Position numbers and translations under genes: made by a program
Notes under the pieces: generated by a model
Database searches by the model: none
Seen by the model: only the letters and a program-made list of their open reading frames with translations
Told to the model about the DNA's origin: nothing
Shown: piece by piece, positions 1 through 64,000 of the stretch
Numbering within the stretch: position 1 is the stretch's first letter
How the letters are laid out: the number at the start of each line of letters is the position of its first letter
Assembly: GCF_014236855.1 (NCBI RefSeq)
Contig: NZ_CP051261.1
Coordinates: 3,100,001-3,164,000 of the forward strand
From: Xanthomonas sp. SI
GTDB taxonomy: Bacteria; Pseudomonadota; Gammaproteobacteria; Xanthomonadales; Xanthomonadaceae
Length of the DNA stretch: 64,000 nucleotides
Reading direction: 5' to 3'

Positions 1-1
1 C

Positions 2-1039
2 CGCGAGTTGGGCCTCGGGTCAGCCGGCATCGTAGGGCTAGCCGAGGCGCGCGCCCGCGCAGCGCAGTTCCGGGTAGACCTGGCGGCAGGCATCATGCCC
101 ACTACCGCGCGCGCCAGGAGCCAGGCATCTATTGGCCTGACCTTTGAGCAGGCCACTGAAAAGTACCTTGCCAGCAAGGTTGCTGCTTTCAAGAACGACA
201 AGCACAAGGCGCAGTGGCGAAACACTCTTGAGACATATGCTCATCCGGTCTTCGGTGCGCTCGATGTAAAGCAGATCGACACCCCGCATATCCTGGCTGC
301 GTTGGAGCCGATTTGGCTCACTAAGAACGAGACAGCCAGCCGTGTGCGCGGTCGGATCGAACGGGTTCTCGCCTGGGCAACGGTGAACAAGCATCGCTCA
401 GGCGAAAACCCCGCTCGGTGGCGCGGGCATCTCTCAGAAGCCCTCGCAGCCCCAGCGCAGGCCAAGCGGGTTCAGCACCATGCCGCCCTGCCCTACAGCG
501 ACATGCCGCAATTCATGGCCGACCTTGCACAGCAGGTTGGCATAGGCGCGGCAGCACTTCGATTCGCTATCCTGACGGCCACACGCACTAGCGAAGTGCT
601 AGGGGCTTGCTGGGGCGAATTCGATCTACAGGAACGAACCTGGGTCATCCCCGCTGAGCGCATGAAGGCGGGCAAGGAACATCGTGTCCCACTGTCACGG
701 CAGGCTATGGCAGTGCTTACGCAGATGCAGGAATTCACTTCAAATGACGCCGCGAGCTTCGTGTTTCCTGGCGCGAAGCCAGGTGCGTCGCTGTCGAACA
801 TGGCGATGCTGTCAGCCCTGAAGCGTATGGGGCGAACTGATCTGACGACACACGGATTCCGCAGTTCCTTCCGTGATTGGGCGGGCCAAGAGACTCATCA
901 TCCGCGCGAGGTTATCGAGCATGCCCTCGCTCACCAACTGAAAGACAAGGCCGAAGCCGCTTACGCCCGTGGCGATCTACTGAGGAAGCGGCGTGTTCTT
1001 ATGGAAGACTGGTGCGCTTTCGCGTCGCCATCGGCGTAA
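2..1039 (+). CDS. P4-type tyrosine integrase (5' end cut by window edge)
   Basis: Site-specific recombinase that would insert and excise the element spanning roughly 1-9386. The reading frame is open from position 2, so the N-terminal part lies to the left of the window. The visible start (LGLGSAG...LAEAR) matches the end of the N-terminal arm-binding domain of P4-family integrases. Numbering from the codon at position 8, the catalytic set is visible: Arg193 in TATRTSE, Lys at about 220-223, His282/Arg285 in THGFRSSFRDW, His309 and Tyr319 in EAAYARGD. The catalytic domain looks intact, so the enzyme is probably functional. It is followed by a 159-bp gap with repeated boxes. P4-type integrases usually target tRNA genes, which fits the tRNA-Ser at 9297-9386. 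Confidence 0.93.
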   Translation, partial: RELGLGSAGIVGLAEARARAAQFRVDLAAGIMPTTARARSQASIGLTFEQATEKYLASKVAAFKNDKHKAQWRNTLETYAHPVFGALDVKQIDTPHILAALEPIWLTKNETASRVRGRIERVLAWATVNKHRSGENPARWRGHLSEALAAPAQAKRVQHHAALPYSDMPQFMADLAQQVGIGAAALRFAILTATRTSEVLGACWGEFDLQERTWVIPAERMKAGKEHRVPLSRQAMAVLTQMQEFTSNDAASFVFPGAKPGASLSNMAMLSALKRMGRTDLTTHGFRSSFRDWAGQETHHPREVIEHALAHQLKDKAEAAYARGDLLRKRRVLMEDWCAFASPSA

Positions 1040-1044
1040 CACAG

Positions 1045-1122
1045 GTATTCACATGCAAAATCGCCATGTGAATACCCCCATCTAACCTGTTGATCTGAAA
1101 GACCATTCCCTAATGTGAATAC
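1045..1122. repeat. Three copies of a GTATTCACAT / ATGTGAATAC box
   Basis: Directly after the integrase stop, GTATTCACATG (1045-1055) and CATGTGAATAC (1065-1075) form a perfect inverted repeat with 11-bp arms and a 9-nt spacer. A third copy, ATGTGAATAC, lies at 1113-1122 in the same orientation as the second. The set sits ahead of the AlpA-like gene at 1199. The spacing suggests protein-binding sites: an operator for the AlpA-like or another regulator, or integrase/excisionase arm sites. No T-run follows the hairpin, so a terminator is less likely. Confidence 0.7.
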
Positions 1123-1198
1123 TTCTCAAGCGGGAACCCCCGCGCAATGATGCTGCCACGCCTGAGACGACTTGGGCGATAAATGGAGCATCTAGCAC

Positions 1199-1405
1199 AT
1201 GTCAGAACACCGCCTTCAAGTTGAACGCCTCCCATCGGTCCTGGCGCGCGTCGGCCGCAGCCGCGCAAGCCTCTATCGCGATATCGCGGAAGGCCGATTC
1301 CCCGCCCCCTCTAAGATCGGCCCGCGCGCTATAGGCTGGGACCCCAGCGCCGTTGATCGATGGATTGCTGCGCGCTTTGAAACCGCGGAGGCATCCTCCC
1401 GATGA
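1199..1405 (+). CDS. AlpA-family DNA-binding protein (excisionase/regulator)
   Basis: Small 68-aa winged-helix protein of the AlpA/MerR-like excisionase type. The pattern SRASLYRDIAEGRFPAPSKI, followed by IGWDPSAVDRWI, is the usual HTH plus wing of the family, which controls excision or early genes in P4-like elements and prophages. A GGAG stands about 10 nt before the ATG. Its stop overlaps the next gene (ATGA), so the two are probably translationally coupled. The target could be the ATGTGAATAC boxes just upstream, but that is inference. Confidence 0.88.
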   Translation: MSEHRLQVERLPSVLARVGRSRASLYRDIAEGRFPAPSKIGPRAIGWDPSAVDRWIAARFETAEASSR

Positions 1406-1791
1406 GCGCACAAAAAAAACGCCACGGCGAGGCGGCCGTGGCGTCTAGTAATCCCGAAAACCCGAGCCACCGCGAAGAAGCTCACGAACAGAATGCATCG
1501 CTCGCTGCCCAAGAACACCTTGCGCATTTTCCGCCTGACGTTTTCAAACGTTCGGCGGCGTGGCACCTGGATCGCGCGCACCACGCGCGCAGCGTCGGTG
1601 AACTGAAGCACCATCTGCGGGCCTGGGCTATCCGGTGGGCCTGCTACACACGCGGCATCGGCTCGCACTTCGTTGAGTACGGCCAAGCTATGTTTGCGTC
1701 AGCCATCGCGACAAGCGGGCTGCGCGTCCGGTTCCGGGCTAAGGATGTTCGCGAGCTTTGCAGTGCGGCTGCGCACATCATGTGGGGTTGA
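1402..1791 (+). CDS. Hypothetical protein of the element's early operon
   Basis: Unrecognised 129-aa protein that starts inside the stop codon of the AlpA-like gene (ATGA) and ends 9 bp before the primase gene, so it is part of one operon. The first ~45 residues are polar and probably disordered (Lys, Ser, Glu, Asn-rich). The rest is predicted helical, with conserved-looking Trp, Cys and His residues (AWAIRWACYTRG). No signal peptide or membrane segment is visible. Position between a regulator and a replication protein suggests a replication accessory or regulatory role, without direct support. Confidence 0.7.
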   Translation: MSAQKKRHGEAAVASSNPENPSHREEAHEQNASLAAQEHLAHFPPDVFKRSAAWHLDRAHHARSVGELKHHLRAWAIRWACYTRGIGSHFVEYGQAMFASAIATSGLRVRFRAKDVRELCSAAAHIMWG

Positions 1792-1800
1792 GTCCAGACG

Positions 1801-4800
1801 ATGCCTGCAATTCGTTTCTGCGACTTCGTGGCCGCACGCTGGCCGACGCCCGAGGATGCGCTTGCCGAGTTCTTCGGCGATGCGCAAGCGGCCGCAGCTG
1901 AAATTGGCGTATTGCTGACGGACTTTCCCGCGCTTGATGGTGCGCGCAATTACCTGCCTGCCCTTAGCGGACGCCGTGACAAGCGACAGTTCGTAATCGC
2001 ATCTGCGACCACTGATCCAGACGGCACGGTGTGGCCCGCGCTAACTTTCAAATCGTTTAAACACGGCGGCGCGTTCGCTTTCTGGAAACCACGCGATGCC
2101 GCATGGCAGCTGTTCCGGAGCGCGGGCGATGCCGCAGCTGGCCTGGACGGCGCACAACTTACGCGGTACGCCGAGCGCGCCCGTCAGGCACGTGACCTTG
2201 CGCAGCAGCGCGCCGTAGAACGCGCCGCCGCTGACGAACTAGGCCGCACCGCCGCTGTCGATGCCGCGCGCGCTGCGTGGGACGCTGCTGCGCCGGCCAA
2301 CGACTCGCACCCGTACCTCAAAAGCAAGGGCGTGCGCTCCTACGGCCTGCGCATCGCGAGCGAAACCCTGCGCGCGCGGCTTTGGGACGTGGAGCGCGGC
2401 CGCTGGATCGATGACGCCATCGTCGTGCGTGGCGGCGATCTGCTGGTGCCGATGCACCTGCCAGACGGGCGCTTGGTCAATGTGCAGCGCATCGACGCGG
2501 GCGGTCGAAAGCTATTTCTGCGCGGCGGCCAGAAGCGAGGAACGTTCTTCCGTATCGAGGGCACTGGCCGCACCTGGCTTTGCGAGGGCGCGGCAACCGG
2601 CGCCAGCGTGCACGCCGCCACGGGTGAAGCTGTCGTCGTGGCGTTCGATGCCGGCAACATGGCGCACTGTGTCGGTCTGGCCGATATCGTCGCCGCCGAC
2701 CACGATACCAATGGCGCAGGCCAGCGGGCGGCAGAAGCAACCGGGCTTCCCTGGGCGTTGCCGCCGCAGGCTGGCGACGACTTCAACGACCTGCACCAGC
2801 GCGAAAGCATCGACGCCGTGCGCGCGGCCCTGATGAACCTGCGCCTGCCGCCGCTGCCCGAAGCGCCTGCGTTCGTGCGGCCGTTCGATCTGTCGCCTGT
2901 TGAAGTCCCGGCGTGCCGCGCTGACGCACTGCGCGCGCTCGGGCGAATCACCGACCCAACTGACGCCGCCGCCTTCGCGTGGGCATTGGCAAAGCGACTG
3001 GCGCTGGCTATTCCTGCGCGCGGCGAGACGGTCGAATCCGTTGCGGCCACCTTGCGCGATGTGCTGCCGCGCCATGTGCTGGCAGGCGACACCGTTGATG
3101 CGTTCGCTAGCGCGCTGCGTTGGATCGCTGAGCGTCGGCGGTCTTCGGCGCTGGCTGCGGTGCGCCCGTCCGCTGCCGCCCTGGCAGGCCACGACGTGCA
3201 GCACTTCCCGACCCTGCCCGACCTCGGCGCGGGAGACTATCGCGGCGTGATTGTCGTGCGCGCCCCGATGGGTTCAGGCAAAACCCAGCGCGTCGGCATT
3301 CCGTTCTCGGAATGGGCCAGGCGGCAGGACGGGCGCTTCGTGGCGCTCGCACACCGCCAAAGCCTCATCGCGGAGCTTGCGACCCGCTTGGGGTGCGACC
3401 ACTACCAGCGCATAGCAGGCGATGACGCCGTGCACGTTGATTCTTTGGCTACCTGCCTGCCCAGCATCGCCAAGGCCGACCACGCACAGATTTTTCGCGA
3501 AACGCGCTGGGTGTTCGTCGACGAAATCAGTCAGGTCGTGCGCAGCCTCGCGGCACGCGTCACTGTCGCCGACCGCAAGACCATGGCGGATGTCCTGGCC
3601 GCGCTGCGCGAACTTGTTTCACGCGCCGAATGCGTGATCGTGGCGGATGCCGGCATCGACGACCGAACAATTCGCTTCCTGGAATCCTGCCGCCCCGGCG
3701 AGCACTTCCGCATGATCGACGTGGATGCGCTACGGGCCGAACCGTTGCGTTGCGACTTCGGATTCGGACCGGATGCGCTGCGCCACGTTTACGGCGAAAT
3801 GCTCGCGGAACTCGCTGACGCTCGCCGACTGTGGGTCGCGTGCGGTGAGAAGTCCCGCGCAATCGAGTGCGCGCGACTGCTTGAGTCTTCGGGGCGTCGG
3901 GTGATGCTGGTCCATTCCGACAACAGCGGCAATCGCGAGCAAGCCGCGTTCCTGGCCGAGCCTGATCGCATGAGCCGCTTGTACGACGCGGTGGTCGCCA
4001 GTCCGGTGATTTCGTCGGGTGTGTCCGTTGAGCATCGCGGCATGCCGTGGTTCGACCGCGTGTTCGTGGTTGCGTCGGGCGCGACTGTGGTCCCCTCGGA
4101 TGCAATGCAGATGGCCCGGCGCGTGCGCTACGTGCGCCGGCTGACTGCGGTGGTCACGCCGTCGAGCCGTTCTGAAATTGATTACGCCGACGCGATCCTG
4201 ATTGGTCTGTCGCAGGCCGCCGAACTGGAAGGCCGCGCCACGCTTCCTAGTGACCTAGACGGCATCGTTGCCGACATCGAGGCCGGCGACGCGCGACAGC
4301 GGGCGGATTTCGCTGGCGGGCTTTGGTGGCTTGCGCAGGAAGCTGGCTACCAGGTTCATCCGATGGTTATCGCGGGCGACGGCGAGGTGTCAGCCGAAGG
4401 GCTGACGCTCCTTCGCGCCGAGATTGATCGCGAACAGCGCGACGCGATCCTTGGGGCGCGTGACCTCTCCGATTTCGAAGCCCGCCGCCTACGCGAGCGT
4501 CCAGCGATCAGCGAGGCAGACCGTGCGGCGCTGCTGCGGCATCGGATCGTGCGCGACCTGGGTTTGCAGGAAGGGCCGTGCTACGCCGACCTTGACGCTT
4601 GGGACAGTGGGCGCGGGCCACGCGCGTGGGACCGGTTCACGGCGGCCACGGCCGGCCTTGCGGATGCAAGCATGGAACCGGGAGTTGCCGACCTGACTCG
4701 GCGTCGGTTCGCTCGGGCGCGGGTCGGCGCGTACGCGGATCTGTTCGCCGGGTTCCGGCTGGGGCCGGGGTTCCGGGTGACCGCTGAAGTCGCGCAAGTG

Positions 4801-5349
4801 CTAGTGCAGCGGGCATTCGCTCGGCGGCAGTTGCTGGCGGTGCTGCATATCGTTCCCGCCAAATGGGCCGGGGAGCGATTCGCGTCGCCGGCCGGTAATG
4901 CGGCCACTCGGGCGGTTACCGATCTGTTCGCACGTCTCGGCCTGGAACTGCGGCGCCGGGAGGGAACGCCCACCCCCAAAAGTGGTCCAAACACCTTAGG
5001 TTGTTACGCCACTTTTGGGGGTGGATTGGAGCGAAATCGGTGGTACGAGGTCACGACCGAGTCCTGGTCCCGAACAGCCGAGCTTGCTGCGCGCCGCAAT
5101 ACACGACGGGTGCTGGACAGGGTTGCGTGCGAAACCGCGGATGACCGGTACTGGCTTGCCGTCCGCCGGGACATCATCGGCCGGCGTCTGAGCGGCGATG
5201 AGGCGGCGCGGTTGATCGTGGAGCATTGCCGAGCGCAGCCGGCCTGTACGGCGCAGCGGGCCGGACTGGGGCGTACCTTCGGGGCGCGGTCCACGGCATT
5301 CTGGCTGCGAGGTGTCTACGCGCCTGAATGGCTACCACTGGCGGCATGA
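1801..5349 (+). CDS. Toprim primase / CyRepA1-type replication helicase
   Basis: Large 1182-aa replication protein. Residues ~160-340 form a primase/Toprim unit of the phage-plasmid kind: HPYLKSKGV, then WLCEGAATGAS (Glu262), AADHD (Asp300, Asp302) and GDDFNDLH at ~325-332. Residues ~480-820 look like the CyRepA1 plasmid replication family: Walker A in RAPMGSGKT near 488-495, ALAHRQSL, and a DEXX-type Walker B in WVFVDEISQ near 571. The C-terminal ~350 residues are not recognised. It would prime and unwind the element's DNA, playing the role of P4 alpha. A perfect 15-bp inverted repeat lies inside the 3' part of the gene. The call is from motifs and architecture, not from an alignment. Confidence 0.82.
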   Translation: MPAIRFCDFVAARWPTPEDALAEFFGDAQAAAAEIGVLLTDFPALDGARNYLPALSGRRDKRQFVIASATTDPDGTVWPALTFKSFKHGGAFAFWKPRDAAWQLFRSAGDAAAGLDGAQLTRYAERARQARDLAQQRAVERAAADELGRTAAVDAARAAWDAAAPANDSHPYLKSKGVRSYGLRIASETLRARLWDVERGRWIDDAIVVRGGDLLVPMHLPDGRLVNVQRIDAGGRKLFLRGGQKRGTFFRIEGTGRTWLCEGAATGASVHAATGEAVVVAFDAGNMAHCVGLADIVAADHDTNGAGQRAAEATGLPWALPPQAGDDFNDLHQRESIDAVRAALMNLRLPPLPEAPAFVRPFDLSPVEVPACRADALRALGRITDPTDAAAFAWALAKRLALAIPARGETVESVAATLRDVLPRHVLAGDTVDAFASALRWIAERRRSSALAAVRPSAAALAGHDVQHFPTLPDLGAGDYRGVIVVRAPMGSGKTQRVGIPFSEWARRQDGRFVALAHRQSLIAELATRLGCDHYQRIAGDDAVHVDSLATCLPSIAKADHAQIFRETRWVFVDEISQVVRSLAARVTVADRKTMADVLAALRELVSRAECVIVADAGIDDRTIRFLESCRPGEHFRMIDVDALRAEPLRCDFGFGPDALRHVYGEMLAELADARRLWVACGEKSRAIECARLLESSGRRVMLVHSDNSGNREQAAFLAEPDRMSRLYDAVVASPVISSGVSVEHRGMPWFDRVFVVASGATVVPSDAMQMARRVRYVRRLTAVVTPSSRSEIDYADAILIGLSQAAELEGRATLPSDLDGIVADIEAGDARQRADFAGGLWWLAQEAGYQVHPMVIAGDGEVSAEGLTLLRAEIDREQRDAILGARDLSDFEARRLRERPAISEADRAALLRHRIVRDLGLQEGPCYADLDAWDSGRGPRAWDRFTAATAGLADASMEPGVADLTRRRFARARVGAYADLFAGFRLGPGFRVTAEVAQVLVQRAFARRQLLAVLHIVPAKWAGERFASPAGNAATRAVTDLFARLGLELRRREGTPTPKSGPNTLGCYATFGGGLERNRWYEVTTESWSRTAELAARRNTRRVLDRVACETADDRYWLAVRRDIIGRRLSGDEAARLIVEHCRAQPACTAQRAGLGRTFGARSTAFWLRGVYAPEWLPLAA
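4971..5023. repeat. Perfect 15-bp inverted repeat inside the replication gene
   Basis: CACCCCCAAAAGTGG (4971-4985) and its exact reverse complement CCACTTTTGGGGGTG (5009-5023) flank a 23-nt spacer. The structure is in coding sequence (codons ~1057-1075 of the primase/helicase), in a stretch rich in Pro, Gly and Thr. Such a long perfect dyad is not needed by the protein. A replication origin or initiator-binding site within the rep gene is the favoured reading. A structured mRNA element is the alternative. Confidence 0.75.
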
Positions 5350-5394
5350 GTTAGATTCAGCGAGCGTTATACCTAGGCGCAAGGGAGTCAAAAA

Positions 5395-5856
5395 ATGGAA
5401 TTGCATGCATTCAAGACAATAACCATTGGCGCAGCCGCTAATGGGAGTCTGTTATTCATTGAAGATCACTGGCATATAAAAGTGGAAATTCCAAACGAAG
5501 GAAGATATCTACTCAACCTGACGGGTAGCTTCGATTCTCCACTATGGACTGCCCACGATGACTCGACGGACATTTGCCTCACGATAGCCGATGACTATGT
5601 ATGGGAGCCTGACGCAGATTTTCCTGATAAGAAATGGAAGAAATTAAGCCATCTAAGTGTGGTGGTCACTGAAAAAGGGCCGGCAATAGTTGCAGAGATT
5701 GAAGGTAGATATAAATTCTTCCTGTTTTCAGGACAGCAAATCGCCTCGGCGAAGCGGGCCGAAGTTGTATTTAAGAACTTTAATATATTAATTCGCAAAG
5801 CGACAGGAACTTCATCCTTGTTACTCGCCAGGGTTGTCTCGCAACCTAGCAAATGA
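5395..5856 (+). CDS. AT-rich cargo gene, unknown function
   Basis: Unrecognised 153-aa soluble protein, predicted mostly beta (alternating hydrophobics in ITIGAAANGSLLFIEDHWHI and the middle third). There is no signal peptide or membrane segment. Base composition is visibly more AT-rich than every neighbour, with codons such as AAA, ATA and TTA common, so it was probably acquired separately (a moron). A GGGAG sits 8-12 nt before the ATG, and a strong terminator follows 14 bp after the stop. It therefore has its own transcription unit, 45 bp after the replication gene. Cargo genes in such slots often act in phage defence or exclusion, but nothing in the sequence proves this. Confidence 0.8.
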   Translation: MELHAFKTITIGAAANGSLLFIEDHWHIKVEIPNEGRYLLNLTGSFDSPLWTAHDDSTDICLTIADDYVWEPDADFPDKKWKKLSHLSVVVTEKGPAIVAEIEGRYKFFLFSGQQIASAKRAEVVFKNFNILIRKATGTSSLLLARVVSQPSK

Positions 5857-5869
5857 TAGAGCAACATCT

Positions 5870-5895
5870 AGCGCCCATGTGTTCGGGCGCTTTTT
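5870..5895 (+). terminator. Rho-independent terminator after the cargo gene
   Basis: AGCGCCC (5870-5876) pairs with GGGCGCT (5885-5891) around an 8-nt loop. The T-run TTTTT at 5891-5895 overlaps the last base of the stem. It ends transcription of the AT-rich gene 14 bp after its stop and insulates the capsid block. Confidence 0.85.
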
Positions 5896-6093
5896 CGTGG
5901 GTCCTTCCTAGAGGGGTACGGCCTGCGGGGTCGCCGACACCGCGGAATCTTAAATCTGCGTGCCATTCCGAAACTGTCTTTCTCATTACACCGTGAATTA
6001 AAGAATGGAATAGCTCAAGGCGTTTTTCCTCACTTACCACGCCCCGCGGTGTAAAGACTGCTTTACATCCACCATCTTTCGCTTGCATCTAGC
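5896..6093. promoter_or_regulatory. Structured intergenic region ahead of the capsid-like gene; dyad at 6050-6067
   Basis: A 198-bp gap with no convincing gene. It contains GGGTCCTTCC followed by G-rich and GTACGG-containing sequence near 5900-5930, two CCGCGG motifs, and the dyad TGTAAAG-ACTG-CTTTACA at 6050-6067, 26 bp before the ATG at 6094. The dyad is a good operator candidate for the downstream block. The first part could be a packaging (cos) site by position and by a remembered resemblance to sequences before small-terminase genes of siphophages. That comparison could not be checked. Confidence 0.4.
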
Positions 6094-7161
6094 ATGGATC
6101 GCGCCGCGGAAATTCCGCAAGTGGAAACGATGCCCTGCGAATCGGAAACTGGACGCGTCGACAAAATGTCGGCAATTCCCTTTTACCCGAGAACCCGCAG
6201 AAAAATGGATATTATCGAAAGTCTTTTCGCAGCTGCACGCGAAGCAACCGGCACGCGCACGCATCTGCCGGTCGGCGCCACTGAACCCACGTTCGTGGAA
6301 ACCGTTTCCCGAACCCGCTCGACCGCCATCGACCTCGGCGCGCCGCTGCCGCTGCTGACCGCCTACTTTGACTCCGAAGGCCGTCTGCGCCGCATCCCTG
6401 CGGGTCGCAGCAACAGCTACGGCGTGGCCGGCATCGACGTGCTGGCCGCCGCGCGCGCGCACTCACGTCTGGCCGCTTTCGGTGCCCAGCTGCTGCTGCG
6501 CGAACCGCCGATTGCGCCGCCAGGCGTCGGCGTTCAGGGCCTCGGCGCGCTGTCTGCTGAAACCTCCGGCCTGAGCATGATCCGGCCGCTGAAGCTCGAA
6601 ATCGTTGCCGATGGCACCGAAACCCCGACCACAAGCGAATTGCCCGTTGTCACCGCCCTGGCGGACTGGTCCGACGCGACCTTGGCGCCGTCGTATGCGA
6701 GCTACCTTCGGATTTCGCGCGCGGATTTCCGCCAGCGGCTGCTGGAAGGCACGCTAGCCGAAATTCTGGGAGCCGCCATCGTTGCAGGCCTCGGCCGCGT
6801 CGCCGATCAGGCGATCATGCGCGCGCTGGCAGCAGCGAACCTCGGCAGCTTCAGCCTCCCCGCCGCTGCCTCCGCAGGCGCTACGTTCGGCGACCTCCGC
6901 GCAGTGGTTGGCACCGCGGCAACTGGTGCGGCGGTCGGTGCCGACGGCGTACTGCGCGCGTCCGGCGTGCCCGCCGAACTCAGCGATGCCGGCGCAGAGA
7001 CGTTCGCAGGCGACTTCCGGAATTGCGGTGTGCTTTTCGACCGCGAGGTCCATGTTTCCGCCGAAAAAGTTGGTCTTGCCGGTGACATGCAGGTCAGCGT
7101 ATTCACGTCGGCCGTGGGCCTGGTGCCTGACCCGGCGCAGTTCTGGCGGGTGGCGGCATGA
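6094..7161 (+). CDS. Phage major capsid-like protein (HK97 fold, probable)
   Basis: 355-aa protein, or ~318 aa if translation begins at the ATG at 6205; no start has a strong ribosome site. From about residue 165 the layout follows HK97-type capsid proteins. PLKLEIVADGTETPTTSELP resembles the E-loop to spine transition. A long helical segment rich in Ala/Leu and Gly (LAEILGAAIVAGLGRV) follows, and then a C-terminal section containing FAGDFRNCGVLFDREVHV and ends VPDPAQFWRVA, as capsid subunits usually end. It would form the virion shell. No protease, portal or terminase is adjacent. It heads a run of overlapping genes (next start in ATGA). The call rests on pattern recognition. Confidence 0.6.
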   Translation: MDRAAEIPQVETMPCESETGRVDKMSAIPFYPRTRRKMDIIESLFAAAREATGTRTHLPVGATEPTFVETVSRTRSTAIDLGAPLPLLTAYFDSEGRLRRIPAGRSNSYGVAGIDVLAAARAHSRLAAFGAQLLLREPPIAPPGVGVQGLGALSAETSGLSMIRPLKLEIVADGTETPTTSELPVVTALADWSDATLAPSYASYLRISRADFRQRLLEGTLAEILGAAIVAGLGRVADQAIMRALAAANLGSFSLPAAASAGATFGDLRAVVGTAATGAAVGADGVLRASGVPAELSDAGAETFAGDFRNCGVLFDREVHVSAEKVGLAGDMQVSVFTSAVGLVPDPAQFWRVAA

Positions 7162-7571
7162 GCCGCACTTTGCTTCAGCGCCTGGACGCGGCCCGCCGCG
7201 CCTTCCTGGGCGGCGGCGAGGTTGATGCACGCAGCGTGGCAGCGTTCGCGCACAGTGCAATAGCCGGCGCAACCGTGTCCCGCTTGGCCGACGATGAAGA
7301 GGGTCCGCGTGTCGCTTTCCACCTGGGCGGCAATGCCTCCTTGATGTGGCGCCAGGACACCGAAGCGCGCGCCGAAATGGAGCGCCGCATTCGCGCTGCG
7401 TGGCCCGAACTTCCCAAGTCCGAAGTCCAGCGCGTGCTGGCGCATATCGATGCACGTGTGCACGCCGCGTTGCTGCGGCCGTCGCGTGGCGACGACCAGC
7501 AGAGCCATCGCCCGCGTGGTTGGGTCAACGACTGGCGCTTCGACGCTCACGACGCGGAGGCCGCACGATGA
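7158..7571 (+). CDS. Hypothetical protein of the virion block
   Basis: 137-aa unrecognised protein that starts inside the stop codon of the capsid-like gene (ATGA), so it is probably made at a coupled rate. It is predicted helical and polar, with a charged middle (AEMERRIRAAWPELPKSEV) and a C-terminal Trp/Asp-rich tail. No signal or membrane segment is visible. Its place immediately after a capsid-like gene suggests a head-completion, decoration or connector function, but no motif supports a specific one. Confidence 0.65.
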   Translation: MSRTLLQRLDAARRAFLGGGEVDARSVAAFAHSAIAGATVSRLADDEEGPRVAFHLGGNASLMWRQDTEARAEMERRIRAAWPELPKSEVQRVLAHIDARVHAALLRPSRGDDQQSHRPRGWVNDWRFDAHDAEAAR

Positions 7572-7636
7572 TCGTCTATATCGCTTGGGCGGCAATGAAT
7601 CTGGCGTGGGAACTGCGTATGTGGGGTGCCCGGTGA
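7568..7636 (+). CDS. Possible 22-aa hydrophobic peptide
   Basis: A 22-codon reading frame begins in the stop of the preceding gene (ATGA) and ends in the start of the next (GTGA). It encodes a hydrophobic, Trp-rich peptide beginning MIVYIAWAAMNLAW. The exact fit between two coupled genes argues that ribosomes traverse it, but it may serve only as a translational bridge. A membrane-active peptide, such as a tiny holin-like product, is conceivable but unsupported. Confidence 0.4.
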   Translation: MIVYIAWAAMNLAWELRMWGAR

Positions 7637-7971
7637 ACTACATCGTCGTAGCCCAGCTACAACCACGCGGTAAGGTCCGTGCTGTCGTGATCGGCATCGG
7701 CCGGAAGGCTTGGACGTTCTCGCCAAACCGTGCGCTACTCCGCGTCCGAAAGGCGAATCCCGATATCACAGCTAAAGCTGCTGGTGCGCTTGTCGATGAA
7801 CTGGCCCGATTGGCGGAAGCGGTCACCGGTCCTGTGCGCAAGGCGCTTGGCTTATCCCAGCCAGCTCCCCGGAAACCATCTGCCGCACAGGCGAAACTGC
7901 GCGTTCGGCGGAAGCCTGGAACCGTGAGCATCGGTCAACTGTCTCTTGCCGCGTTGAGGGAGGTTCGCTAA
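7633..7971 (+). CDS. Hypothetical basic protein of the virion block
   Basis: 112-aa protein from a GTG start overlapping the previous stop (GTGA). An in-frame extension back to 7450 would overlap the upstream gene, so the GTG is preferred. The N-terminal ~40 residues look beta-stranded (YIVVAQLQPRGKVRAVVIG). The rest is helical and very basic, with Lys/Arg/Pro-rich stretches, suggesting nucleic-acid contact. Unrecognised. The stop overlaps the next start (TAATG), continuing the coupled chain. Confidence 0.6.
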   Translation: MNYIVVAQLQPRGKVRAVVIGIGRKAWTFSPNRALLRVRKANPDITAKAAGALVDELARLAEAVTGPVRKALGLSQPAPRKPSAAQAKLRVRRKPGTVSIGQLSLAALREVR

Positions 7972-8612
7972 TGGCCTCCGGATATCGCAGCGGTGGAGTG
8001 GACTTCGACGACCTGTTCGAAGCCGGGACTAGTGGCACCGCCGTCCCTAGCGCGCGATCCGGGGGCGTTCCGCTTCGGTACGCGGCGCTCGGCAGCAGCG
8101 CAAAGCGCCCCGATGTCGGCTACCGCTACAACGGGTCTGACGTGTCAAACCTATGGTTACCGAAGGGCGCGGGTGTCGGATCGCTGCCGATCAACGGGCA
8201 GAACTTCTCAATTGGCGAGACAGTTCCGAACCTGGCAACAGGCAGCTGCGCAATCACTTTCCGCGCAAATCCGGATGGCACCTTCGCGGTGACCCCGGTG
8301 CGCAGCCACGGCGGCAACGGCGCCGTCACTACAGGATCGTGGCTTCCATCTGGGAGTAGCGCAAGCGACTTTCAGATTCAGTTCGAAGCCACAGCCGCTT
8401 CAGGCACAGCAGCGACCATCACGAACGAAGCATCTGCATACCAGGCGCTGACAACCGCACGTGCAATCACTGCGGCGCTCGGCCCGTATGGCAGTAGTGC
8501 CGGTTCGCGCGACTCGGTCACGTCGATCACGATCCGAATCAAGCGGGTATCTTCCGGTTCGGTCGGCGTCACCACGGTGACGTTTTCGCTCGCCGTGGAC
8601 GGCTCGGCATGA
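7971..8612 (+). CDS. Phage virion structural protein (tail-like, probable)
   Basis: 213-aa protein starting MASGYRSGGVDFDDLF. This opening, the repeated GYR/GVD-type units and the later DVSNLWLPKGAG recall structural proteins encoded in tail modules of xanthomonad and related siphophages (family recalled, not searched). The middle and C-terminus are Ser/Thr/Gly-rich beta sequence (VTSITIRIKRVSSGSVGVTT), compatible with a tail fibre or decoration domain. The start overlaps the previous stop, and its stop overlaps the next start (ATGA). A structural role fits its place in the capsid block, but no tail-length genes are present. Confidence 0.6.
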   Translation: MASGYRSGGVDFDDLFEAGTSGTAVPSARSGGVPLRYAALGSSAKRPDVGYRYNGSDVSNLWLPKGAGVGSLPINGQNFSIGETVPNLATGSCAITFRANPDGTFAVTPVRSHGGNGAVTTGSWLPSGSSASDFQIQFEATAASGTAATITNEASAYQALTTARAITAALGPYGSSAGSRDSVTSITIRIKRVSSGSVGVTTVTFSLAVDGSA

Positions 8613-9067
8613 TTGAGCCGGCATCGGAATTTCTTCTTCCGCAATCAGTCCGGGAGGTAGCGACCGTGATCGGCCGCCACCTGGCGCTGCTGCTTGCTGG
8701 CGAGGTTTTCCATAGCAGGGACCGTTGCGCGGATGGCAAGCGCAACGGCCGCCACGGACGCGTGTACATACCTGCTTCGCCGCGCGGGCGAAATTTCGAC
8801 CGCCTGTCGAGCATTGTCGGCGAAGAATCAGCACGCGCGCTGGTTCATGCCCTGGGTGGCAGCGAACTGCGCTTTGGGGCGTGCGCTGCCCTTGTAAACC
8901 GGGTACGTGATGCCAGCGTCCGTGACTACTGGCGCAACTCCACGCTAAGCGCTCGCTGGGTGGCATGGATGCACGACATTACCGAGCGTCAGGTCCGCAA
9001 CATCACAGCTGGCGAGCCGCGTCTCGCCCTGTGCCAAGCTCAGGTCACCGCCCGTGAAGCTGCCTGA
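8609..9067 (+). CDS. Mor-like transcription activator (probable)
   Basis: 152-aa protein coupled to the preceding gene by ATGA. The pattern RVYIPASPR, then VGEESARALVHALGGSELRF, then a C-terminal HTH-like stretch (WVAWMHDITERQVRNI) parallels the Mor/C family of phage middle/late activators. Those have an N-terminal dimerisation part and a C-terminal DNA-binding helix-turn-helix. It would switch on late genes of this element or respond to a helper phage. Encoding it at the end of the block it may regulate implies feedback. The match is by pattern only. Other small HTH regulators are possible. Confidence 0.5.
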   Translation: MIEPASEFLLPQSVREVATVIGRHLALLLAGEVFHSRDRCADGKRNGRHGRVYIPASPRGRNFDRLSSIVGEESARALVHALGGSELRFGACAALVNRVRDASVRDYWRNSTLSARWVAWMHDITERQVRNITAGEPRLALCQAQVTAREAA

Positions 9068-9218
9068 GGTCATCCAGCGTACCGGCCTGTCCGTCGGCGC
9101 GCTCTACCGCGCAATGGCGGCTGGGCGCTTCCCCCTGCCTGTGCGGCGAGGCGGGCGGGTCAGCTGGCGGCGCGCCGAGGTTGAAGCGTGGGTGGACTCC
9201 GTAACACCCGTCCAATAA
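9054..9218 (+). CDS. Second AlpA-like helix-turn-helix protein
   Basis: 54-aa product from a GTG codon inside the end of the Mor-like gene. It begins MKLPEVIQRTGLS, continues VGALYRAMAAGRFPLPV and RVSWRRAEVEAWV, which is the AlpA/excisionase HTH plus wing and closely parallels the protein at 1199-1405. It is the last gene before the element's right end. Excisionase or directionality factor is plausible. It could also act on the palindromes nearby. The element thus carries two members of one family at opposite ends. Confidence 0.75.
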   Translation: MKLPEVIQRTGLSVGALYRAMAAGRFPLPVRRGGRVSWRRAEVEAWVDSVTPVQ

Positions 9219-9219
9219 A

Positions 9220-9241
9220 ACACGGAAACAGACACGGAAAC
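9220..9241. repeat. Direct repeat ACACGGAAAC, two copies
   Basis: ACACGGAAAC at 9220-9229 and 9232-9241, with a 12-bp period, lies between the last gene of the element and the terminator stem. Closely spaced repeats near an attachment end can be integrase arm sites or regulator sites. Confidence 0.5.
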
Positions 9242-9269
9242 GGCCAGATTAATCTGGCCGTTTTTCTTT
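9238..9269. terminator. Terminator at the right end of the element
   Basis: CGGCCAGATT (9241-9250) is followed immediately by AATCTGGCCG (9251-9260), a perfect 20-bp palindrome flanked by AAA and TTTTTCTTT. It terminates rightward transcription from the element and, with the upstream A-run, could work on both strands. It stands 28 bp from the tRNA-Ser. Confidence 0.85.
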
Positions 9270-9296
9270 ATAAATCAATTACTTATAGATTATTAT

Positions 9297-9386
9297 TGGC
9301 GGAGAGAGTGGGATTCGAACCCACGGAAGGTTTGACCCTTCGCCGGTTTTCAAGACCGGTGCCTTAAACCGCTCGGCCATCTCTCC
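9297..9386 (-). tRNA. tRNA-Ser (anticodon UGA)
   Basis: Read on the minus strand, the gene begins GGAGAGA (9386-9380) and ends TCTCTCC, then G and encoded CCA (9297-9300). The anticodon arm CCGGT-CTTGAAA-ACCGG gives UGA, complementary to positions 9350-9352. The T-arm GGTTCGAATCC and a long class II variable arm (CGAAGGGTCAAACCTTCC region) are clear. Its 3' end faces the mobile element, the usual site where P4-type integrases insert while restoring the tRNA. The tRNA is intact. Confidence 0.97.
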
Positions 9387-9556
9387 GATTGCAACCAGAC
9401 TGCGTCACGCTGGACGAACGCATGCAGGATAGTGCCCGTGCCCTGCTCTTTCAGCCGCAACATCATCGTGCAACGTTGGCGGCCGCATCGCCAAAGACAT
9501 CGCGATGCTGCGCCAGCGTGCGGCCGCGCATTTTCGCACGGCCGCGCCGGTTTTGC

Positions 9557-10543
9557 TCAGCCGGCCTCGACCGCCATCGCGCCCAGGGTCGAATGCTTGA
9601 CCTTGATCCGTTCCGGGCAGCCGCTGCAGTCCAGGCGCGAGGCCTCGATCTGGCGCGGCAGGTGCTCGGCGAGGAAGTCGATGAACACGCGTACCGCCGG
9701 CAGCAGGCCGCGGCGCGAGGCGAACACGGCGTGGCAGATGCCCTGCGGCAGCGACCATTCCGGCAGCACCACTTCCAGTTCGCCGTTGCGCACGGCGTCG
9801 GCGCAGACCGTTTCCGGCAGCAGGGTGATGCCGAAGCCGTCCTTGACCATCGACTGCAACAGCGGGAAGTCGAAGCCGGCCACGCGTGGCTGCAGGTCGA
9901 CGCGGCGCACTTCGCCGGCCGGTCCGTGCAGTTCCCAGCGCTGCCTTGCCTCGTCCTCGCTGATGCTCAAGGTCACGTGCGAAGCCAGTTCTTCCGGATC
10001 CTTCGGACGGCCGGCGCGGTCAAGGTACTTGGGACTGGCGACCAGCAGTTCCTGCACCTGGCCGAAGCTGCGCATCACCAGGCTGCCGTCGTCGTCCAGG
10101 CGCGAGCGCACGCGCAGCGCGACATCGTAGCCTTCGTTGATGATGTCCACGCGGCGGTTGCTGATGTTCAGCTGCAGGCGCACTTTCGGGTATTGGTCGA
10201 GGAACATCGGCAGCAGCTTGGGCAGCTGCATCTGCGCCAGCGACACCGGCACGCTGACCCGCACCAGGCCGCGTGGCTCGGCGCTGAGCCGGTCCACCAC
10301 CTCGCGCGCGGCCTGCGCCTCGGCCAGCATCGTCTGCGCGTGGCGATGCACGCTCATGCCCAGGTCGGTGACCGCGAAGCGGCGTGTGGAGCGCTGCAGC
10401 AGGCGCACGCCCAGATCGGTTTCCAGTTGGCTGATGCGGCGGCTCAGGCGCGACTTGGGAATGCCCAGGGCGCGCTCGGCGGCGGCGAAACCGCCGTGAT
10501 CGACCACCATCGCGAAGTAGTACAGGTCGTTGAGATCGTGCAT
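9557..10543 (-). CDS. LysR-family transcriptional regulator
   Basis: 328-aa LysR-type regulator. It has an N-terminal winged HTH (residues ~3-60, with FAAAERALGIPKSRLSRRI) and a type-2 periplasmic-binding-like effector domain (~90-300). The C-terminus carries a Cys pair (RLDCSGCPERI) that is uncommon and could be redox- or metal-sensitive; this is speculative. The gene is alone on the minus strand between the tRNA and a 564-bp gap, so no divergent target identifies its regulon. Members of this subgroup often control quinone- or oxidative-stress genes. The effector is unknown. Confidence 0.92.
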   Translation of the reverse strand: MHDLNDLYYFAMVVDHGGFAAAERALGIPKSRLSRRISQLETDLGVRLLQRSTRRFAVTDLGMSVHRHAQTMLAEAQAAREVVDRLSAEPRGLVRVSVPVSLAQMQLPKLLPMFLDQYPKVRLQLNISNRRVDIINEGYDVALRVRSRLDDDGSLVMRSFGQVQELLVASPKYLDRAGRPKDPEELASHVTLSISEDEARQRWELHGPAGEVRRVDLQPRVAGFDFPLLQSMVKDGFGITLLPETVCADAVRNGELEVVLPEWSLPQGICHAVFASRRGLLPAVRVFIDFLAEHLPRQIEASRLDCSGCPERIKVKHSTLGAMAVEAG

Positions 10544-11107
10544 GTTCTTTCGATATTTAGAACGATGGATGAAATCGCGTTGGGGTCATTCTACTCCCAC
10601 AACGATCAAGGCTGTGCAATCGGACCGGACTGGCATGGCACGTTCGCAGGCGCAGCCGTGGGCCCGTTCCGGCAGCAACGACGCAGCGGCCTCCCGCTTC
10701 GCGACAGCGCGATCGCGTGAGTGCCCTGCCCCGGCCTGTTCTTTGGCTGCTAGGTCCGTTCGCAGCGATTCAAGCATGGAGCGGCAACGGCGTCTTGGTT
10801 GCCGGTGCGCCGATACGATCGAACGCGCCTGGCCCCGGACGCAGACGATCGAAGTGCCGGAGATGGCAGGTCGGATGGAAATCTAGCCTGGGGATGAGCT
10901 AATGCGCAGCCACGGCATCGGCGCAGCGGCCGAGCACGGGATGCCGAGCCGAAGCGGTTTTCGTCAACTGGCAACGACTGTGGGAGCGACTTCAGCCGCG
11001 ACAGGCTTTCTCGGTAATGCCCGTCGCGACTGAAGTCGCTCCCACAGATACCGCCGGATACTTTGCTGCAAGACCGGCCGCTGCGCAGCGTGCGCAGGGC
11101 CTGCGGC
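10544..11107. other. Gap without a gene; REP hairpin at 10978-11047
   Basis: No reading frame here looks coding. The only recognisable item is a dispersed palindrome at 10978-11047. CTGTGGGAGCGACTTCAG followed by CCGCGAC pairs with GTCGCGACTGAAGTCGCTCC and CACAG across a ~20-nt loop. Part of the left half must hold the LysR-gene promoter. Confidence 0.7.
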
Positions 11108-12421
<1,314 letters not shown>

Positions 12422-12530
12422 TTATCGCCTGTCGGCCGCGCTTTTGCCGAAACTAAGGAGGCCGCGCCCCGCTGCGCACCCGATTAACCGCGGCTATGCC
12501 AGAATCCAGCGGTTCCCTACGGTGAGTCCC

Positions 12531-13190
12531 ATGTCCACGTCGCCTCCGTCCTCCAACACCGGCATCGTGCTGCGCGTGCCGCGCCGCCTCCTCGTGATCG
12601 TCGGCATCGCCTTCTGCGCAGGGTTGCTGCTGTTCCTGGCGGTATGGCTGGTCGGGCGCAAGGACAACGACTTCTACAAGCCGCAGCCGGCGCAGGTGCA
12701 GCAGGATGCGGCGGAGATCAAGCCGCTGCCCGAACCCCTGCCCGCCGGCAGCGGCGCCAGCGACATGCCGCAGGCCAAGCCGCCGGCAGCGGAAGATGCG
12801 CCGAAACTGGTCGAGACCGCGCCGCCTGCCCCGCCTCCCGCCGATGCGATGGCGCCGGTGCCGGGCGGCACCGAAGGCGCTGCTGCGGGGACGAACGGCA
12901 CCGCGCTGGCGCCGGGCGATCGTCCGGTGCCGCTGGAAGGGCAACCGCCGCCGCGCTATCCGTCGGCGGCCTTGCGCCGTGGCGACAGCGGTACGGTGGT
13001 GGTGCGGGTAGAGGTGGACGCCAGCGGCACCCCCGGTGGCGTAGCCCTGGTCAAGCGCAGCGGTTCGCGCGAACTGGATCGCGCGGCGATGGAAGCCGTG
13101 CGCCGTTGGCGCTTCCGCCCGGCGCAGCAGAAGGGTCAGGCGGTCGCCGGCAGCCTCGAGATTCCGTTCGATTTCAAGCCGACTCAGTAA
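12531..13190 (+). CDS. TonB-like energy transducer
   Basis: 219-aa inner-membrane protein with a short cytoplasmic tail, one membrane span (residues ~19-45, LLVIVGIAFCAGLLLFLAVW), a Pro/Ala-rich periplasmic linker and a C-terminal TonB domain (PPRYPSAALRRGDSGTVVV ... MEAVRRWRFRPA). Such proteins couple the proton gradient, through ExbBD, to outer-membrane receptors or other machines. No exbB/exbD is adjacent, so it is one of several solo TonB paralogues typical of xanthomonads. The ATG at 12531 puts the membrane span at the expected place. The frame is open further upstream but overlaps serS. Confidence 0.88.
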   Translation: MSTSPPSSNTGIVLRVPRRLLVIVGIAFCAGLLLFLAVWLVGRKDNDFYKPQPAQVQQDAAEIKPLPEPLPAGSGASDMPQAKPPAAEDAPKLVETAPPAPPPADAMAPVPGGTEGAAAGTNGTALAPGDRPVPLEGQPPPRYPSAALRRGDSGTVVVRVEVDASGTPGGVALVKRSGSRELDRAAMEAVRRWRFRPAQQKGQAVAGSLEIPFDFKPTQ

Positions 13191-13296
13191 GCTGAACCAA
13201 GCTTGTGGCGCGCGCCGCGCGTTCACAGGTGGCTGACACATCCTGAACAGGATCGAGGCAAGACTGGTCGCGTCCTCAAGACGCAGGAGCACGACT

Positions 13297-13521
13297 ATGT
13301 CGAGACCGCACGATACCCAGGAGTTGTACTCGCGCTCGCGGGAAACCGATGCCGGGGTACGTTCGCATGCCCATCGCGGCTCACCTTGGGCATGGATCAT
13401 TGTGGTCGCGCTGGTACTGACGGCCGGCGGCTGGTGGCTGAGCCGCGATCGCGCAGACCAGGTCCCCGCCAATACCCCGGCCCCGGCGACGCCCGCCAAC
13501 GATCCGCCGCGCGCTCCGTAG
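13297..13521 (+). CDS. Small single-span membrane protein, unknown
   Basis: 74-aa protein preceded by AGGAG 7 nt before its ATG. A polar, charged N-terminus is followed by one strongly hydrophobic span (WAWIIVVALVLTAGGWWL, residues ~31-48) and a Pro/Ala/Asn-rich tail. The clear ribosome site and the terminator after it support translation. It may be co-transcribed with the TonB-like gene 106 bp upstream. Function not recognised. Confidence 0.7.
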   Translation: MSRPHDTQELYSRSRETDAGVRSHAHRGSPWAWIIVVALVLTAGGWWLSRDRADQVPANTPAPATPANDPPRAP

Positions 13522-13577
13522 CCGCGCACTCACTAGTTTCGCCATTCGCCTGGCAATCGATTCCGTGAGATTTACGC

Positions 13578-13612
13578 GCCGCGGCCTGCGCTCTGCAGGC
13601 CGCGGCCATTTT
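13578..13612. terminator. Bidirectional terminator between small membrane gene and aroA
   Basis: GCCGCGGCCTGC (13578-13589) pairs with GCAGGCCGCGGC (13595-13606) around a 5-nt loop, followed by CATTTTT. It lies between the stop of the rightward gene at 13521 and the aroA stop at 13613, so it can serve both converging transcripts. Confidence 0.85.
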
Positions 13613-14926
13613 TCACTCGCTAGCGACCAACCCGAATCCGGCATTGCGCGCCAGCGTGTCGAAGCCCGGGAACGAGGTCGCCACGTTGGCCACATCGTTG
13701 ATCCGCACCTCGCCATCGGCCAGCTGGCCGGCAATGGCGAACGCCATCGCGATGCGATGGTCGCCATGGCTTTCGATCACCCCGCCACCCAGCGGACCGC
13801 CATGGATCGTGGCGCCGTCGGGCGTCTCGTCCACCACGATGCCCAGGCTACGCAGGCCGGTGGCCATCGCGGCCAAGCGGTCGGATTCCTTGACCCGCAG
13901 CTCGGCCGCGCCGGTGACCAAGGTCTGGCCCTGCGCGGCGGCCGCGGCGACGAACAGCGCCGGGAACTCGTCGATCATGTCCGGCACCACCGCTTCGGGA
14001 ATCTGTGCCCCGCGCAGCGGCGCGTAGCGCACGCGCAAGTCGGCCACCGGCTCGCCGCCATGTTCGCTGTGATTGTGCTCGACGATGTCCGCGCCCATCA
14101 GCCGCAGCGCCGCGAGCAGGCCGGTGCGGCGCGGATTGAGGCCGACCGCGCGCAGGGTGATGTCCGAACCGGGAACGATGCTGGCGGCGACGATGAAGAA
14201 CGCTGCCGAGGAGAAATCGGCCGGCACCGCGATGTCGGTGGCGCGCAGCCGCTGGCCGCCGCGCAGGCGCGCGTGGCCGGGTTCGAACGCGATCTCCACG
14301 CCGAACGCGGACAGCATGCGCTCGGTGTAGTCGCGGGTCGGATGCGGTTCCTGCACCGAAGTGACGCCATCGGCATACAGCCCGGCCAACAGCACCGCCG
14401 ACTTGACCTGGGCGCTGGCTACGGGAGAGACGAACTCGATGCCATGCAAAGGCTGCCCGCCATGGATACGCAGCGGCGGCACGCCGTTGGCATCGGTATC
14501 GATGCGCGCGCCCATCAGCGCCAACGGCTCGGTCACCCGGCGCATCGGCCGCTTCGAAAGCGACGCGTCGCCGACCAGCACACTATCGAACGGCTGCGCG
14601 GCCAGTAAGCCGGCGAGCAGCCGCATCCCGGTGCCGGCATTGCCGCAATCCAGTTCGCCCTGCGGCGCCTGCAAGCCATCGACGCCGACCCCGTGGACGA
14701 TCCGCTGCGACGGCGACGGCGTCTCGATCCTGACCCCGAGCCTGGCGAAGATCGCCGCGGTCGAGCGCGTGTCCTCGCCCTCCAGGAACCCATCGATATG
14801 CGACACCCCATCGGCCAGCGCCGCGAACATCACCGCCCGATGCGAGACCGACTTATCGCCCGGCACATTCAACGTCCCCTGCAAAGCAGAGCCCTTCGTC
14901 GCGATCCAGTACTGCTCGTTGCTCAT
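13613..14926 (-). CDS. aroA: 3-phosphoshikimate 1-carboxyvinyltransferase (EPSP synthase)
   Basis: Sixth step of the shikimate pathway: shikimate-3-phosphate plus PEP to EPSP. 437 aa from MSNEQYW, chosen because AGGA stands ~7 nt before this ATG; an in-frame ATG 33 nt upstream has no site. Visible signatures are PGDKSVSHRAVMFAAL near the N-terminus, DCGNAGTGMRLLAGLLA, RVKESDRLAAMATGL and GDHRIAMAFAIAGQ. It is the last gene of the leftward serC-pheA-aroA set, separated from pheA by a ~390-bp structured repeat region. Confidence 0.97.
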   Translation of the reverse strand: MSNEQYWIATKGSALQGTLNVPGDKSVSHRAVMFAALADGVSHIDGFLEGEDTRSTAAIFARLGVRIETPSPSQRIVHGVGVDGLQAPQGELDCGNAGTGMRLLAGLLAAQPFDSVLVGDASLSKRPMRRVTEPLALMGARIDTDANGVPPLRIHGGQPLHGIEFVSPVASAQVKSAVLLAGLYADGVTSVQEPHPTRDYTERMLSAFGVEIAFEPGHARLRGGQRLRATDIAVPADFSSAAFFIVAASIVPGSDITLRAVGLNPRRTGLLAALRLMGADIVEHNHSEHGGEPVADLRVRYAPLRGAQIPEAVVPDMIDEFPALFVAAAAAQGQTLVTGAAELRVKESDRLAAMATGLRSLGIVVDETPDGATIHGGPLGGGVIESHGDHRIAMAFAIAGQLADGEVRINDVANVATSFPGFDTLARNAGFGLVASE

Positions 14927-15039
14927 CACCGTTCCTGAGATTGCCGTCGTCACCCGCAAGCGGGCCTCGCTGTTGATCTTGCTACTGCCGTTGATTTTGA
15001 CGTTGCCGTTGCTGCAGCTGTTGCCGTTTGCTCTTCAGG

Positions 15040-15241
15040 GGTCCCCATTGAGGGTCGGCGAGCAGCCTGGGAACAACCCCGCAGGGGCGGCGCGCAGGAT
15101 GCGCGTCGTTTTTCGCTGGCACATGGATGTGCCATCGAAAAATCCCAGGTTGCTCGCGGACCCCGCGCGCAGCGCGGGGCGACCCGACTGGGGCGGCCTT
15201 TCTTTTGCTTACTTTTCTTTGGCCGTACAAAGAAAAGTAAG
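15040..15241. repeat. Large structured repeat element between pheA and aroA
   Basis: A chain of nested hairpins. The outer pair GAGCAGCCTGGGA (15060-15072) with TCCCAGGTTGCTC (15143-15155) encloses CCCC-GCA-GGGG, CGCGC/GCGCG, and TTTTTCG...CGAAAAA surrounding GGCACAT/ATGTGCC. Then come CCCCGCGCG/CGCGGGG and a perfect 14-bp hairpin, CTTACTTTTCTTTG (15208-15221) with CAAAGAAAAGTAAG (15228-15241). I recognise this as a dispersed intergenic element of xanthomonads. No gene lies in 14927-15314. Confidence 0.7.
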
Positions 15242-15314
15242 TCGCGCAACGCGCGAAAGCTCTTGCTATTGCCCTTGCTTCGGTTCTGCAGCTACGCCAG
15301 CTGCATCAGAACGA

Positions 15315-16505
15315 TCAAGGCACCGCCACAGGATAAGACCCCAACACCTTGATCTGCGCCGAATGCGCCTTCAACTCCGCCAGCGCCTGCTTCATCGACT
15401 CGTCCTCCACATGCCCGGCCAGATCGATGAAGAACCCATACTCCCACTTCGCCTGATGCGAAGGCCGCGACTCGATCCGGTTCATGCTGATCCCATGCCG
15501 CGCGAACGGACTGAGCACATCGAACAGCGCACCCGGCTTGTCGTGGATGAACACCAACACCGACGTGCGATCGTGCCCCGACGGCGGAAAGATCTGCCGG
15601 CCGATCACCAGAAAGCGCGTCGTATTGTCGTCGTCGTCCTCGATCGACTTCATGATCACCTTCTTCAGCGCGTACACATGCGCCGCACTCTCCCCGCCGA
15701 TCGCCGCCGCATCCTCCGCATTGCGCGCGCGCCGCGCGCCCTCCGCATTGCTCGACACCGGGATCTTTTCCACCTTCGGCAGATGCGCGCGCAGCCAGCC
15801 AGCGGTCTGCGCGAACGACTGCGGATGCGCATAGATGCGCTCGATCGCATCGAGCCGGCCGGTGCGCGACAGCAGATACTGGTGCACGCGCAGCTCGGTC
15901 TCGCCGCAGATCTTCAGGTTCGAGGTCAGGAACATGTCCAGCGTGACCTGGATCGTACCCTGCCCGGAATTCTCGACCGGCACCACGCCGAAATCGGCGT
16001 TGCCGCTCTCCACTTCCTGGAACACTTCCTCGATCGTCGCCATCGGCAGGCCCACCGCCGAGCGGCCGAAATGCTTGAGCACCGCCTGCTGGCTGAAGGT
16101 GCCTTCCGGGCCGAGATAGCCGATCTTCAGCGGCTCCTGCTGCGCCAGGCAGGCAGACATGATCTCGCGAAACACGTGCACCAGCACTTCGTCGCTGAGC
16201 GGGCCCTGGTTGCGGTCCACCACCATGCGCAGCACCTGTGCCTCGCGCTCGGGGCGGTAGTAGTCCACCGCCGCGGCGAGCTTGCCCTTGGCCTTGCCGA
16301 CCTGATGCGCGAACTGCGCGCGCTCGGCGATCAGCGCCTGGATGGTGCGGTCGATCTGGTCGATCTTGGCGCGCACGTCGGCCAGCGCCGGCGCCGCGGC
16401 CGCGGGCTTGGCGATGGCGGTCGATTTCGGCTCGGCCGGCTTGGTCTTGACCGGCTTGCTCGATTCGGCGTCTGCGGTTCGGGATTTGTTCGGCTTTGCG
16501 GCCAT
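15315..16505 (-). CDS. pheA: Chorismate mutase / prephenate dehydratase
   Basis: Bifunctional enzyme making phenylpyruvate from chorismate. 396 aa, slightly longer than usual because of a ~40-residue Lys/Ala/Pro-rich N-terminal extension (MAAKPNKSRTADAESSKPV). Chorismate mutase domain ~40-125 (RAKIDQIDRTIQALIAERAQ). Prephenate dehydratase ~125-305 (GYLGPEGTFSQQAVLKHF, VPVENSGQGTIQVT, NTTRFLVIG). C-terminal ACT domain from ~315 with ESRP, the phenylalanine-binding element for feedback inhibition. Middle gene of serC-pheA-aroA. The gap to serC is 78 bp and contains half of a REP palindrome. Confidence 0.97.
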   Translation of the reverse strand: MAAKPNKSRTADAESSKPVKTKPAEPKSTAIAKPAAAAPALADVRAKIDQIDRTIQALIAERAQFAHQVGKAKGKLAAAVDYYRPEREAQVLRMVVDRNQGPLSDEVLVHVFREIMSACLAQQEPLKIGYLGPEGTFSQQAVLKHFGRSAVGLPMATIEEVFQEVESGNADFGVVPVENSGQGTIQVTLDMFLTSNLKICGETELRVHQYLLSRTGRLDAIERIYAHPQSFAQTAGWLRAHLPKVEKIPVSSNAEGARRARNAEDAAAIGGESAAHVYALKKVIMKSIEDDDDNTTRFLVIGRQIFPPSGHDRTSVLVFIHDKPGALFDVLSPFARHGISMNRIESRPSHQAKWEYGFFIDLAGHVEDESMKQALAELKAHSAQIKVLGSYPVAVP

Positions 16506-16546
16506 GGATCGTGGTTCCTCGATGTTCCGGAGTGCTGCGGGCGATC

Positions 16547-16573
16547 CGGTCGCGGCTGAAGCTGCTCCTACAG
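16547..16573. repeat. Half REP palindrome between serC and pheA
   Basis: CGGTCGCGGCTGAAGCTGCT followed by CCTACAG matches one arm of the GTAGGAGCGGCTTCAGCCG-type palindrome seen complete at 32229-32296. Confidence 0.65.
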
Positions 16574-16583
16574 TGGGGATGAC

Positions 16584-17669
16584 TCAGCCGTTGCGTTGCT
16601 GGAAGTCGCGCATGAAGGCGACCAGCGCCTGCGCGCCGGCCACCGGCATCGCGTTGTACAGCGAGGCGCGGATGCCGCCGACCGCCTTGTGGCCCTTCAG
16701 CGCCAGCAATCCGGCGGCCTTGGATTCGGCGACGAAGCGCGCGGTGAGGGTCTCGTCCGGCAGGAAGAACGGGATGTTCATCCGCGAGCGCGCATCTGCC
16801 ACCACGGCGTTGCGATAGAAGCCGCCGGAGCCGTCGATCGCCGCGTACACCAGTGCCGACTTGGCCTGGTTGCGGCGCGCGAACTCTTCCACCCCGCCCT
16901 CGGCCAGCATCCACTTGAACACCAGCCCGGCCAGGTACCAGTTCCAGGTCGGCGGCGTGTTGAGCATGGAATCGCGCGCGGCGTGCGAGCGGTAGTCGAA
17001 GATGTCGGCGCGCGGCTGGCCGCTGCGCTGCAGCAGGTCCTTGCGGATGATGACCACCGCCACCCCGACCGGCCCCAGGTTCTTCTGCGCGCCGGCGTAG
17101 ATCACCGCGTACTTGGACACGTCGATCGGCTCGGCGGCGATGCTGGAACTGAAGTCGGCGAACAGCGGCACCGCGCCCACGTCCGGCGCGTCGCGGAACT
17201 CCACGCCGTGGATGGTCTCGTTGGCGGTGATGTGCACGTAGGCGGCATCGGCGCTGAGCTGCCAGCTCGCGCGCGGCGGGATGTCATGGAAGCCGCCGGC
17301 CTCGCTGCTGGCGGCGACATGCACGTTGGCGTACGGGGCGACCTGCTTGATCGCGGTCTTGCCCCAGTGCCCGGTCACCACGTAGTCCACGGTCTGCCCG
17401 GGCGCGGCGAAATTCAGCGCCAGCAGCGCCTGCTGGGTGGTGGCGCCGCCGGACAGGAACAGCACCGCGTAGTCGTCGGAGATGCCGATCAGGCGCCGCA
17501 GGTCGGCTTCGGCCTCGGCCGCCACCGCCATGAACTCGGCGCCGCGGTGGCTCAACTCCACGATCGAGGCGCCCACGCCGTTCCACTCCAACATCTCCGC
17601 CTGCGCCTGGCGCAGGACCGATTCCGGCAATGCAGCGGGGCCGGCACTGAAATTGAACGCGCGTGTCAT
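16584..17669 (-). CDS. serC: Phosphoserine aminotransferase
   Basis: Transfers an amino group from glutamate to 3-phosphohydroxypyruvate (serine biosynthesis) and also acts in pyridoxal-phosphate synthesis. 361 aa from [19 protein letters not shown], the standard family start; the open frame extends 32 codons further but without family sequence. The PLP lysine is in [16 protein letters not shown]. The C-terminal [11 protein letters not shown] matches the family. First gene of the leftward serC-pheA-aroA set. Upstream is a 150-bp gap to the divergent msrP. Confidence 0.97.
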
Positions 17670-17819
17670 GGGGCACCTATCGGACAAGACGCCTAGTATG
17701 CCGCAGCGCACCAGCTTGCGGCCCGGGCAATTTAGGTTGCATTTGCATCCATTGGCCCGGCGCAAGCGTAGTCTTTGCCAAGAAGCCGCCAGCGGTCGCC
17801 CGCCCCCCAGGAGTCAGCC

Positions 17820-18788
17820 ATGTCATTGCGCGATGCACTCAACATTCCCAGCCGCGAGATCACCGACGAGGCGGTCTACCGCGACCGGCGGCGCCTGCTG
17901 CAGGCCCTGGCGCTGGCGCCGGCGATGGGCCTGGTCGGCTGCGCCGAGGCCGAGCCGCCGGCCCCGCCGAAGACCGTGGTGACGCCGGAACAGGCGCGCA
18001 GCGGTTTTCGCACCAGCGAAGAACTGACCCGCTACGAGGACGTGACCAGCTACAACAACTTCTACGAATTCGGCACCGACAAGACCGATCCATCGAAGGC
18101 GGCCAAGACCCTGCGCACCGCGCCATGGTCGGTGAAGGTGTCCGGCGAATGCGATAAGCCCGGCACGCTGGCGCTGGACGACCTGCTCAAGGGCAACACG
18201 CCGGAGGAACGCATCTACCGACTGCGCTGCGTCGAAGGCTGGTCGATGGTGATCCCGTGGCTGGGGGTACCGCTGGCCGCGGTGCTCAAGCGCTTCGCAC
18301 CGACCTCCAAGGCCAAGTACGTCGCCTTCACCACGCTGGCCGATCCGCAGCAGATGCCCGGCATCCGCTACCGCTCGATCGACTGGCCGTACAAGGAAGG
18401 CCTGCGCATCGACGAGGCGATGAACCCGTTGACCTTGCTCGCCACCGGCCTGTACGGCAAGCCGCTGCCGCAGCAGAACGGCGCGCCGCTGCGGCTGGTG
18501 GTGCCGTGGAAATACGGCTTCAAGAGCATCAAGTCGATCGTCGAGATCCGCTTCGTCGAGCGCATGCCGGAAACCGCCTGGCACGAGCTGCAGGCCTCCG
18601 AGTACGGCTTCTTCTCCAACGTCAATCCGGCGGTGGACCATCCGCGCTGGAGCCAGAAGACCGAACGCCGCATCGCCGGCAAGGCCAGCAAGCTGTTCGC
18701 CGAACGCATCCCGACCCGCCCGTTCAACGGCTATGCCGAGCAGGTCGCGGGGATGTATGCGGGGATGGATCTGAAGAAATGGTATTGA
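17820..18788 (+). CDS. msrP: Protein-methionine-sulfoxide reductase catalytic subunit
   Basis: Periplasmic molybdopterin enzyme that repairs oxidised methionines in exported proteins, taking electrons from MsrQ. 322 aa. The ATG at 17820 has AGGAG 7 nt upstream. A twin-arginine signal is visible ([21 protein letters not shown]), so it is exported folded; the Cys41 after the core also makes a lipobox-like end. Cys137 in [15 protein letters not shown] is the predicted molybdenum ligand. Length and motifs are normal for YedY. msrQ follows after 105 bp. Confidence 0.95.
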
Positions 18789-18790
18789 GC

Positions 18791-18823
18791 CGGGATTGGA
18801 GATTCGGGATTCGGGATTGGGAG
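18791..18823. repeat. GGGATTCGGGATT-type run
   Basis: A CGGGATTGGAGATTCGGGAT-type run between msrP and msrQ. The same short tandem unit recurs at 24954, 25051, 48769, 53301, 54693 and 54824. Confidence 0.8.
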
Positions 18824-18893
18824 CGCACGGCTGCTGTGCGGCCTTCGAACTCGCGTCCGATCTGCCTCGCCGCTGCTAACCTACCGAGACCGC

Positions 18894-19523
18894 ATGGCTA
18901 AGACATCCGCTTCGTTGATCGCGGTCAAGACGCTGGTGCATGCGCTCGCGCTGGCGCCGTTGGCCTATCTGGGTTGGCAGTTCTGGCAGGTGTGGCAGAG
19001 CGGCAGCGATGCGCTCGGCGCCGATCCGGTGGCCGAGATCGAGCACCGCACCGGGCTGTGGGCGTTGCGCCTGCTGTTGCTGACGCTGGCGATCACCCCG
19101 CTGCGGCAGCTGAGCGGGCAATCGGTGCTGCTGCGGTTCCGGCGCATGCTCGGGCTGTACGCGTTCTTCTACGCCTGCGTGCACCTGGGCATGTACCTGG
19201 GCCTGGATCTGCGCGGCTACTGGACGCAGATCTTCGAGGACATCGTCAAACGTCCCTACATCACCGTCGGCTTCATCGCCTGGCTGCTGCTGATCCCGCT
19301 GGCGGTCACCTCCACCCAGGGCTGGATGCGCCGGCTCAAGCGCAACTGGGGCAAGCTGCACAAGGCGATCTACGCGATCGGCGTGCTGGCGGTGCTGCAC
19401 TTCTGGTGGCTGGTGAAATCGGACATCCGCGAACCGCTGCTGTACGCGGCGATCCTGGCGTTGCTGCTGGGCTGGCGCGGCTGGCGGGCGCTCAGCGCGC
19501 GCCGAACCACAGCAGCCCGCTGA
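18894..19523 (+). CDS. msrQ: Protein-methionine-sulfoxide reductase haem-binding subunit
   Basis: Inner-membrane haem b protein that passes quinone or flavin electrons to MsrP. 209 aa with about six membrane spans. His residues in the helices (FYACVHLGMYLGLDL, KLHKAIYAIGVLAVLHFWWL) are the expected haem ligands. Lies 105 bp after msrP, with a GGGATT run between, so probably the same transcript. Its last 32 bp overlap the 3' end of the convergent FHA gene. Confidence 0.93.
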   Translation: MAKTSASLIAVKTLVHALALAPLAYLGWQFWQVWQSGSDALGADPVAEIEHRTGLWALRLLLLTLAITPLRQLSGQSVLLRFRRMLGLYAFFYACVHLGMYLGLDLRGYWTQIFEDIVKRPYITVGFIAWLLLIPLAVTSTQGWMRRLKRNWGKLHKAIYAIGVLAVLHFWWLVKSDIREPLLYAAILALLLGWRGWRALSARRTTAAR

Positions 19524-20289
19524 GCGCGGCCGCCAGCAGCAAGGCGCTGAGCAGCAGCCACGGCCAGCGCAGCGCGGTGGCCGGGCGCGGTGCGGGCTCC
19601 GCTGCGGCGGCGAGCGGGACGCTGGCCGGATCGTGCTTCAGCGGCTCGCCGGGCGCGGCCTGCGGCACTTCCAGCACGAAGCGGTGCTGCGTGTCGAACA
19701 CCAGCTGGTCGCCAGGCTGCAGCCAGCAATCGCGTACCGCATGGCCGTTGACCTGGGTCTGCGCATCGCCGAGCCCGCGCAGCAGCACGCGTTCGCCATG
19801 CCGCTCCAGCCGCGCGTGGCGTTCGGCGAAGGCGGGGTCGTCGATGCAGATGTCGCAGTCGCGCAGGCGGCCGATGCTGCGCACCCGGTCCAGGGTGTAG
19901 CTGCGGCCATGGTGCTGGCCGCCGACGCCGCGCAGCACCAGCCGCGGATCGTCGCCCTCGCCTTCCGCCACATCTGGCAGGCGCTGCAGCGGCTCGCACA
20001 CGCCCAGCACCAGCATTTCCACACCGTCGGCATAGACCGCATCGCCGGCGCGCAGCAGCGCCATGCGCCGCACCGGACGCCCGTTCACGTGGATGCCGCG
20101 GGCGCCGTTGGCCACCTGCAGCCACAGCCCGCGCCGGTCCAGGCAGAACTGCGCCAGCAGCAAGGCGCCCTGGGTATCCTCGACCACGCGCACATGCCCG
20201 GACGCCTGCCGCACGATGCGGTGCACGCCCGCGCGCAGGGGCCGGTCGGGTTGCTGGCGGTTGCTGAAATGGACTTGCAGGTCGGGCAC
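19492..20289 (-). CDS. FHA-domain membrane protein
   Basis: 265-aa protein from a GTG at 20289 (MPDLQVHFSNRQQ); no convincing upstream start. Two FHA-like units: a divergent one at ~10-95 (GIHVNGRPVRRMALLRAGDAVY) and a clear one at ~115-205 (RSIGRLRDCDICIDDPAFAERHARLE, then VNGHAV and LQPGDQLVF). A Pro/Ala linker leads to one C-terminal membrane span (WPWLLLSALLLAAALSGLLWF), so it is tail-anchored with FHA domains in the cytosol. FHA domains bind phosphothreonine peptides, so it should partner a Ser/Thr kinase or secretion machinery encoded elsewhere. The 3' end overlaps msrQ by 32 bp. Confidence 0.82.
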   Translation of the reverse strand: MPDLQVHFSNRQQPDRPLRAGVHRIVRQASGHVRVVEDTQGALLLAQFCLDRRGLWLQVANGARGIHVNGRPVRRMALLRAGDAVYADGVEMLVLGVCEPLQRLPDVAEGEGDDPRLVLRGVGGQHHGRSYTLDRVRSIGRLRDCDICIDDPAFAERHARLERHGERVLLRGLGDAQTQVNGHAVRDCWLQPGDQLVFDTQHRFVLEVPQAAPGEPLKHDPASVPLAAAAEPAPRPATALRWPWLLLSALLLAAALSGLLWFGAR

Positions 20290-20408
20290 GGCGGGGAGCC
20301 TAGCAGGTTGCCCGCGCTTGAAGAAGCGCGCCGCGGCTGGACAACACTCCGCGCATACGCACAATGCCTGATCTTTTCCGCGGGCCGCACGCCCGCACAG
20401 GAGCCAGC

Positions 20409-20684
20409 ATGTCCAGCATCGACATCCGCCACGACCACGGCAAGACCCCCGCACAGGCGCGCAAGGCGATCGAAGACGCCGCCAAGAAACTGTCCGAACG
20501 TTTCGACCTGGAATCGCGCTGGGACGGCGATGCGCTGCTGTTCTCGCGCTCCGGCGTGGACGGGCGCATCGAACTGCTGCCCAAGCAGGTGCACGTCACC
20601 GCCGAACTGGGCTTCCTGCTGTCGGCACTGAAGGGCACGGTGGAAAGCGAGATCCGCCGCGTACTGGCGGAAAAGCTGGCCTGA
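20409..20684 (+). CDS. Polyhydroxyalkanoic acid granule-system protein
   Basis: 91-aa protein of the small PHA-system family (MSSIDIRHDHGKTPAQARKA start, DGRIELLPKQVHVTAELGFLL core). AGGAG lies just before the ATG. Members occur near phasins and PHA genes in gammaproteobacteria; biochemical role unclear. With the patatin and phasin genes to the right it forms a granule/lipid neighbourhood, although no PHA synthase is in the window. Confidence 0.85.
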   Translation: MSSIDIRHDHGKTPAQARKAIEDAAKKLSERFDLESRWDGDALLFSRSGVDGRIELLPKQVHVTAELGFLLSALKGTVESEIRRVLAEKLA

Positions 20685-20693
20685 GCAGCAATA

Positions 20694-20938
20694 ACCCCTC
20701 TCCCCTCGGGAGAAGGGTTTGGGTGAGGGTACGGCGCGCAGCGACTCGTGGAGTTGGGTGCGCGAGGCCGCGCCCGTACCCTCATCCGCCCCTGCGGGGC
20801 ACCTTCTCCCGACGGGAGAAGGGAACAGCCATAGCCCCTCTCCCACCGGGAGAGGGGTTGGGGTGAGGGTACGGCGCGAAAGCGTCTCGCAGAGTTTGGG
20901 TGCGCTGCGCGCCACCTTCTCCCGGCGGGAGAAGGAAC
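20694..20938. repeat. Cluster of four CCTCTCCC/GGGAGAGG repeat units
   Basis: Two forward units (CCCCTCTCCC...GGGAGAAGGGTTTGGGTGAG near 20696-20732, and a close copy near 20835-20873) alternate with two inverted units (CACCTTCTCCCGACGGGAGA near 20800-20820 and 20912-20935). Each is itself a hairpin, and the alternate orientation lets larger stems form. Single units recur at 39860, 53375 and 54770. Confidence 0.85.
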
Positions 20939-20951
20939 AGCCGCGGCCCGC

Positions 20952-21671
20952 TCAGTCGAAGGCGAACGGCTGCGGGTGTCCGGCGAACAGGCGCCGCGAG
21001 ACTTCGCGCTCGGTGGTCTCGATGTCGCCGATGAAACCTTCGGCATCGCCGAGTTTGGAGAACGCGTCGAAACCGCGTTCCAGGAACCCCTGCAGCTCCG
21101 ACAGCCCCGCCGCCTTGGCCGGGCCGCGGGCGAAGCGCAGCAGCATGCGTACGCCCGGGGTGTGCACCGCGGCGGCCAGGCCCAGGCCGACGCTGGCGAT
21201 CAGGTCGATCTGATGCAGGCGCAGGCGGCGCAGGCCGGTGTGCCGATAAGCCTCGGCGTACAGCTCGTCGTCCAGGCGCTTGCGGCGCGGCGCCAGCGCC
21301 TGCAGCGCCTCGGCCATGCGCAGGTCCAGCGCATGGGTCAGCACGCCCAGCTCGATGCCGTCGGCGACCGTGTCCAGCAGCGTGGCCGGCATCAGCCGCT
21401 GCATCATCGGCAGCACCTTGACGATGTCGGCATCGCGCCGGCTGAAATCGCGGTCGCCATAGACGTCGGTCAGGAAGAACATCGCCGCCGGGCGCCGCTG
21501 CGGGTCCTCCAGGAAGTGCTCGAAGCTGCGCTCCAGCCGCTGCGTCTGCCAGCGCCGCAGTTCCTGCAGCCAGCGCAGCGCATTGCGCGGCTCGTGCGCC
21601 GGATCGTGCACGGCCTGATGCCACGCCAGTCGGCGGCCGAGTCGTTCCAGGACGGGATTGCTGCGCGCCAT
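20952..21671 (-). CDS. Conserved-looking hypothetical protein of the PHA neighbourhood
   Basis: 239-aa protein from MARSNPVLERLGRRLAWH; the frame is open for far longer upstream, but that part overlaps the divergent patatin gene and is not credible. Soluble, almost all-helical, with many Arg/Leu-rich amphipathic helices and the distinctive stretch FFLTDVYGDRDFSRRDADI. Not recognised as a known family. It shares an 87-bp divergent promoter gap with the patatin gene, so the two may be co-regulated. Confidence 0.78.
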   Translation of the reverse strand: MARSNPVLERLGRRLAWHQAVHDPAHEPRNALRWLQELRRWQTQRLERSFEHFLEDPQRRPAAMFFLTDVYGDRDFSRRDADIVKVLPMMQRLMPATLLDTVADGIELGVLTHALDLRMAEALQALAPRRKRLDDELYAEAYRHTGLRRLRLHQIDLIASVGLGLAAAVHTPGVRMLLRFARGPAKAAGLSELQGFLERGFDAFSKLGDAEGFIGDIETTEREVSRRLFAGHPQPFAFD

Positions 21672-21758
21672 GGGCGCCGATGATGCTGGTCGCCGGGCGT
21701 GACCGCAAGCATCATGCCGCTCGGCTACACTCCGGCCAACGCCCTTCGCGGACCGCGC

Positions 21759-23033
21759 ATGCTTTCCCTCCACAGCGCCTCGCCACGCCCCCGTTCCCAC
21801 GGCCGTATCGGCCTGGCCATCGCCGGCGGCGGCCCGATCGGCGGCATGTACGGACTCGGCGCTCTGCGCGCGCTGGACGAGGCCCTGGATGGGCTCGACC
21901 TGACCCGGCTGGATTGCTACGTCGGCGTCAGTTCCGGCGCGTTCCTGACCGCCGGCCTGGCCAACCGCATCAGCAGCGCGGAGATCTGCCGGATCTTCGT
22001 CACCGGCAACAGCGACGATGCGCACTTCCGGCCCGAGGATTTCCTGCGCCCCAACGTCTACGAATACCTGCGCCGCGCCGCGACCCTGCCCAAGCTCGCC
22101 TACGGCTGGTGGCACGACCTGCTGACCGAGCCGCGCAAGACCCGCTGGTCGGACCTGATCACCCGCTTCGGCGGGCTGGTGCCCAGCGGCCTGTTCGACA
22201 ACGCCGGGGTCGAGCGTTTCATGCAGGACGTGTTCAGCCGGCGCGGCCGCAGCAACGATTTCCGCGCGCTGGACACCGACCTGTTCGTGGTCGCGGTGGA
22301 CCTGGACAGCGGCCGCACCGTGCGTTTCGGCGAACCGGGCATGGACCAGGTGCCGATCTCGCTGGCGGTGCAGGCCAGCGCGGCGCTGCCGGGACTGTAT
22401 CCGCCGGTGGAGATCGACGGCCGCCACTACGTCGACGGCGCGCTGCGGCGCACGATGCACGCCTCCACCCTGCTGGAGCGCGGCATCGACCTGATGATCG
22501 GGATCAACCCGCTGGTGCCGTACGACGCCACCCACGCACCGCGCCGCAACGGCCAGATCGACCGTGCGCGGCTGCTCAGCGGCGGCCTGCCGGCGGTGCT
22601 GTCGCAGACCTTCCGCACCCTGCTGCAGTCGCGCATGCAGGTCGGGCTGGAGAAGTACGCGCGGCAATACCCGCGGGTGGACCAGTTGGTGTTCGAGCCC
22701 AACGCCGACAACAGCGAACTGTTCTTCACCAATCTGTTCAGCTATGCCGCGCGCCACCGCGTCTGCCAAATGGCCTATCGCAACACCCTGGCCGACCTGC
22801 GCCGCAACGCCGAAGTGCTGGAGCCGATGCTGGCCGCGCATGGCATCGCCCTGCGTCACCAGATCCTCAACGATCGCAAGCGCACCTTCATCGACGGCGT
22901 GGACGTGCAGCCGGGGCGCACCACCGAAGCCACCGCACGCCTGCGCCGCGCGCTCGACGACGTCGACCAGGTCATCGCCCGGCGCCGCGCCACCCGCCGC
23001 ACGCGGCGCGCGCCGCCGCTTTCCGCCGACTGA
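21759..23033 (+). CDS. Patatin-like phospholipase
   Basis: 424-aa serine lipase-type enzyme. Gly-rich oxyanion segment GGGPIGGMYGLGAL (residues ~23-36), nucleophile elbow GVSSG with Ser58, and the catalytic Asp in YVDGALRR near residue 225 make the full Ser-Asp dyad of patatins. It would hydrolyse acyl-lipids; some patatins act on PHA granules or storage lipids. In-frame ATGs exist at 21699 and 21714. 21759 is preferred because the family core begins shortly after it. It precedes a phasin gene by 83 bp, so both may serve granule turnover. Confidence 0.9.
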   Translation: MLSLHSASPRPRSHGRIGLAIAGGGPIGGMYGLGALRALDEALDGLDLTRLDCYVGVSSGAFLTAGLANRISSAEICRIFVTGNSDDAHFRPEDFLRPNVYEYLRRAATLPKLAYGWWHDLLTEPRKTRWSDLITRFGGLVPSGLFDNAGVERFMQDVFSRRGRSNDFRALDTDLFVVAVDLDSGRTVRFGEPGMDQVPISLAVQASAALPGLYPPVEIDGRHYVDGALRRTMHASTLLERGIDLMIGINPLVPYDATHAPRRNGQIDRARLLSGGLPAVLSQTFRTLLQSRMQVGLEKYARQYPRVDQLVFEPNADNSELFFTNLFSYAARHRVCQMAYRNTLADLRRNAEVLEPMLAAHGIALRHQILNDRKRTFIDGVDVQPGRTTEATARLRRALDDVDQVIARRRATRRTRRAPPLSAD

Positions 23034-23116
23034 GACGCCGACGCTGGTGTGATTACTCTAACCAACGCCGTGAGTCTCGAATCCAGCCACCCAACCGCCG
23101 AAGGAACCGCACCGTC

Positions 23117-23749
23117 ATGGCCACCCTGAAAAAATCCGCACGCAAGAAGAAGACTGCCGCCGCCGACGAGGGCCTGCAGGCGCAGGCGGAAAAGCTGTCC
23201 AAGCGCCTGGGCGAATCCGCGCAGCAGGTGTGGCTGGCCGGGGTCGGCGCGTTCGGCCGCGCCCAGGCCGAAGGCGGCAAGCTGTTCGAAACCCTGGTCA
23301 AGGAAGGCCTGACCCTGGAGCAGAGCACGCGCAAGTTGGCCGGCGGCGGCGTCGAGGCGGTGCGCGACGTGGTGGAGAACCGGGTCGGCCAGGCGCGCGA
23401 ACGCGCCGCCGATACCTGGGACCGGCTTGAGAAAGTGTTCGAGGACCGGGTGCAGCGCGCGTTGCGCAGACTGGAAGTGCCCAGCCGCGAAGACCTCGGC
23501 ACCCTGGTCGATCGCGTAGACGCTTTGAATGCCGAACTGCGTAACCTGGGCAGCGGCCGCCGCGCACGCCAGGCGCCGGCCAAGGCACCAGCAGCCAAGA
23601 AGGCGGCAAAGACCGCCGCGCCCAAATCCCGCCCGGCCAAGCAGGCAGCGCCGGCCCGGCGCCGTGCCGGTCCGGTGGTGGCCAGCGCCACGCCCGCGCC
23701 GAAACGCGCCAGCCGCAAGCGCGCAGCGGCGCCGGCAGCAGCTGAATGA
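23117..23749 (+). CDS. Phasin family protein (PhaF-like)
   Basis: 210-aa PHA-granule associated protein. Residues ~15-140 are the amphipathic helical phasin domain (VWLAGVGAFGRAQAEGGKLF and a following coiled coil). From ~150 it becomes a Lys/Ala/Pro-rich histone H1-like tail (KAPAAKKAAKTAAPKS type). PhaF proteins use this layout to bind granules with one half and DNA with the other, placing granules at the nucleoid. AAGGA lies ~12 nt before the ATG. A long-loop inverted repeat follows the gene. Confidence 0.9.
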   Translation: MATLKKSARKKKTAAADEGLQAQAEKLSKRLGESAQQVWLAGVGAFGRAQAEGGKLFETLVKEGLTLEQSTRKLAGGGVEAVRDVVENRVGQARERAADTWDRLEKVFEDRVQRALRRLEVPSREDLGTLVDRVDALNAELRNLGSGRRARQAPAKAPAAKKAAKTAAPKSRPAKQAAPARRRAGPVVASATPAPKRASRKRAAAPAAAE

Positions 23750-23792
23750 CACTTTGTTGCAAAGCAGCAGATTTTTTCCGACAATCGGGACG

Positions 23793-23855
23793 GACCCGCC
23801 AGTCCATCTGAAGACCGTTTGCTCCCCTCCCCTCTCGGCTTCGGACTGGCGGGTC
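23793..23855. terminator. Long-loop inverted repeat downstream of the phasin gene
   Basis: GACCCGCCAGTCC (23793-23805) and GGACTGGCGGGTC (23843-23855) are perfect 13-bp complements around a 37-nt pyrimidine-rich loop, followed by TTCTCCTG. It begins 44 nt after the phasin stop. Termination is likely, but the loop is long, so a small stable RNA is possible. Confidence 0.5.
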
Positions 23856-23950
23856 TTCTCCTGTCCGCCGTTCCCCGCTGTCGCCTTGCCGGCGCTGTGA
23901 CACGCTGGCGATAAACTGGCGTCATCGAATAGCGTTACGCGGGTGCGAGC

Positions 23951-24952
23951 ATGTTTTCCTGGATAGCGGCAACGGTCTTGGCAGTTGGAGCATGGCTCGC
24001 TGCCACGCTCTACCTGTGGGTGGTCCGGCGCCGCGAGAACGAGACCACCGCCGGGCTGCATGCCCTGGCCGGACTGCATTGGCGCGATTTCTCGCGCATG
24101 GTGCGGCGCGCGATGCGCGAGCAACGCGACCTGCACGACGTGGTCGCCGACGAGGACGTTTCCCAGGAACCGCAAAGCGATTTCGTGATGACCCGCGGCG
24201 ACGCGCGCTGGCTGTTGTCGTGCAAGCACGGCCGCGCCTACCGGATCGGCTCGGCCGCGGTCAACGAACTGGGCGCAGCGGCACGGCTGATGGGCGCGCA
24301 GGGCGGCATCCTGGTCACCGAGGGCAAGGTGCAGCGCGATGGCATCGCCGCGGCCGACAAGCAGTCGGTGGAGATCCTCGACGGCCGCCGCATCTGGCCG
24401 ATGCTCAAGCGCTACCTGCCCAGCGAATTGGAAGACGGTGTGATCGGTGCCAGCCGCCGGCGCGCACAGCGGCATACCGCGATCGCAGCATTGGCCGCCG
24501 TGACCCTGGGCCTGCTGGTGGGACTGGGCGGGCTGGCGCTGCAGCAGCGCAGCAACGACGCGACATCCGTCGCGGCGCTCCCCGTCCCCGCTCAACCCAA
24601 GCCGGCAGCAGCGCCGCCCGCGCTGAACACCCCACCCGCCGCCGCGACAGCGCCGGCAACCGTGCCTGTGGCCGAGGCCGAACCGGCCAGCGCAGCGCCC
24701 GACGCCGCCACCGAAGCCGACTATCGCCAGTCGGTGTCCAAGGCCCTGGCCAAGACGCCCGGCGTGATCCGCGGCATCTGGCAGACCCAGCTGACGCTGG
24801 TGATCGACCGCAGCGGCGACGATGCGCAGGTCTGGCCACGGATCTGCAAGGAAGTGGAGCGCTATCCCTCGCTGCGCACCGTGCGCATCCAGCTCAACCC
24901 GCGCCCCGACCACGACGAGCCGGTGCGCTGGCGGCAATGTAGGACGTTTTGA
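23951..24952 (+). CDS. Membrane protein with Mrr-like nuclease domain
   Basis: 333 aa. First membrane span at ~2-24, then a restriction-endonuclease-fold segment at ~40-130: SDFVMTRGDARWLLSCKHGR holds Asp77 and the xCK motif (Lys92), followed by VNELGAAARLMGAQGGILVT. This is the arrangement of Mrr_cat domains, though the acidic residue before CK is Ser here. A second span lies at ~176-198, then a Pro/Ala linker and a C-terminal globular part. It may cut incoming or modified DNA at the membrane, or may have lost cleavage activity. It stands alone between the phasin and reductase genes. Confidence 0.75.
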   Translation: MFSWIAATVLAVGAWLAATLYLWVVRRRENETTAGLHALAGLHWRDFSRMVRRAMREQRDLHDVVADEDVSQEPQSDFVMTRGDARWLLSCKHGRAYRIGSAAVNELGAAARLMGAQGGILVTEGKVQRDGIAAADKQSVEILDGRRIWPMLKRYLPSELEDGVIGASRRRAQRHTAIAALAAVTLGLLVGLGGLALQQRSNDATSVAALPVPAQPKPAAAPPALNTPPAAATAPATVPVAEAEPASAAPDAATEADYRQSVSKALAKTPGVIRGIWQTQLTLVIDRSGDDAQVWPRICKEVERYPSLRTVRIQLNPRPDHDEPVRWRQCRTF

Positions 24953-24953
24953 G

Positions 24954-25086
24954 CCGGGATTAGGGATTCGGGATTGGGGATTCGCAAGAGCGTTGGCAGC
25001 TGCGAGTCCATCGTCCCGCTGTTTGCATCCGGCGCGGCAAATCCGCTTTTACGAATCCCGAATCCCAAATCCCCAATCCCGGCTCA
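24954..25086. repeat. Inverted pair of GGGATT arrays between converging genes
   Basis: A run GAGCCGGGATTAGGGATTCG... (24952-24986) is followed, ~64 bp later, by the complementary ACGAATCCCGAATCCC... array (25051-25086). Together they form an imperfect stem of about 35 bp that fills the gap between two stops and can act as a bidirectional terminator. Confidence 0.75.
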
Positions 25087-27075
25087 TCACCAATGGACTC
25101 CACGCATCAACGCCGCGAACGCGATCTGCTCCTGGCTGGGCTTGGCCTCGCGTAGCGCCTTGCGGTCGCCCTTGGCCGCGGCCGAATCCGGGAACAGTTC
25201 GAAGGCGGTGTTCATCACCACCTCGTAGGCCTTCGGCGCCACCGCGTTGACCAGCGCGGCGAAGATGCCCAGCCGCGTCGCCACCCGGCTCGGGCGCTCG
25301 ATGATCGCCTTGACCATCAGGTCGGCGGCTTCCTCCACGCTCAGCGTCGGCACGCTGTCGTACATCTTGGTCGGCGCGATCATCGGCGTCTTCACCAGCG
25401 GCATGTTGACCGTGGTGAAGCTGATGCCCTTGCCGGACAGCTCGCCCTGCGCGCAGCGGCTCCATGCGTCCAGCGCCGCCTTGGAGGCCACGTAGGCGGA
25501 GAAGCGCGGCGAATTGGCCAGCACGCCGATCGAGCTGACGTTAATGATGTGGCCCTTGCGCCGCCCGGTCATGCCCGGCAGCACACCCATGATCAGGCGC
25601 AGGCTGCCGAAGTAGTTCAGCTGCATGGTGCGCTCGAAATCGTGGAAGCGGTCGTAGCTGAGTTCGATCGAGCGGCGGATCGAGCGGCCGGCGTTGTTGA
25701 TCAGCACGTCGACGTGGCCATGCGCGTCGAGCACGGTCTTGAGCAGCGCATCGCAGCCGGCCAAGTCGGACAGGTCGGCGGTATAGGCGAACACCTTGCC
25801 GCCCTTGGCGTTCATCGCATCGCGCGCGGCGAACAGCTCCTGCTCGCCGCGGGCGACGATGATGGTGGTGGCGCCGGCTTCGGCCACGCGCTGCGCGGTG
25901 GCCAGGCCAATGCCCGAGGAGCCGCCGGTGATCAGCACCACCTTGCCGCGCACCTTGCCCTTCAGCGTGCGGTCCACGAACAGGTCCGGATCCAGGTGCC
26001 GTTCCCAGTGGTCCCACAGGCGCCAGGCGTAGTCTTCCAGCCGCGGCACGGCGATGCCGCTGCCCTTCAGCGCGCGCTCGGTCTCGCGGCTGTCGAAGCG
26101 CGTGGGATAGGTGATGAACTTCAGCACCTCGCGCGGGATGCGGAAATCGCGCAGCAGCATGCCGGTGAAGCGGCGGATCGGCGGCAGCCCGCCGACCGCG
26201 GCACGGATGCCCGCCGGCACGAACGCGAACATCCGCGCGTCCACCCGCAAGGTCATCTCCGGCGCATGGCCGGCGCGGCAGAACACGTTGAGCACCTCGC
26301 CCACGCGCAGCGGTTCCGGATCGGTGAGGTGGAAGGTGTGGCCGTCGAGCTTGGGCTTGTGCGCGATATGGTCCATCGCATCGGCGACGAAATCCACCGG
26401 CACCAGGTTGATGCGTCCGCCCTCGATGCCCAGCATCGGCGCCCATGGCGGCAGCAGCTGGCGCAGCTTCTTGATCAGCGGGAAGAAGTAGTACGGCCCA
26501 TCGATCTTGTCGATCGCGCCGGTACGCGAATCGCCGACCACCATGCCGGGGCGATAGATGCGCCACTTGATCCGGGTTTCCGCGCGCACCAGCGCCTCGG
26601 CATCGTGCTTGGTGCGCAGGTAGGGATCGTCCAGGCCTTCGGCCTCTTCGAACATGTCCTCGCGGAAGATGCCCGGGTACAGCCCGGCCACCGCGATCGA
26701 GCTGGTGTGGTGGAAGATGCCGGCGCCGATCTGCGCCGCCAGCTCCAGCGCGTTGCGGGTGCCATCGAGATTGGCCACGCGCTGCGCCTCGGCCTTGGCG
26801 GTGAGGTCGTACAGCGCGGCAAGATGGAAGAAGTGCTTGACCTTGCCGTGCAGCGCCTTGCGTTGCGCCTCGTCCAGGCCGCAACAGTCGGCGCCGACGT
26901 CGCCGTGCAACACGACCAGGCGCTTGGCGTCCCAGCCCTGCTCGCGCACCAGCGCATCGAACTTGCGTTGCGACTCCTTGCGCACCAGGACGTGGATGAG
27001 GCCTTTGCGCCGCATCAGGTTGGCCATCAGATAACGGCCAATGAAACCGGTGGCGCCCGTAACGAAATACGTCAT
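25087..27075 (-). CDS. Two-domain SDR reductase, fatty acyl-CoA reductase-like
   Basis: 662-aa fusion of two reductase domains. N-terminal half is an extended SDR / male-sterility type: TGATGFIGRY (6-15), YLRTK (152-156), then the sterile-motif region to ~365. C-terminal half is a classical SDR: TGGSSGIG (383-390), NNAGRS, and catalytic Tyr528/Lys532 in AYVASK. Length, order and the joins recall the Marinobacter fatty acyl-CoA reductase that makes fatty alcohols from acyl-CoA with NADPH (remembered, not aligned). Frame opens upstream, but AGGA lies before the ATG at 27075. It would supply alcohol for wax esters or alkyl lipids. Confidence 0.82.
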   Translation of the reverse strand: MTYFVTGATGFIGRYLMANLMRRKGLIHVLVRKESQRKFDALVREQGWDAKRLVVLHGDVGADCCGLDEAQRKALHGKVKHFFHLAALYDLTAKAEAQRVANLDGTRNALELAAQIGAGIFHHTSSIAVAGLYPGIFREDMFEEAEGLDDPYLRTKHDAEALVRAETRIKWRIYRPGMVVGDSRTGAIDKIDGPYYFFPLIKKLRQLLPPWAPMLGIEGGRINLVPVDFVADAMDHIAHKPKLDGHTFHLTDPEPLRVGEVLNVFCRAGHAPEMTLRVDARMFAFVPAGIRAAVGGLPPIRRFTGMLLRDFRIPREVLKFITYPTRFDSRETERALKGSGIAVPRLEDYAWRLWDHWERHLDPDLFVDRTLKGKVRGKVVLITGGSSGIGLATAQRVAEAGATTIIVARGEQELFAARDAMNAKGGKVFAYTADLSDLAGCDALLKTVLDAHGHVDVLINNAGRSIRRSIELSYDRFHDFERTMQLNYFGSLRLIMGVLPGMTGRRKGHIINVSSIGVLANSPRFSAYVASKAALDAWSRCAQGELSGKGISFTTVNMPLVKTPMIAPTKMYDSVPTLSVEEAADLMVKAIIERPSRVATRLGIFAALVNAVAPKAYEVVMNTAFELFPDSAAAKGDRKALREAKPSQEQIAFAALMRGVHW

Positions 27076-27249
27076 GCCGAACCATTCCTCGTGCTGCGGC
27101 CGCGGCCCCTCGCCCCGTCCCTGGCCGCTAACTTGCCAGAGTGCGGCAGGCAGGACAAACGCACGCAGGGGTACGGCGGCTGCGCGCAGCGTGCGGCAAC
27201 GCAGCATCGGCGGCCCGCGACACGGCGGTTTTCGCCTGCCGCGTGGCGC

Positions 27250-27981
27250 TCAACGCGCGCCTGGCGAGAAGCGCGCGACCAGGTCGTAGGTGTCGCCGAG
27301 GAACACCTGGCGCACGAAGGTGACGGCCTGTTCGCCGCGCCAGGTCTGGCGGTCGATCAGCAGGCAGGCGGTGCCGGCCGCCACCTGCAGCCGCGCCGCC
27401 TGCGCGGGGTTGGCGCCGACCGCGCTGATGCGATGCTCGGCGCGGGTCCACGGCACGTGCTGCAGCAGCCAGCTGCCGGGCACGACGACCGCGAAATCCA
27501 TCTGCAGCGCTTCCGGTACCGCCACCGGATTGATCACCCGCTCCTCCAACGCGAACGGGCGCCCGTCGGCGAAATGCAGGCAGTGCAGCGACAGCAGCGT
27601 GCCGGCGGCGGCGACCTCGGCCTCCTGCGGCAGTTCGGCGCGCGGCGCACGCTGGCTCCGTTCCAGCAGTTCGAAGCGATAGGCATGGCCGCGCGCGGCG
27701 ACCTCGACCGGAATGTCGGGGATCTCCAGCGCCACCTGCTCCATGTGCGGATGCGGCCGCGCCACGAACGAACCGGCGCGGCGGCGGCGCTCGATCATGC
27801 CGGCGTCGGCCAGCATCGCCAGCACCTTGTTGACCGTCATCCGCGAGCAGGCGTACTGCGCCATCAGCTCGTGCTCGAACGGAATGCGATGGCCCGGCGG
27901 CCATTCGCCGCTGCGGATGCGGCCTTCGATATCGCTGCGGATACGGTGGTTGAGCGTCGCCGCGCGCGGGGACTGGCTCAT
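27250..27981 (-). CDS. hutC: Histidine-utilisation repressor, GntR family
   Basis: 243-aa repressor of the hut genes; urocanate is the usual inducer. N-terminal winged HTH (~10-78, with EHELMAQYACSRMTVNKVLA) and a UTRA effector domain (~95-235). Lies 40 bp after hutF on the same strand, so hutF-hutC form one operon. The only good operator in the locus, TTGTATATACAA at 29445-29456, stands at the start of that operon, so HutC should repress its own synthesis. Confidence 0.95.
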   Translation of the reverse strand: MSQSPRAATLNHRIRSDIEGRIRSGEWPPGHRIPFEHELMAQYACSRMTVNKVLAMLADAGMIERRRRAGSFVARPHPHMEQVALEIPDIPVEVAARGHAYRFELLERSQRAPRAELPQEAEVAAAGTLLSLHCLHFADGRPFALEERVINPVAVPEALQMDFAVVVPGSWLLQHVPWTRAEHRISAVGANPAQAARLQVAAGTACLLIDRQTWRGEQAVTFVRQVFLGDTYDLVARFSPGAR

Positions 27982-28021
27982 CGGCGCTGCCGCGCGGCAG
28001 CGTGCCGCAGACGATGGCGGA

Positions 28022-29419
28022 TCATGCTTCCAGCAGCGCGGTCAGCGCTCGCGTATAGGCCGCGGCGACCGCATCGCGGCGATGATGGCGGCCATCGCGC
28101 ACCAGCGCGCGGCCGTTGCGCCAGACCGAACGCACCGCGCCGCGCCGTGCGGCGAAGATCCAGCTATCGAGCAAGGCGTCGCCGTTGCGCGCGCACAGTG
28201 CCGGATGCGCCGGATCCAGTTCGACCAGATCGGCCGGCGCGCCCACCTGCAGGCCCTGCGTCACGCCCAGCGCCTGCGCCGCGCCCTGCGCCGCAGACTG
28301 GAACAGGAAGCGGCCGCTGGATTGCGCGGCGTCGCCGGCAAGCACGTTGCGCCCGCGCAGCTGCAGGCGCTGGCCGTATTCGAGCAGGCGCAACTCCTCG
28401 GCCGCGTCGATCAGCACGTTGGAATCGGAGCCGACGCCGAAACGCCCGCCGGCATCGACGAATGCGCGCATCGGGAACAGCCCGTCGCCCAAATTGGCCT
28501 CGGTGATCGGGCACAGGCCGACCACCGCGCCGCTGGCGGCGATGGCCCCCACTTCGTCGGCATCGACGTGGGTGGCATGCACCAGGCACCAGCGCGCATC
28601 CACCGGCGCATGCGCGAGCAGCCACTGCACCGGCCGCTGCCCGCTCCAGGCCAGGCAGGCCTCGACCTCGCGGGTCTGCTCGGCGATGTGGATGTGCACC
28701 GGCCCGTCGCACAGCGGCAGCAGCGCGACCAGTTCGTCCGGGGTCACCGCGCGCAGGCTGTGCGGGGCGATGCCAAGTACCGCATCGTCGAGGCCGCGCA
28801 ATGCGCGGCGGCTGCCGTCGAGCAGTTCGGCGTAGCCGTCCAGGTCGTGGATCAGCCGCTGCTGCGCCGGATTCGGCGCGGCGCCGCCGAAGTCGGCGTG
28901 CGCATAGAACACCGGCAGCAGGGTCAGGCCGATGCCGCTGGTATCGGCGGCGGCAGCCAGGCGCTGCGCCATCTCCGCGCGGTCGGCATACGGCCGGCCA
29001 TCGGCGGCGTGGTGCAGGTAATGGAATTCGCCGACGCGGGTGAAGCCGGCCTCGAGCATCTCCACGTAGGCCTGTTCGGCGATGGCCTGCATGCTGTCCG
29101 GGTCCAGCCGCTGCAGGAAGCGGTACATCAGCTCGCGCCAGCTCCAGAAACTGTCGCCGCTGCGGCCGCCGACTTCGGTCAGCCCGGCCATGCCGCGCTG
29201 GAAGGCGTGGCTGTGCAGGTTGCCCAGCCCGGGCACCGCGATCGCCAGCGTCTGGTCGCCGGACGCCGCGGCCACGCCGGACTGCAGCGCGGCGATGCGC
29301 CCGCCGCGGACCTCGATCCGCACGTAGCGCGCCCAGCCTTCCGGCAACAGCGCCTGCGCGCACCAGAAAGCGCTGGTTGCCTCGTTCCCGCCCACCTGCT
29401 GCTGCGCCAGGGTCTGCAC
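28022..29419 (-). CDS. hutF: Formimidoylglutamate deiminase
   Basis: Amidohydrolase converting N-formimidoylglutamate to N-formylglutamate and ammonia. 465 aa from the GTG at 29419, chosen because GGAGG lies 8 nt before it. The metal-binding HxH is in GLGNLHSHAFQRGMAG. HIHIAEQTREVEAC, the HATHVD segment and VGSDSNVLID provide further amidohydrolase residues. Presence of hutF with hutG shows the five-step route to glutamate and formate. Divergent from hutI over 57 bp. Confidence 0.95.
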   Translation of the reverse strand: MQTLAQQQVGGNEATSAFWCAQALLPEGWARYVRIEVRGGRIAALQSGVAAASGDQTLAIAVPGLGNLHSHAFQRGMAGLTEVGGRSGDSFWSWRELMYRFLQRLDPDSMQAIAEQAYVEMLEAGFTRVGEFHYLHHAADGRPYADRAEMAQRLAAAADTSGIGLTLLPVFYAHADFGGAAPNPAQQRLIHDLDGYAELLDGSRRALRGLDDAVLGIAPHSLRAVTPDELVALLPLCDGPVHIHIAEQTREVEACLAWSGQRPVQWLLAHAPVDARWCLVHATHVDADEVGAIAASGAVVGLCPITEANLGDGLFPMRAFVDAGGRFGVGSDSNVLIDAAEELRLLEYGQRLQLRGRNVLAGDAAQSSGRFLFQSAAQGAAQALGVTQGLQVGAPADLVELDPAHPALCARNGDALLDSWIFAARRGAVRSVWRNGRALVRDGRHHRRDAVAAAYTRALTALLEA

Positions 29420-29444
29420 TGGACACCCTCCGTCGACCACAATA

Positions 29445-29456
29445 TTGTATATACAA
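29445..29456. promoter_or_regulatory. HutC operator between hutF and hutI
   Basis: TTGTATATACAA is a perfect 12-bp palindrome and matches the TTGTATNTACAA core known for HutC-type operators in Pseudomonas. It lies 25 bp before the hutF start and 20 bp before the hutI start, so a single bound dimer could block both divergent promoters. It also overlaps the most AT-rich spot of the locus, where the -10 elements should be. Confidence 0.85.
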
Positions 29457-29476
29457 AATAACCGACGAGCCCGCCC

Positions 29477-30685
29477 GTGACCATGCCCTGCGACACGCTC
29501 TGGCACAACGCTCACCTGATGACCCTGGACGCCGACGACGGCGGGCTGGGCTTGGTCCGCGACGGCGTGGTCGCCTGCCGCGACGGGCGCATCGTCTATG
29601 CCGGCGCCGCCGCGGCGCTGCCGGCACCGCTGGCCGCGCTGCATAGCGTCGATTGCGGCGGGCGCTGGATCGGCCCGGGCCTGATCGACTGCCATACCCA
29701 CCTGGTCTACGCCGGCAACCGCGCCGGCGAGTTCGAGCAGCGCCTGCTCGGCGCCAGCTACGCCGACATCGCCCGCGCCGGCGGCGGCATCGTCGCCACC
29801 GTGCGCGCCACCCGCGCCGCCGACGAAGCCGCGCTGCTCGCCGCCAGCCTGCCGCGGCTGGACGCGCTGCTCGCCGAAGGCGTGACCACGGTGGAGATCA
29901 AGTCGGGCTACGGACTGACCCTGGACGACGAACTGCGCATGCTGCGCGTGGCGCGGCGACTGGGCGAACTGCGCCCGGTCGCGGTGTCGCCCACCTTCCT
30001 CGGCGCGCACGCGGTGCCGCCCGGCGCCGAGGCGCAGGCCTACATCGACGAAGTCTGCGAACAAATGATTCCCGCCGTCGCCGCGCAAGGCCTGGCCGAT
30101 GCGGTGGACGTGTTCTGCGAGCACCTGGCCTTCACCCCGGCGCAGACCGAGCAGGTGTTCCAGGCCGCGCAGCGGCATGGCCTGGCGCTGAAGATCCATG
30201 CCGAGCAGCTGTCCAACCAGGGCGGCGCGGCGCTGGCGGCGCGCTACGGTGCGCGCTCGGCCGACCATGTCGAGTACCTGGACGACGCCGGCGTCGCCGC
30301 GATGGCCGCCGCCGGCACGGTCGCGGTGCTGCTGCCGGGCGCGTTCTATTTCACCCGCGACACGCAACTGCCGCCGATCGCCGCGCTGCGCGCCGCCGGC
30401 GTGCCGCGCGCGCTGGCCACCGACTGCAATCCCGGCACCTCGCCGCTGACCAGCCCGCTGCTGGCGATGAATTTGGCGGCGACGCTGTTCCGCATGAGCG
30501 TGGCCGAATGCATCGCCGGCTTCACCCGCGAGGCGGCACGCGCGCTCGGACGCTACGAACAGGTCGGCCGGCTGCGCGCCGGGCTGCAGTGCGACCTGGC
30601 GATCTGGGACATCGAACAACCGGCCGAACTGGTCTACCGCATGGGCTTCAACCCGCTGCATGCGCGCATCTGGAGGGGACAATGA
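29477..30685 (+). CDS. hutI: Imidazolonepropionase
   Basis: Amidohydrolase that opens imidazolone-5-propionate to N-formimidoylglutamate. 402 aa from GTG 29477; an ATG six bases later is equally possible, as neither has a clear ribosome site. Metal ligands are in [31 protein letters not shown] and DCNPGTSP. Its stop overlaps the hutH start (ATGA). First gene of the rightward hutI-hutH-hutG-hutU operon. Confidence 0.97.
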
Positions 30686-32223
30686 ACAACGAGATCGTGC
30701 TGCGCCCGGGCGCAGTGAGCCTGGCGCAGTGGCGCGCCGTGTACAGCGGCGCCGGCGTGCGCCTGAATTCCGGCTGCGCCGAGGCGGTGCTGCGCAGCGC
30801 GCAGACGGTGGAGGCGATCGTCGCCAAGGGCGCGCCGGTATATGGCATCAACACCGGCTTCGGCAAGCTGGCCAGCGTGCGCATCGAGCGCGAGGACCTG
30901 GACACCCTGCAGCGCAATATCGTGCTGTCGCATGCGGCCGGGGTCGGCGAGCCGATGCCGGTGCCGGTGGTGCGGCTGATGCTGGCGCTGAAGCTGGCCA
31001 GCCTGGCGCAAGGTGCCTCCGGCGTGCGGCCGGCGACGCTGGCGCTGCTGGAAGCGCTGTTGCAGCACGACGTGATCCCGGTGGTGCCGTGCCAGGGCTC
31101 GGTCGGCGCCTCCGGCGACCTGGCGCCGCTGGCGCATCTGGCCACGGTGATGATCGGCGTCGGCGAAGCCTTCGTCGGCGGCGAGCGCCTGCCGGCCGCG
31201 CAGGCCTTGGCGCAGGCCGGGCTGCAGCCGCTGGCGCTGGGCGCGAAGGAAGGCCTGGCGCTGCTCAACGGCACCCAGTTCTCTACCGCCTACGCGTTGG
31301 CCGGGCTGTTCGAGATCGAGCGCGTGTTCCATGCCGCGCTGGTCGCCGGCGCGCTGTCCACCGAGGCGGCGAAGGGCTCGGACACCCCGTTCGATCCGCG
31401 CATCCACGCCTTGCGCGGCCAGCACGGGCAGATCGCCACCGCCGCCGCGCTGCGCGCGCTGATGCACGGCTCGGCGATCCGCGACTCGCACCGCGACAAC
31501 GACGTGCGCGTGCAGGATCCGTACTGCCTGCGCTGCCAGCCGCAGGTGATGGGCGCGGCGCTGGACGTGATGCGCCAGGCCGCGACCACGCTGGCGATCG
31601 AGGCCAACGGCGTGTCCGACAATCCGCTGGTGTTCAGCGAGACCGGCGAGGCGCTGTCCGGCGGCAACTTCCATGCCGAGCCGGTGGCCTTCGCCGCCGA
31701 CATGCTGGCGCTGGCGGTGTGCGAGATCGGCTCGATCAGCGAACGCCGCGTGGCGATGCTGGTGGATCCGGCGCTGTCCGGGCTGCCGGCGTTCCTGACT
31801 CCGAAGCCCGGGCTCAACTCCGGCTTCATGATCCCGCAGGTCACCGCCGCGGCACTGGTATCGGAGAACAAGCAGCGCGCCTATCCGGCCAGCGTCGATT
31901 CGATCCCGACCTCGGCCAACCAGGAAGACCACGTGTCGATGGCCGCGCACGGCGCGCGACGGCTGCTGGCGATGGCCGAGAACGCGGCCAACGTGGTCGG
32001 CATCGAACTGCTCGCCGCCGCGCAGGGCTGCGACTTCCATGCGCCGCTGACCTCCAGCGCCGCGCTGGAAGCGGCGCGCGCGCTGCTGCGCGCACAGGTG
32101 CCGGCGCTGCAGGACGACCGCTATTTCCATCCGGACATGCTGGCCGCCACGGCGCTGGTGCGCGATGGCACGCTGGCGGCGGCTGTCGACGTATCCCTCC
32201 CCGATGCAGCGTCCGGATCATGA
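30682..32223 (+). CDS. hutH: Histidine ammonia-lyase
   Basis: First step of histidine breakdown: histidine to trans-urocanate and ammonia. 513 aa, normal length. Ala143-Ser144-Gly145 in [14 protein letters not shown] cyclise to the MIO cofactor. YGINTGFG at ~54-61 holds the catalytic Tyr. The ATG at 30682 lies in the hutI stop, with GGAGGGG 6-12 nt upstream. A reading frame extends far to the left within hutI but is not the gene. Confidence 0.98.
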
Positions 32224-32228
32224 CCCCA

Positions 32229-32296
32229 GTAGGAGCGGCTTCAGCCGCGACCGGGCGTCACCAGTGACATCCGGTCGCGGCTGAAGCCGCTCCTAC
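32229..32296. repeat. Complete REP palindrome inside the hut operon
   Basis: GTAGGAGCGGCTTCAGCCGC (start) and its complement GCGGCTGAAGCCGCTCCTAC (end) form a 26-bp stem with a 16-nt loop, between hutH and hutG. A half copy is at 16547 and another at 40029. Confidence 0.85.
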
Positions 32297-32314
32297 AAAA
32301 AAGCGAGGCCCTGC

Positions 32315-33159
32315 ATGACCACCCTCCCCGACTGGCTCACTCTCCACCGCGGCGACGCGCCGCTGATCGTCAGCTTTCCGCATACCGGCACCGAGCTGCC
32401 GGAAGCGCTAGCCGATCGCTTCGTCTCCCCCTGGTTGGCACGGCGCGATGCCGACTGGTGGGTGCATGAGCTGTACGCGTTCGCCCGCGACATGGGCGCC
32501 ACCACGCTGCGTTCGGCGGTGTCGCGCTCGGTGATCGATCTCAACCGCGACCCGAGCGGCGTCTCGCTGTACCCGGGCCAGAACACCACCGGCCTGTGCC
32601 CGCTGACCACCTTCGACAACCAGCCGCTGTACCGCGACGGACATGGCCCGGATGCGGAGGAGATCGCACGCCGCCGCGACACCTGGTTCGCGCCCTACCA
32701 CGCCGCACTGGCCGCGCAGATCGCCCGCCTGCACGCGATCCACGGCACCGTGGTGGTGTACGACGCACACTCGATCCGCTCGCACATCCCGCACCTGTTC
32801 GCGGGCGAGCTGCCGCAGTTCAACATCGGCAGCGCCGGCGCGTCCGGTGCGCCCGACACCAGTTGCGACAACGCGCTCACCGACGCGGTCGAGACCGTAT
32901 GCGCGGCGAGCGGCATGCGCCACGTGCGCAATGGACGCTTCAAGGGCGGCTACATCACCCGCCACTACAGCGACATTCCCGGCGGCGTGCACACGCTGCA
33001 GATGGAACTGGCCTGCCGCGGCTACATGCACGAACCCGCGTGCGTGGACGAACACAGCTGGCCCACGCCGCTGGACCCCGACCACGCCGCACCGCTGCGC
33101 CGCACGCTGCAGCAGGTGCTCGCGTCCTGCCTTGAATTCGCCCACTCCCGGAGCGCCGC

Positions 33160-33163
<4 letters not shown>
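32315..33163 (+). CDS. hutG: N-formylglutamate deformylase
   Basis: Last step: N-formylglutamate to glutamate and formate. 282 aa. [10 protein letters not shown] near the N-terminus, [19 protein letters not shown] and [20 protein letters not shown] are typical of the FGase family, with His and Asp/Glu residues for the metal. Starts 91 bp after hutH, the gap being filled by a REP hairpin. Its end overlaps the hutU start (ATGA). Confidence 0.96.
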
Positions 33164-34827
<1,664 letters not shown>

Positions 34828-34880
34828 TCGCGTGCCGCCGGGCGGTTGCAGGTCACTGGCCGGCAACCGCCTGCTTTCTG

Positions 34881-34957
34881 TAGAGCCGAGCATGCTCGGC
34901 TCTATGTGTCCAGGTGCACGGTATCTGATGCAAGAGCAGCCGAGCAAAGGCTCGGCT
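34881..34957. repeat. Two Stenotrophomonas-like palindromes before the serine hydrolase
   Basis: A 24-bp perfect palindrome at 34881-34904 (half-site TAGAGCCGAGCA) is followed by a second hairpin, AGCCGAGC (34938-34945) with GCTCGGCT (34950-34957). The TAGAGCCGAGC...GCTCGGCTCTA layout recalls the SMAG-type repeats of Stenotrophomonas and differs from every other repeat in this window. Confidence 0.75.
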
Positions 34958-35022
34958 ACACACGCTTGACCCTGTCCCCTGTCGTGAAGATGATGCGCCA
35001 TCGCCACTGACGGATCACCGCG

Positions 35023-36459
35023 ATGTATCGCGTCCTTGCTGCCACACTGCTCTGCACCCTGCTTGGCAGCCTGCCTGCGTCGGCCCGGGATACGCCGCTC
35101 AACCTCGCCTCGCAGTTGGACGCCCAACTGCAGGCCAACCGCGAACGCTATGGCATCGCCGGTCAGGCGGTGCTGGTCGCACACAACGGCCAGGTGCTCT
35201 ACCAGGGCGCCAGCGGCGAACGCGATCCGGCCACCCACGCGCCAGCCACCGTCGATTCCATCTTCGCCGCGCAGTCGATGGCCAAGCTGTTGACCAGCAC
35301 GCTGGTGATGCAACTGGTGGATCAGGGCAAGGTGGATCTGGATGCCCCAGCCAGCCGCTACGTGCCGGACCTGCCGGCCGCGTGGCAGGCGATCCACGTG
35401 CGCGATTTCCTCAATCACAGTTCCGGCATTGCCGAGTACTACGCCCGTGTGGACGACCGTTGGGTGAGCAAGGGCTACCCCGGCGTGGCGCCCGACCTCG
35501 CCGCTGCGCTGAAGGTTGCCGGCGCGGCACCGATGCAGTTCGCCCCCGGCAGCCGTGCGCAGTACACGCAGGCCAACTACCTGGTGCTGACTGCCCTGCT
35601 GGAAGCGCATTACCGCAAGCCCTACCCGGCCATCGCACGCGAACGCATCCTGCAGCCACTGAAGATGCGCAGCACGTCGTGGGGTCTGGCCAGCGTCCCG
35701 CCGGATCGCGCGGCCGTGCCGTACATCGGCAAGGACGGCACGCTGCAGCCGGCCGATGAAGACCCCTGGCCGAACTACGGCTGGGGCCACGCCGATCTGC
35801 AGACCACCGTCGGCGACATCAACCGCTTCCTGCAGGCGCTGGCCAACGGCAAGCTGGTGCGCACGGCAACCCTGGAAAGACTGTGGCAACCGCAGACGCT
35901 GAGCGGCGGCGGCAACAACTTCTTCTCCACCGGTTGGGATACCACCCGCAGCGATGGCTACACCCAGGTCGGCCACGATGGCGGCACCCGCGTGCGCGCG
36001 AGACTGGCCTACAAGGGCACCCTGGCCAGCGGCTACTGGGTATTCGTGTACTTCACCAACGGCAGCGCCCGCAATGTCTGGTCCAGCACGCTGGTGGAAA
36101 GCACGATGGCGCAGGTCGCACCGAAGGAGTTCCCGCATGCGGTTCTCGCCGAACGCCTGATCGCCTATGCGATGGACGCAAGCGCCGCAGCTGCGGACGC
36201 CATGCGTGCGTGGCTGCGCGACGGCGACGGCGTCCCCGCCAATGAACGGGAACGCGCGATCAATGCCAGCGGCTACGCCATCCGCGAGAGTCTCGGTGCA
36301 GGCAGGGCGCTGAAGGTATTCACCCTCAATACCGAGCTGTATCCGGACTCGGGCAACGCCTGGGACAGCCTGGCCGAATGCCACGCTGCGCTGGGCGATG
36401 CCGAGATCGCCAAGGCGCTGTACGCGAAGTCGAAGGCGCTGTCGAAGCCCGTTCCGTAG
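35023..36459 (+). CDS. Exported serine hydrolase, class C beta-lactamase-like
   Basis: 478 aa. Signal peptide MYRVLAATLLCTLLGSLPASA, so periplasmic or secreted. Beta-lactamase/DD-peptidase fold: SxxK is SMAK (Ser85, Lys88). The YxN box appears as YTQ in AQYTQANYLVL. HDGGT near residue 325 stands for KTG. The C-terminal ~90 residues look like a TPR-type helical extension (NAWDSLAECHAALGDAEIA). Probable peptidase or esterase rather than a resistance enzyme. Gene and flanks look less GC-rich than neighbours and are preceded by Stenotrophomonas-type palindromes, pointing to acquisition. Confidence 0.87.
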   Translation: MYRVLAATLLCTLLGSLPASARDTPLNLASQLDAQLQANRERYGIAGQAVLVAHNGQVLYQGASGERDPATHAPATVDSIFAAQSMAKLLTSTLVMQLVDQGKVDLDAPASRYVPDLPAAWQAIHVRDFLNHSSGIAEYYARVDDRWVSKGYPGVAPDLAAALKVAGAAPMQFAPGSRAQYTQANYLVLTALLEAHYRKPYPAIARERILQPLKMRSTSWGLASVPPDRAAVPYIGKDGTLQPADEDPWPNYGWGHADLQTTVGDINRFLQALANGKLVRTATLERLWQPQTLSGGGNNFFSTGWDTTRSDGYTQVGHDGGTRVRARLAYKGTLASGYWVFVYFTNGSARNVWSSTLVESTMAQVAPKEFPHAVLAERLIAYAMDASAAAADAMRAWLRDGDGVPANERERAINASGYAIRESLGAGRALKVFTLNTELYPDSGNAWDSLAECHAALGDAEIAKALYAKSKALSKPVP

Positions 36460-36664
36460 CATCGAGCTCGCTCGACAGCCGCCCGCAACGGACCAGATCT
36501 GCGCCGGATGCGTTGCATGCCGGTCCACGCATTCGAGCGAGCGCAAACGCAATGAAACGCGCGCCGACTGGCGCGTAGCCGGACCGCCGTCACGCATCGC
36601 GACAGTCGGGCTCAAGATCGTCGAACCGACGCCGACAAGAGATGCAACGTTTCGAGGAGCCTTC

Positions 36665-37405
36665 ATGGGCATCCTGATCTACCTGACTCCCGCCGTCGTG
36701 CTCTGGGCGATCACCGCCACCGTTCTTGCCTGGATCTTCTTCGGCCGCATGCGCCGCGAGCAAGGGCAACAGGCGAGCGTGCAGGACAGCCTCGCCCGCC
36801 ACCAGGCCGCGCTGTCGCAGATGAAGGCGCGTGCAGTCGTCAGCGCGCGGGAGTTGGAGGCGCTGCAACAGGCCTACGCCAGCCTGCGGCAGACGCTGGA
36901 CCTGCAGACGCAGGAAGCCTTGCCGGCCGAGCAGGCGGTGGAGCGGCCACCGGTGCCGATCCTGGTGATGGAACGCCTGGACATTTCCGCGGAGATCGGC
37001 ACGCTGCTCGCGCACGTGGCGCGGGTGGCCAGGAGCATCCGCCGCTACAGCGCCTACAGCCGCGGCCACAACGCGCCGGAGCTGAGCAGCGCGCGCTACG
37101 ACCTGCATTGGCTCTCCGACTGCCTGCACAGCCTGGATCAGATCGGCCACGCCCTGGCCAGGGGCAACGTGGACACCCTGACCGCCGCCTGCACCGAGCT
37201 GCTGTCGATGTACGAGCAATATCTGAAGGACGGCTCCGGCTACAACAGCCGCGACACGTTCCAGCGGCTGAGCAGCCACGTCCCGCTCGCCGATGTGACC
37301 GACGCCATCCGCTCGATCGCCGCCAAGGCCTCGCTGGCGCGACAGGCGCAGACGCAGACGCAGACGCAGGCCAGCGCGCAGCTGCAGGCGGCGCCGGTCG
37401 CCTGA
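36665..37405 (+). CDS. Membrane-anchored coiled-coil protein, unknown
   Basis: 246 aa from the ATG at 36665, which has GAGGAG 6 nt before it; the open frame further left overlaps the hydrolase. One N-terminal membrane span (IYLTPAVVLWAITATVLAWIF), a coiled coil at ~30-80 and a helical cytosolic domain (DLHWLSDCLHSLDQIGHALAR). A Gln/Thr tandem (QTQTQTQ) near the C-terminus is encoded by a repeated GCAGAC-type run. No family recognised. Confidence 0.75.
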   Translation: MGILIYLTPAVVLWAITATVLAWIFFGRMRREQGQQASVQDSLARHQAALSQMKARAVVSARELEALQQAYASLRQTLDLQTQEALPAEQAVERPPVPILVMERLDISAEIGTLLAHVARVARSIRRYSAYSRGHNAPELSSARYDLHWLSDCLHSLDQIGHALARGNVDTLTAACTELLSMYEQYLKDGSGYNSRDTFQRLSSHVPLADVTDAIRSIAAKASLARQAQTQTQTQASAQLQAAPVA

Positions 37406-37502
37406 AACACCACGCTCGGGCGGGCTGGCGAGCCCGGCGCCCGCGTTGACCGGACCGGTCGCGCGTGCTGTGATGCGTCCCGATCAGGGCGGGAGCAGCG
37501 AC

Positions 37503-37760
37503 ATGGCAGACATCAAGGCGGCCTTCGAAAAAGCGGCCAAGGACATCAAGCAGCGCGAGGAGCGTCCCGACAACGACACCTTGCTGCGCCTGTACGCGCT
37601 GTACAAACAGGGCGCGGAAGGCGACGTCGCCGGCGCCAAGCCGGGGTTCTTCGACTTCGTCGGCACCGCCAAGTACGAGGCCTGGGCCAAGCTCAAGGGC
37701 ATGCCGCAGGCCGAGGCGCAGAAGAAGTACGTGGACCTGGTGAAGAAGCTGCTGGCCTGA
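37503..37760 (+). CDS. Acyl-CoA-binding protein
   Basis: 85-aa four-helix ACBP that buffers long-chain acyl-CoA in the cytosol. Family signature in LRLYALYKQGAEGDV and KYEAWAKLKGMPQAEAQKKY; length is exactly that of eukaryotic ACBP. GGGAG lies 8-12 nt before the ATG. The stop overlaps the start of the TetR gene (TGATG), so protein and regulator are coupled. It fits with the acyl-CoA reductase-like and PHA genes elsewhere in the window. Confidence 0.95.
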   Translation: MADIKAAFEKAAKDIKQREERPDNDTLLRLYALYKQGAEGDVAGAKPGFFDFVGTAKYEAWAKLKGMPQAEAQKKYVDLVKKLLA

Positions 37761-38386
37761 TGGCGCGCGACACCCGCCGGCGCATTCTCGACACGGCCCT
37801 GGCGATGTTCAACGCGCAGGGCGAGCCGCACGTCACCACCAACCATATCGCCGACGAGCTGGAGATCAGCCCGGGCAATCTGTACTACCACTTCCGCAAC
37901 AAGGACGACATCATCGAGCACCTGTTCGCGCGCTACGAGGAGCGCATGGACGCGGCGCTGGAGTTGCCGAGCGCGCGTCTGCCCGGGCTGGAGGACATCT
38001 GGCTGCAGCTGCACCTGGTGTTCGAGTGCATCTGGGACTACCGCTTCCTGTACCGCGACCTGATCGAGATCCTCAGCCGCAGCCGGCGCCTGCGCCTGCG
38101 TTTCGCGCGCATCCTGCGCCGCGCCGACGACAGCACCCAGGCGGTGTTCCAGGGGCTGGCGCAGGCCGGAGCGATGCGCGCCACCGCACAGGAGCTGGGC
38201 GGCATCGCCACCAACGTGCTGGTGGTGGCCACGTTCTGGCTCAACTACGCCGCCGCCCGTGGCGAGAAGGACGAACAACTGGCGATCCGCCACGGCATCG
38301 TGCAGGTGATGCTGCTGATCAGCCCGTTCCTGCGCGAGGCCGAGCGCACGCACCTGGCCACGCTGATGCAGGCCTATCTGGACTGA
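37760..38386 (+). CDS. TetR-family regulator coupled to ACBP
   Basis: 208 aa. N-terminal TetR HTH (~5-50, with NHIADELEISPGNLYYHFRNK). The C-terminal ligand domain is helical and hydrophobic. The ATG overlaps the ACBP stop. Coupling with an acyl-CoA-binding protein suggests an acyl-CoA or fatty-acid ligand, but the effector cannot be read from sequence. Confidence 0.92.
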   Translation: MARDTRRRILDTALAMFNAQGEPHVTTNHIADELEISPGNLYYHFRNKDDIIEHLFARYEERMDAALELPSARLPGLEDIWLQLHLVFECIWDYRFLYRDLIEILSRSRRLRLRFARILRRADDSTQAVFQGLAQAGAMRATAQELGGIATNVLVVATFWLNYAAARGEKDEQLAIRHGIVQVMLLISPFLREAERTHLATLMQAYLD

Positions 38387-38509
38387 GCGCGGGGACGCGT
38401 CCCCGGTAGGCAACGACGCTGGATGCCTAGTGCGCCGTACGTATCGATTCGCCAAGCGCCGCCGGCATCGGCTAGGCTTGCCGCCCTGCCCTCGCCGCCC
38501 GGAATCCGC

Positions 38510-39286
38510 GTGAGAACCGTCGTCGCCACCCGCTACGTGACCCCGCTGCGCGAAGGCGGCTCGCTGCCCGCGGTGGTCGAGGCCGACGACGACGGCATGT
38601 ACGTGCTGAAGTTCCGCGGTGCCGGACAAGGCCCGAAGGCGTTGATCGCCGAACTGCTGGGCGGCGAACTGGCGCGCGCGCTGGGCCTGCCGATGCCGGA
38701 ACTGGTGTTCGTGCTGCTCGACCGCGAGTTCGCGCGCACCGAGCCGGATCCGGAAATCCAGGATCTGATCCGCGCCAGCGAGGGCCTGAACCTGGCGCTG
38801 GACTACCTGCCCGGCGCGATCAACTACGACCCGGCCGCGTTGCGTCCGGACCCGGCGCTGGCCTCGGCGATCGTCTGGTTCGACGCCTTCGTCACCAATG
38901 TCGATCGCACCGCGCGCAACACCAACCTGATGGTCTGGCACGGCAAGCTGATGCTGATCGACCACGGCGCGGCGCTGTATTTTCACCACGACTGGGAGCA
39001 TGCCGGCAGCGCCTGCGCCTCGCCGTTCGCGCGCATCCGCGACCACGTGCTGCTGCCCTATGCCAGCACCATCGCCGAGGCCGACGCGGCGCTGGCGCCA
39101 CGGCTGACCGATGCGGTCATCGACGCCATCGTCGCGCAGATCCCGGACGCCTGGCTGCAGGCCGAGGCCAGCTTCGAGCACGTGGACGCGCATCGCCAGG
39201 CCTATGCCGACTACCTGAAACGGCGGCTGGCGCTGCGCGCCGCATTCGTCGAGGAGGCGCTCCATGCCCACGCTGCACACGTATGA
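38510..39286 (+). CDS. HipA-like kinase-fold protein
   Basis: 258 aa from the GTG at 38510, where family-like sequence begins (the frame is open 29 codons more). Kinase residues of the HipA type appear intact: Lys34 in MYVLKFRG, the catalytic loop VTNVDRTARNTNLM (Asp131, Asn136) and DHG at 150-152 in LMLIDHGAAL. It lacks the usual full-length HipA N-terminal domain and is shorter than HipA toxins (~440 aa). It overlaps the DUF3037 gene by 23 bp, so the two form a unit. A HipB antitoxin is absent. Confidence 0.82.
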   Translation: MRTVVATRYVTPLREGGSLPAVVEADDDGMYVLKFRGAGQGPKALIAELLGGELARALGLPMPELVFVLLDREFARTEPDPEIQDLIRASEGLNLALDYLPGAINYDPAALRPDPALASAIVWFDAFVTNVDRTARNTNLMVWHGKLMLIDHGAALYFHHDWEHAGSACASPFARIRDHVLLPYASTIAEADAALAPRLTDAVIDAIVAQIPDAWLQAEASFEHVDAHRQAYADYLKRRLALRAAFVEEALHAHAAHV

Positions 39287-39656
39287 CTACGCGGTGATCC
39301 GCGTGGTGCCGCGGGTGGAGCGCGAGGAGTTCGTCAACGTCGGGGTGATCGTGTCGTGCCCGACCTCCAAGCTGCTGCATGCGGCGATCGAACTGCAGCC
39401 GGCGCGGCTGCACGCGCTGGACCCGACCCTGGACATCGAACGCCTGCGCCCCTACCTGGATGCGATCCCGGCGATCTGCCGCGGCGACGCCGATGCCGGC
39501 CCGATCGCACTGCTGCCGCCGCGCGCGCGCTTCCACTGGCTGACCGCGCGGCGCAGCTCGATCATCCAGATGTCCTCGGCGCACGTCGGCCGCACCGACC
39601 AGCCCGAGCGCGTGGTCGAGCATCTGCTTGAGCGCATGGTCAGGACACCACGCTAG
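39264..39656 (+). CDS. DUF3037 protein
   Basis: 130-aa protein of the DUF3037 family: start MPTLHTYDYAVIRVVPRVER, then EEFVNVGVIVSCP and SSIIQMSSAHVG. It overlaps the HipA-like gene by 23 bp. This pair of genes occurs together in many bacteria. DUF3037 has no known activity. It could be the partner, substrate or inhibitor of the kinase. Confidence 0.88.
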   Translation: MPTLHTYDYAVIRVVPRVEREEFVNVGVIVSCPTSKLLHAAIELQPARLHALDPTLDIERLRPYLDAIPAICRGDADAGPIALLPPRARFHWLTARRSSIIQMSSAHVGRTDQPERVVEHLLERMVRTPR

Positions 39657-40130
39657 CTCGTCGACGTTGTAGACCGCATCCATCGGCGCATTGGCGGATC
39701 GACCGAGTAGGCTTATTCCTCCCGCAACGCGTCCGGCAAGCCCGCGGCAACTCATCTGTAGATATCGTCTTCTACCCTGCAGGCAACCGTCTTTTCAAAC
39801 GCGACGTCAGCCGCGGCCAGCGCAGCGGCACGATGTTCGATTGAATGCACGAGGCTGCGCCCGTACCCTCATCCGGCCCTGCGGGCCACCTTCTCCCGAT
39901 GGGAGACGGGAACAGCTGCCCGTCTGCCAGCGCCTGCGGAATTTCCGTCGCGATGACGAACACCTTTCCGGTCAAAGTCGGGACTGAGGCCCCTCCCACA
40001 GCGCACCGGCAAGCTTGCCGCAAGCCCCTGTAGGAGCGGCTTCAGCCGCGACAGAATCCAGCACGCGGCACTCCGATCGCGGTGACCGCATCCGAAGCGA
40101 TCCCACATCCGGCAACAGTGCCGTTCGCTG
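39657..40130. other. Gap without a gene, with repeat fragments
   Basis: No convincing reading frame. It holds one inverted CCTCATCCGGCC...GGGAGACGGG unit at about 39868-39910 and a half REP, TGTAGGAGCGGCTTCAGCCG, at 40029-40053. The rest shows nothing recognisable. Confidence 0.7.
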
Positions 40131-40538
40131 TTACTGCGAGCGTGCGCTGCGCTTCGCCGCGCGGCGCGGCGCAGCGGTCTTCTTGGTCGCCCGCTTGGCG
40201 GTCTTGGTCGCCGCCGGCCGTTTGCGCGGCGTGGCACGCGGTTTGGGCTGCAGGCCGAGCTTGACCAGCACCGGCTGCAGCCGCGCCTCGACCTCCGCGC
40301 TCAACGGTTGCACCTGGCCGCGCAGCGCCGCAGCGCCTTCGCGCACGCTGCTTTCAGCGTCGTCGGCCAGTTGCGCCACCAGCGCCTTCAACGTGTTCGC
40401 GCCGCTGGCGGCATCGGCGGCCGCGGCCAGCGCACGCTTGCGGGTCAACGACACCAGGCCCAGGCCGGCCAGCCACAGGTGCCGCGGCGCCAGGGTTTCG
40501 GGCCGGGGGGCGGAGGTGGAACGCTTCTTGGTCGCCAT
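40131..40538 (-). CDS. Phasin-like protein with histone-like tail
   Basis: 135 aa with AAGGAG ~10 nt before the ATG. RHLWLAGLGLVSLTRKRA parallels the phasin segment VWLAGVGAFGRAQ of the gene at 23117. A helical middle leads to a Lys/Arg/Ala/Pro-rich tail (KTAKRATKKTAAPRRAAKRS). It looks like a shortened PhaF/PhaI-type granule protein with DNA-binding tail. It could equally be a small histone-like protein. Confidence 0.75.
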   Translation of the reverse strand: MATKKRSTSAPRPETLAPRHLWLAGLGLVSLTRKRALAAAADAASGANTLKALVAQLADDAESSVREGAAALRGQVQPLSAEVEARLQPVLVKLGLQPKPRATPRKRPAATKTAKRATKKTAAPRRAAKRSARSQ

Positions 40539-40681
40539 CGCAGCTCTCCTTGGGTGCCGACAGCGGCACCGATGCGACGCATGCTGGCGGCAGCGGCTTG
40601 AGCAAACACACTATCCGCAGTGCAGCTTGCCAGCCAGCCATCGCGGCGCCATGCTCGGCGCGAACTCCAGGGAGGCCAGGC

Positions 40682-41536
40682 ATGGCAGCAAAACCGACCG
40701 CATGGGCGCCGTTTCCGTACGACGCCACCGCCTACGCCTACCCAGGCGAGGCGCTGAAGAAAGCCTGGCCCAAGCTGCACGCCGGCGACCGCGAGCCGTA
40801 CCCGGACCTGGCGCGCGCGCAGGCGCTGCTCGCCGCCGCCGGCAAGGCCGGCAAGGGCCACGATGCGCAGACGCTGTCGGCGGCGCTGATCGAGGCCTGG
40901 CGCGCCTTCCACCAGGGCCAGTTCCAGCAGGCCTATAGCGCCGGACAGGCCTTGGGCGTATTCGGCGCTTCGGTCGCGGTCAAGGCGCTGGGCATCCACG
41001 CCGGCTACTTGGTCGACGACGACAAGGAAAAACTGCAGCGCCTGCAGCAGGCCGCGACACTGGCCGAAGCGGCGATCGCCGCGCTGCCTGACGAGGCCAA
41101 CAGCCATTATCGCCACGCGTTCGCGCTGGGCCGTTACAGCCAGGGGCTGAGCATCGTCAAGGCGCTCAAGCAAGGCATCGCCGGCAAGGTGCGGCAATCG
41201 CTGGAGGCCACGCTGGAATTGGAGCCCAAGCACGCCGAGGCGCACATGGCGCTGGCGCTGTACCACGCCGAGATCATCGGCAAGGTCGGCGCGATGATCG
41301 GCGGACTCACCTACGGCGCCAAGGCCGCGACCGCCGAGCAGCATATCCAGCAAGCGCTGAAGCTGACCCCGGATGCGCCGATCGCGCATGTCGAATACGC
41401 CAACGTGCTGTTGCTGCTGCATGGCGACAAGCGCGAGGACGCCGCCGCCGGCGCATTCGAAAAGGCGGCCAAGCTCAAGCCGCGCGACGCAATGGAAGCG
41501 CTGGACGCGGCGTTCGCGCGCGAGCAGTTGGAGTAG
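40682..41536 (+). CDS. TPR-type repeat protein
   Basis: 284-aa cytosolic helical protein with tetratricopeptide-like units (EANSHYRHAFALGRYSQGL, KHAEAHMALALYHAEIIG, PIAHVEYANVLLLLHG). GGGAGG lies 8 nt before the ATG. No signal peptide. It is divergent from the phasin-like gene across 143 bp. Likely a scaffold for protein contacts; partner unknown. Confidence 0.82.
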   Translation: MAAKPTAWAPFPYDATAYAYPGEALKKAWPKLHAGDREPYPDLARAQALLAAAGKAGKGHDAQTLSAALIEAWRAFHQGQFQQAYSAGQALGVFGASVAVKALGIHAGYLVDDDKEKLQRLQQAATLAEAAIAALPDEANSHYRHAFALGRYSQGLSIVKALKQGIAGKVRQSLEATLELEPKHAEAHMALALYHAEIIGKVGAMIGGLTYGAKAATAEQHIQQALKLTPDAPIAHVEYANVLLLLHGDKREDAAAGAFEKAAKLKPRDAMEALDAAFAREQLE

Positions 41537-41870
41537 CGCGGCGCTTAACACGTGCCGCCACAGTTCGCGTGCAGGCCCACCTGTGGGAGCGACTTCAGTC
41601 GCGACAGGCGCTACCGGTAGAGCCCGTCGCGACTGAAGTCGCTCCCACAACGCTGTCGCTTACCGTGACTCTCCGATCGAGACGCTGTCACGGCGCACGC
41701 TGACTCGCGTTCTCCTGCGGCATCGACACGGTTTTGCCGTCTCTTCGTTTTGCCGCGCCCGCATGCGACGCGCACCATGCGCGGCAACGTCTCTGCCGCA
41801 CATGGCGCACCGCACATCACCGCACGGCAGGACGAATCCCGCACGCCGCACAACGCTGCCTTGGCGCAGG
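41537..41870. repeat. Gap with a complete REP hairpin at 41582-41648
   Basis: TGTGGGAGCGACTTCAGTCG (start) and the complementary CGACTGAAGTCGCTCCCACA (end) form a perfect stem at 41582-41648, same family as 10978-11047. No gene in this gap; 41650-41870 shows nothing recognisable. Confidence 0.8.
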
Positions 41871-44348
41871 CTATGACGCCGGCAGCGCGTAGGCGATCAC
41901 GTAGTCGCCCTTCTTGGTCTCCATGAAGTGATGGCCGCCGGCCACGATCACCAGGTATTCGCGGCCGTCGACCGCGTAGAGCATCGGCGTGGCTTGGCCG
42001 CCGGCCGGCAGCTTGGCCTCCCAGACGCGCTTGCCGGTGGCCAGGTCGATTGCACGGATCATGTCGTCTGTGGTCGCGGCGATGAAGATCAGGCCGCTGG
42101 CGCTGACCACCGCGCCGCCGTTGTTGGGCGTGCCGATCTCGATCGGCAGGCCGGAGTGGATGCCGAACGGGCCGTTGCCGCGGGCGCTGCCCAGCGGGCG
42201 GTCCCACAGGGTCTTGCCGCTGGCCAGGTCGATCGCGCGGATGCCGCCGTACGGCGGTTGCTTGCACAGCAGGCCAGTGAACGGCAGGCGCCAGCCGGCG
42301 TTGACGTTGATCGCGTACGGCGTGCCCGCCTGCGGATCGCCCGCGCCTTCGGCGCCGCCGGCGTCGCCGCGCACCTGGTCGCGCGGCGCCCAGCCCAACT
42401 TGTCGGCCTTGGCCCGCGGCACCAGTCGGTTGTAATTGGGCATGTCGTTGTAGTTGGCGACGATCACCCCGCGCTGCGGATCCACCGCCACGCTGCCCCA
42501 GTCCGAGCCGCCGTTGTAGCCCGGATATTCGATCGAATGGCGATCGGCTTCGGGCGGCGTGTAGATGCCCTTGTAGCTGGCGCTGCGGAACTGGATGCGG
42601 CACACCAGTTGGTCGATCGGGGTGATGCCCCACATGTCGCGTTCGGTCAGGTCCGGCTTGCGCAGCGTGTGGTACAGCGAGAACGGCTGGGTCTTGGCGC
42701 GGCGCTGCGGCTCCACCCCGCCGCCGGGCACCGCGCGTTGCTCGACGCCGACCAACGGCTTGCCGCTGCGCCGATCCAGCACGTAGATTTCGCCCTGCTT
42801 GCTCGGCAGGATCACCGCCGGCACCTTGCCGCCGTCGTGCGGAAAATCCACCAGCGTCGGCTGCGACCCCAGGTCGTAGTCCCAGACGTCGATGTGCGTG
42901 GTCTGGAAGTTCCACACCGGCTTGCCGGTGGTCACGTCCAGCGCCACCAGCGAGGTCGCGTACTGGTCCTCGGGCGCGGTACGCGAGCTGCTCCAGTAGT
43001 CGGCGGCGGAGTTGCCCATCGGCAGGTAGACATAGCCGAGTTGCTCGTCGCCGGCCGCGGAGGTCCACATGTTCGGCGTGCCGCGGGTCCAGCTCTGGCC
43101 CGGCGGCGGTGCGCCGTTCCATTCCGGGTGGGTCATGTCCCAGGCCCAGCGCAGCTCACCGGTCACCGCATCGAAGCCCTGGATCACGCCCGACGGCTCG
43201 TAGCGCTGCTGCCCGTCCAGCACCTGGTGGCCGGTGACGAGCACGCCGCGCACGATGGTCGGCGGCGAATTGATCGACACATAGCCCGGCGGCGTGTCGC
43301 CCATGCCAACGGTGATGTCGACCTGGCCATGGGTGCCGAAGTCCTCGCAGGGCTTGCCGCTGGCGGCGTCGACCGCGATCAGGCGGCCGTCCAGCGTGCC
43401 CTCGATGATGCGGCTGCGGCAGGCGCGCGGCTGGTCTGCCAGCGCAACCGGCGCCACGCCGCCGCCCGGCGCAGGCGTCGGCGGCGCATTCGTCGCCTCT
43501 GGGACCTCGTAATAGCTGACCCCGCGGCAGGCGGCGGTGTACGGGATCGCCTTGTCCGCGACCTTTGGATCGTAGCGCCAGCGCTGCTTGCCGGTGGCGG
43601 CGTCCAGTGCGATCAGCTGGTTGCGCGCGGTGCACAGGTACAGGCTGTCGCCGATCTTCAGCGGCGTGGTCTCCGCGCCCCAGCGCTTGGCCGGCAGGTC
43701 GCCGGTGCGGAAGGTCCATGCGGTCCGCAACTGCGCCACGTTGCCGGGGGTGATCTGGCGCAGCGGACTGTAGCGGCTGCCGGCGTTATCGCGGCCGTAG
43801 GCGGCCCAGTCGGCGTCGGCCGGGGCCTCGGCCGGCTGCGCACCGGCGCGCGGCACGGTCATCGCCGCCGCCATGCCGGCGGCGTGTGCGAGCATGCCGT
43901 CGGCCTCGGTCACGCCGTACGGCACGAAGGCCAGCGCGAAGGCGCCCACGAACACCAGCGCCAGTGCGCCGGCCAGGCCGCGCGACACGCTGCGCGAGAA
44001 CGGACGGTCCAGGCGCGGCAACGCCAGCGCCAGCAGCAGGCCCAGGAACACCATCAGGCCCATGCGCGGCACCCAGCGCCAGTAATCGGCGCCGGACTCC
44101 CACGCCGCCCATAGCAGCGACAGCGCGAAGGTCGCCGCGAACCACAGCGCACCGCTGCGCCGTCCGCGCGCCAGCAGCACGCCCGACAACAGCAGGCCCA
44201 AGCCGCCGAACAGGTAGTACCAGGAGCCGCCCAGCGCCAGCAGCCACGCGCCGCCGGCCGCCAGCACCAGGCCGATCAGCGCGCATGCGCCGCCCAGCAG
44301 CAGCAGCGGCCAACCGCCGCGGCGCTGCGTTTGATCAAGATCGTTCAT
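41871..44348 (-). CDS. gcd: PQQ-dependent membrane glucose dehydrogenase
   Basis: Oxidises aldoses at the periplasmic face and passes electrons to ubiquinone; the gluconate formed acidifies the surroundings and can solubilise phosphate. 825 aa. About five membrane spans within residues 12-150, then a PQQ beta-propeller with tryptophan-docking repeats (DWAAYGRDNAGSRYSPLRQI, GKQRWRYDP, TWDRPLGSA-type blades and GGQATPMLYAVDG near the end). GTPNMWTSAAGDEQLG matches the family. No PQQ synthesis genes are in the window. Isolated on the minus strand before a 285-bp gap. Confidence 0.95.
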   Translation of the reverse strand: MNDLDQTQRRGGWPLLLLGGACALIGLVLAAGGAWLLALGGSWYYLFGGLGLLLSGVLLARGRRSGALWFAATFALSLLWAAWESGADYWRWVPRMGLMVFLGLLLALALPRLDRPFSRSVSRGLAGALALVFVGAFALAFVPYGVTEADGMLAHAAGMAAAMTVPRAGAQPAEAPADADWAAYGRDNAGSRYSPLRQITPGNVAQLRTAWTFRTGDLPAKRWGAETTPLKIGDSLYLCTARNQLIALDAATGKQRWRYDPKVADKAIPYTAACRGVSYYEVPEATNAPPTPAPGGGVAPVALADQPRACRSRIIEGTLDGRLIAVDAASGKPCEDFGTHGQVDITVGMGDTPPGYVSINSPPTIVRGVLVTGHQVLDGQQRYEPSGVIQGFDAVTGELRWAWDMTHPEWNGAPPPGQSWTRGTPNMWTSAAGDEQLGYVYLPMGNSAADYWSSSRTAPEDQYATSLVALDVTTGKPVWNFQTTHIDVWDYDLGSQPTLVDFPHDGGKVPAVILPSKQGEIYVLDRRSGKPLVGVEQRAVPGGGVEPQRRAKTQPFSLYHTLRKPDLTERDMWGITPIDQLVCRIQFRSASYKGIYTPPEADRHSIEYPGYNGGSDWGSVAVDPQRGVIVANYNDMPNYNRLVPRAKADKLGWAPRDQVRGDAGGAEGAGDPQAGTPYAINVNAGWRLPFTGLLCKQPPYGGIRAIDLASGKTLWDRPLGSARGNGPFGIHSGLPIEIGTPNNGGAVVSASGLIFIAATTDDMIRAIDLATGKRVWEAKLPAGGQATPMLYAVDGREYLVIVAGGHHFMETKKGDYVIAYALPAS

Positions 44349-44581
44349 GGAAAAATTCCTCGCAGGAAAGCACCGCGCGGAACATCCGCCGCGGCATGGG
44401 GCGCGATCGCGCCGCGGACCGTTATCCCAAGCGGGAAGTGAACGCTGCGCGTTCTATCGCGGCACAGAAGGCGACATGCTGCGTTCCATCAGGGATATGC
44501 CGGCACACATGCGTCAGGCCGCAACGCGTCCGCTTCTGCATGATGCTGCCGCAGCGCCCGGCGGTGTCGCCATCTGCAGAA

Positions 44582-44614
44582 ACGACGACGCCGGCATTGC
44601 GCCGGCGTCGTCGT
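44582..44614 (-). terminator. Terminator downstream of gyrA
   Basis: ACGACGACGCCGGC (44582-44595) pairs with GCCGGCGTCGTCGT (44601-44614) around a 5-nt loop. Read on the minus strand it is followed by TTTCTG. It lies 20 bp after the gyrA stop. The rest of 44349-44633 contains the gcd promoter region and nothing else recognised. Confidence 0.8.
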
Positions 44615-44633
44615 ATACCGCTTGCTCGCGCGA

Positions 44634-47474
<2,841 letters not shown>

Positions 47475-47685
47475 TCGGGTTCCGTAAGTCTGGTGGCTAA
47501 TCGACCAGGACGCCGGCCCGCGGCAAGCGGGCCTGCCGGCACCGAAAATCTACGGCGCACAGCGGTCGATCGAACCGCCGGATTCTATCATGACAGGCGC
47601 GCGAATGCCCGGTTTTTGCCGGCCCGAACAAGCACTTGCGTGGATTTGCGGGGCCGTGCAGGGGGTCTGGCGCGGTTGCCGCGGC

Positions 47686-48750
47686 TCAGCCGCCGAACGC
47701 GGCGCGCATGCGCTCGGGATCCGGCCGTTCGATCACCCCGCGTTCGGTGACGATGGCATCGATCAACTCGGCCGGGGTCACGTCGAACACCGGGTTCCAG
47801 GCAGCGATGCCCTCGGCCACGGTACGCACCCCGCCCACCCCGAACAGCTCGCCCGGGTCGCGCTGCTCGATCTCGATCTGCGCACCGTCGGCGGTGTCCA
47901 TGTCCACGGTGGACCACGGCGCCACCACCATGAACCTGACGCCGTGGTGGCGTGCGGCGATGGCCAGCTGGTAGGTGCCGATCTTGTTGGCGGTGTCGCC
48001 ATTGGCGCAGATGCGGTCGGCGCCAACGATCACCCATTGCACCGCGCCGGTCTTCATCAGGTGCGCCGCCGCCGAATCGGCGATCAGGGTCGCGTCGATG
48101 CCGTCCTGCTGCAGTTCCCACACGGTCAGCCGCGCACCCTGCAGCCACGGCCGGGTCTCGCCGGCGAACACCTTGGCGATGCGGCCCTGGGCCATGCCGG
48201 CGCGGATCACGCCCAGCGCGGTACCGAAGCCGGCAGTGGCCAGCGACCCGGTATTGCAGTGGGTCAGCACGCCGCTGCCGGGCGCGATCAGGCCCGCGCC
48301 GAGCGCGCCCATGTGGCGGTTGGCGGCCAGGTCTTCCTCGGCGATGGCCTGCGCTTCGCGGGCGATCGCCTGGCGCCAGTCGGCGCCGGCCGCAGCCAGC
48401 GCGGTGCGCATGCGCATCAGCGCCCAGGCCAGGTTCACCGCGGTCGGCCGCGCCGCATTGAGCCGTTGCAGCGCCGGTTCCAGCTTGGCCAGCGCCTGGG
48501 CGCCGTCGTCGGCCTGCACGTCGCGCGCAGCCAGCACCACGCCCCAGCCGGCGGCGATGCCGATCGCCGGCGCACCGCGCACCGCCAGGGTGTGGATCGC
48601 ATCGGCGACCTGGTCGCTGTCGGTGCACTGCACGTGCTCGACCACGAACGGCAGCTTGCGCTGGTCGAGAAGTTCCAGCGCCTCGCCGGTCCACAGGATC
48701 GGACGGATATGGTCGTAGCGGGCGTAATCGATATCTAGGTCGGCGTTCAT
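47686..48750 (-). CDS. mtnA: S-methyl-5-thioribose-1-phosphate isomerase
   Basis: Methionine salvage: converts methylthioribose-1-phosphate to the ribulose form. 354 aa, normal. Catalytic Cys in [15 protein letters not shown] and Asp in [20 protein letters not shown]. Start [18 protein letters not shown] is the only good one. No other mtn gene is adjacent. gyrA follows on the same strand 211 bp on. A GGGATT run precedes it. Confidence 0.96.
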
Positions 48751-48859
48751 CCGGATATTTTAACGGCCGGGATTGGGGATTGGGGATTGGGGATTAGCAG
48801 AAGCGGTGCGGCGGTGGCCATGGGCGCGCGGCCTGGCGTGTGCGCAGCGACGGGGCCGC

Positions 48860-49567
48860 TCAGTTGACGCTGAATTCCGCGCGGCAGCCCTTGTCCACCC
48901 AGATGCCGTCGCGGTCCCAGCCCCAGCTGTCGTCCTGCACGCAGGCGGTGCCGGACAGCTGCCGGCGCAGCTGCACGCTGCTGTGGATGCTGACCCCGCA
49001 GCGGCGCCGCGAGCGGCCCTTGGATTCGCACAGCACCGGACGCGCGCCGACCGGAAAGCCGGACCCGTCGCTGGCGCCGATCTCGAATTCGCCACGGCAA
49101 CCACGCGACACCCAGATCTCGTTGCGGCGCACGCCCCAGCTGCGCTCCTCGCGGCACGGCACCGAGGACAGCTGGCGCATCAGCCGTACCGGCGCGCCGC
49201 GCAGCATCACCGGGCAGCTTTCGACCCGGCCGTCGGATTCGCAGCGCAACACGCGGCGCATCGCGCTGCGCGTGGGCTGCGGCGGATTGGAGCGGAACTC
49301 GGCGCGGCAACCCAGCGTCACCCACACCCCGGTGCCGTCCGAGCCCCATTCGCTGCCGCGGATGCAGTCGTTGTCGGACAATTGGCGGATCAATTCCACG
49401 CCCTGTTCGGTCGGCATCGGGCAATGCACCCAGCTCATGTCGCGCGATTCGCAACGCACCACCGCGGCGTCATAGCCGTCCGGCGCCTGCGCAAACGCCT
49501 TCGCCGGACACGCGGATACCGCCAACCCCAACCAACACCAGCTCCCGAGCCCGTACGACCACTTCAT
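48860..49567 (-). CDS. Exported protein with three DUF3011 repeats
   Basis: 235 aa from MKWSYGLGSWCW, chosen because a signal peptide starts there (cleavage near AKAFAQA). The mature part is three repeats of about 60 residues, each with RCES/CES, a Cys, R-QLS, Cys, a WG pair and IWV-(x)n-GCRAEF or similar. The Cys pattern implies disulfides in the periplasm or outside. DUF3011 function is unknown; members occur mostly in xanthomonads. The minus-strand gap to epmA is 139 bp. Confidence 0.85.
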   Translation of the reverse strand: MKWSYGLGSWCWLGLAVSACPAKAFAQAPDGYDAAVVRCESRDMSWVHCPMPTEQGVELIRQLSDNDCIRGSEWGSDGTGVWVTLGCRAEFRSNPPQPTRSAMRRVLRCESDGRVESCPVMLRGAPVRLMRQLSSVPCREERSWGVRRNEIWVSRGCRGEFEIGASDGSGFPVGARPVLCESKGRSRRRCGVSIHSSVQLRRQLSGTACVQDDSWGWDRDGIWVDKGCRAEFSVN

Positions 49568-49706
49568 GCTTGGCTCTGCCCCTATGCGTGGAACCTGAAC
49601 AACGAAGACCACTCCACCGATATCGCGCATCGACCGCATGCAGGGCTGGATCAAACCATCATCGATGTCGACAAAGCAAGAAGATGCTACATGAACGGCG
49701 CACGGT

Positions 49707-50666
49707 TCAGGCTCGCGCGAAATCGTAGGCGAGCACATCGCCGATCGACGCGGTGCCGCGCATCGCCATCAGCAGGCGATCCACGCCGACCGCCACGCCG
49801 GCGCAATCGGGCAGCGCCGGCAAGGCCTGCAGCAAACGCTCGTCCAGCGGCGGCAGTTGCGCGCCGCGCTCGCGGCGCAGCGCGTGATCGCGCAGGAAGC
49901 GGCGCCGCTGCTCGGCCGCATCGTTGAGTTCGTGGTAGCCGTTGGCCAGCTCGTAGCTGCCCAGGTACAGCTCGAAACGCTCGGCCACCGGCGGCTGCAC
50001 GTCGCGGATGCGCGCCAGCGCGCACTGCGAAGCCGGCCAGTCGTGGACCACGGTGATGCGGTCGGCCGGGAATACGGATTGCAGGCGATGGGTAATCACC
50101 AGGTCGAGCCAGTCGTCGCGGGTCAGCCCTGCAGCGTCGATGCGGATATCGCGCAATGGCTGCTGCAACTCATCCAGCGGCGCCAGCAATGGATCGATGC
50201 CCAGCGTATCCAGGAACAGTTGCCGATAGGTGACCACATGCAGCGTCGCCGTGCGCGCGACCAGCGCCAGCGCCTCGCGCACCAGCGCCACGGTCTCGTC
50301 CACCAGTTGCAGGTGATTCCAGCCGACCCGGTACCACTCGAGCATGGTGAATTCGGGATTGTGGCGGCCGCCGGCCTCGCCATTGCGGAACACCCGGCCG
50401 AGTTCGTAGCAATCGCCGACGCCGGCGGCCAGCAGGCGTTTGAGCGGGTACTCGGGCGAGGTGCGCAGCCAGCGCAGCGCCGGGCCGGCATCGACGTGGC
50501 CGCTGAAGCGGGTCTGGAAACTGTCGATGTTGGGTTCGGTGTTGCCGGCCGCCGACAGCATCGGCGTCTCCACCTCGAGCACGTCGCGCGCGGCGAAGAA
50601 GGCGCGGATGCGCGCGTTGAGCGCGGCGCGCAGGCGCAGCGCTGCGATGTCCACGGCGTCGCTCAT
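49707..50666 (-). CDS. epmA: Elongation factor P beta-lysyltransferase
   Basis: LysRS-like enzyme (PoxA/GenX) that attaches beta-lysine to EF-P, helping ribosomes through polyproline. 319 aa from MSDAVDIAALRLRAALNARI. Class II motifs: LRTSPEYPLKRLLAAGVGDCYELGRVFRNGE (motif 2 region, given in parts: LRTSPEYPLKRLL, YELGRVFRNGE) and GVAVGVDRLLMAM (motif 3). It lacks the anticodon-binding domain, as expected. Starts 40 bp after ligA, so probably co-transcribed. Confidence 0.95.
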   Translation of the reverse strand: MSDAVDIAALRLRAALNARIRAFFAARDVLEVETPMLSAAGNTEPNIDSFQTRFSGHVDAGPALRWLRTSPEYPLKRLLAAGVGDCYELGRVFRNGEAGGRHNPEFTMLEWYRVGWNHLQLVDETVALVREALALVARTATLHVVTYRQLFLDTLGIDPLLAPLDELQQPLRDIRIDAAGLTRDDWLDLVITHRLQSVFPADRITVVHDWPASQCALARIRDVQPPVAERFELYLGSYELANGYHELNDAAEQRRRFLRDHALRRERGAQLPPLDERLLQALPALPDCAGVAVGVDRLLMAMRGTASIGDVLAYDFARA

Positions 50667-50706
50667 CGCGGCGATCCGATCGGGTGCGTCGCGCCCGGAA
50701 GCCGGC

Positions 50707-53559
<2,853 letters not shown>

Positions 53560-54684
53560 GTGTCGCTACCGGTTTCGCGCCGTTCCTTCCTTTCCCTCGC
53601 CACCTCGGGCCTGGCGGTCGGTGCACTGGGCCTGGCGCCCGCTGCGGAGGCGGCAAAGCGCAAGGCGGCGGCGGTCGCGGCACCCGGCGTGGCGCCGGCG
53701 GCCGGCCCGGTCTATCTGAACTTCAACGAATGTCCGCTGGGTCCGGCACCGGCCGCGCTGGACGCGGCGCAGGCGATCCTGCCGCGCGCCGGCCGTTACC
53801 TGTTCGACCTGCAGAACGACCTGATCGCGCTGTTCGCCGGCGAGCATCAGCTGCCCAGCGACCACGTCGCGGTGTATCCCGGCTCCAGCGACCCGCTCAA
53901 CCGCGCCGCGCGCGCGTTCACCTCGGCCCGCGCCGGCGTGGTGGTGGCCGATCCGACCTTCGAAGCGGTGGCCGATGTCGCCGCCGCGCACGGTGCGCCG
54001 GTGCGGCGGGTGCCGCTGCGCGCCGACGGCGGGCACGACGTCAAGGCGATGGCCAGTGCCGATCCGAACGCCGGGCTGATCTATCTGTGCAACCCGAACA
54101 ATCCGACCGGTTCGATCACCGCACGCGCCGACATCGAATGGCTACTGGCCAACAAGCCCGCCTCCAGCGTGCTGCTGGTCGACGAGGCCTATATCCACTA
54201 CAGCGAGCAGCCCTCGGTGATCGATTTGATCGGCCAGCGCCAGGACCTGCTGGTGCTGCGCACCTTCTCCAAGCTGTACGGCATGGCCGGGCTGCGCCTG
54301 GGCCTGGCGGTGGCCTCGCCGGGGCTGCTGACCAAGCTGGCGGCGTTCGGCGAGAACCCGGCGGCGATCACCGCGGTGGCCGCCGGCATCGCCAGCCTGC
54401 GCGACGTGCAATTGGTGCCGGCACGGCGCGCGGAGAACGCGCGGATCCGCAACGAAACCATCGCCTGGCTGCAGAGCAAGGGCTACAAGTGCCTGCCGTC
54501 GCAGGCCAACTGCTTCATGGTCGACGTCAAGCGCGACGGCAAGGCGTTCGCCGCGGCGATGGCCAAGCAAGGGGTGATGATCGGCCGCAGCTGGCCGATC
54601 TGGCCGAAGCTGGTGCGGGTCACCGTCGGCACCGAAGCGGAGATGCTGCGGTTTCGTGAGGCGGTGTTGAAAGCGCGCAAGTAG
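53560..54684 (+). CDS. PLP aminotransferase with Tat signal, HisC-like
   Basis: 374 aa from the GTG at 53560, favoured over the GTG at 53554 because GGAG sits 7 nt before it. MSLPVSRRSFLSLATSGLAV is a twin-arginine signal followed by a hydrophobic core and a cleavage-like AEA. The enzyme part is a fold type I aminotransferase of the histidinol-phosphate group: NPNNPTGSI, DEAYIHYSEQP, PLP lysine Lys238 in FSKLYGMAGLRLG. Tat export of a PLP enzyme is unusual. It is read opposite to the ligA and zipA genes on either side and is followed by a 40-bp inverted repeat. Confidence 0.87.
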   Translation: MSLPVSRRSFLSLATSGLAVGALGLAPAAEAAKRKAAAVAAPGVAPAAGPVYLNFNECPLGPAPAALDAAQAILPRAGRYLFDLQNDLIALFAGEHQLPSDHVAVYPGSSDPLNRAARAFTSARAGVVVADPTFEAVADVAAAHGAPVRRVPLRADGGHDVKAMASADPNAGLIYLCNPNNPTGSITARADIEWLLANKPASSVLLVDEAYIHYSEQPSVIDLIGQRQDLLVLRTFSKLYGMAGLRLGLAVASPGLLTKLAAFGENPAAITAVAAGIASLRDVQLVPARRAENARIRNETIAWLQSKGYKCLPSQANCFMVDVKRDGKAFAAAMAKQGVMIGRSWPIWPKLVRVTVGTEAEMLRFREAVLKARK

Positions 54685-54692
54685 CGCGCTTT

Positions 54693-54863
54693 GGGATTGG
54701 GGAGTCGGGATTGGGGATTCGTAAAAGCTGGCTTCGCCGCTTATCTCATCGGCCCATAACCTCATCGGCCCCCGTACCCTCATCCGCCCCTTCGGGGCAC
54801 CTTCTCCCGATGGGAGAAGGGGGGCCAGCTTTTACGAATCCCCAATCCCGACTCCCCAATCCC
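54693..54863. repeat. Perfect 40-bp inverted repeat between converging genes
   Basis: The 40 bases from 54693 (GGGATTGGGGAGTCGGGATT...) recur exactly as reverse complement at 54824-54863. The 91-nt interior contains a CCTCATCCGCCC...GGGAGAAGGGG unit, itself a hairpin. It fills the gap between the aminotransferase and zipA stops and can act as a bidirectional terminator. Confidence 0.9.
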
Positions 54864-54873
54864 GGCCCCACGC

Positions 54874-55611
54874 TTACCAGCGTGGGGCTTTCGTCAACGG
54901 CGGCGCCTGATGCTGGCGGTCGTAGGCGCGCAGTTCGTCGCGGATGTGGGCGATGCGCTGGCGGCCGAGGGCGTTGCGGCTGTCGTCCAGGACCACGCCG
55001 TCGAGCAGTTCGCCCATGCGCTGCACGGTCGGCAGCATCTTTTCCCAGGCGTCGAGCGCGGTCAGCGGCGCCGGCAGGGTCAGGAAGAACGCGATCGCCG
55101 GGGTCTCCATCTCGCGGATGTGGGCCATGTCGAAACTACCCGGCTTCATGATGCTGGCCATGCTGAAGATCGGGCCGCGCTCGGGATGGCCTTCGACCAG
55201 GCGGTGGAACACGCTCATGTGGCCGAACACCAGCCCGGTCTTCTCGGCCGCGACGACGATGTCCTCGCCGCGCAGCACCTGCCCGGCGCGCGCGGCGACG
55301 TACAGCGAAACGATCTTGTCGAAGTCCTGGCTCGGCCGCTTGCCGAGGTCGGCATTGGCCGCTTCGGCGGCGGACAGGCCCAGCTCGGGCTGGCCGAGGG
55401 CGCCGTCCTGGTCGGGCACGGCGATCGCGTCGCCGTCGGCAGCCACCGCGGCATCGCCGAGCGAGGGCTCGCGCCGCGGCGCGGCCGGGTCGGCCGGCTC
55501 CACGCGCCGACCCTGGGTCGGTTTCTTCGGGCGGCCGAACAGGAAGATCGCCGCGATCAACAACAGACCGGCGGCGAGGATGCCGATGCGCAGCATTGCC
55601 ATGTCGGACAT
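54874..55611 (-). CDS. zipA: Cell division protein ZipA
   Basis: Anchors FtsZ to the inner membrane at mid-cell. 245 aa. N-terminal membrane span (~6-25, IGILAAGLLLIAAIFLF), a Pro/Ala/Glu linker to ~90, and the C-terminal FtsZ-binding domain ~100-240 (KIVSLYVAARAGQVLRGEDI, FSMASIMKPGSFD, GVVLDDSRNALG). Lies 58 bp after smc on the same strand; smc-zipA-ligA is the known order, here interrupted by the aminotransferase. Confidence 0.95.
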   Translation of the reverse strand: MSDMAMLRIGILAAGLLLIAAIFLFGRPKKPTQGRRVEPADPAAPRREPSLGDAAVAADGDAIAVPDQDGALGQPELGLSAAEAANADLGKRPSQDFDKIVSLYVAARAGQVLRGEDIVVAAEKTGLVFGHMSVFHRLVEGHPERGPIFSMASIMKPGSFDMAHIREMETPAIAFFLTLPAPLTALDAWEKMLPTVQRMGELLDGVVLDDSRNALGRQRIAHIRDELRAYDRQHQAPPLTKAPRW

Positions 55612-55669
55612 TCGGGGGTTACTCCGGCAGGGGTGCGTAGGGGGAAGACAAGGTATTTAGCATGTCACG

Positions 55670-58600
55670 TCAGGCCGCGCCCGCCAAACGCGCGGCTTCC
55701 TCGAGGTCCACGCTGACCAGGCGGCTGACGCCCGGCTCGCGCATGGTGACGCCGCTGAGCTGGTGCGCCGCTTCCATCGTGGCCTTGTTGTGGCTGACGA
55801 ACAGGAACTGCACTTTCTCGCTCATTTCCTTGACCATCGCCGCCAGGCGGCCGACGTTGGCTTCGTCCAGCGGCGCGTCGACCTCGTCGAGCAGGCAGAA
55901 CGGCGCCGGGTTGAGTTGGAAGATCGCGAACACCAGCGCCACCGCGGTCATCGCCTTCTCGCCGCCGGACAGCAGCGAGATGCTGGACACGCGCTTGCCC
56001 GGCGGGCGCGCCATGATCGCCACGCCGGTGTCGAGCAGATCTTCGCCGGTCAGTTCCAGATAGGCGTGGCCGCCGCCGAACAGGCGCGGATACAGCGCCT
56101 GCACGCCGGAATTGACCCGGTCGAAGGTGTCCTTGAAGCGGCCGCGGGTCTCGCGGTCGATCTTGCGGATCGCGTCCTCCAGGGTTTCCAGCGCGGTGTT
56201 CAGGTCGATGTCCTGCGCTTCCAGATACTCAGAGCGCTGCGCGGCTTCGCCGTATTCGCTGATCGCGGCCAGGTTGACCGGCTCCAGGCGACGCATGCGT
56301 CCGTCGATCTGTTGCACCGCCTGCTCCCATTCGGCCGGATCGGCCTGTTCGGGCAGGCCGTTGATCACGTCCTCGAGCACGAAACCGGCCTTGACCACCG
56401 CCGCCGACAGCTGCTCGGCGCTGAGTACCAGCGCCTGCTGGTCGAGACGGCGCTGGGCGATGCGCTCGCGCTGCGCCAGGGCCTGTTCGTCGCGCTGCTG
56501 GCGGGTCTGTTCCAGGCCGCGCAATTCGTTGTCGATGCCGTCCAGCAACGCGCGCGCCTCGCCGAGCGCGCGGTCGGTGCGCACGCGTTCGCTGAGTGCG
56601 GCCTGGTGCTCGGCTTCCAGCGCATGCACCGGCGAATCGCCTTCGCTCAGCTGCGCGCTGAGTTCGCCCAGGCGCGAATCCAGTTGCCCGCGCTGGTTGC
56701 CCATGCGCTCCAGCGCCTGGCTCAGCGAGGCGATCTGGGTGCGTTGCGATTCCAGGGTCAGGGCCAGCGCATGCGAGGCCTCGCGCACCCGGCGCGCGGC
56801 ATCGCGGGCCAGGTCGCGCGCTTCGGTGAGCTGGCGGCGCTCGCTCTCCAGCATGTGCCGGGTGCTTTCCAGGTCGCCCATGCTGGTGACCGCGTCTTCC
56901 AGCTTGGAACGCGCCTCGCGCGCCTGCTCGCGGCTGCTGTCCAGGGTTTCCAGCAGCTGCGCGATCTCCGTCTCGATGCGCTCGATGCGGGTGCGCGCGG
57001 CGTCCACCTTGCCCTGCTGGCTCTGCAGTTGCCCGGCCAGTTCGGACACACTGCGGTGCGCCTGGTACAGCTGGCGCTGCGCTTCCTCGCGCTGCTGCTC
57101 GGCGGCCAGCGACTGCTCGCGCAGGCTCGCCAGGCGCTGGTCCAGTTCCGCTTCGCGGTCCTGCAGGGTATCGATCTGGCCGCGCAAGGACTGGATCTCG
57201 CGCTCGCGCAGCAACGCGCCCTGCTTGGCCGCACCGGAGCGCGACACGCGCAGCCAACCTTCGCCCAGGCGCGCGCCGTCGCGGGTGATGATCGAGTCGC
57301 CCTCGCCCAGCTGCGGCAGCAAGGCGCGTGCGGCGGCGAGGTCCTCGGCCGCGTGCAGCCGCGACAGCAGGCGGCGGATCGCGATCGGGCCCTGCACCTT
57401 GGCGGCAAGCGAGGTCGGCGCGAAGTGGCCGGCCTCCTCGTCGCTGCTGACCAGCGCGATGCGGCCTTCGCCGAGTTCGCCCAGCGCATCGACCAGGGTC
57501 TCCGGCGCATCGACCAGCACGCCTTCGATCAATTGCCCGAGCGCGCCTTCGACCGCGTTTTCCCAGCCGCTTTCGACGCTGATGCGCTCGCCCACGCGCG
57601 CCGCCGAATCCAGTCCGCGCGCCTTCAGCCAGGCCACCGCGGCGCCCTGCTCCTGGCCGAGCGCGGCCTGTTGCAGGGTTTCCAGCGACGACAGCCGGCC
57701 GCGCGCGGCCTGCGCCTGCTTGCGCACCTCGGCCAGCTCGGCCTGCGCGCCGCGCTGCTGTTCCTGCAGCGCGGTCAGCGCCTGCTTGCGGGTTTCGACC
57801 TGTTCGTTGAGCCCGTCCAGCGCGGCGCGCTGCGTCTCGTGCTGCAGCTCCACCTGTTCGAAGGCGGCGGCCAGCGCGTCCAGGTCCAGCCCGGCGCGCT
57901 CGGCGGCCAGCGCTTCGCGGCGGCGCTCGGCTTCCAGCGATTGCCGGTCCAGATAATCGACGCGGGTGCGCTCGACTTCGCCGGCGCGCGAGGCCTCGGC
58001 GGTATAGCGCTGGTGGGTTTCCCAACGCTGCTGCCAGTCGGCCAGTTTGGCCTCGGCGTCGCGCAGGGCTTCCTGCTTGTATTCGTTGTCTTCCTGCAAC
58101 TGCTCCAGCTGCGGCCCGGCGATGTCCACCGACTCGCGCAACAGCGACAGCTTGGCCTCATCGCCGCTGATGTGCTGGCCGAGTTCGGCCAGCGCCAGCT
58201 GCGCTTCGTCGCGCGCCTTGTGCAGGCGTTGCGACAGGTCGCGCTGGTGCTGGATCTGCTGCTCGATGCGCGCCAGCGTGCTGCCGACCTGGTAGACCTC
58301 GGCCTGGGCCTTGCTCAAGGCGTCGGCGGCCTCCTCGCGGCGCACGCGGCCGGTCTCGATCCGCGCCTCGGCCTCGCGCTGCTCGGCGATGAACTGCTGC
58401 AGCCGCGTCTCTTCCTGGCCCAGCGCCTCGCGCAGGCCCTGCAGCTTGCCGTCCAGGCCACGGTATTCCAGCGCCTTCCACTGCGCGTCCTTGACCTTGC
58501 GTTCTTCCTGCAGCGCCTGGTACTGCTCGGCCTGACGCGCCTGGCGCTTGAGGTGCTCGAGCTGCTTGCCGATCTCTTCGCGCAGGTCGCCCAGCCGCTC

Positions 58601-59173
58601 CAGGTTCTCGCGGGTATGGCGGATGCGGGTCTCGGTCTCCTTGCGCCGCTCCTTGTACTTGGAGATGCCGGCGGCCTCTTCCAGGTACACGCGCAGGTCT
58701 TCCGGGCGCGCCTCGATGATCTGGCTGATCATGCCCTGCTCGATGATCGAGTAGCTGCGCGGGCCCAGGCCGGTGCCCAGGAACAGGTCGGTGATGTCGC
58801 GGCGCCGGCACTTGGTGCCGTTGAGGTAGTAGCTGCTGCTGCCGTCGCGGCTGACCTGGCGCTTGACCGAGATCTCGTTGAACGAGGCGTACTCGCCGGA
58901 GATGGTGTGGTCGGAGTTGTCGAAGATCAGCTCCACCGTGGCCTGCGACACCGGCTTGCGCGCCGAGGAGCCGGAGAAGATCACGTCGGTCAGCGAGTCG
59001 CCGCGCAGGCGGCTGGCCGAGCTTTCGCCCATCACCCAGCGCACCGCGTCGATGATGTTCGACTTGCCGCAGCCGTTCGGACCGACGATGCCGGTCATGT
59101 TGGTCGGCAGGTGCAGCGTGGTCGGATCGACGAAGGACTTGAAGCCGGACAGCTTGATGGTCGACAGGCGCAT
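55670..59173 (-). CDS. smc: Chromosome segregation protein SMC
   Basis: ATPase that loops and compacts the chromosome with ScpA/ScpB. 1167 aa, normal. Walker A GPNGCGKSN (31-39). Two long coiled coils flank a hinge at ~510-640 (containing EGQ/VLVDAPETLVDALGEL). Signature motif SLLSGGEKAMTAVAL and Walker B FCLLDEVDAPLDE are near the C-terminus. The opposite strand is open for nearly the same length, which reflects codon bias and is not a gene. Confidence 0.98.
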   Translation of the reverse strand: MRLSTIKLSGFKSFVDPTTLHLPTNMTGIVGPNGCGKSNIIDAVRWVMGESSASRLRGDSLTDVIFSGSSARKPVSQATVELIFDNSDHTISGEYASFNEISVKRQVSRDGSSSYYLNGTKCRRRDITDLFLGTGLGPRSYSIIEQGMISQIIEARPEDLRVYLEEAAGISKYKERRKETETRIRHTRENLERLGDLREEIGKQLEHLKRQARQAEQYQALQEERKVKDAQWKALEYRGLDGKLQGLREALGQEETRLQQFIAEQREAEARIETGRVRREEAADALSKAQAEVYQVGSTLARIEQQIQHQRDLSQRLHKARDEAQLALAELGQHISGDEAKLSLLRESVDIAGPQLEQLQEDNEYKQEALRDAEAKLADWQQRWETHQRYTAEASRAGEVERTRVDYLDRQSLEAERRREALAAERAGLDLDALAAAFEQVELQHETQRAALDGLNEQVETRKQALTALQEQQRGAQAELAEVRKQAQAARGRLSSLETLQQAALGQEQGAAVAWLKARGLDSAARVGERISVESGWENAVEGALGQLIEGVLVDAPETLVDALGELGEGRIALVSSDEEAGHFAPTSLAAKVQGPIAIRRLLSRLHAAEDLAAARALLPQLGEGDSIITRDGARLGEGWLRVSRSGAAKQGALLREREIQSLRGQIDTLQDREAELDQRLASLREQSLAAEQQREEAQRQLYQAHRSVSELAGQLQSQQGKVDAARTRIERIETEIAQLLETLDSSREQAREARSKLEDAVTSMGDLESTRHMLESERRQLTEARDLARDAARRVREASHALALTLESQRTQIASLSQALERMGNQRGQLDSRLGELSAQLSEGDSPVHALEAEHQAALSERVRTDRALGEARALLDGIDNELRGLEQTRQQRDEQALAQRERIAQRRLDQQALVLSAEQLSAAVVKAGFVLEDVINGLPEQADPAEWEQAVQQIDGRMRRLEPVNLAAISEYGEAAQRSEYLEAQDIDLNTALETLEDAIRKIDRETRGRFKDTFDRVNSGVQALYPRLFGGGHAYLELTGEDLLDTGVAIMARPPGKRVSSISLLSGGEKAMTAVALVFAIFQLNPAPFCLLDEVDAPLDEANVGRLAAMVKEMSEKVQFLFVSHNKATMEAAHQLSGVTMREPGVSRLVSVDLEEAARLAGAA

Positions 59174-59352
59174 GGGGCAGGCAATCCATGGCAGGCGGCG
59201 GCCGGCGGGCCGGCACGCGCTGCCGCTAATGAATATCCAGGTGAAGTCCCGCTTTCAAGCCCTTGATACGACTACGATCGTCGGACAGGAAACAGGCACG
59301 AACCGATGAGTATAACGGCAGCCGGCAGGGGCCGGGGCCGCAGGCCGCAAAC

Positions 59353-59380
59353 GAAACGGGCACCTTGCGGTGCCCGTTTC
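59353..59380 (-). terminator. Terminator after rplI
   Basis: GAAACGGGCACC (59353-59364) and GGTGCCCGTTTC (59369-59380) form a 12-bp stem with a 4-nt loop. On the minus strand it lies 21 bp after the rplI stop and is followed by GTTTGCGG. Confidence 0.75.
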
Positions 59381-59401
59381 GGTACAGCATGAAGCCGTGG
59401 A

Positions 59402-59851
59402 TCAGGCTTCGGCTTCGACCACGACCTTGACCGTGGTCTCGACGTCGGCGTGCAGGCGCACCAGCACCTCGTACTCGCCGATGTTGCGGAACGCGCCTTC
59501 GCCCAGCACCACTTCGCCCTTTTCCAGCGGCAGGCCGGCGGCGGTGAACGCCTCGGCGATGTCGCGCGGGCCGACCGAGCCGTACAGCTTGCCTTCGGTG
59601 GACGCATTGGCCTTGACCGTCACGCTGGCGCCTTCCAGCTTGGCCGCACGGGCCTCGGCGTCGGCGTGGATCGACTGCGCCTTGGCTTCGTAGTCGGCAC
59701 GCTTGGCTTCGAACTCGGCGATGTTGGCGGCGGTGGCCGGCACGGCCTTGCCCTGCGGCACCAGGAAGTTGCGGCCATAGCCCGGCTTGACGTCGACCTT
59801 GTCGCCGAGGCCGCCCAGGTTGGTCACTTTCTGCAGAAGAATCAGTTGCAT
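59402..59851 (-). CDS. rplI: Ribosomal protein L9
   Basis: 149-aa L9 of the large subunit. N-terminal rRNA-binding part [21 protein letters not shown] and [17 protein letters not shown], a long connecting helix (~45-75) and the C-terminal domain. Last gene of the rpsF-rpsR-rplI set, but 227 bp after rpsR instead of the usual few bases. Confidence 0.98.
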
Positions 59852-59920
59852 GGTGTTGCTCCGTTATTCGTTAGCGCACGCCCGAAGGCGCCCGCAACGC
59901 TTGCTGTCCGAATAGGAAAA

Positions 59921-59953
59921 GCCGGGAATCGGGAATCGGGAATCGGGAATCGC
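59921..59953. repeat. GGGAATC tandem, four units
   Basis: GCCGGGAATCGGGAATCGGG and continuation, a tandem of 7-bp GGGAATC units in the rpsR-rplI gap, a variant of the GGGATT runs elsewhere. Confidence 0.8.
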
Positions 59954-60034
59954 AAAACCCCCAACCAACACCGCACTCTTCGATCGCCAGACTTCTATTG
60001 AATAACCCGCGCATGGATGTGCGGGCTGTCGCTC

Positions 60035-60066
60035 GGAAGGACCCGCACAGACGTGCGGGTCCTTCC
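60035..60066. promoter_or_regulatory. 14-bp perfect hairpin between rpsR and rplI
   Basis: GGAAGGACCCGCAC (60035-60048) and GTGCGGGTCCTTCC (60053-60066) enclose a 4-nt loop, 13 bp after the rpsR stop. A related pair CCCGCGCATGGATGTGCGGG lies at 60006-60025. No T-run follows on the minus strand, so it may be an attenuator, RNA-processing site or partial terminator tuning L9 against S6/S18. Confidence 0.65.
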
Positions 60067-60078
60067 GGAGCGGTCACA

Positions 60079-60309
60079 TCAAATATCGTGGTTGTCCGTG
60101 TACGGGATCAACGCCAGGAAACGCGAGCGCTTGACCGCCGTGGCCAGCTGGCGCTGGTACTTGGACTTGGTGCCGGTCACGCGGCTCGGCACGATCTTGC
60201 CGTTCTCGGTGAGGTACTGGCGCAGGGTGTTGAGATCCTTGTAGTCGATCTCTTTGACGCCCTCGGCGGTGAACTTGCAGAACTTTCGGCGACGGAAGAA
60301 CTTGGACAT
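60079..60309 (-). CDS. rpsR: Ribosomal protein S18
   Basis: 76-aa S18 of the small subunit, pairing with S6. [40 protein letters not shown] and [20 protein letters not shown] match the family. Starts 11 bp after rpsF on the same strand. The priB gene often found here in enterics is absent. Confidence 0.98.
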
Positions 60310-60320
60310 GGCAGTGCTCC

Positions 60321-60755
60321 TTAGGCGGCTTCGGCGGCGTCGCCGTCGGTTTCGGTGGCGGCGGCAGGCGCATCGCCTTCCTCGTCGTCGCGGCGACGGC
60401 GCTCGCTACGCTCGGGCTTGTCGCCCTTCTCGTCCTTGCTCTTCATGATCAGCGACTGCTCGGTGTCCGGGCCGTCGCGCTTGATCACCAGGTGGCGCAG
60501 CACGGCGTCGTTGAAGCGGAAGCTCTCGACCAGTTCGGCGAGGATGGCCTGGTCCACTTCGATGTTGAGCATGACGTAGTGCGCCTTCACCAGATTCTGG
60601 ATCGGGTACGCCAGCTGGCGGCGGCCCCAGTCTTCCAGACGGTGGATGGTGCCGCTGCCGTTCTCGACCAGCGACTTGTAGCGCTCGATCATGGCCGGGA
60701 CCTGCTCGCTCTGGTCCGGATGGACCAGGAACACGATTTCGTAATGACGACTCAT
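60321..60755 (-). CDS. rpsF: Ribosomal protein S6
   Basis: 144 aa from [19 protein letters not shown], the family start; the frame extends far upstream without family sequence. The S6 fold covers ~1-98 ([32 protein letters not shown]). The C-terminal ~45 residues are a charged Lys/Glu/Arg tail then Ala-rich ([20 protein letters not shown]), longer than in E. coli. First gene of the operon; its promoter lies in the 406-bp gap to the right. Confidence 0.97.
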
Positions 60756-61161
60756 GTGGTTATACCTTTCGGATGTGGCCCGAGGGCCGGACAGCCCCCC
60801 GCGAGGCCCAAAACGGGTGCGGTGGGGCAAGGGATCCCGCCACGACGGGCGCAGGAAGCCGGAAAGTATGGCAGCGCAGGGGCCGCACCGCAAGTTGGCG
60901 GCCGTACGCGCATGTATGGCGGGCACCACCTGCTGCAGACAATGCGGCGGCCCAGGCTGTCGCCGCATGGGCGCCGGTTTGCGACACTCGCCGGATGAAC
61001 CGCAGACAGCCCGCACTCCCAGCTACCGAAGCCACGCCACTTTCCGCGCGGTGGCCCGGCCTGGCCGCTGCCCCAGGCCGTGAGCTTGCAGCCGGGCCAG
61101 CGCGAGTACGCGGCGCCGCGCGCCCTTGCCGCATCTGCGGCTTGGCGACCGGGGACACGCA
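60756..61161. other. Gap between divergent rpsF and PPTase genes, no gene seen
   Basis: About 400 bp holding the promoters of rpsF (leftward) and the phosphopantetheinyl transferase gene (rightward). Several open frames exist because of high GC, but none has a recognisable product or ribosome site. No repeat family member is present. Confidence 0.6.
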
Positions 61162-61950
61162 TTGAGCGCCCACCTGCACGCCAGCCCTGCCCTGAGCGCC
61201 GGCCAGTCGTTGCAGTTGGACCTGCCACCGGCAGTCGCCACCGCGCTGCGCAGCGCACGCCACTACCTGCTGGACGACGGCACGCCGCTGTACGCGCTAG
61301 CCTTCGACGCTGAACGCTTCCAGCCGCAGGCCTTCGCCGCGGCGGCGATCGCCTGCCCGGACAGCGTCGCGCGCAGCGTGCGCAAGCGCCAGGCGGAATT
61401 CCTGTTCGGGCGCCTGGCCGCGCGGCTGGCGCTGGGCGAGGCGCTCGGCCCGGCGCAGGCGCAGGCGGAGATCGCGATCGGTACGGCGCGCGAGCCGCGC
61501 TGGCCGGCCGGCAGCCTGGGCAGCATTTCCCATAGCGGCGGCTGCGCGGCGGCAGTGGCGCTGCCGACCGGCCAGGCCAATGGCATCGGCATCGACCTGG
61601 AACGGCTGCTCGCGCCCGCCGCGCGCGAGGCCGTGCTGAGCATGGCGATCGATGCGCAAGAGGCCGATCTGCTGGCCGCCGCGGCCGATCCGCAGTGGTC
61701 GCACGATGCGCTGCTGACCGCGCTGTTCTCGGCCAAGGAGAGTCTGTTCAAGGCCGCGTTCGGAGCGGTCGGGCGTTACTTCGATTTCGAAGCGGCGCGC
61801 GTGTGCGGGGTGGACCTGGCGCGACAGCAACTGCGCCTACGGCTTACCGAGACGCTATGCGCGCAGTTCGCCGAAGGACAAGTCTGCGAGATCGGCTTCG
61901 CGCGCCTGGACCTGGATTCGCAACTGGTGCTGACCCACTACGCGTGGTGA
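61162..61950 (+). CDS. 4'-phosphopantetheinyl transferase (EntD/Sfp-like)
   Basis: Transfers phosphopantetheine from CoA to carrier domains of peptide or polyketide synthases. 262 aa from the TTG at 61162, preferred because GGGGA lies 6 nt before it; a TTG at 61126 is an alternative. Motifs: RQAEFLFGRLAARLAL, SISHSGGCAAAVAL, GIGIDLERLL and the C-terminal FSAKESLFKAAF. The similar gene of X. albilineans serves albicidin synthesis, so this one may activate an NRPS outside the window. Confidence 0.9.
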   Translation: MSAHLHASPALSAGQSLQLDLPPAVATALRSARHYLLDDGTPLYALAFDAERFQPQAFAAAAIACPDSVARSVRKRQAEFLFGRLAARLALGEALGPAQAQAEIAIGTAREPRWPAGSLGSISHSGGCAAAVALPTGQANGIGIDLERLLAPAAREAVLSMAIDAQEADLLAAAADPQWSHDALLTALFSAKESLFKAAFGAVGRYFDFEAARVCGVDLARQQLRLRLTETLCAQFAEGQVCEIGFARLDLDSQLVLTHYAW

Positions 61951-61965
61951 GCGCGGCGCCGGCGC

Positions 61966-62319
61966 TCAGCGCGCGGCGGCCGCCGCATGCTCGGCGTCGG
62001 TGGTGAAGCTCTCGCCGCAGCCGCATTCGGCGGTGGCATTGGGATTGCGAAAGATGAAGGTCTCGCCCAGGCCCTGCTTGGCGAAATCGATCTCGGTGCC
62101 GTCGACCAGCGGCAGGCTGGCGGCGTTGACGTAGATGCGCACCCCATCCTGCTCGAACACCGCATCGTCCGGGTGCGCCTCGCGCGCCAGGTCGGTGACG
62201 TGGCCCCAGCCCGAGCAACCGGTGCGTTCGACGCCGAAGCGCAGGCCCAGCGCGCCAGGGGTCTGGGCGACGAAGCGCTGCACGCGCTCGAAGGCGACGG
62301 GAGTGAGATGGATGGCCAT
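61966..62319 (-). CDS. Fe-S cluster assembly protein, IscA/ErpA family
   Basis: 117-aa A-type carrier. The three ligand cysteines are present: Cys35 in RTGCSGWG, Cys99 and Cys101 in AECGCGESF. Start at the ATG of [14 protein letters not shown], with GGAG 11 nt upstream. Not in an isc operon. Whether it is closer to IscA or ErpA cannot be decided by eye. Confidence 0.93.
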
Positions 62320-62460
62320 GGCGAACGACTCCGGGAACAGCGAACGGTCATTATAGGGAGGAAGCGCGGCGGCGGATGCGCGCCACGCCTCGCAAGCGCT
62401 GCGGTTCAGCCAGTACACTTGCCCGTTCCATATCGAGTCGCTGCGGCGAGGATTCAAGTC

Positions 62461-63861
<1,401 letters not shown>

Positions 63862-63880
63862 TGCAATCCGGGGCCACGCC

Positions 63881-64000
63881 ATGATCCTGTTCTTCGCGCT
63901 GTGCTTCGTCGGCGTTGCCATCGCCGGGTTCAGCGCGTTCCTGATCTTCTGGCCGCTGACCCTGGTGCATATCCGCGACCGGCATCCGCCGCTGGTCGCG
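63881..64000 (+). CDS. Start of an unknown membrane protein (cut by window end)
   Basis: First 40 residues from the ATG at 63881, 19 bp after asnS. One strongly hydrophobic stretch (ILFFALCFVGVAIAGFSAFL and following) makes a membrane span at the N-terminus. Rest outside the window. Probably in the asnS transcript. No family can be named. Confidence 0.55.
   Translation, partial: MILFFALCFVGVAIAGFSAFLIFWPLTLVHIRDRHPPLVA

Follow-up and report, generated by a model that had tools for sequence, protein, structure and literature searches.

A probable phage satellite of Xanthomonas with its own capsid gene and no recognised portal or terminase

Introduction

Gram-negative PICIs, according to the excerpted text of PMC6092414, combine an integrase, a replication module and a master regulator in conserved order, use an attachment site that is never occupied by a prophage, measure about 12–15 kb and depend on a helper for induction and packaging. 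A lone satellite capsid gene has precedent in the excerpted literature: EcCICFT073, as stated by a review, and PmCI172 and SaPIbov5, the last through its protein Ccm, encode capsid homologues, and PmCI172 produces small, T=4-sized heads alongside a Mu-like myovirus (excerpts of PMC6092414, PMC6893505). The original prediction, that a capsid gene unaccompanied by packaging genes has no precedent, is therefore not borne out. In the excerpted accounts of other satellites, cf-PICI encode a protease, portal, connectors, both terminases and HNH, P4 uses Sid to redirect the capsid of its helper (both PMC10690885), and PICMI have no capsid-remodelling genes and are packaged as concatemers (PMC10803314).

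Here we describe an element at the start of a 64,000-nucleotide stretch of the Xanthomonas sp. SI genome (hereafter the window), which is likely to be a complete-looking, intact PICI-type phage satellite with its own capsid protein and no recognised portal or terminase.

Boundaries and gene content of the element

The element is 9,627 bp long, with an exact 15-nt direct repeat at both edges that is a copy of the 3′ end of a tRNA-Ser gene. It had been predicted to span 1–9386; its right end at the tRNA-Ser stands, but its left edge moves outward to attL at −330, and the window edge cuts the integrase gene. The features are listed below in window coordinates, with identities to the closest relatives, the elements of X. 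bromi (L026) and Xanthomonas sp. Leaf148 (L027).

-330..-316, outside the window: attL, exact 15-nt repeat
1..1039 (start at -160, outside the window), plus strand: tyrosine integrase (Pfam Phage_int_M/Phage_integrase; phrog_1; 74% identity to the Leaf148 integrase)
1199..1405, plus strand: AlpA-like regulator 1 (PF05930, E 7e-12; 80% to L027)
1402..1791, plus strand: conserved 129-aa protein 5′ of the replicase (46% to L026, 40% to L027)
1801..5349, plus strand: Toprim-helicase replication protein of the CyRepA1 family (NF042913, E 7e-106; phrog_4913, E 1e-79; ~70% to L026/L027)
5395..5856, plus strand: 153-aa low-GC gene between replicase and capsid (GC 44%)
6094..7161, plus strand: HK97-fold major capsid protein (fold matches; homologues with fused prohead protease)
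7158..7571, plus strand: orf137, conserved capsid-adjacent protein (35–36% to L026/L027; 29% to L021)
7633..7971, plus strand: probable 112-aa gene (open frame; GTG start assumed)
7971..8612, plus strand: tail-fibre-locus protein (phrog_11610, E 1e-37)
8609..9067, plus strand: Mor-like late transcription activator (phrog_836, E 2e-17; 50–52% to L027/L026)
9054..9218, plus strand: AlpA-like regulator 2 (43–44% to AlpA-like proteins of the E. coli fis island and the CFT073 island)
9297..9311, no strand: attR, exact 15-nt repeat
9297..9386, minus strand: tRNA-Ser(tga), integration target (ARAGORN)

Pfam, PHROG and NCBIfam confirmed the integrase, the first AlpA-like regulator, the Toprim/CyRepA1 protein and the tail-related gene of the original prediction, and ARAGORN confirmed its tRNA-Ser. 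The Mor-like activator was upheld by its PHROG match; its Pfam Mor score, 15.2 bits, is below the cut-off of 24.9. Four genes had been missing from the earlier list: the second AlpA-like gene (9054–9218), for which NCBIfam gave no match, orf137 (7158–7571), the 112-aa gene (7633–7971), without a family match in PHROG (searched with a longer frame) or NCBIfam, and the low-GC gene (5395–5856). The last is probably cargo; its protein has no family match below E 0.1 in Pfam, PHROG or NCBIfam and no tblastn match in L026 or L027. The 129-aa protein at 1402–1791 had no Pfam or PHROG match, and its NCBIfam matches all fell below the cut-off. When the predicted structure of orf137 (pLDDT 70) was compared with the PDB and with viral libraries, no fold matched at E<=0.001; at the same capsid-adjacent position, orf105 of E. 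coli resembles proteins of L021, L018 and L024. Homologues of the phrog_11610 type sit directly 3′ of a tail-fibre or minor-tail gene in Smp131, FoX5 and Rb1.

Terminase, portal, protease, tape-measure and lysis families, predicted to be missing, had no match among the ten window proteins scanned with Pfam and PHROG (limit E 1), and tblastn did not find the large terminase (TerL) and portal of FoX/PPpW-3/Mica or the small terminase (TerS) of FoX/PPpW-3 in the element. Sid/Psu-type capsid proteins, distant forms of which could escape such a scan, likewise had no Pfam or PHROG match in the window proteins.

The capsid protein

The window capsid has no meaningful family match, yet the titles of all 38 PDB entries that match its fold at E<=0.001 name capsids or encapsulins. 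Its fold matches include 7rwz (SaPIbov5 Ccm) and 9gyi (EcCI2). These HK97-fold matches, together with homologues fused to a prohead protease, back the prediction of a capsid-like gene at 6094–7161. Its frame holds ATGs at 6094, 6130, 6166 and 6205, and close homologues start near 6205. A pilin match of the capsid profile among PDB sequences (E 0.047) was taken as chance.

The capsid–protease fusion is present in L018, L019, L121 and P0006. The protease half is 42–52% identical to FoX5. For the capsid half, the best hhalign comparison with the FoX-type capsid was a weak C-terminal match of probability 16, and the close capsid set gave none; this is not a convincing similarity, so that the fit of the satellite capsid with a FoX-type helper portal is putative. 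As a single-protein query against IMG/VR, the window capsid found nothing, whereas an alignment of more distant capsids led to a single contig, which is the 8,155-bp circle described below. A match in genome G146 (E 5.5e-4, 28%; locus L025) was dropped because it was absent from the profile search. A literature search with narrow terms, with most subscription journals and bioRxiv outside its scope, returned no satellite pairing a capsid with a tape-measure gene; the capsid lineage and the design of a capsid plus one tail gene look new.

Relatives form a narrow size class

Related capsids occur in elements of similar size from Xanthomonas to gut bacteria. Gene order searched in xanthomonads showed the same bounded core in the X. 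bromi and Leaf148 elements (9.4–9.5 kb), in line with the earlier view of an intact element over random decay. Direct repeats also bound L026, L027, L018, L022 and the E. coli fis island, and L020 with just 13 nt; together with the window element, these repeat-bounded elements span 8.5–9.6 kb. Repeats were sought at L017, L021 and L023 and none was found. L017 adjoins a tmRNA, and its neighbour ORF is 1,685 aa long.

A viral contig that we infer to be an 8,155-bp circle carries a protease–capsid, an integrase, a related replicase and four small ORFs, and closed enterobacterial 'plasmids' of 8.9–9.3 kb encode a capsid, a primase and a tape measure. In L128 the gene set is present nearly twice, offset by ~8.9 kb, and the halves are not exact copies. 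In E. coli the capsid recurs in islands at fis; some part of this form was matched in 65 of 5,426 complete genomes and, among the matches listed, all 40 name the tape-measure gene. A distant replicase was also seen in five viral contigs (L028–L032), none of which had a capsid match, and two weak partial replicase matches were seen within the genus (G134, G202).

None of 17 element segments, a panel that includes the window element and leaves out L017, had a large terminase or portal of the FoX/PPpW-3/Mica type; the positive control was found. Some relatives retain a small terminase, similar to that of FoX/Persinger, and 12 of the 17 segments, the window element included, had no TerS match. Several relatives have one added tail gene, a tape measure (43–49% to PPpW-3) or a gpI-like gene, where the window element has its fibre-locus protein.

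Purifying selection acts on the E. coli-type capsid (dN/dS 0.08–0.21), adjacent orf (0.11) and tape measure (0.06–0.21), and on the replicase, with dN/dS of 0.16–0.21 among the window element, L026 and L027. For the window capsid, comparison with L026 and L027 gives a dN/dS of ~0.40 at a nearly saturated dS.

Helper, proposed cycle and alternative explanations

The helper is probably a cos phage with a contractile tail, of the FoX/PPpW-3/Mica kind, because the borrowed genes of the relatives originate there: the similarities of protease half, tape measure, TerS and gpI-like protein converge on a single type of phage. Homologues of the gpI-like and fibre-locus proteins are also found in P2-like phages, for example Smp131, so another helper type is possible. 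In the element's own genome, searches for the FoX-type capsid, PF05876, PF04860, PF05136 and PF05125, one of them without a positive control, gave no match; with no resident helper recognised, the helper is deduced from relatives only. Dependence on a helper for packaging, as originally predicted, is probable, with no terminase or portal found.

In the proposed cycle, the helper phage would set off AlpA and the Mor-like activator, the integrase would excise a circle and the CyRepA1 protein would copy it. The satellite capsid protein, possibly assisted by orf137, would join shells nucleated by the helper portal, either within a mosaic, as SaPIbov5 Ccm does, or making up most of the shell, and the resulting small heads would fit ~9 kb of DNA. 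Portal, large terminase and tail would come from the helper, and the fibre-locus protein might be added onto the helper tail. Tentatively, and with somewhat less than even confidence, we extend this to a broad lineage of 8–10-kb satellites, integrated or plasmid, whose own capsid resizes the head while the helper tail is resized or redirected by a single interchangeable tail gene, which codes for a tape measure, a gpI-like baseplate protein or a fibre-locus protein, the portal, large terminase and remaining tail being stolen.

An unlikely alternative is that the capsid and tail proteins serve as decoys or as dominant negatives, poisoning the assembly of the helper and protecting the host, and that unmodified helper particles package the element. 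Several members have no protease, searches found no portal, the tail gene varies by member (tape measure, gpI-like or fibre-locus), and EcCICFT073, with its lone capsid gene, yielded phage-sized packaged DNA with lambda (excerpt of PMC6092414), all of which would suit interference; the narrow range of 8.2–9.6 kb, taken over single-unit members that are bounded or closed, suggests instead a limit set by packaging, and the tape measure is under purifying selection. It is very unlikely that this is a plasmid or integrative element without particle transfer whose capsid protein builds a compartment of the encapsulin type. The fold matches do include encapsulins and closed plasmid records exist, but encapsulins and capsids share one fold, so a fold match cannot discriminate between them and we do not favour a compartment, whereas tail genes, small terminase, protease fusion and late activator all indicate virion assembly.

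That the locus is a decayed prophage, a remnant that by chance keeps a capsid and a fibre-locus gene, we consider extremely improbable. The capsid was found in only one of 20 genus genomes searched, its own, and capsids of relatives are 42–47% identical, a fast divergence that would fit decay. Against it stand the closed or inferred circles of 8–9 kb, the purifying selection and the two closest relatives found: checked for a complete prophage of which the locus would be a degraded part, they instead showed the same core order and att repeats, likewise with no portal or terminase found. Moreover, three protease-less capsids had no tblastn match in 50,697 phage records, and the protease fusion (522 residues) matched 90 records, of which, among the 15 listed, 14 cover residues 18–222 only and one 34–288.

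If the satellite reading holds, the lone satellite capsid would define a distinct lineage from Xanthomonadaceae to Enterobacterales, not an oddity of a few PICIs, and the E. coli members would allow tests, in laboratory strains, of cooperation between satellite capsid and helper portal, and of the retention of just one tail gene. The records opened label the capsid gene a hypothetical protein and list the circles simply as plasmids, so such elements may escape satellite detectors.

Comparison with known satellites

The element resembles P4-like satellites in size, in its integrase and AlpA-like protein and in the helper-dependent packaging proposed here, and probably differs from them in its replicase, CyRepA1 by NCBIfam; P4 is not known to have a capsid gene of its own. 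With PICMI it shares an int, alpA and replication core, and PICMI and the E. coli relatives both sit at fis. Like cf-PICI it has its own capsid protein, with EcCI2 among the fold matches, but we rejected membership, since portal and large and small terminase were not found in it. Head maturation protease, connectors and HNH were not recognised either.

Also comparable is the CFT073 island (NC_004431 1377930–1388654), which we take to be EcCICFT073 from its place and gene content rather than from locus tags. Its annotation gives an integrase, an HTH regulator, a primase and then a single 'major capsid protein' and a head decoration protein, with no annotated terminase or portal, an order like that of the window element; integrases are 23% and AlpA proteins 42–44% identical. 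It differs in a capsid that is not similar by blastp (E<0.05), in its head decoration gene, ssb and different primase, and in having no annotated tail gene. PmCI172 is alike, by description, in encoding a capsid homologue.

Ccm of SaPIbov5 is also a satellite-borne capsid homologue, and helps to build small shells (excerpt of PMC8569155); Ccm is 24% identical to the capsid protein of its helper in the excerpted account, a link for which no counterpart was found for the window capsid. At 9,627 bp the element is smaller than the typical Gram-negative PICI, and it has capsid and fibre-locus genes, though the CFT073 island, too, has a capsid gene. It nevertheless follows the PICI order of integrase, replication and regulator, as do L026 and L027, and combines this with the feature typical of Ccm, an HK97-fold capsid homologue without a portal of its own.

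An intact element at tRNA-Ser

The element is real and intact. A single 5.25-Mb contig carries the window at 3,100,001–3,164,000. A 15-nt stretch from the 3′ end of tRNA-Ser(tga), identical at −330 (left of the window) and 9297, bounds an element of 9,627 bp. The original prediction, 1..9386, captured the right 97% of the integrated element and missed the left end with its repeat at −330, outside the window; the integrase starts with GTG at −160. The order is integrase, alpA1, orf129, CyRepA1 replicase, orf153, capsid, orf137, orf112, fibre-locus gene, mor, alpA2 and tRNA-Ser. Near both ends (−190 and 9215) there is a 14-nt repeat, ATAAAACACGGAAA, a possible arm site for the integrase. By eye, the ORF listing shows the remainder of the window as ordinary chromosome.

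Two loci were retrieved for the close capsid set, in X. bromi LMG947 (L026; genome G192) and Xanthomonas sp. Leaf148 (L027; taken to be genome G669), both of the family of the window's genome but of another genus. They keep the window's order of orf129, replicase (69–70%), capsid (44–45%), orf137 (35–36%) and mor (50–52%); the fibre-locus gene is seen in neither. The Leaf148 locus has an integrase 74% identical to the window's, AlpA-like matches on both sides, and the same tRNA-Ser site, with a 16-nt repeat and the same adjoining gene (LysR-type by eye). The X. bromi locus lies at tRNA-Phe with a 20-nt repeat; its integrase differs from the window's and shares a 61-residue match with that of an E. 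coli island. It has one short AlpA-like match adjoining mor, and ahead of orf129 what reads by eye as a small HTH ORF. With a Nei–Gojobori script, replicase dN/dS is 0.16–0.21 among the three, and window capsid dN/dS is ~0.40 against either relative, with dS near saturation. A relic of a decayed prophage is rejected on the core order, the bounding repeats of both relatives and the replicase dN/dS; the earlier view that the element is intact rather than randomly decayed is borne out by the shared core order.

Between replicase and capsid, the window has the low-GC orf153 and Leaf148 a different ORF (L027:8879–9379, minus strand), which from its resemblance we take to be PemK/MazF-like. This is likely a cargo slot.

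Integrated, circular and plasmid forms

Among 297 genomes of the family, 11 gave a capsid match (own included; one, G146, was weak and dropped), and a profile found it in 11 of 395, own included. In the genus (1/20) and the class (1/369), only the window's own was found. These counts are lower bounds, since few candidates in each genome are scored at the first step. Of ten regions fetched (L016–L025), L016 proved to be the X. bromi locus a second time and L025 was set aside. Repeats bound L018 (20 nt, 9.1 kb), L022 (24 nt, 8.8 kb) and L020 (13 nt, 8.5 kb); none was found at L017, L021 or L023.

An IMG/VR contig, L121, has a 127-bp terminal repeat, from which we infer an 8,155-bp circle. In it a protease-capsid gene is followed by two small genes, the integrase, a replicase that shares 29% identity with the window's across 960 residues, and another two small genes. 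Since IMG/VR collects viral contigs by prediction, the circle does not prove that a particle exists. Capsid matches at 32–34% identity, spanning 56% of the protein, were found in five plasmid records. Four are closed at 8.9–9.3 kb (E. coli, Proteus, Salmonella; L124–L127) and the fifth, L128 (17.4 kb), holds the gene set nearly twice; three integrase queries found no integrase in the five.

The plasmids L124–L127 and the fis-integrated E. coli islands L129–L131 have a capsid–tape-measure half in common. Searched against 5,426 complete E. coli genomes, DNA of one plasmid finds a match in 65, at 64 chromosomal places and one on a plasmid, none reaching 80% coverage. Among the 40 matches listed, coverage is 38–69% and every one names the tape-measure gene; the other plasmid half has no megablast match to those chromosomes among the matches listed. 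In each of the three chromosomes inspected, the match falls between yhdJ and fis; one of these islands was checked for its ends, and it is enclosed by a repeat of at least 16 nt, at a length of 9,573 bp. A module swap between the integrated and plasmid forms is suggested.

A capsid with one variable tail gene

Ten proteins were scanned against Pfam and PHROG; the second AlpA and nine of the same genes, with orf112 taken in a shorter frame and the capsid read from 6130, were scanned against NCBIfam. No portal or terminase was matched in the window element, nor any protease, tape measure or lysis gene, confirming the prediction that none is visible. By tblastn, 17 element segments (L019 and L021 cut by contig ends; ends of L023 and L024 assumed) gave no match to a large terminase or portal of the FoX5, PPpW-3 or Mica types, other types being covered by family scans of selected proteins only; as positive control, all six queries found FoX5. 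A FoX/PPpW-3-like TerS match occurs in 5 of the 17 (L019, L021, L022, L024 and the Salmonella plasmid), and L023 gives a weak match (E 0.03). On the Salmonella plasmid pR17.0904_9.3k, L127:2319–2798 is annotated as an AbiEi-family antitoxin-domain protein and matches the FoX5 and PPpW-3 small terminases; judged by sequence, the label is possibly a misannotation.

Several members carry a tail gene 3′ of the capsid and its adjacent gene.

Tail gene by member
L021, L024, enterobacterial forms: tape measure (in pieces in L128)
L019: tape measure, cut by the contig end
L020: C-terminal tape-measure-like piece
L018: gpI-like baseplate protein
Window: fibre-locus protein (7971–8612)
L026, L027, L121, L022: none recognised

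The E. coli tape measure matches those of L021, L024 and L019 at 33–37%; identity to the PPpW-3 tape measure is 43–49%. In Smp131, FoX5 and Rb1, homologues of the fibre-locus gene lie directly 3′ of a gene for a tail fibre or a minor tail protein, and the protein may be a fibre tip or chaperone. A protein search returned 35 homologues, the window's included; the gene is on 63 IMG/VR contigs and, among 60 genomes drawn as relatives, in its own only. Several of these contigs (L061–L119) are 19–21 kb long and could be tailocin-like tail clusters.

A probable helper class

As borrowed parts, the protease, tape measure, TerS and gpI-like protein point to a helper among the FoX/PPpW-3/Mica/Persinger-like contractile-tailed cos phages, with P2-like phages an alternative source for the gpI-like and fibre-locus genes. 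Three protease-free capsids had no match in phage records, and profile comparison of the capsid half with the FoX-type capsid was weak and gave no pointer to a helper. In the L018, L019 and L121 fusions, the protease half is 42–52% identical to FoX5 and the capsid half has no tblastn match to it; the two halves would have very different histories within one protein. Searches of the window's genome for such prophages, limited to certain kinds, revealed none.

Comparison with known satellites

PMC10690885, in the text available, defines capsid-forming PICIs as carrying genes for a capsid protein, a protease, a portal, connectors, both terminases and HNH, a definition that excludes the window element. 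A capsid gene without packaging genes had been put forward as a different combination, which is not supported: an island of E. coli CFT073, presumably EcCICFT073, likewise has a capsid gene and no annotated terminase or portal, although the two capsid proteins show no blastp similarity. In the satellite literature searched, as far as its accessible text goes, we found no description of a capsid with one exchangeable tail gene. Past gene content, we infer the mechanism. According to excerpts of a review, PMC6893505, EcCICFT073 encodes a capsid homologue yet is packaged in heads of normal size with lambda, and PmCI172 has a capsid-like gene and makes small heads; in the portion seen of PMC8569155, SaPIbov5 Ccm, 24% identical to the helper's capsid protein, sits at pentamers and converts prolate heads to T=4 ones. 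By analogy with these precedents, the window element would most likely work in a similar way.
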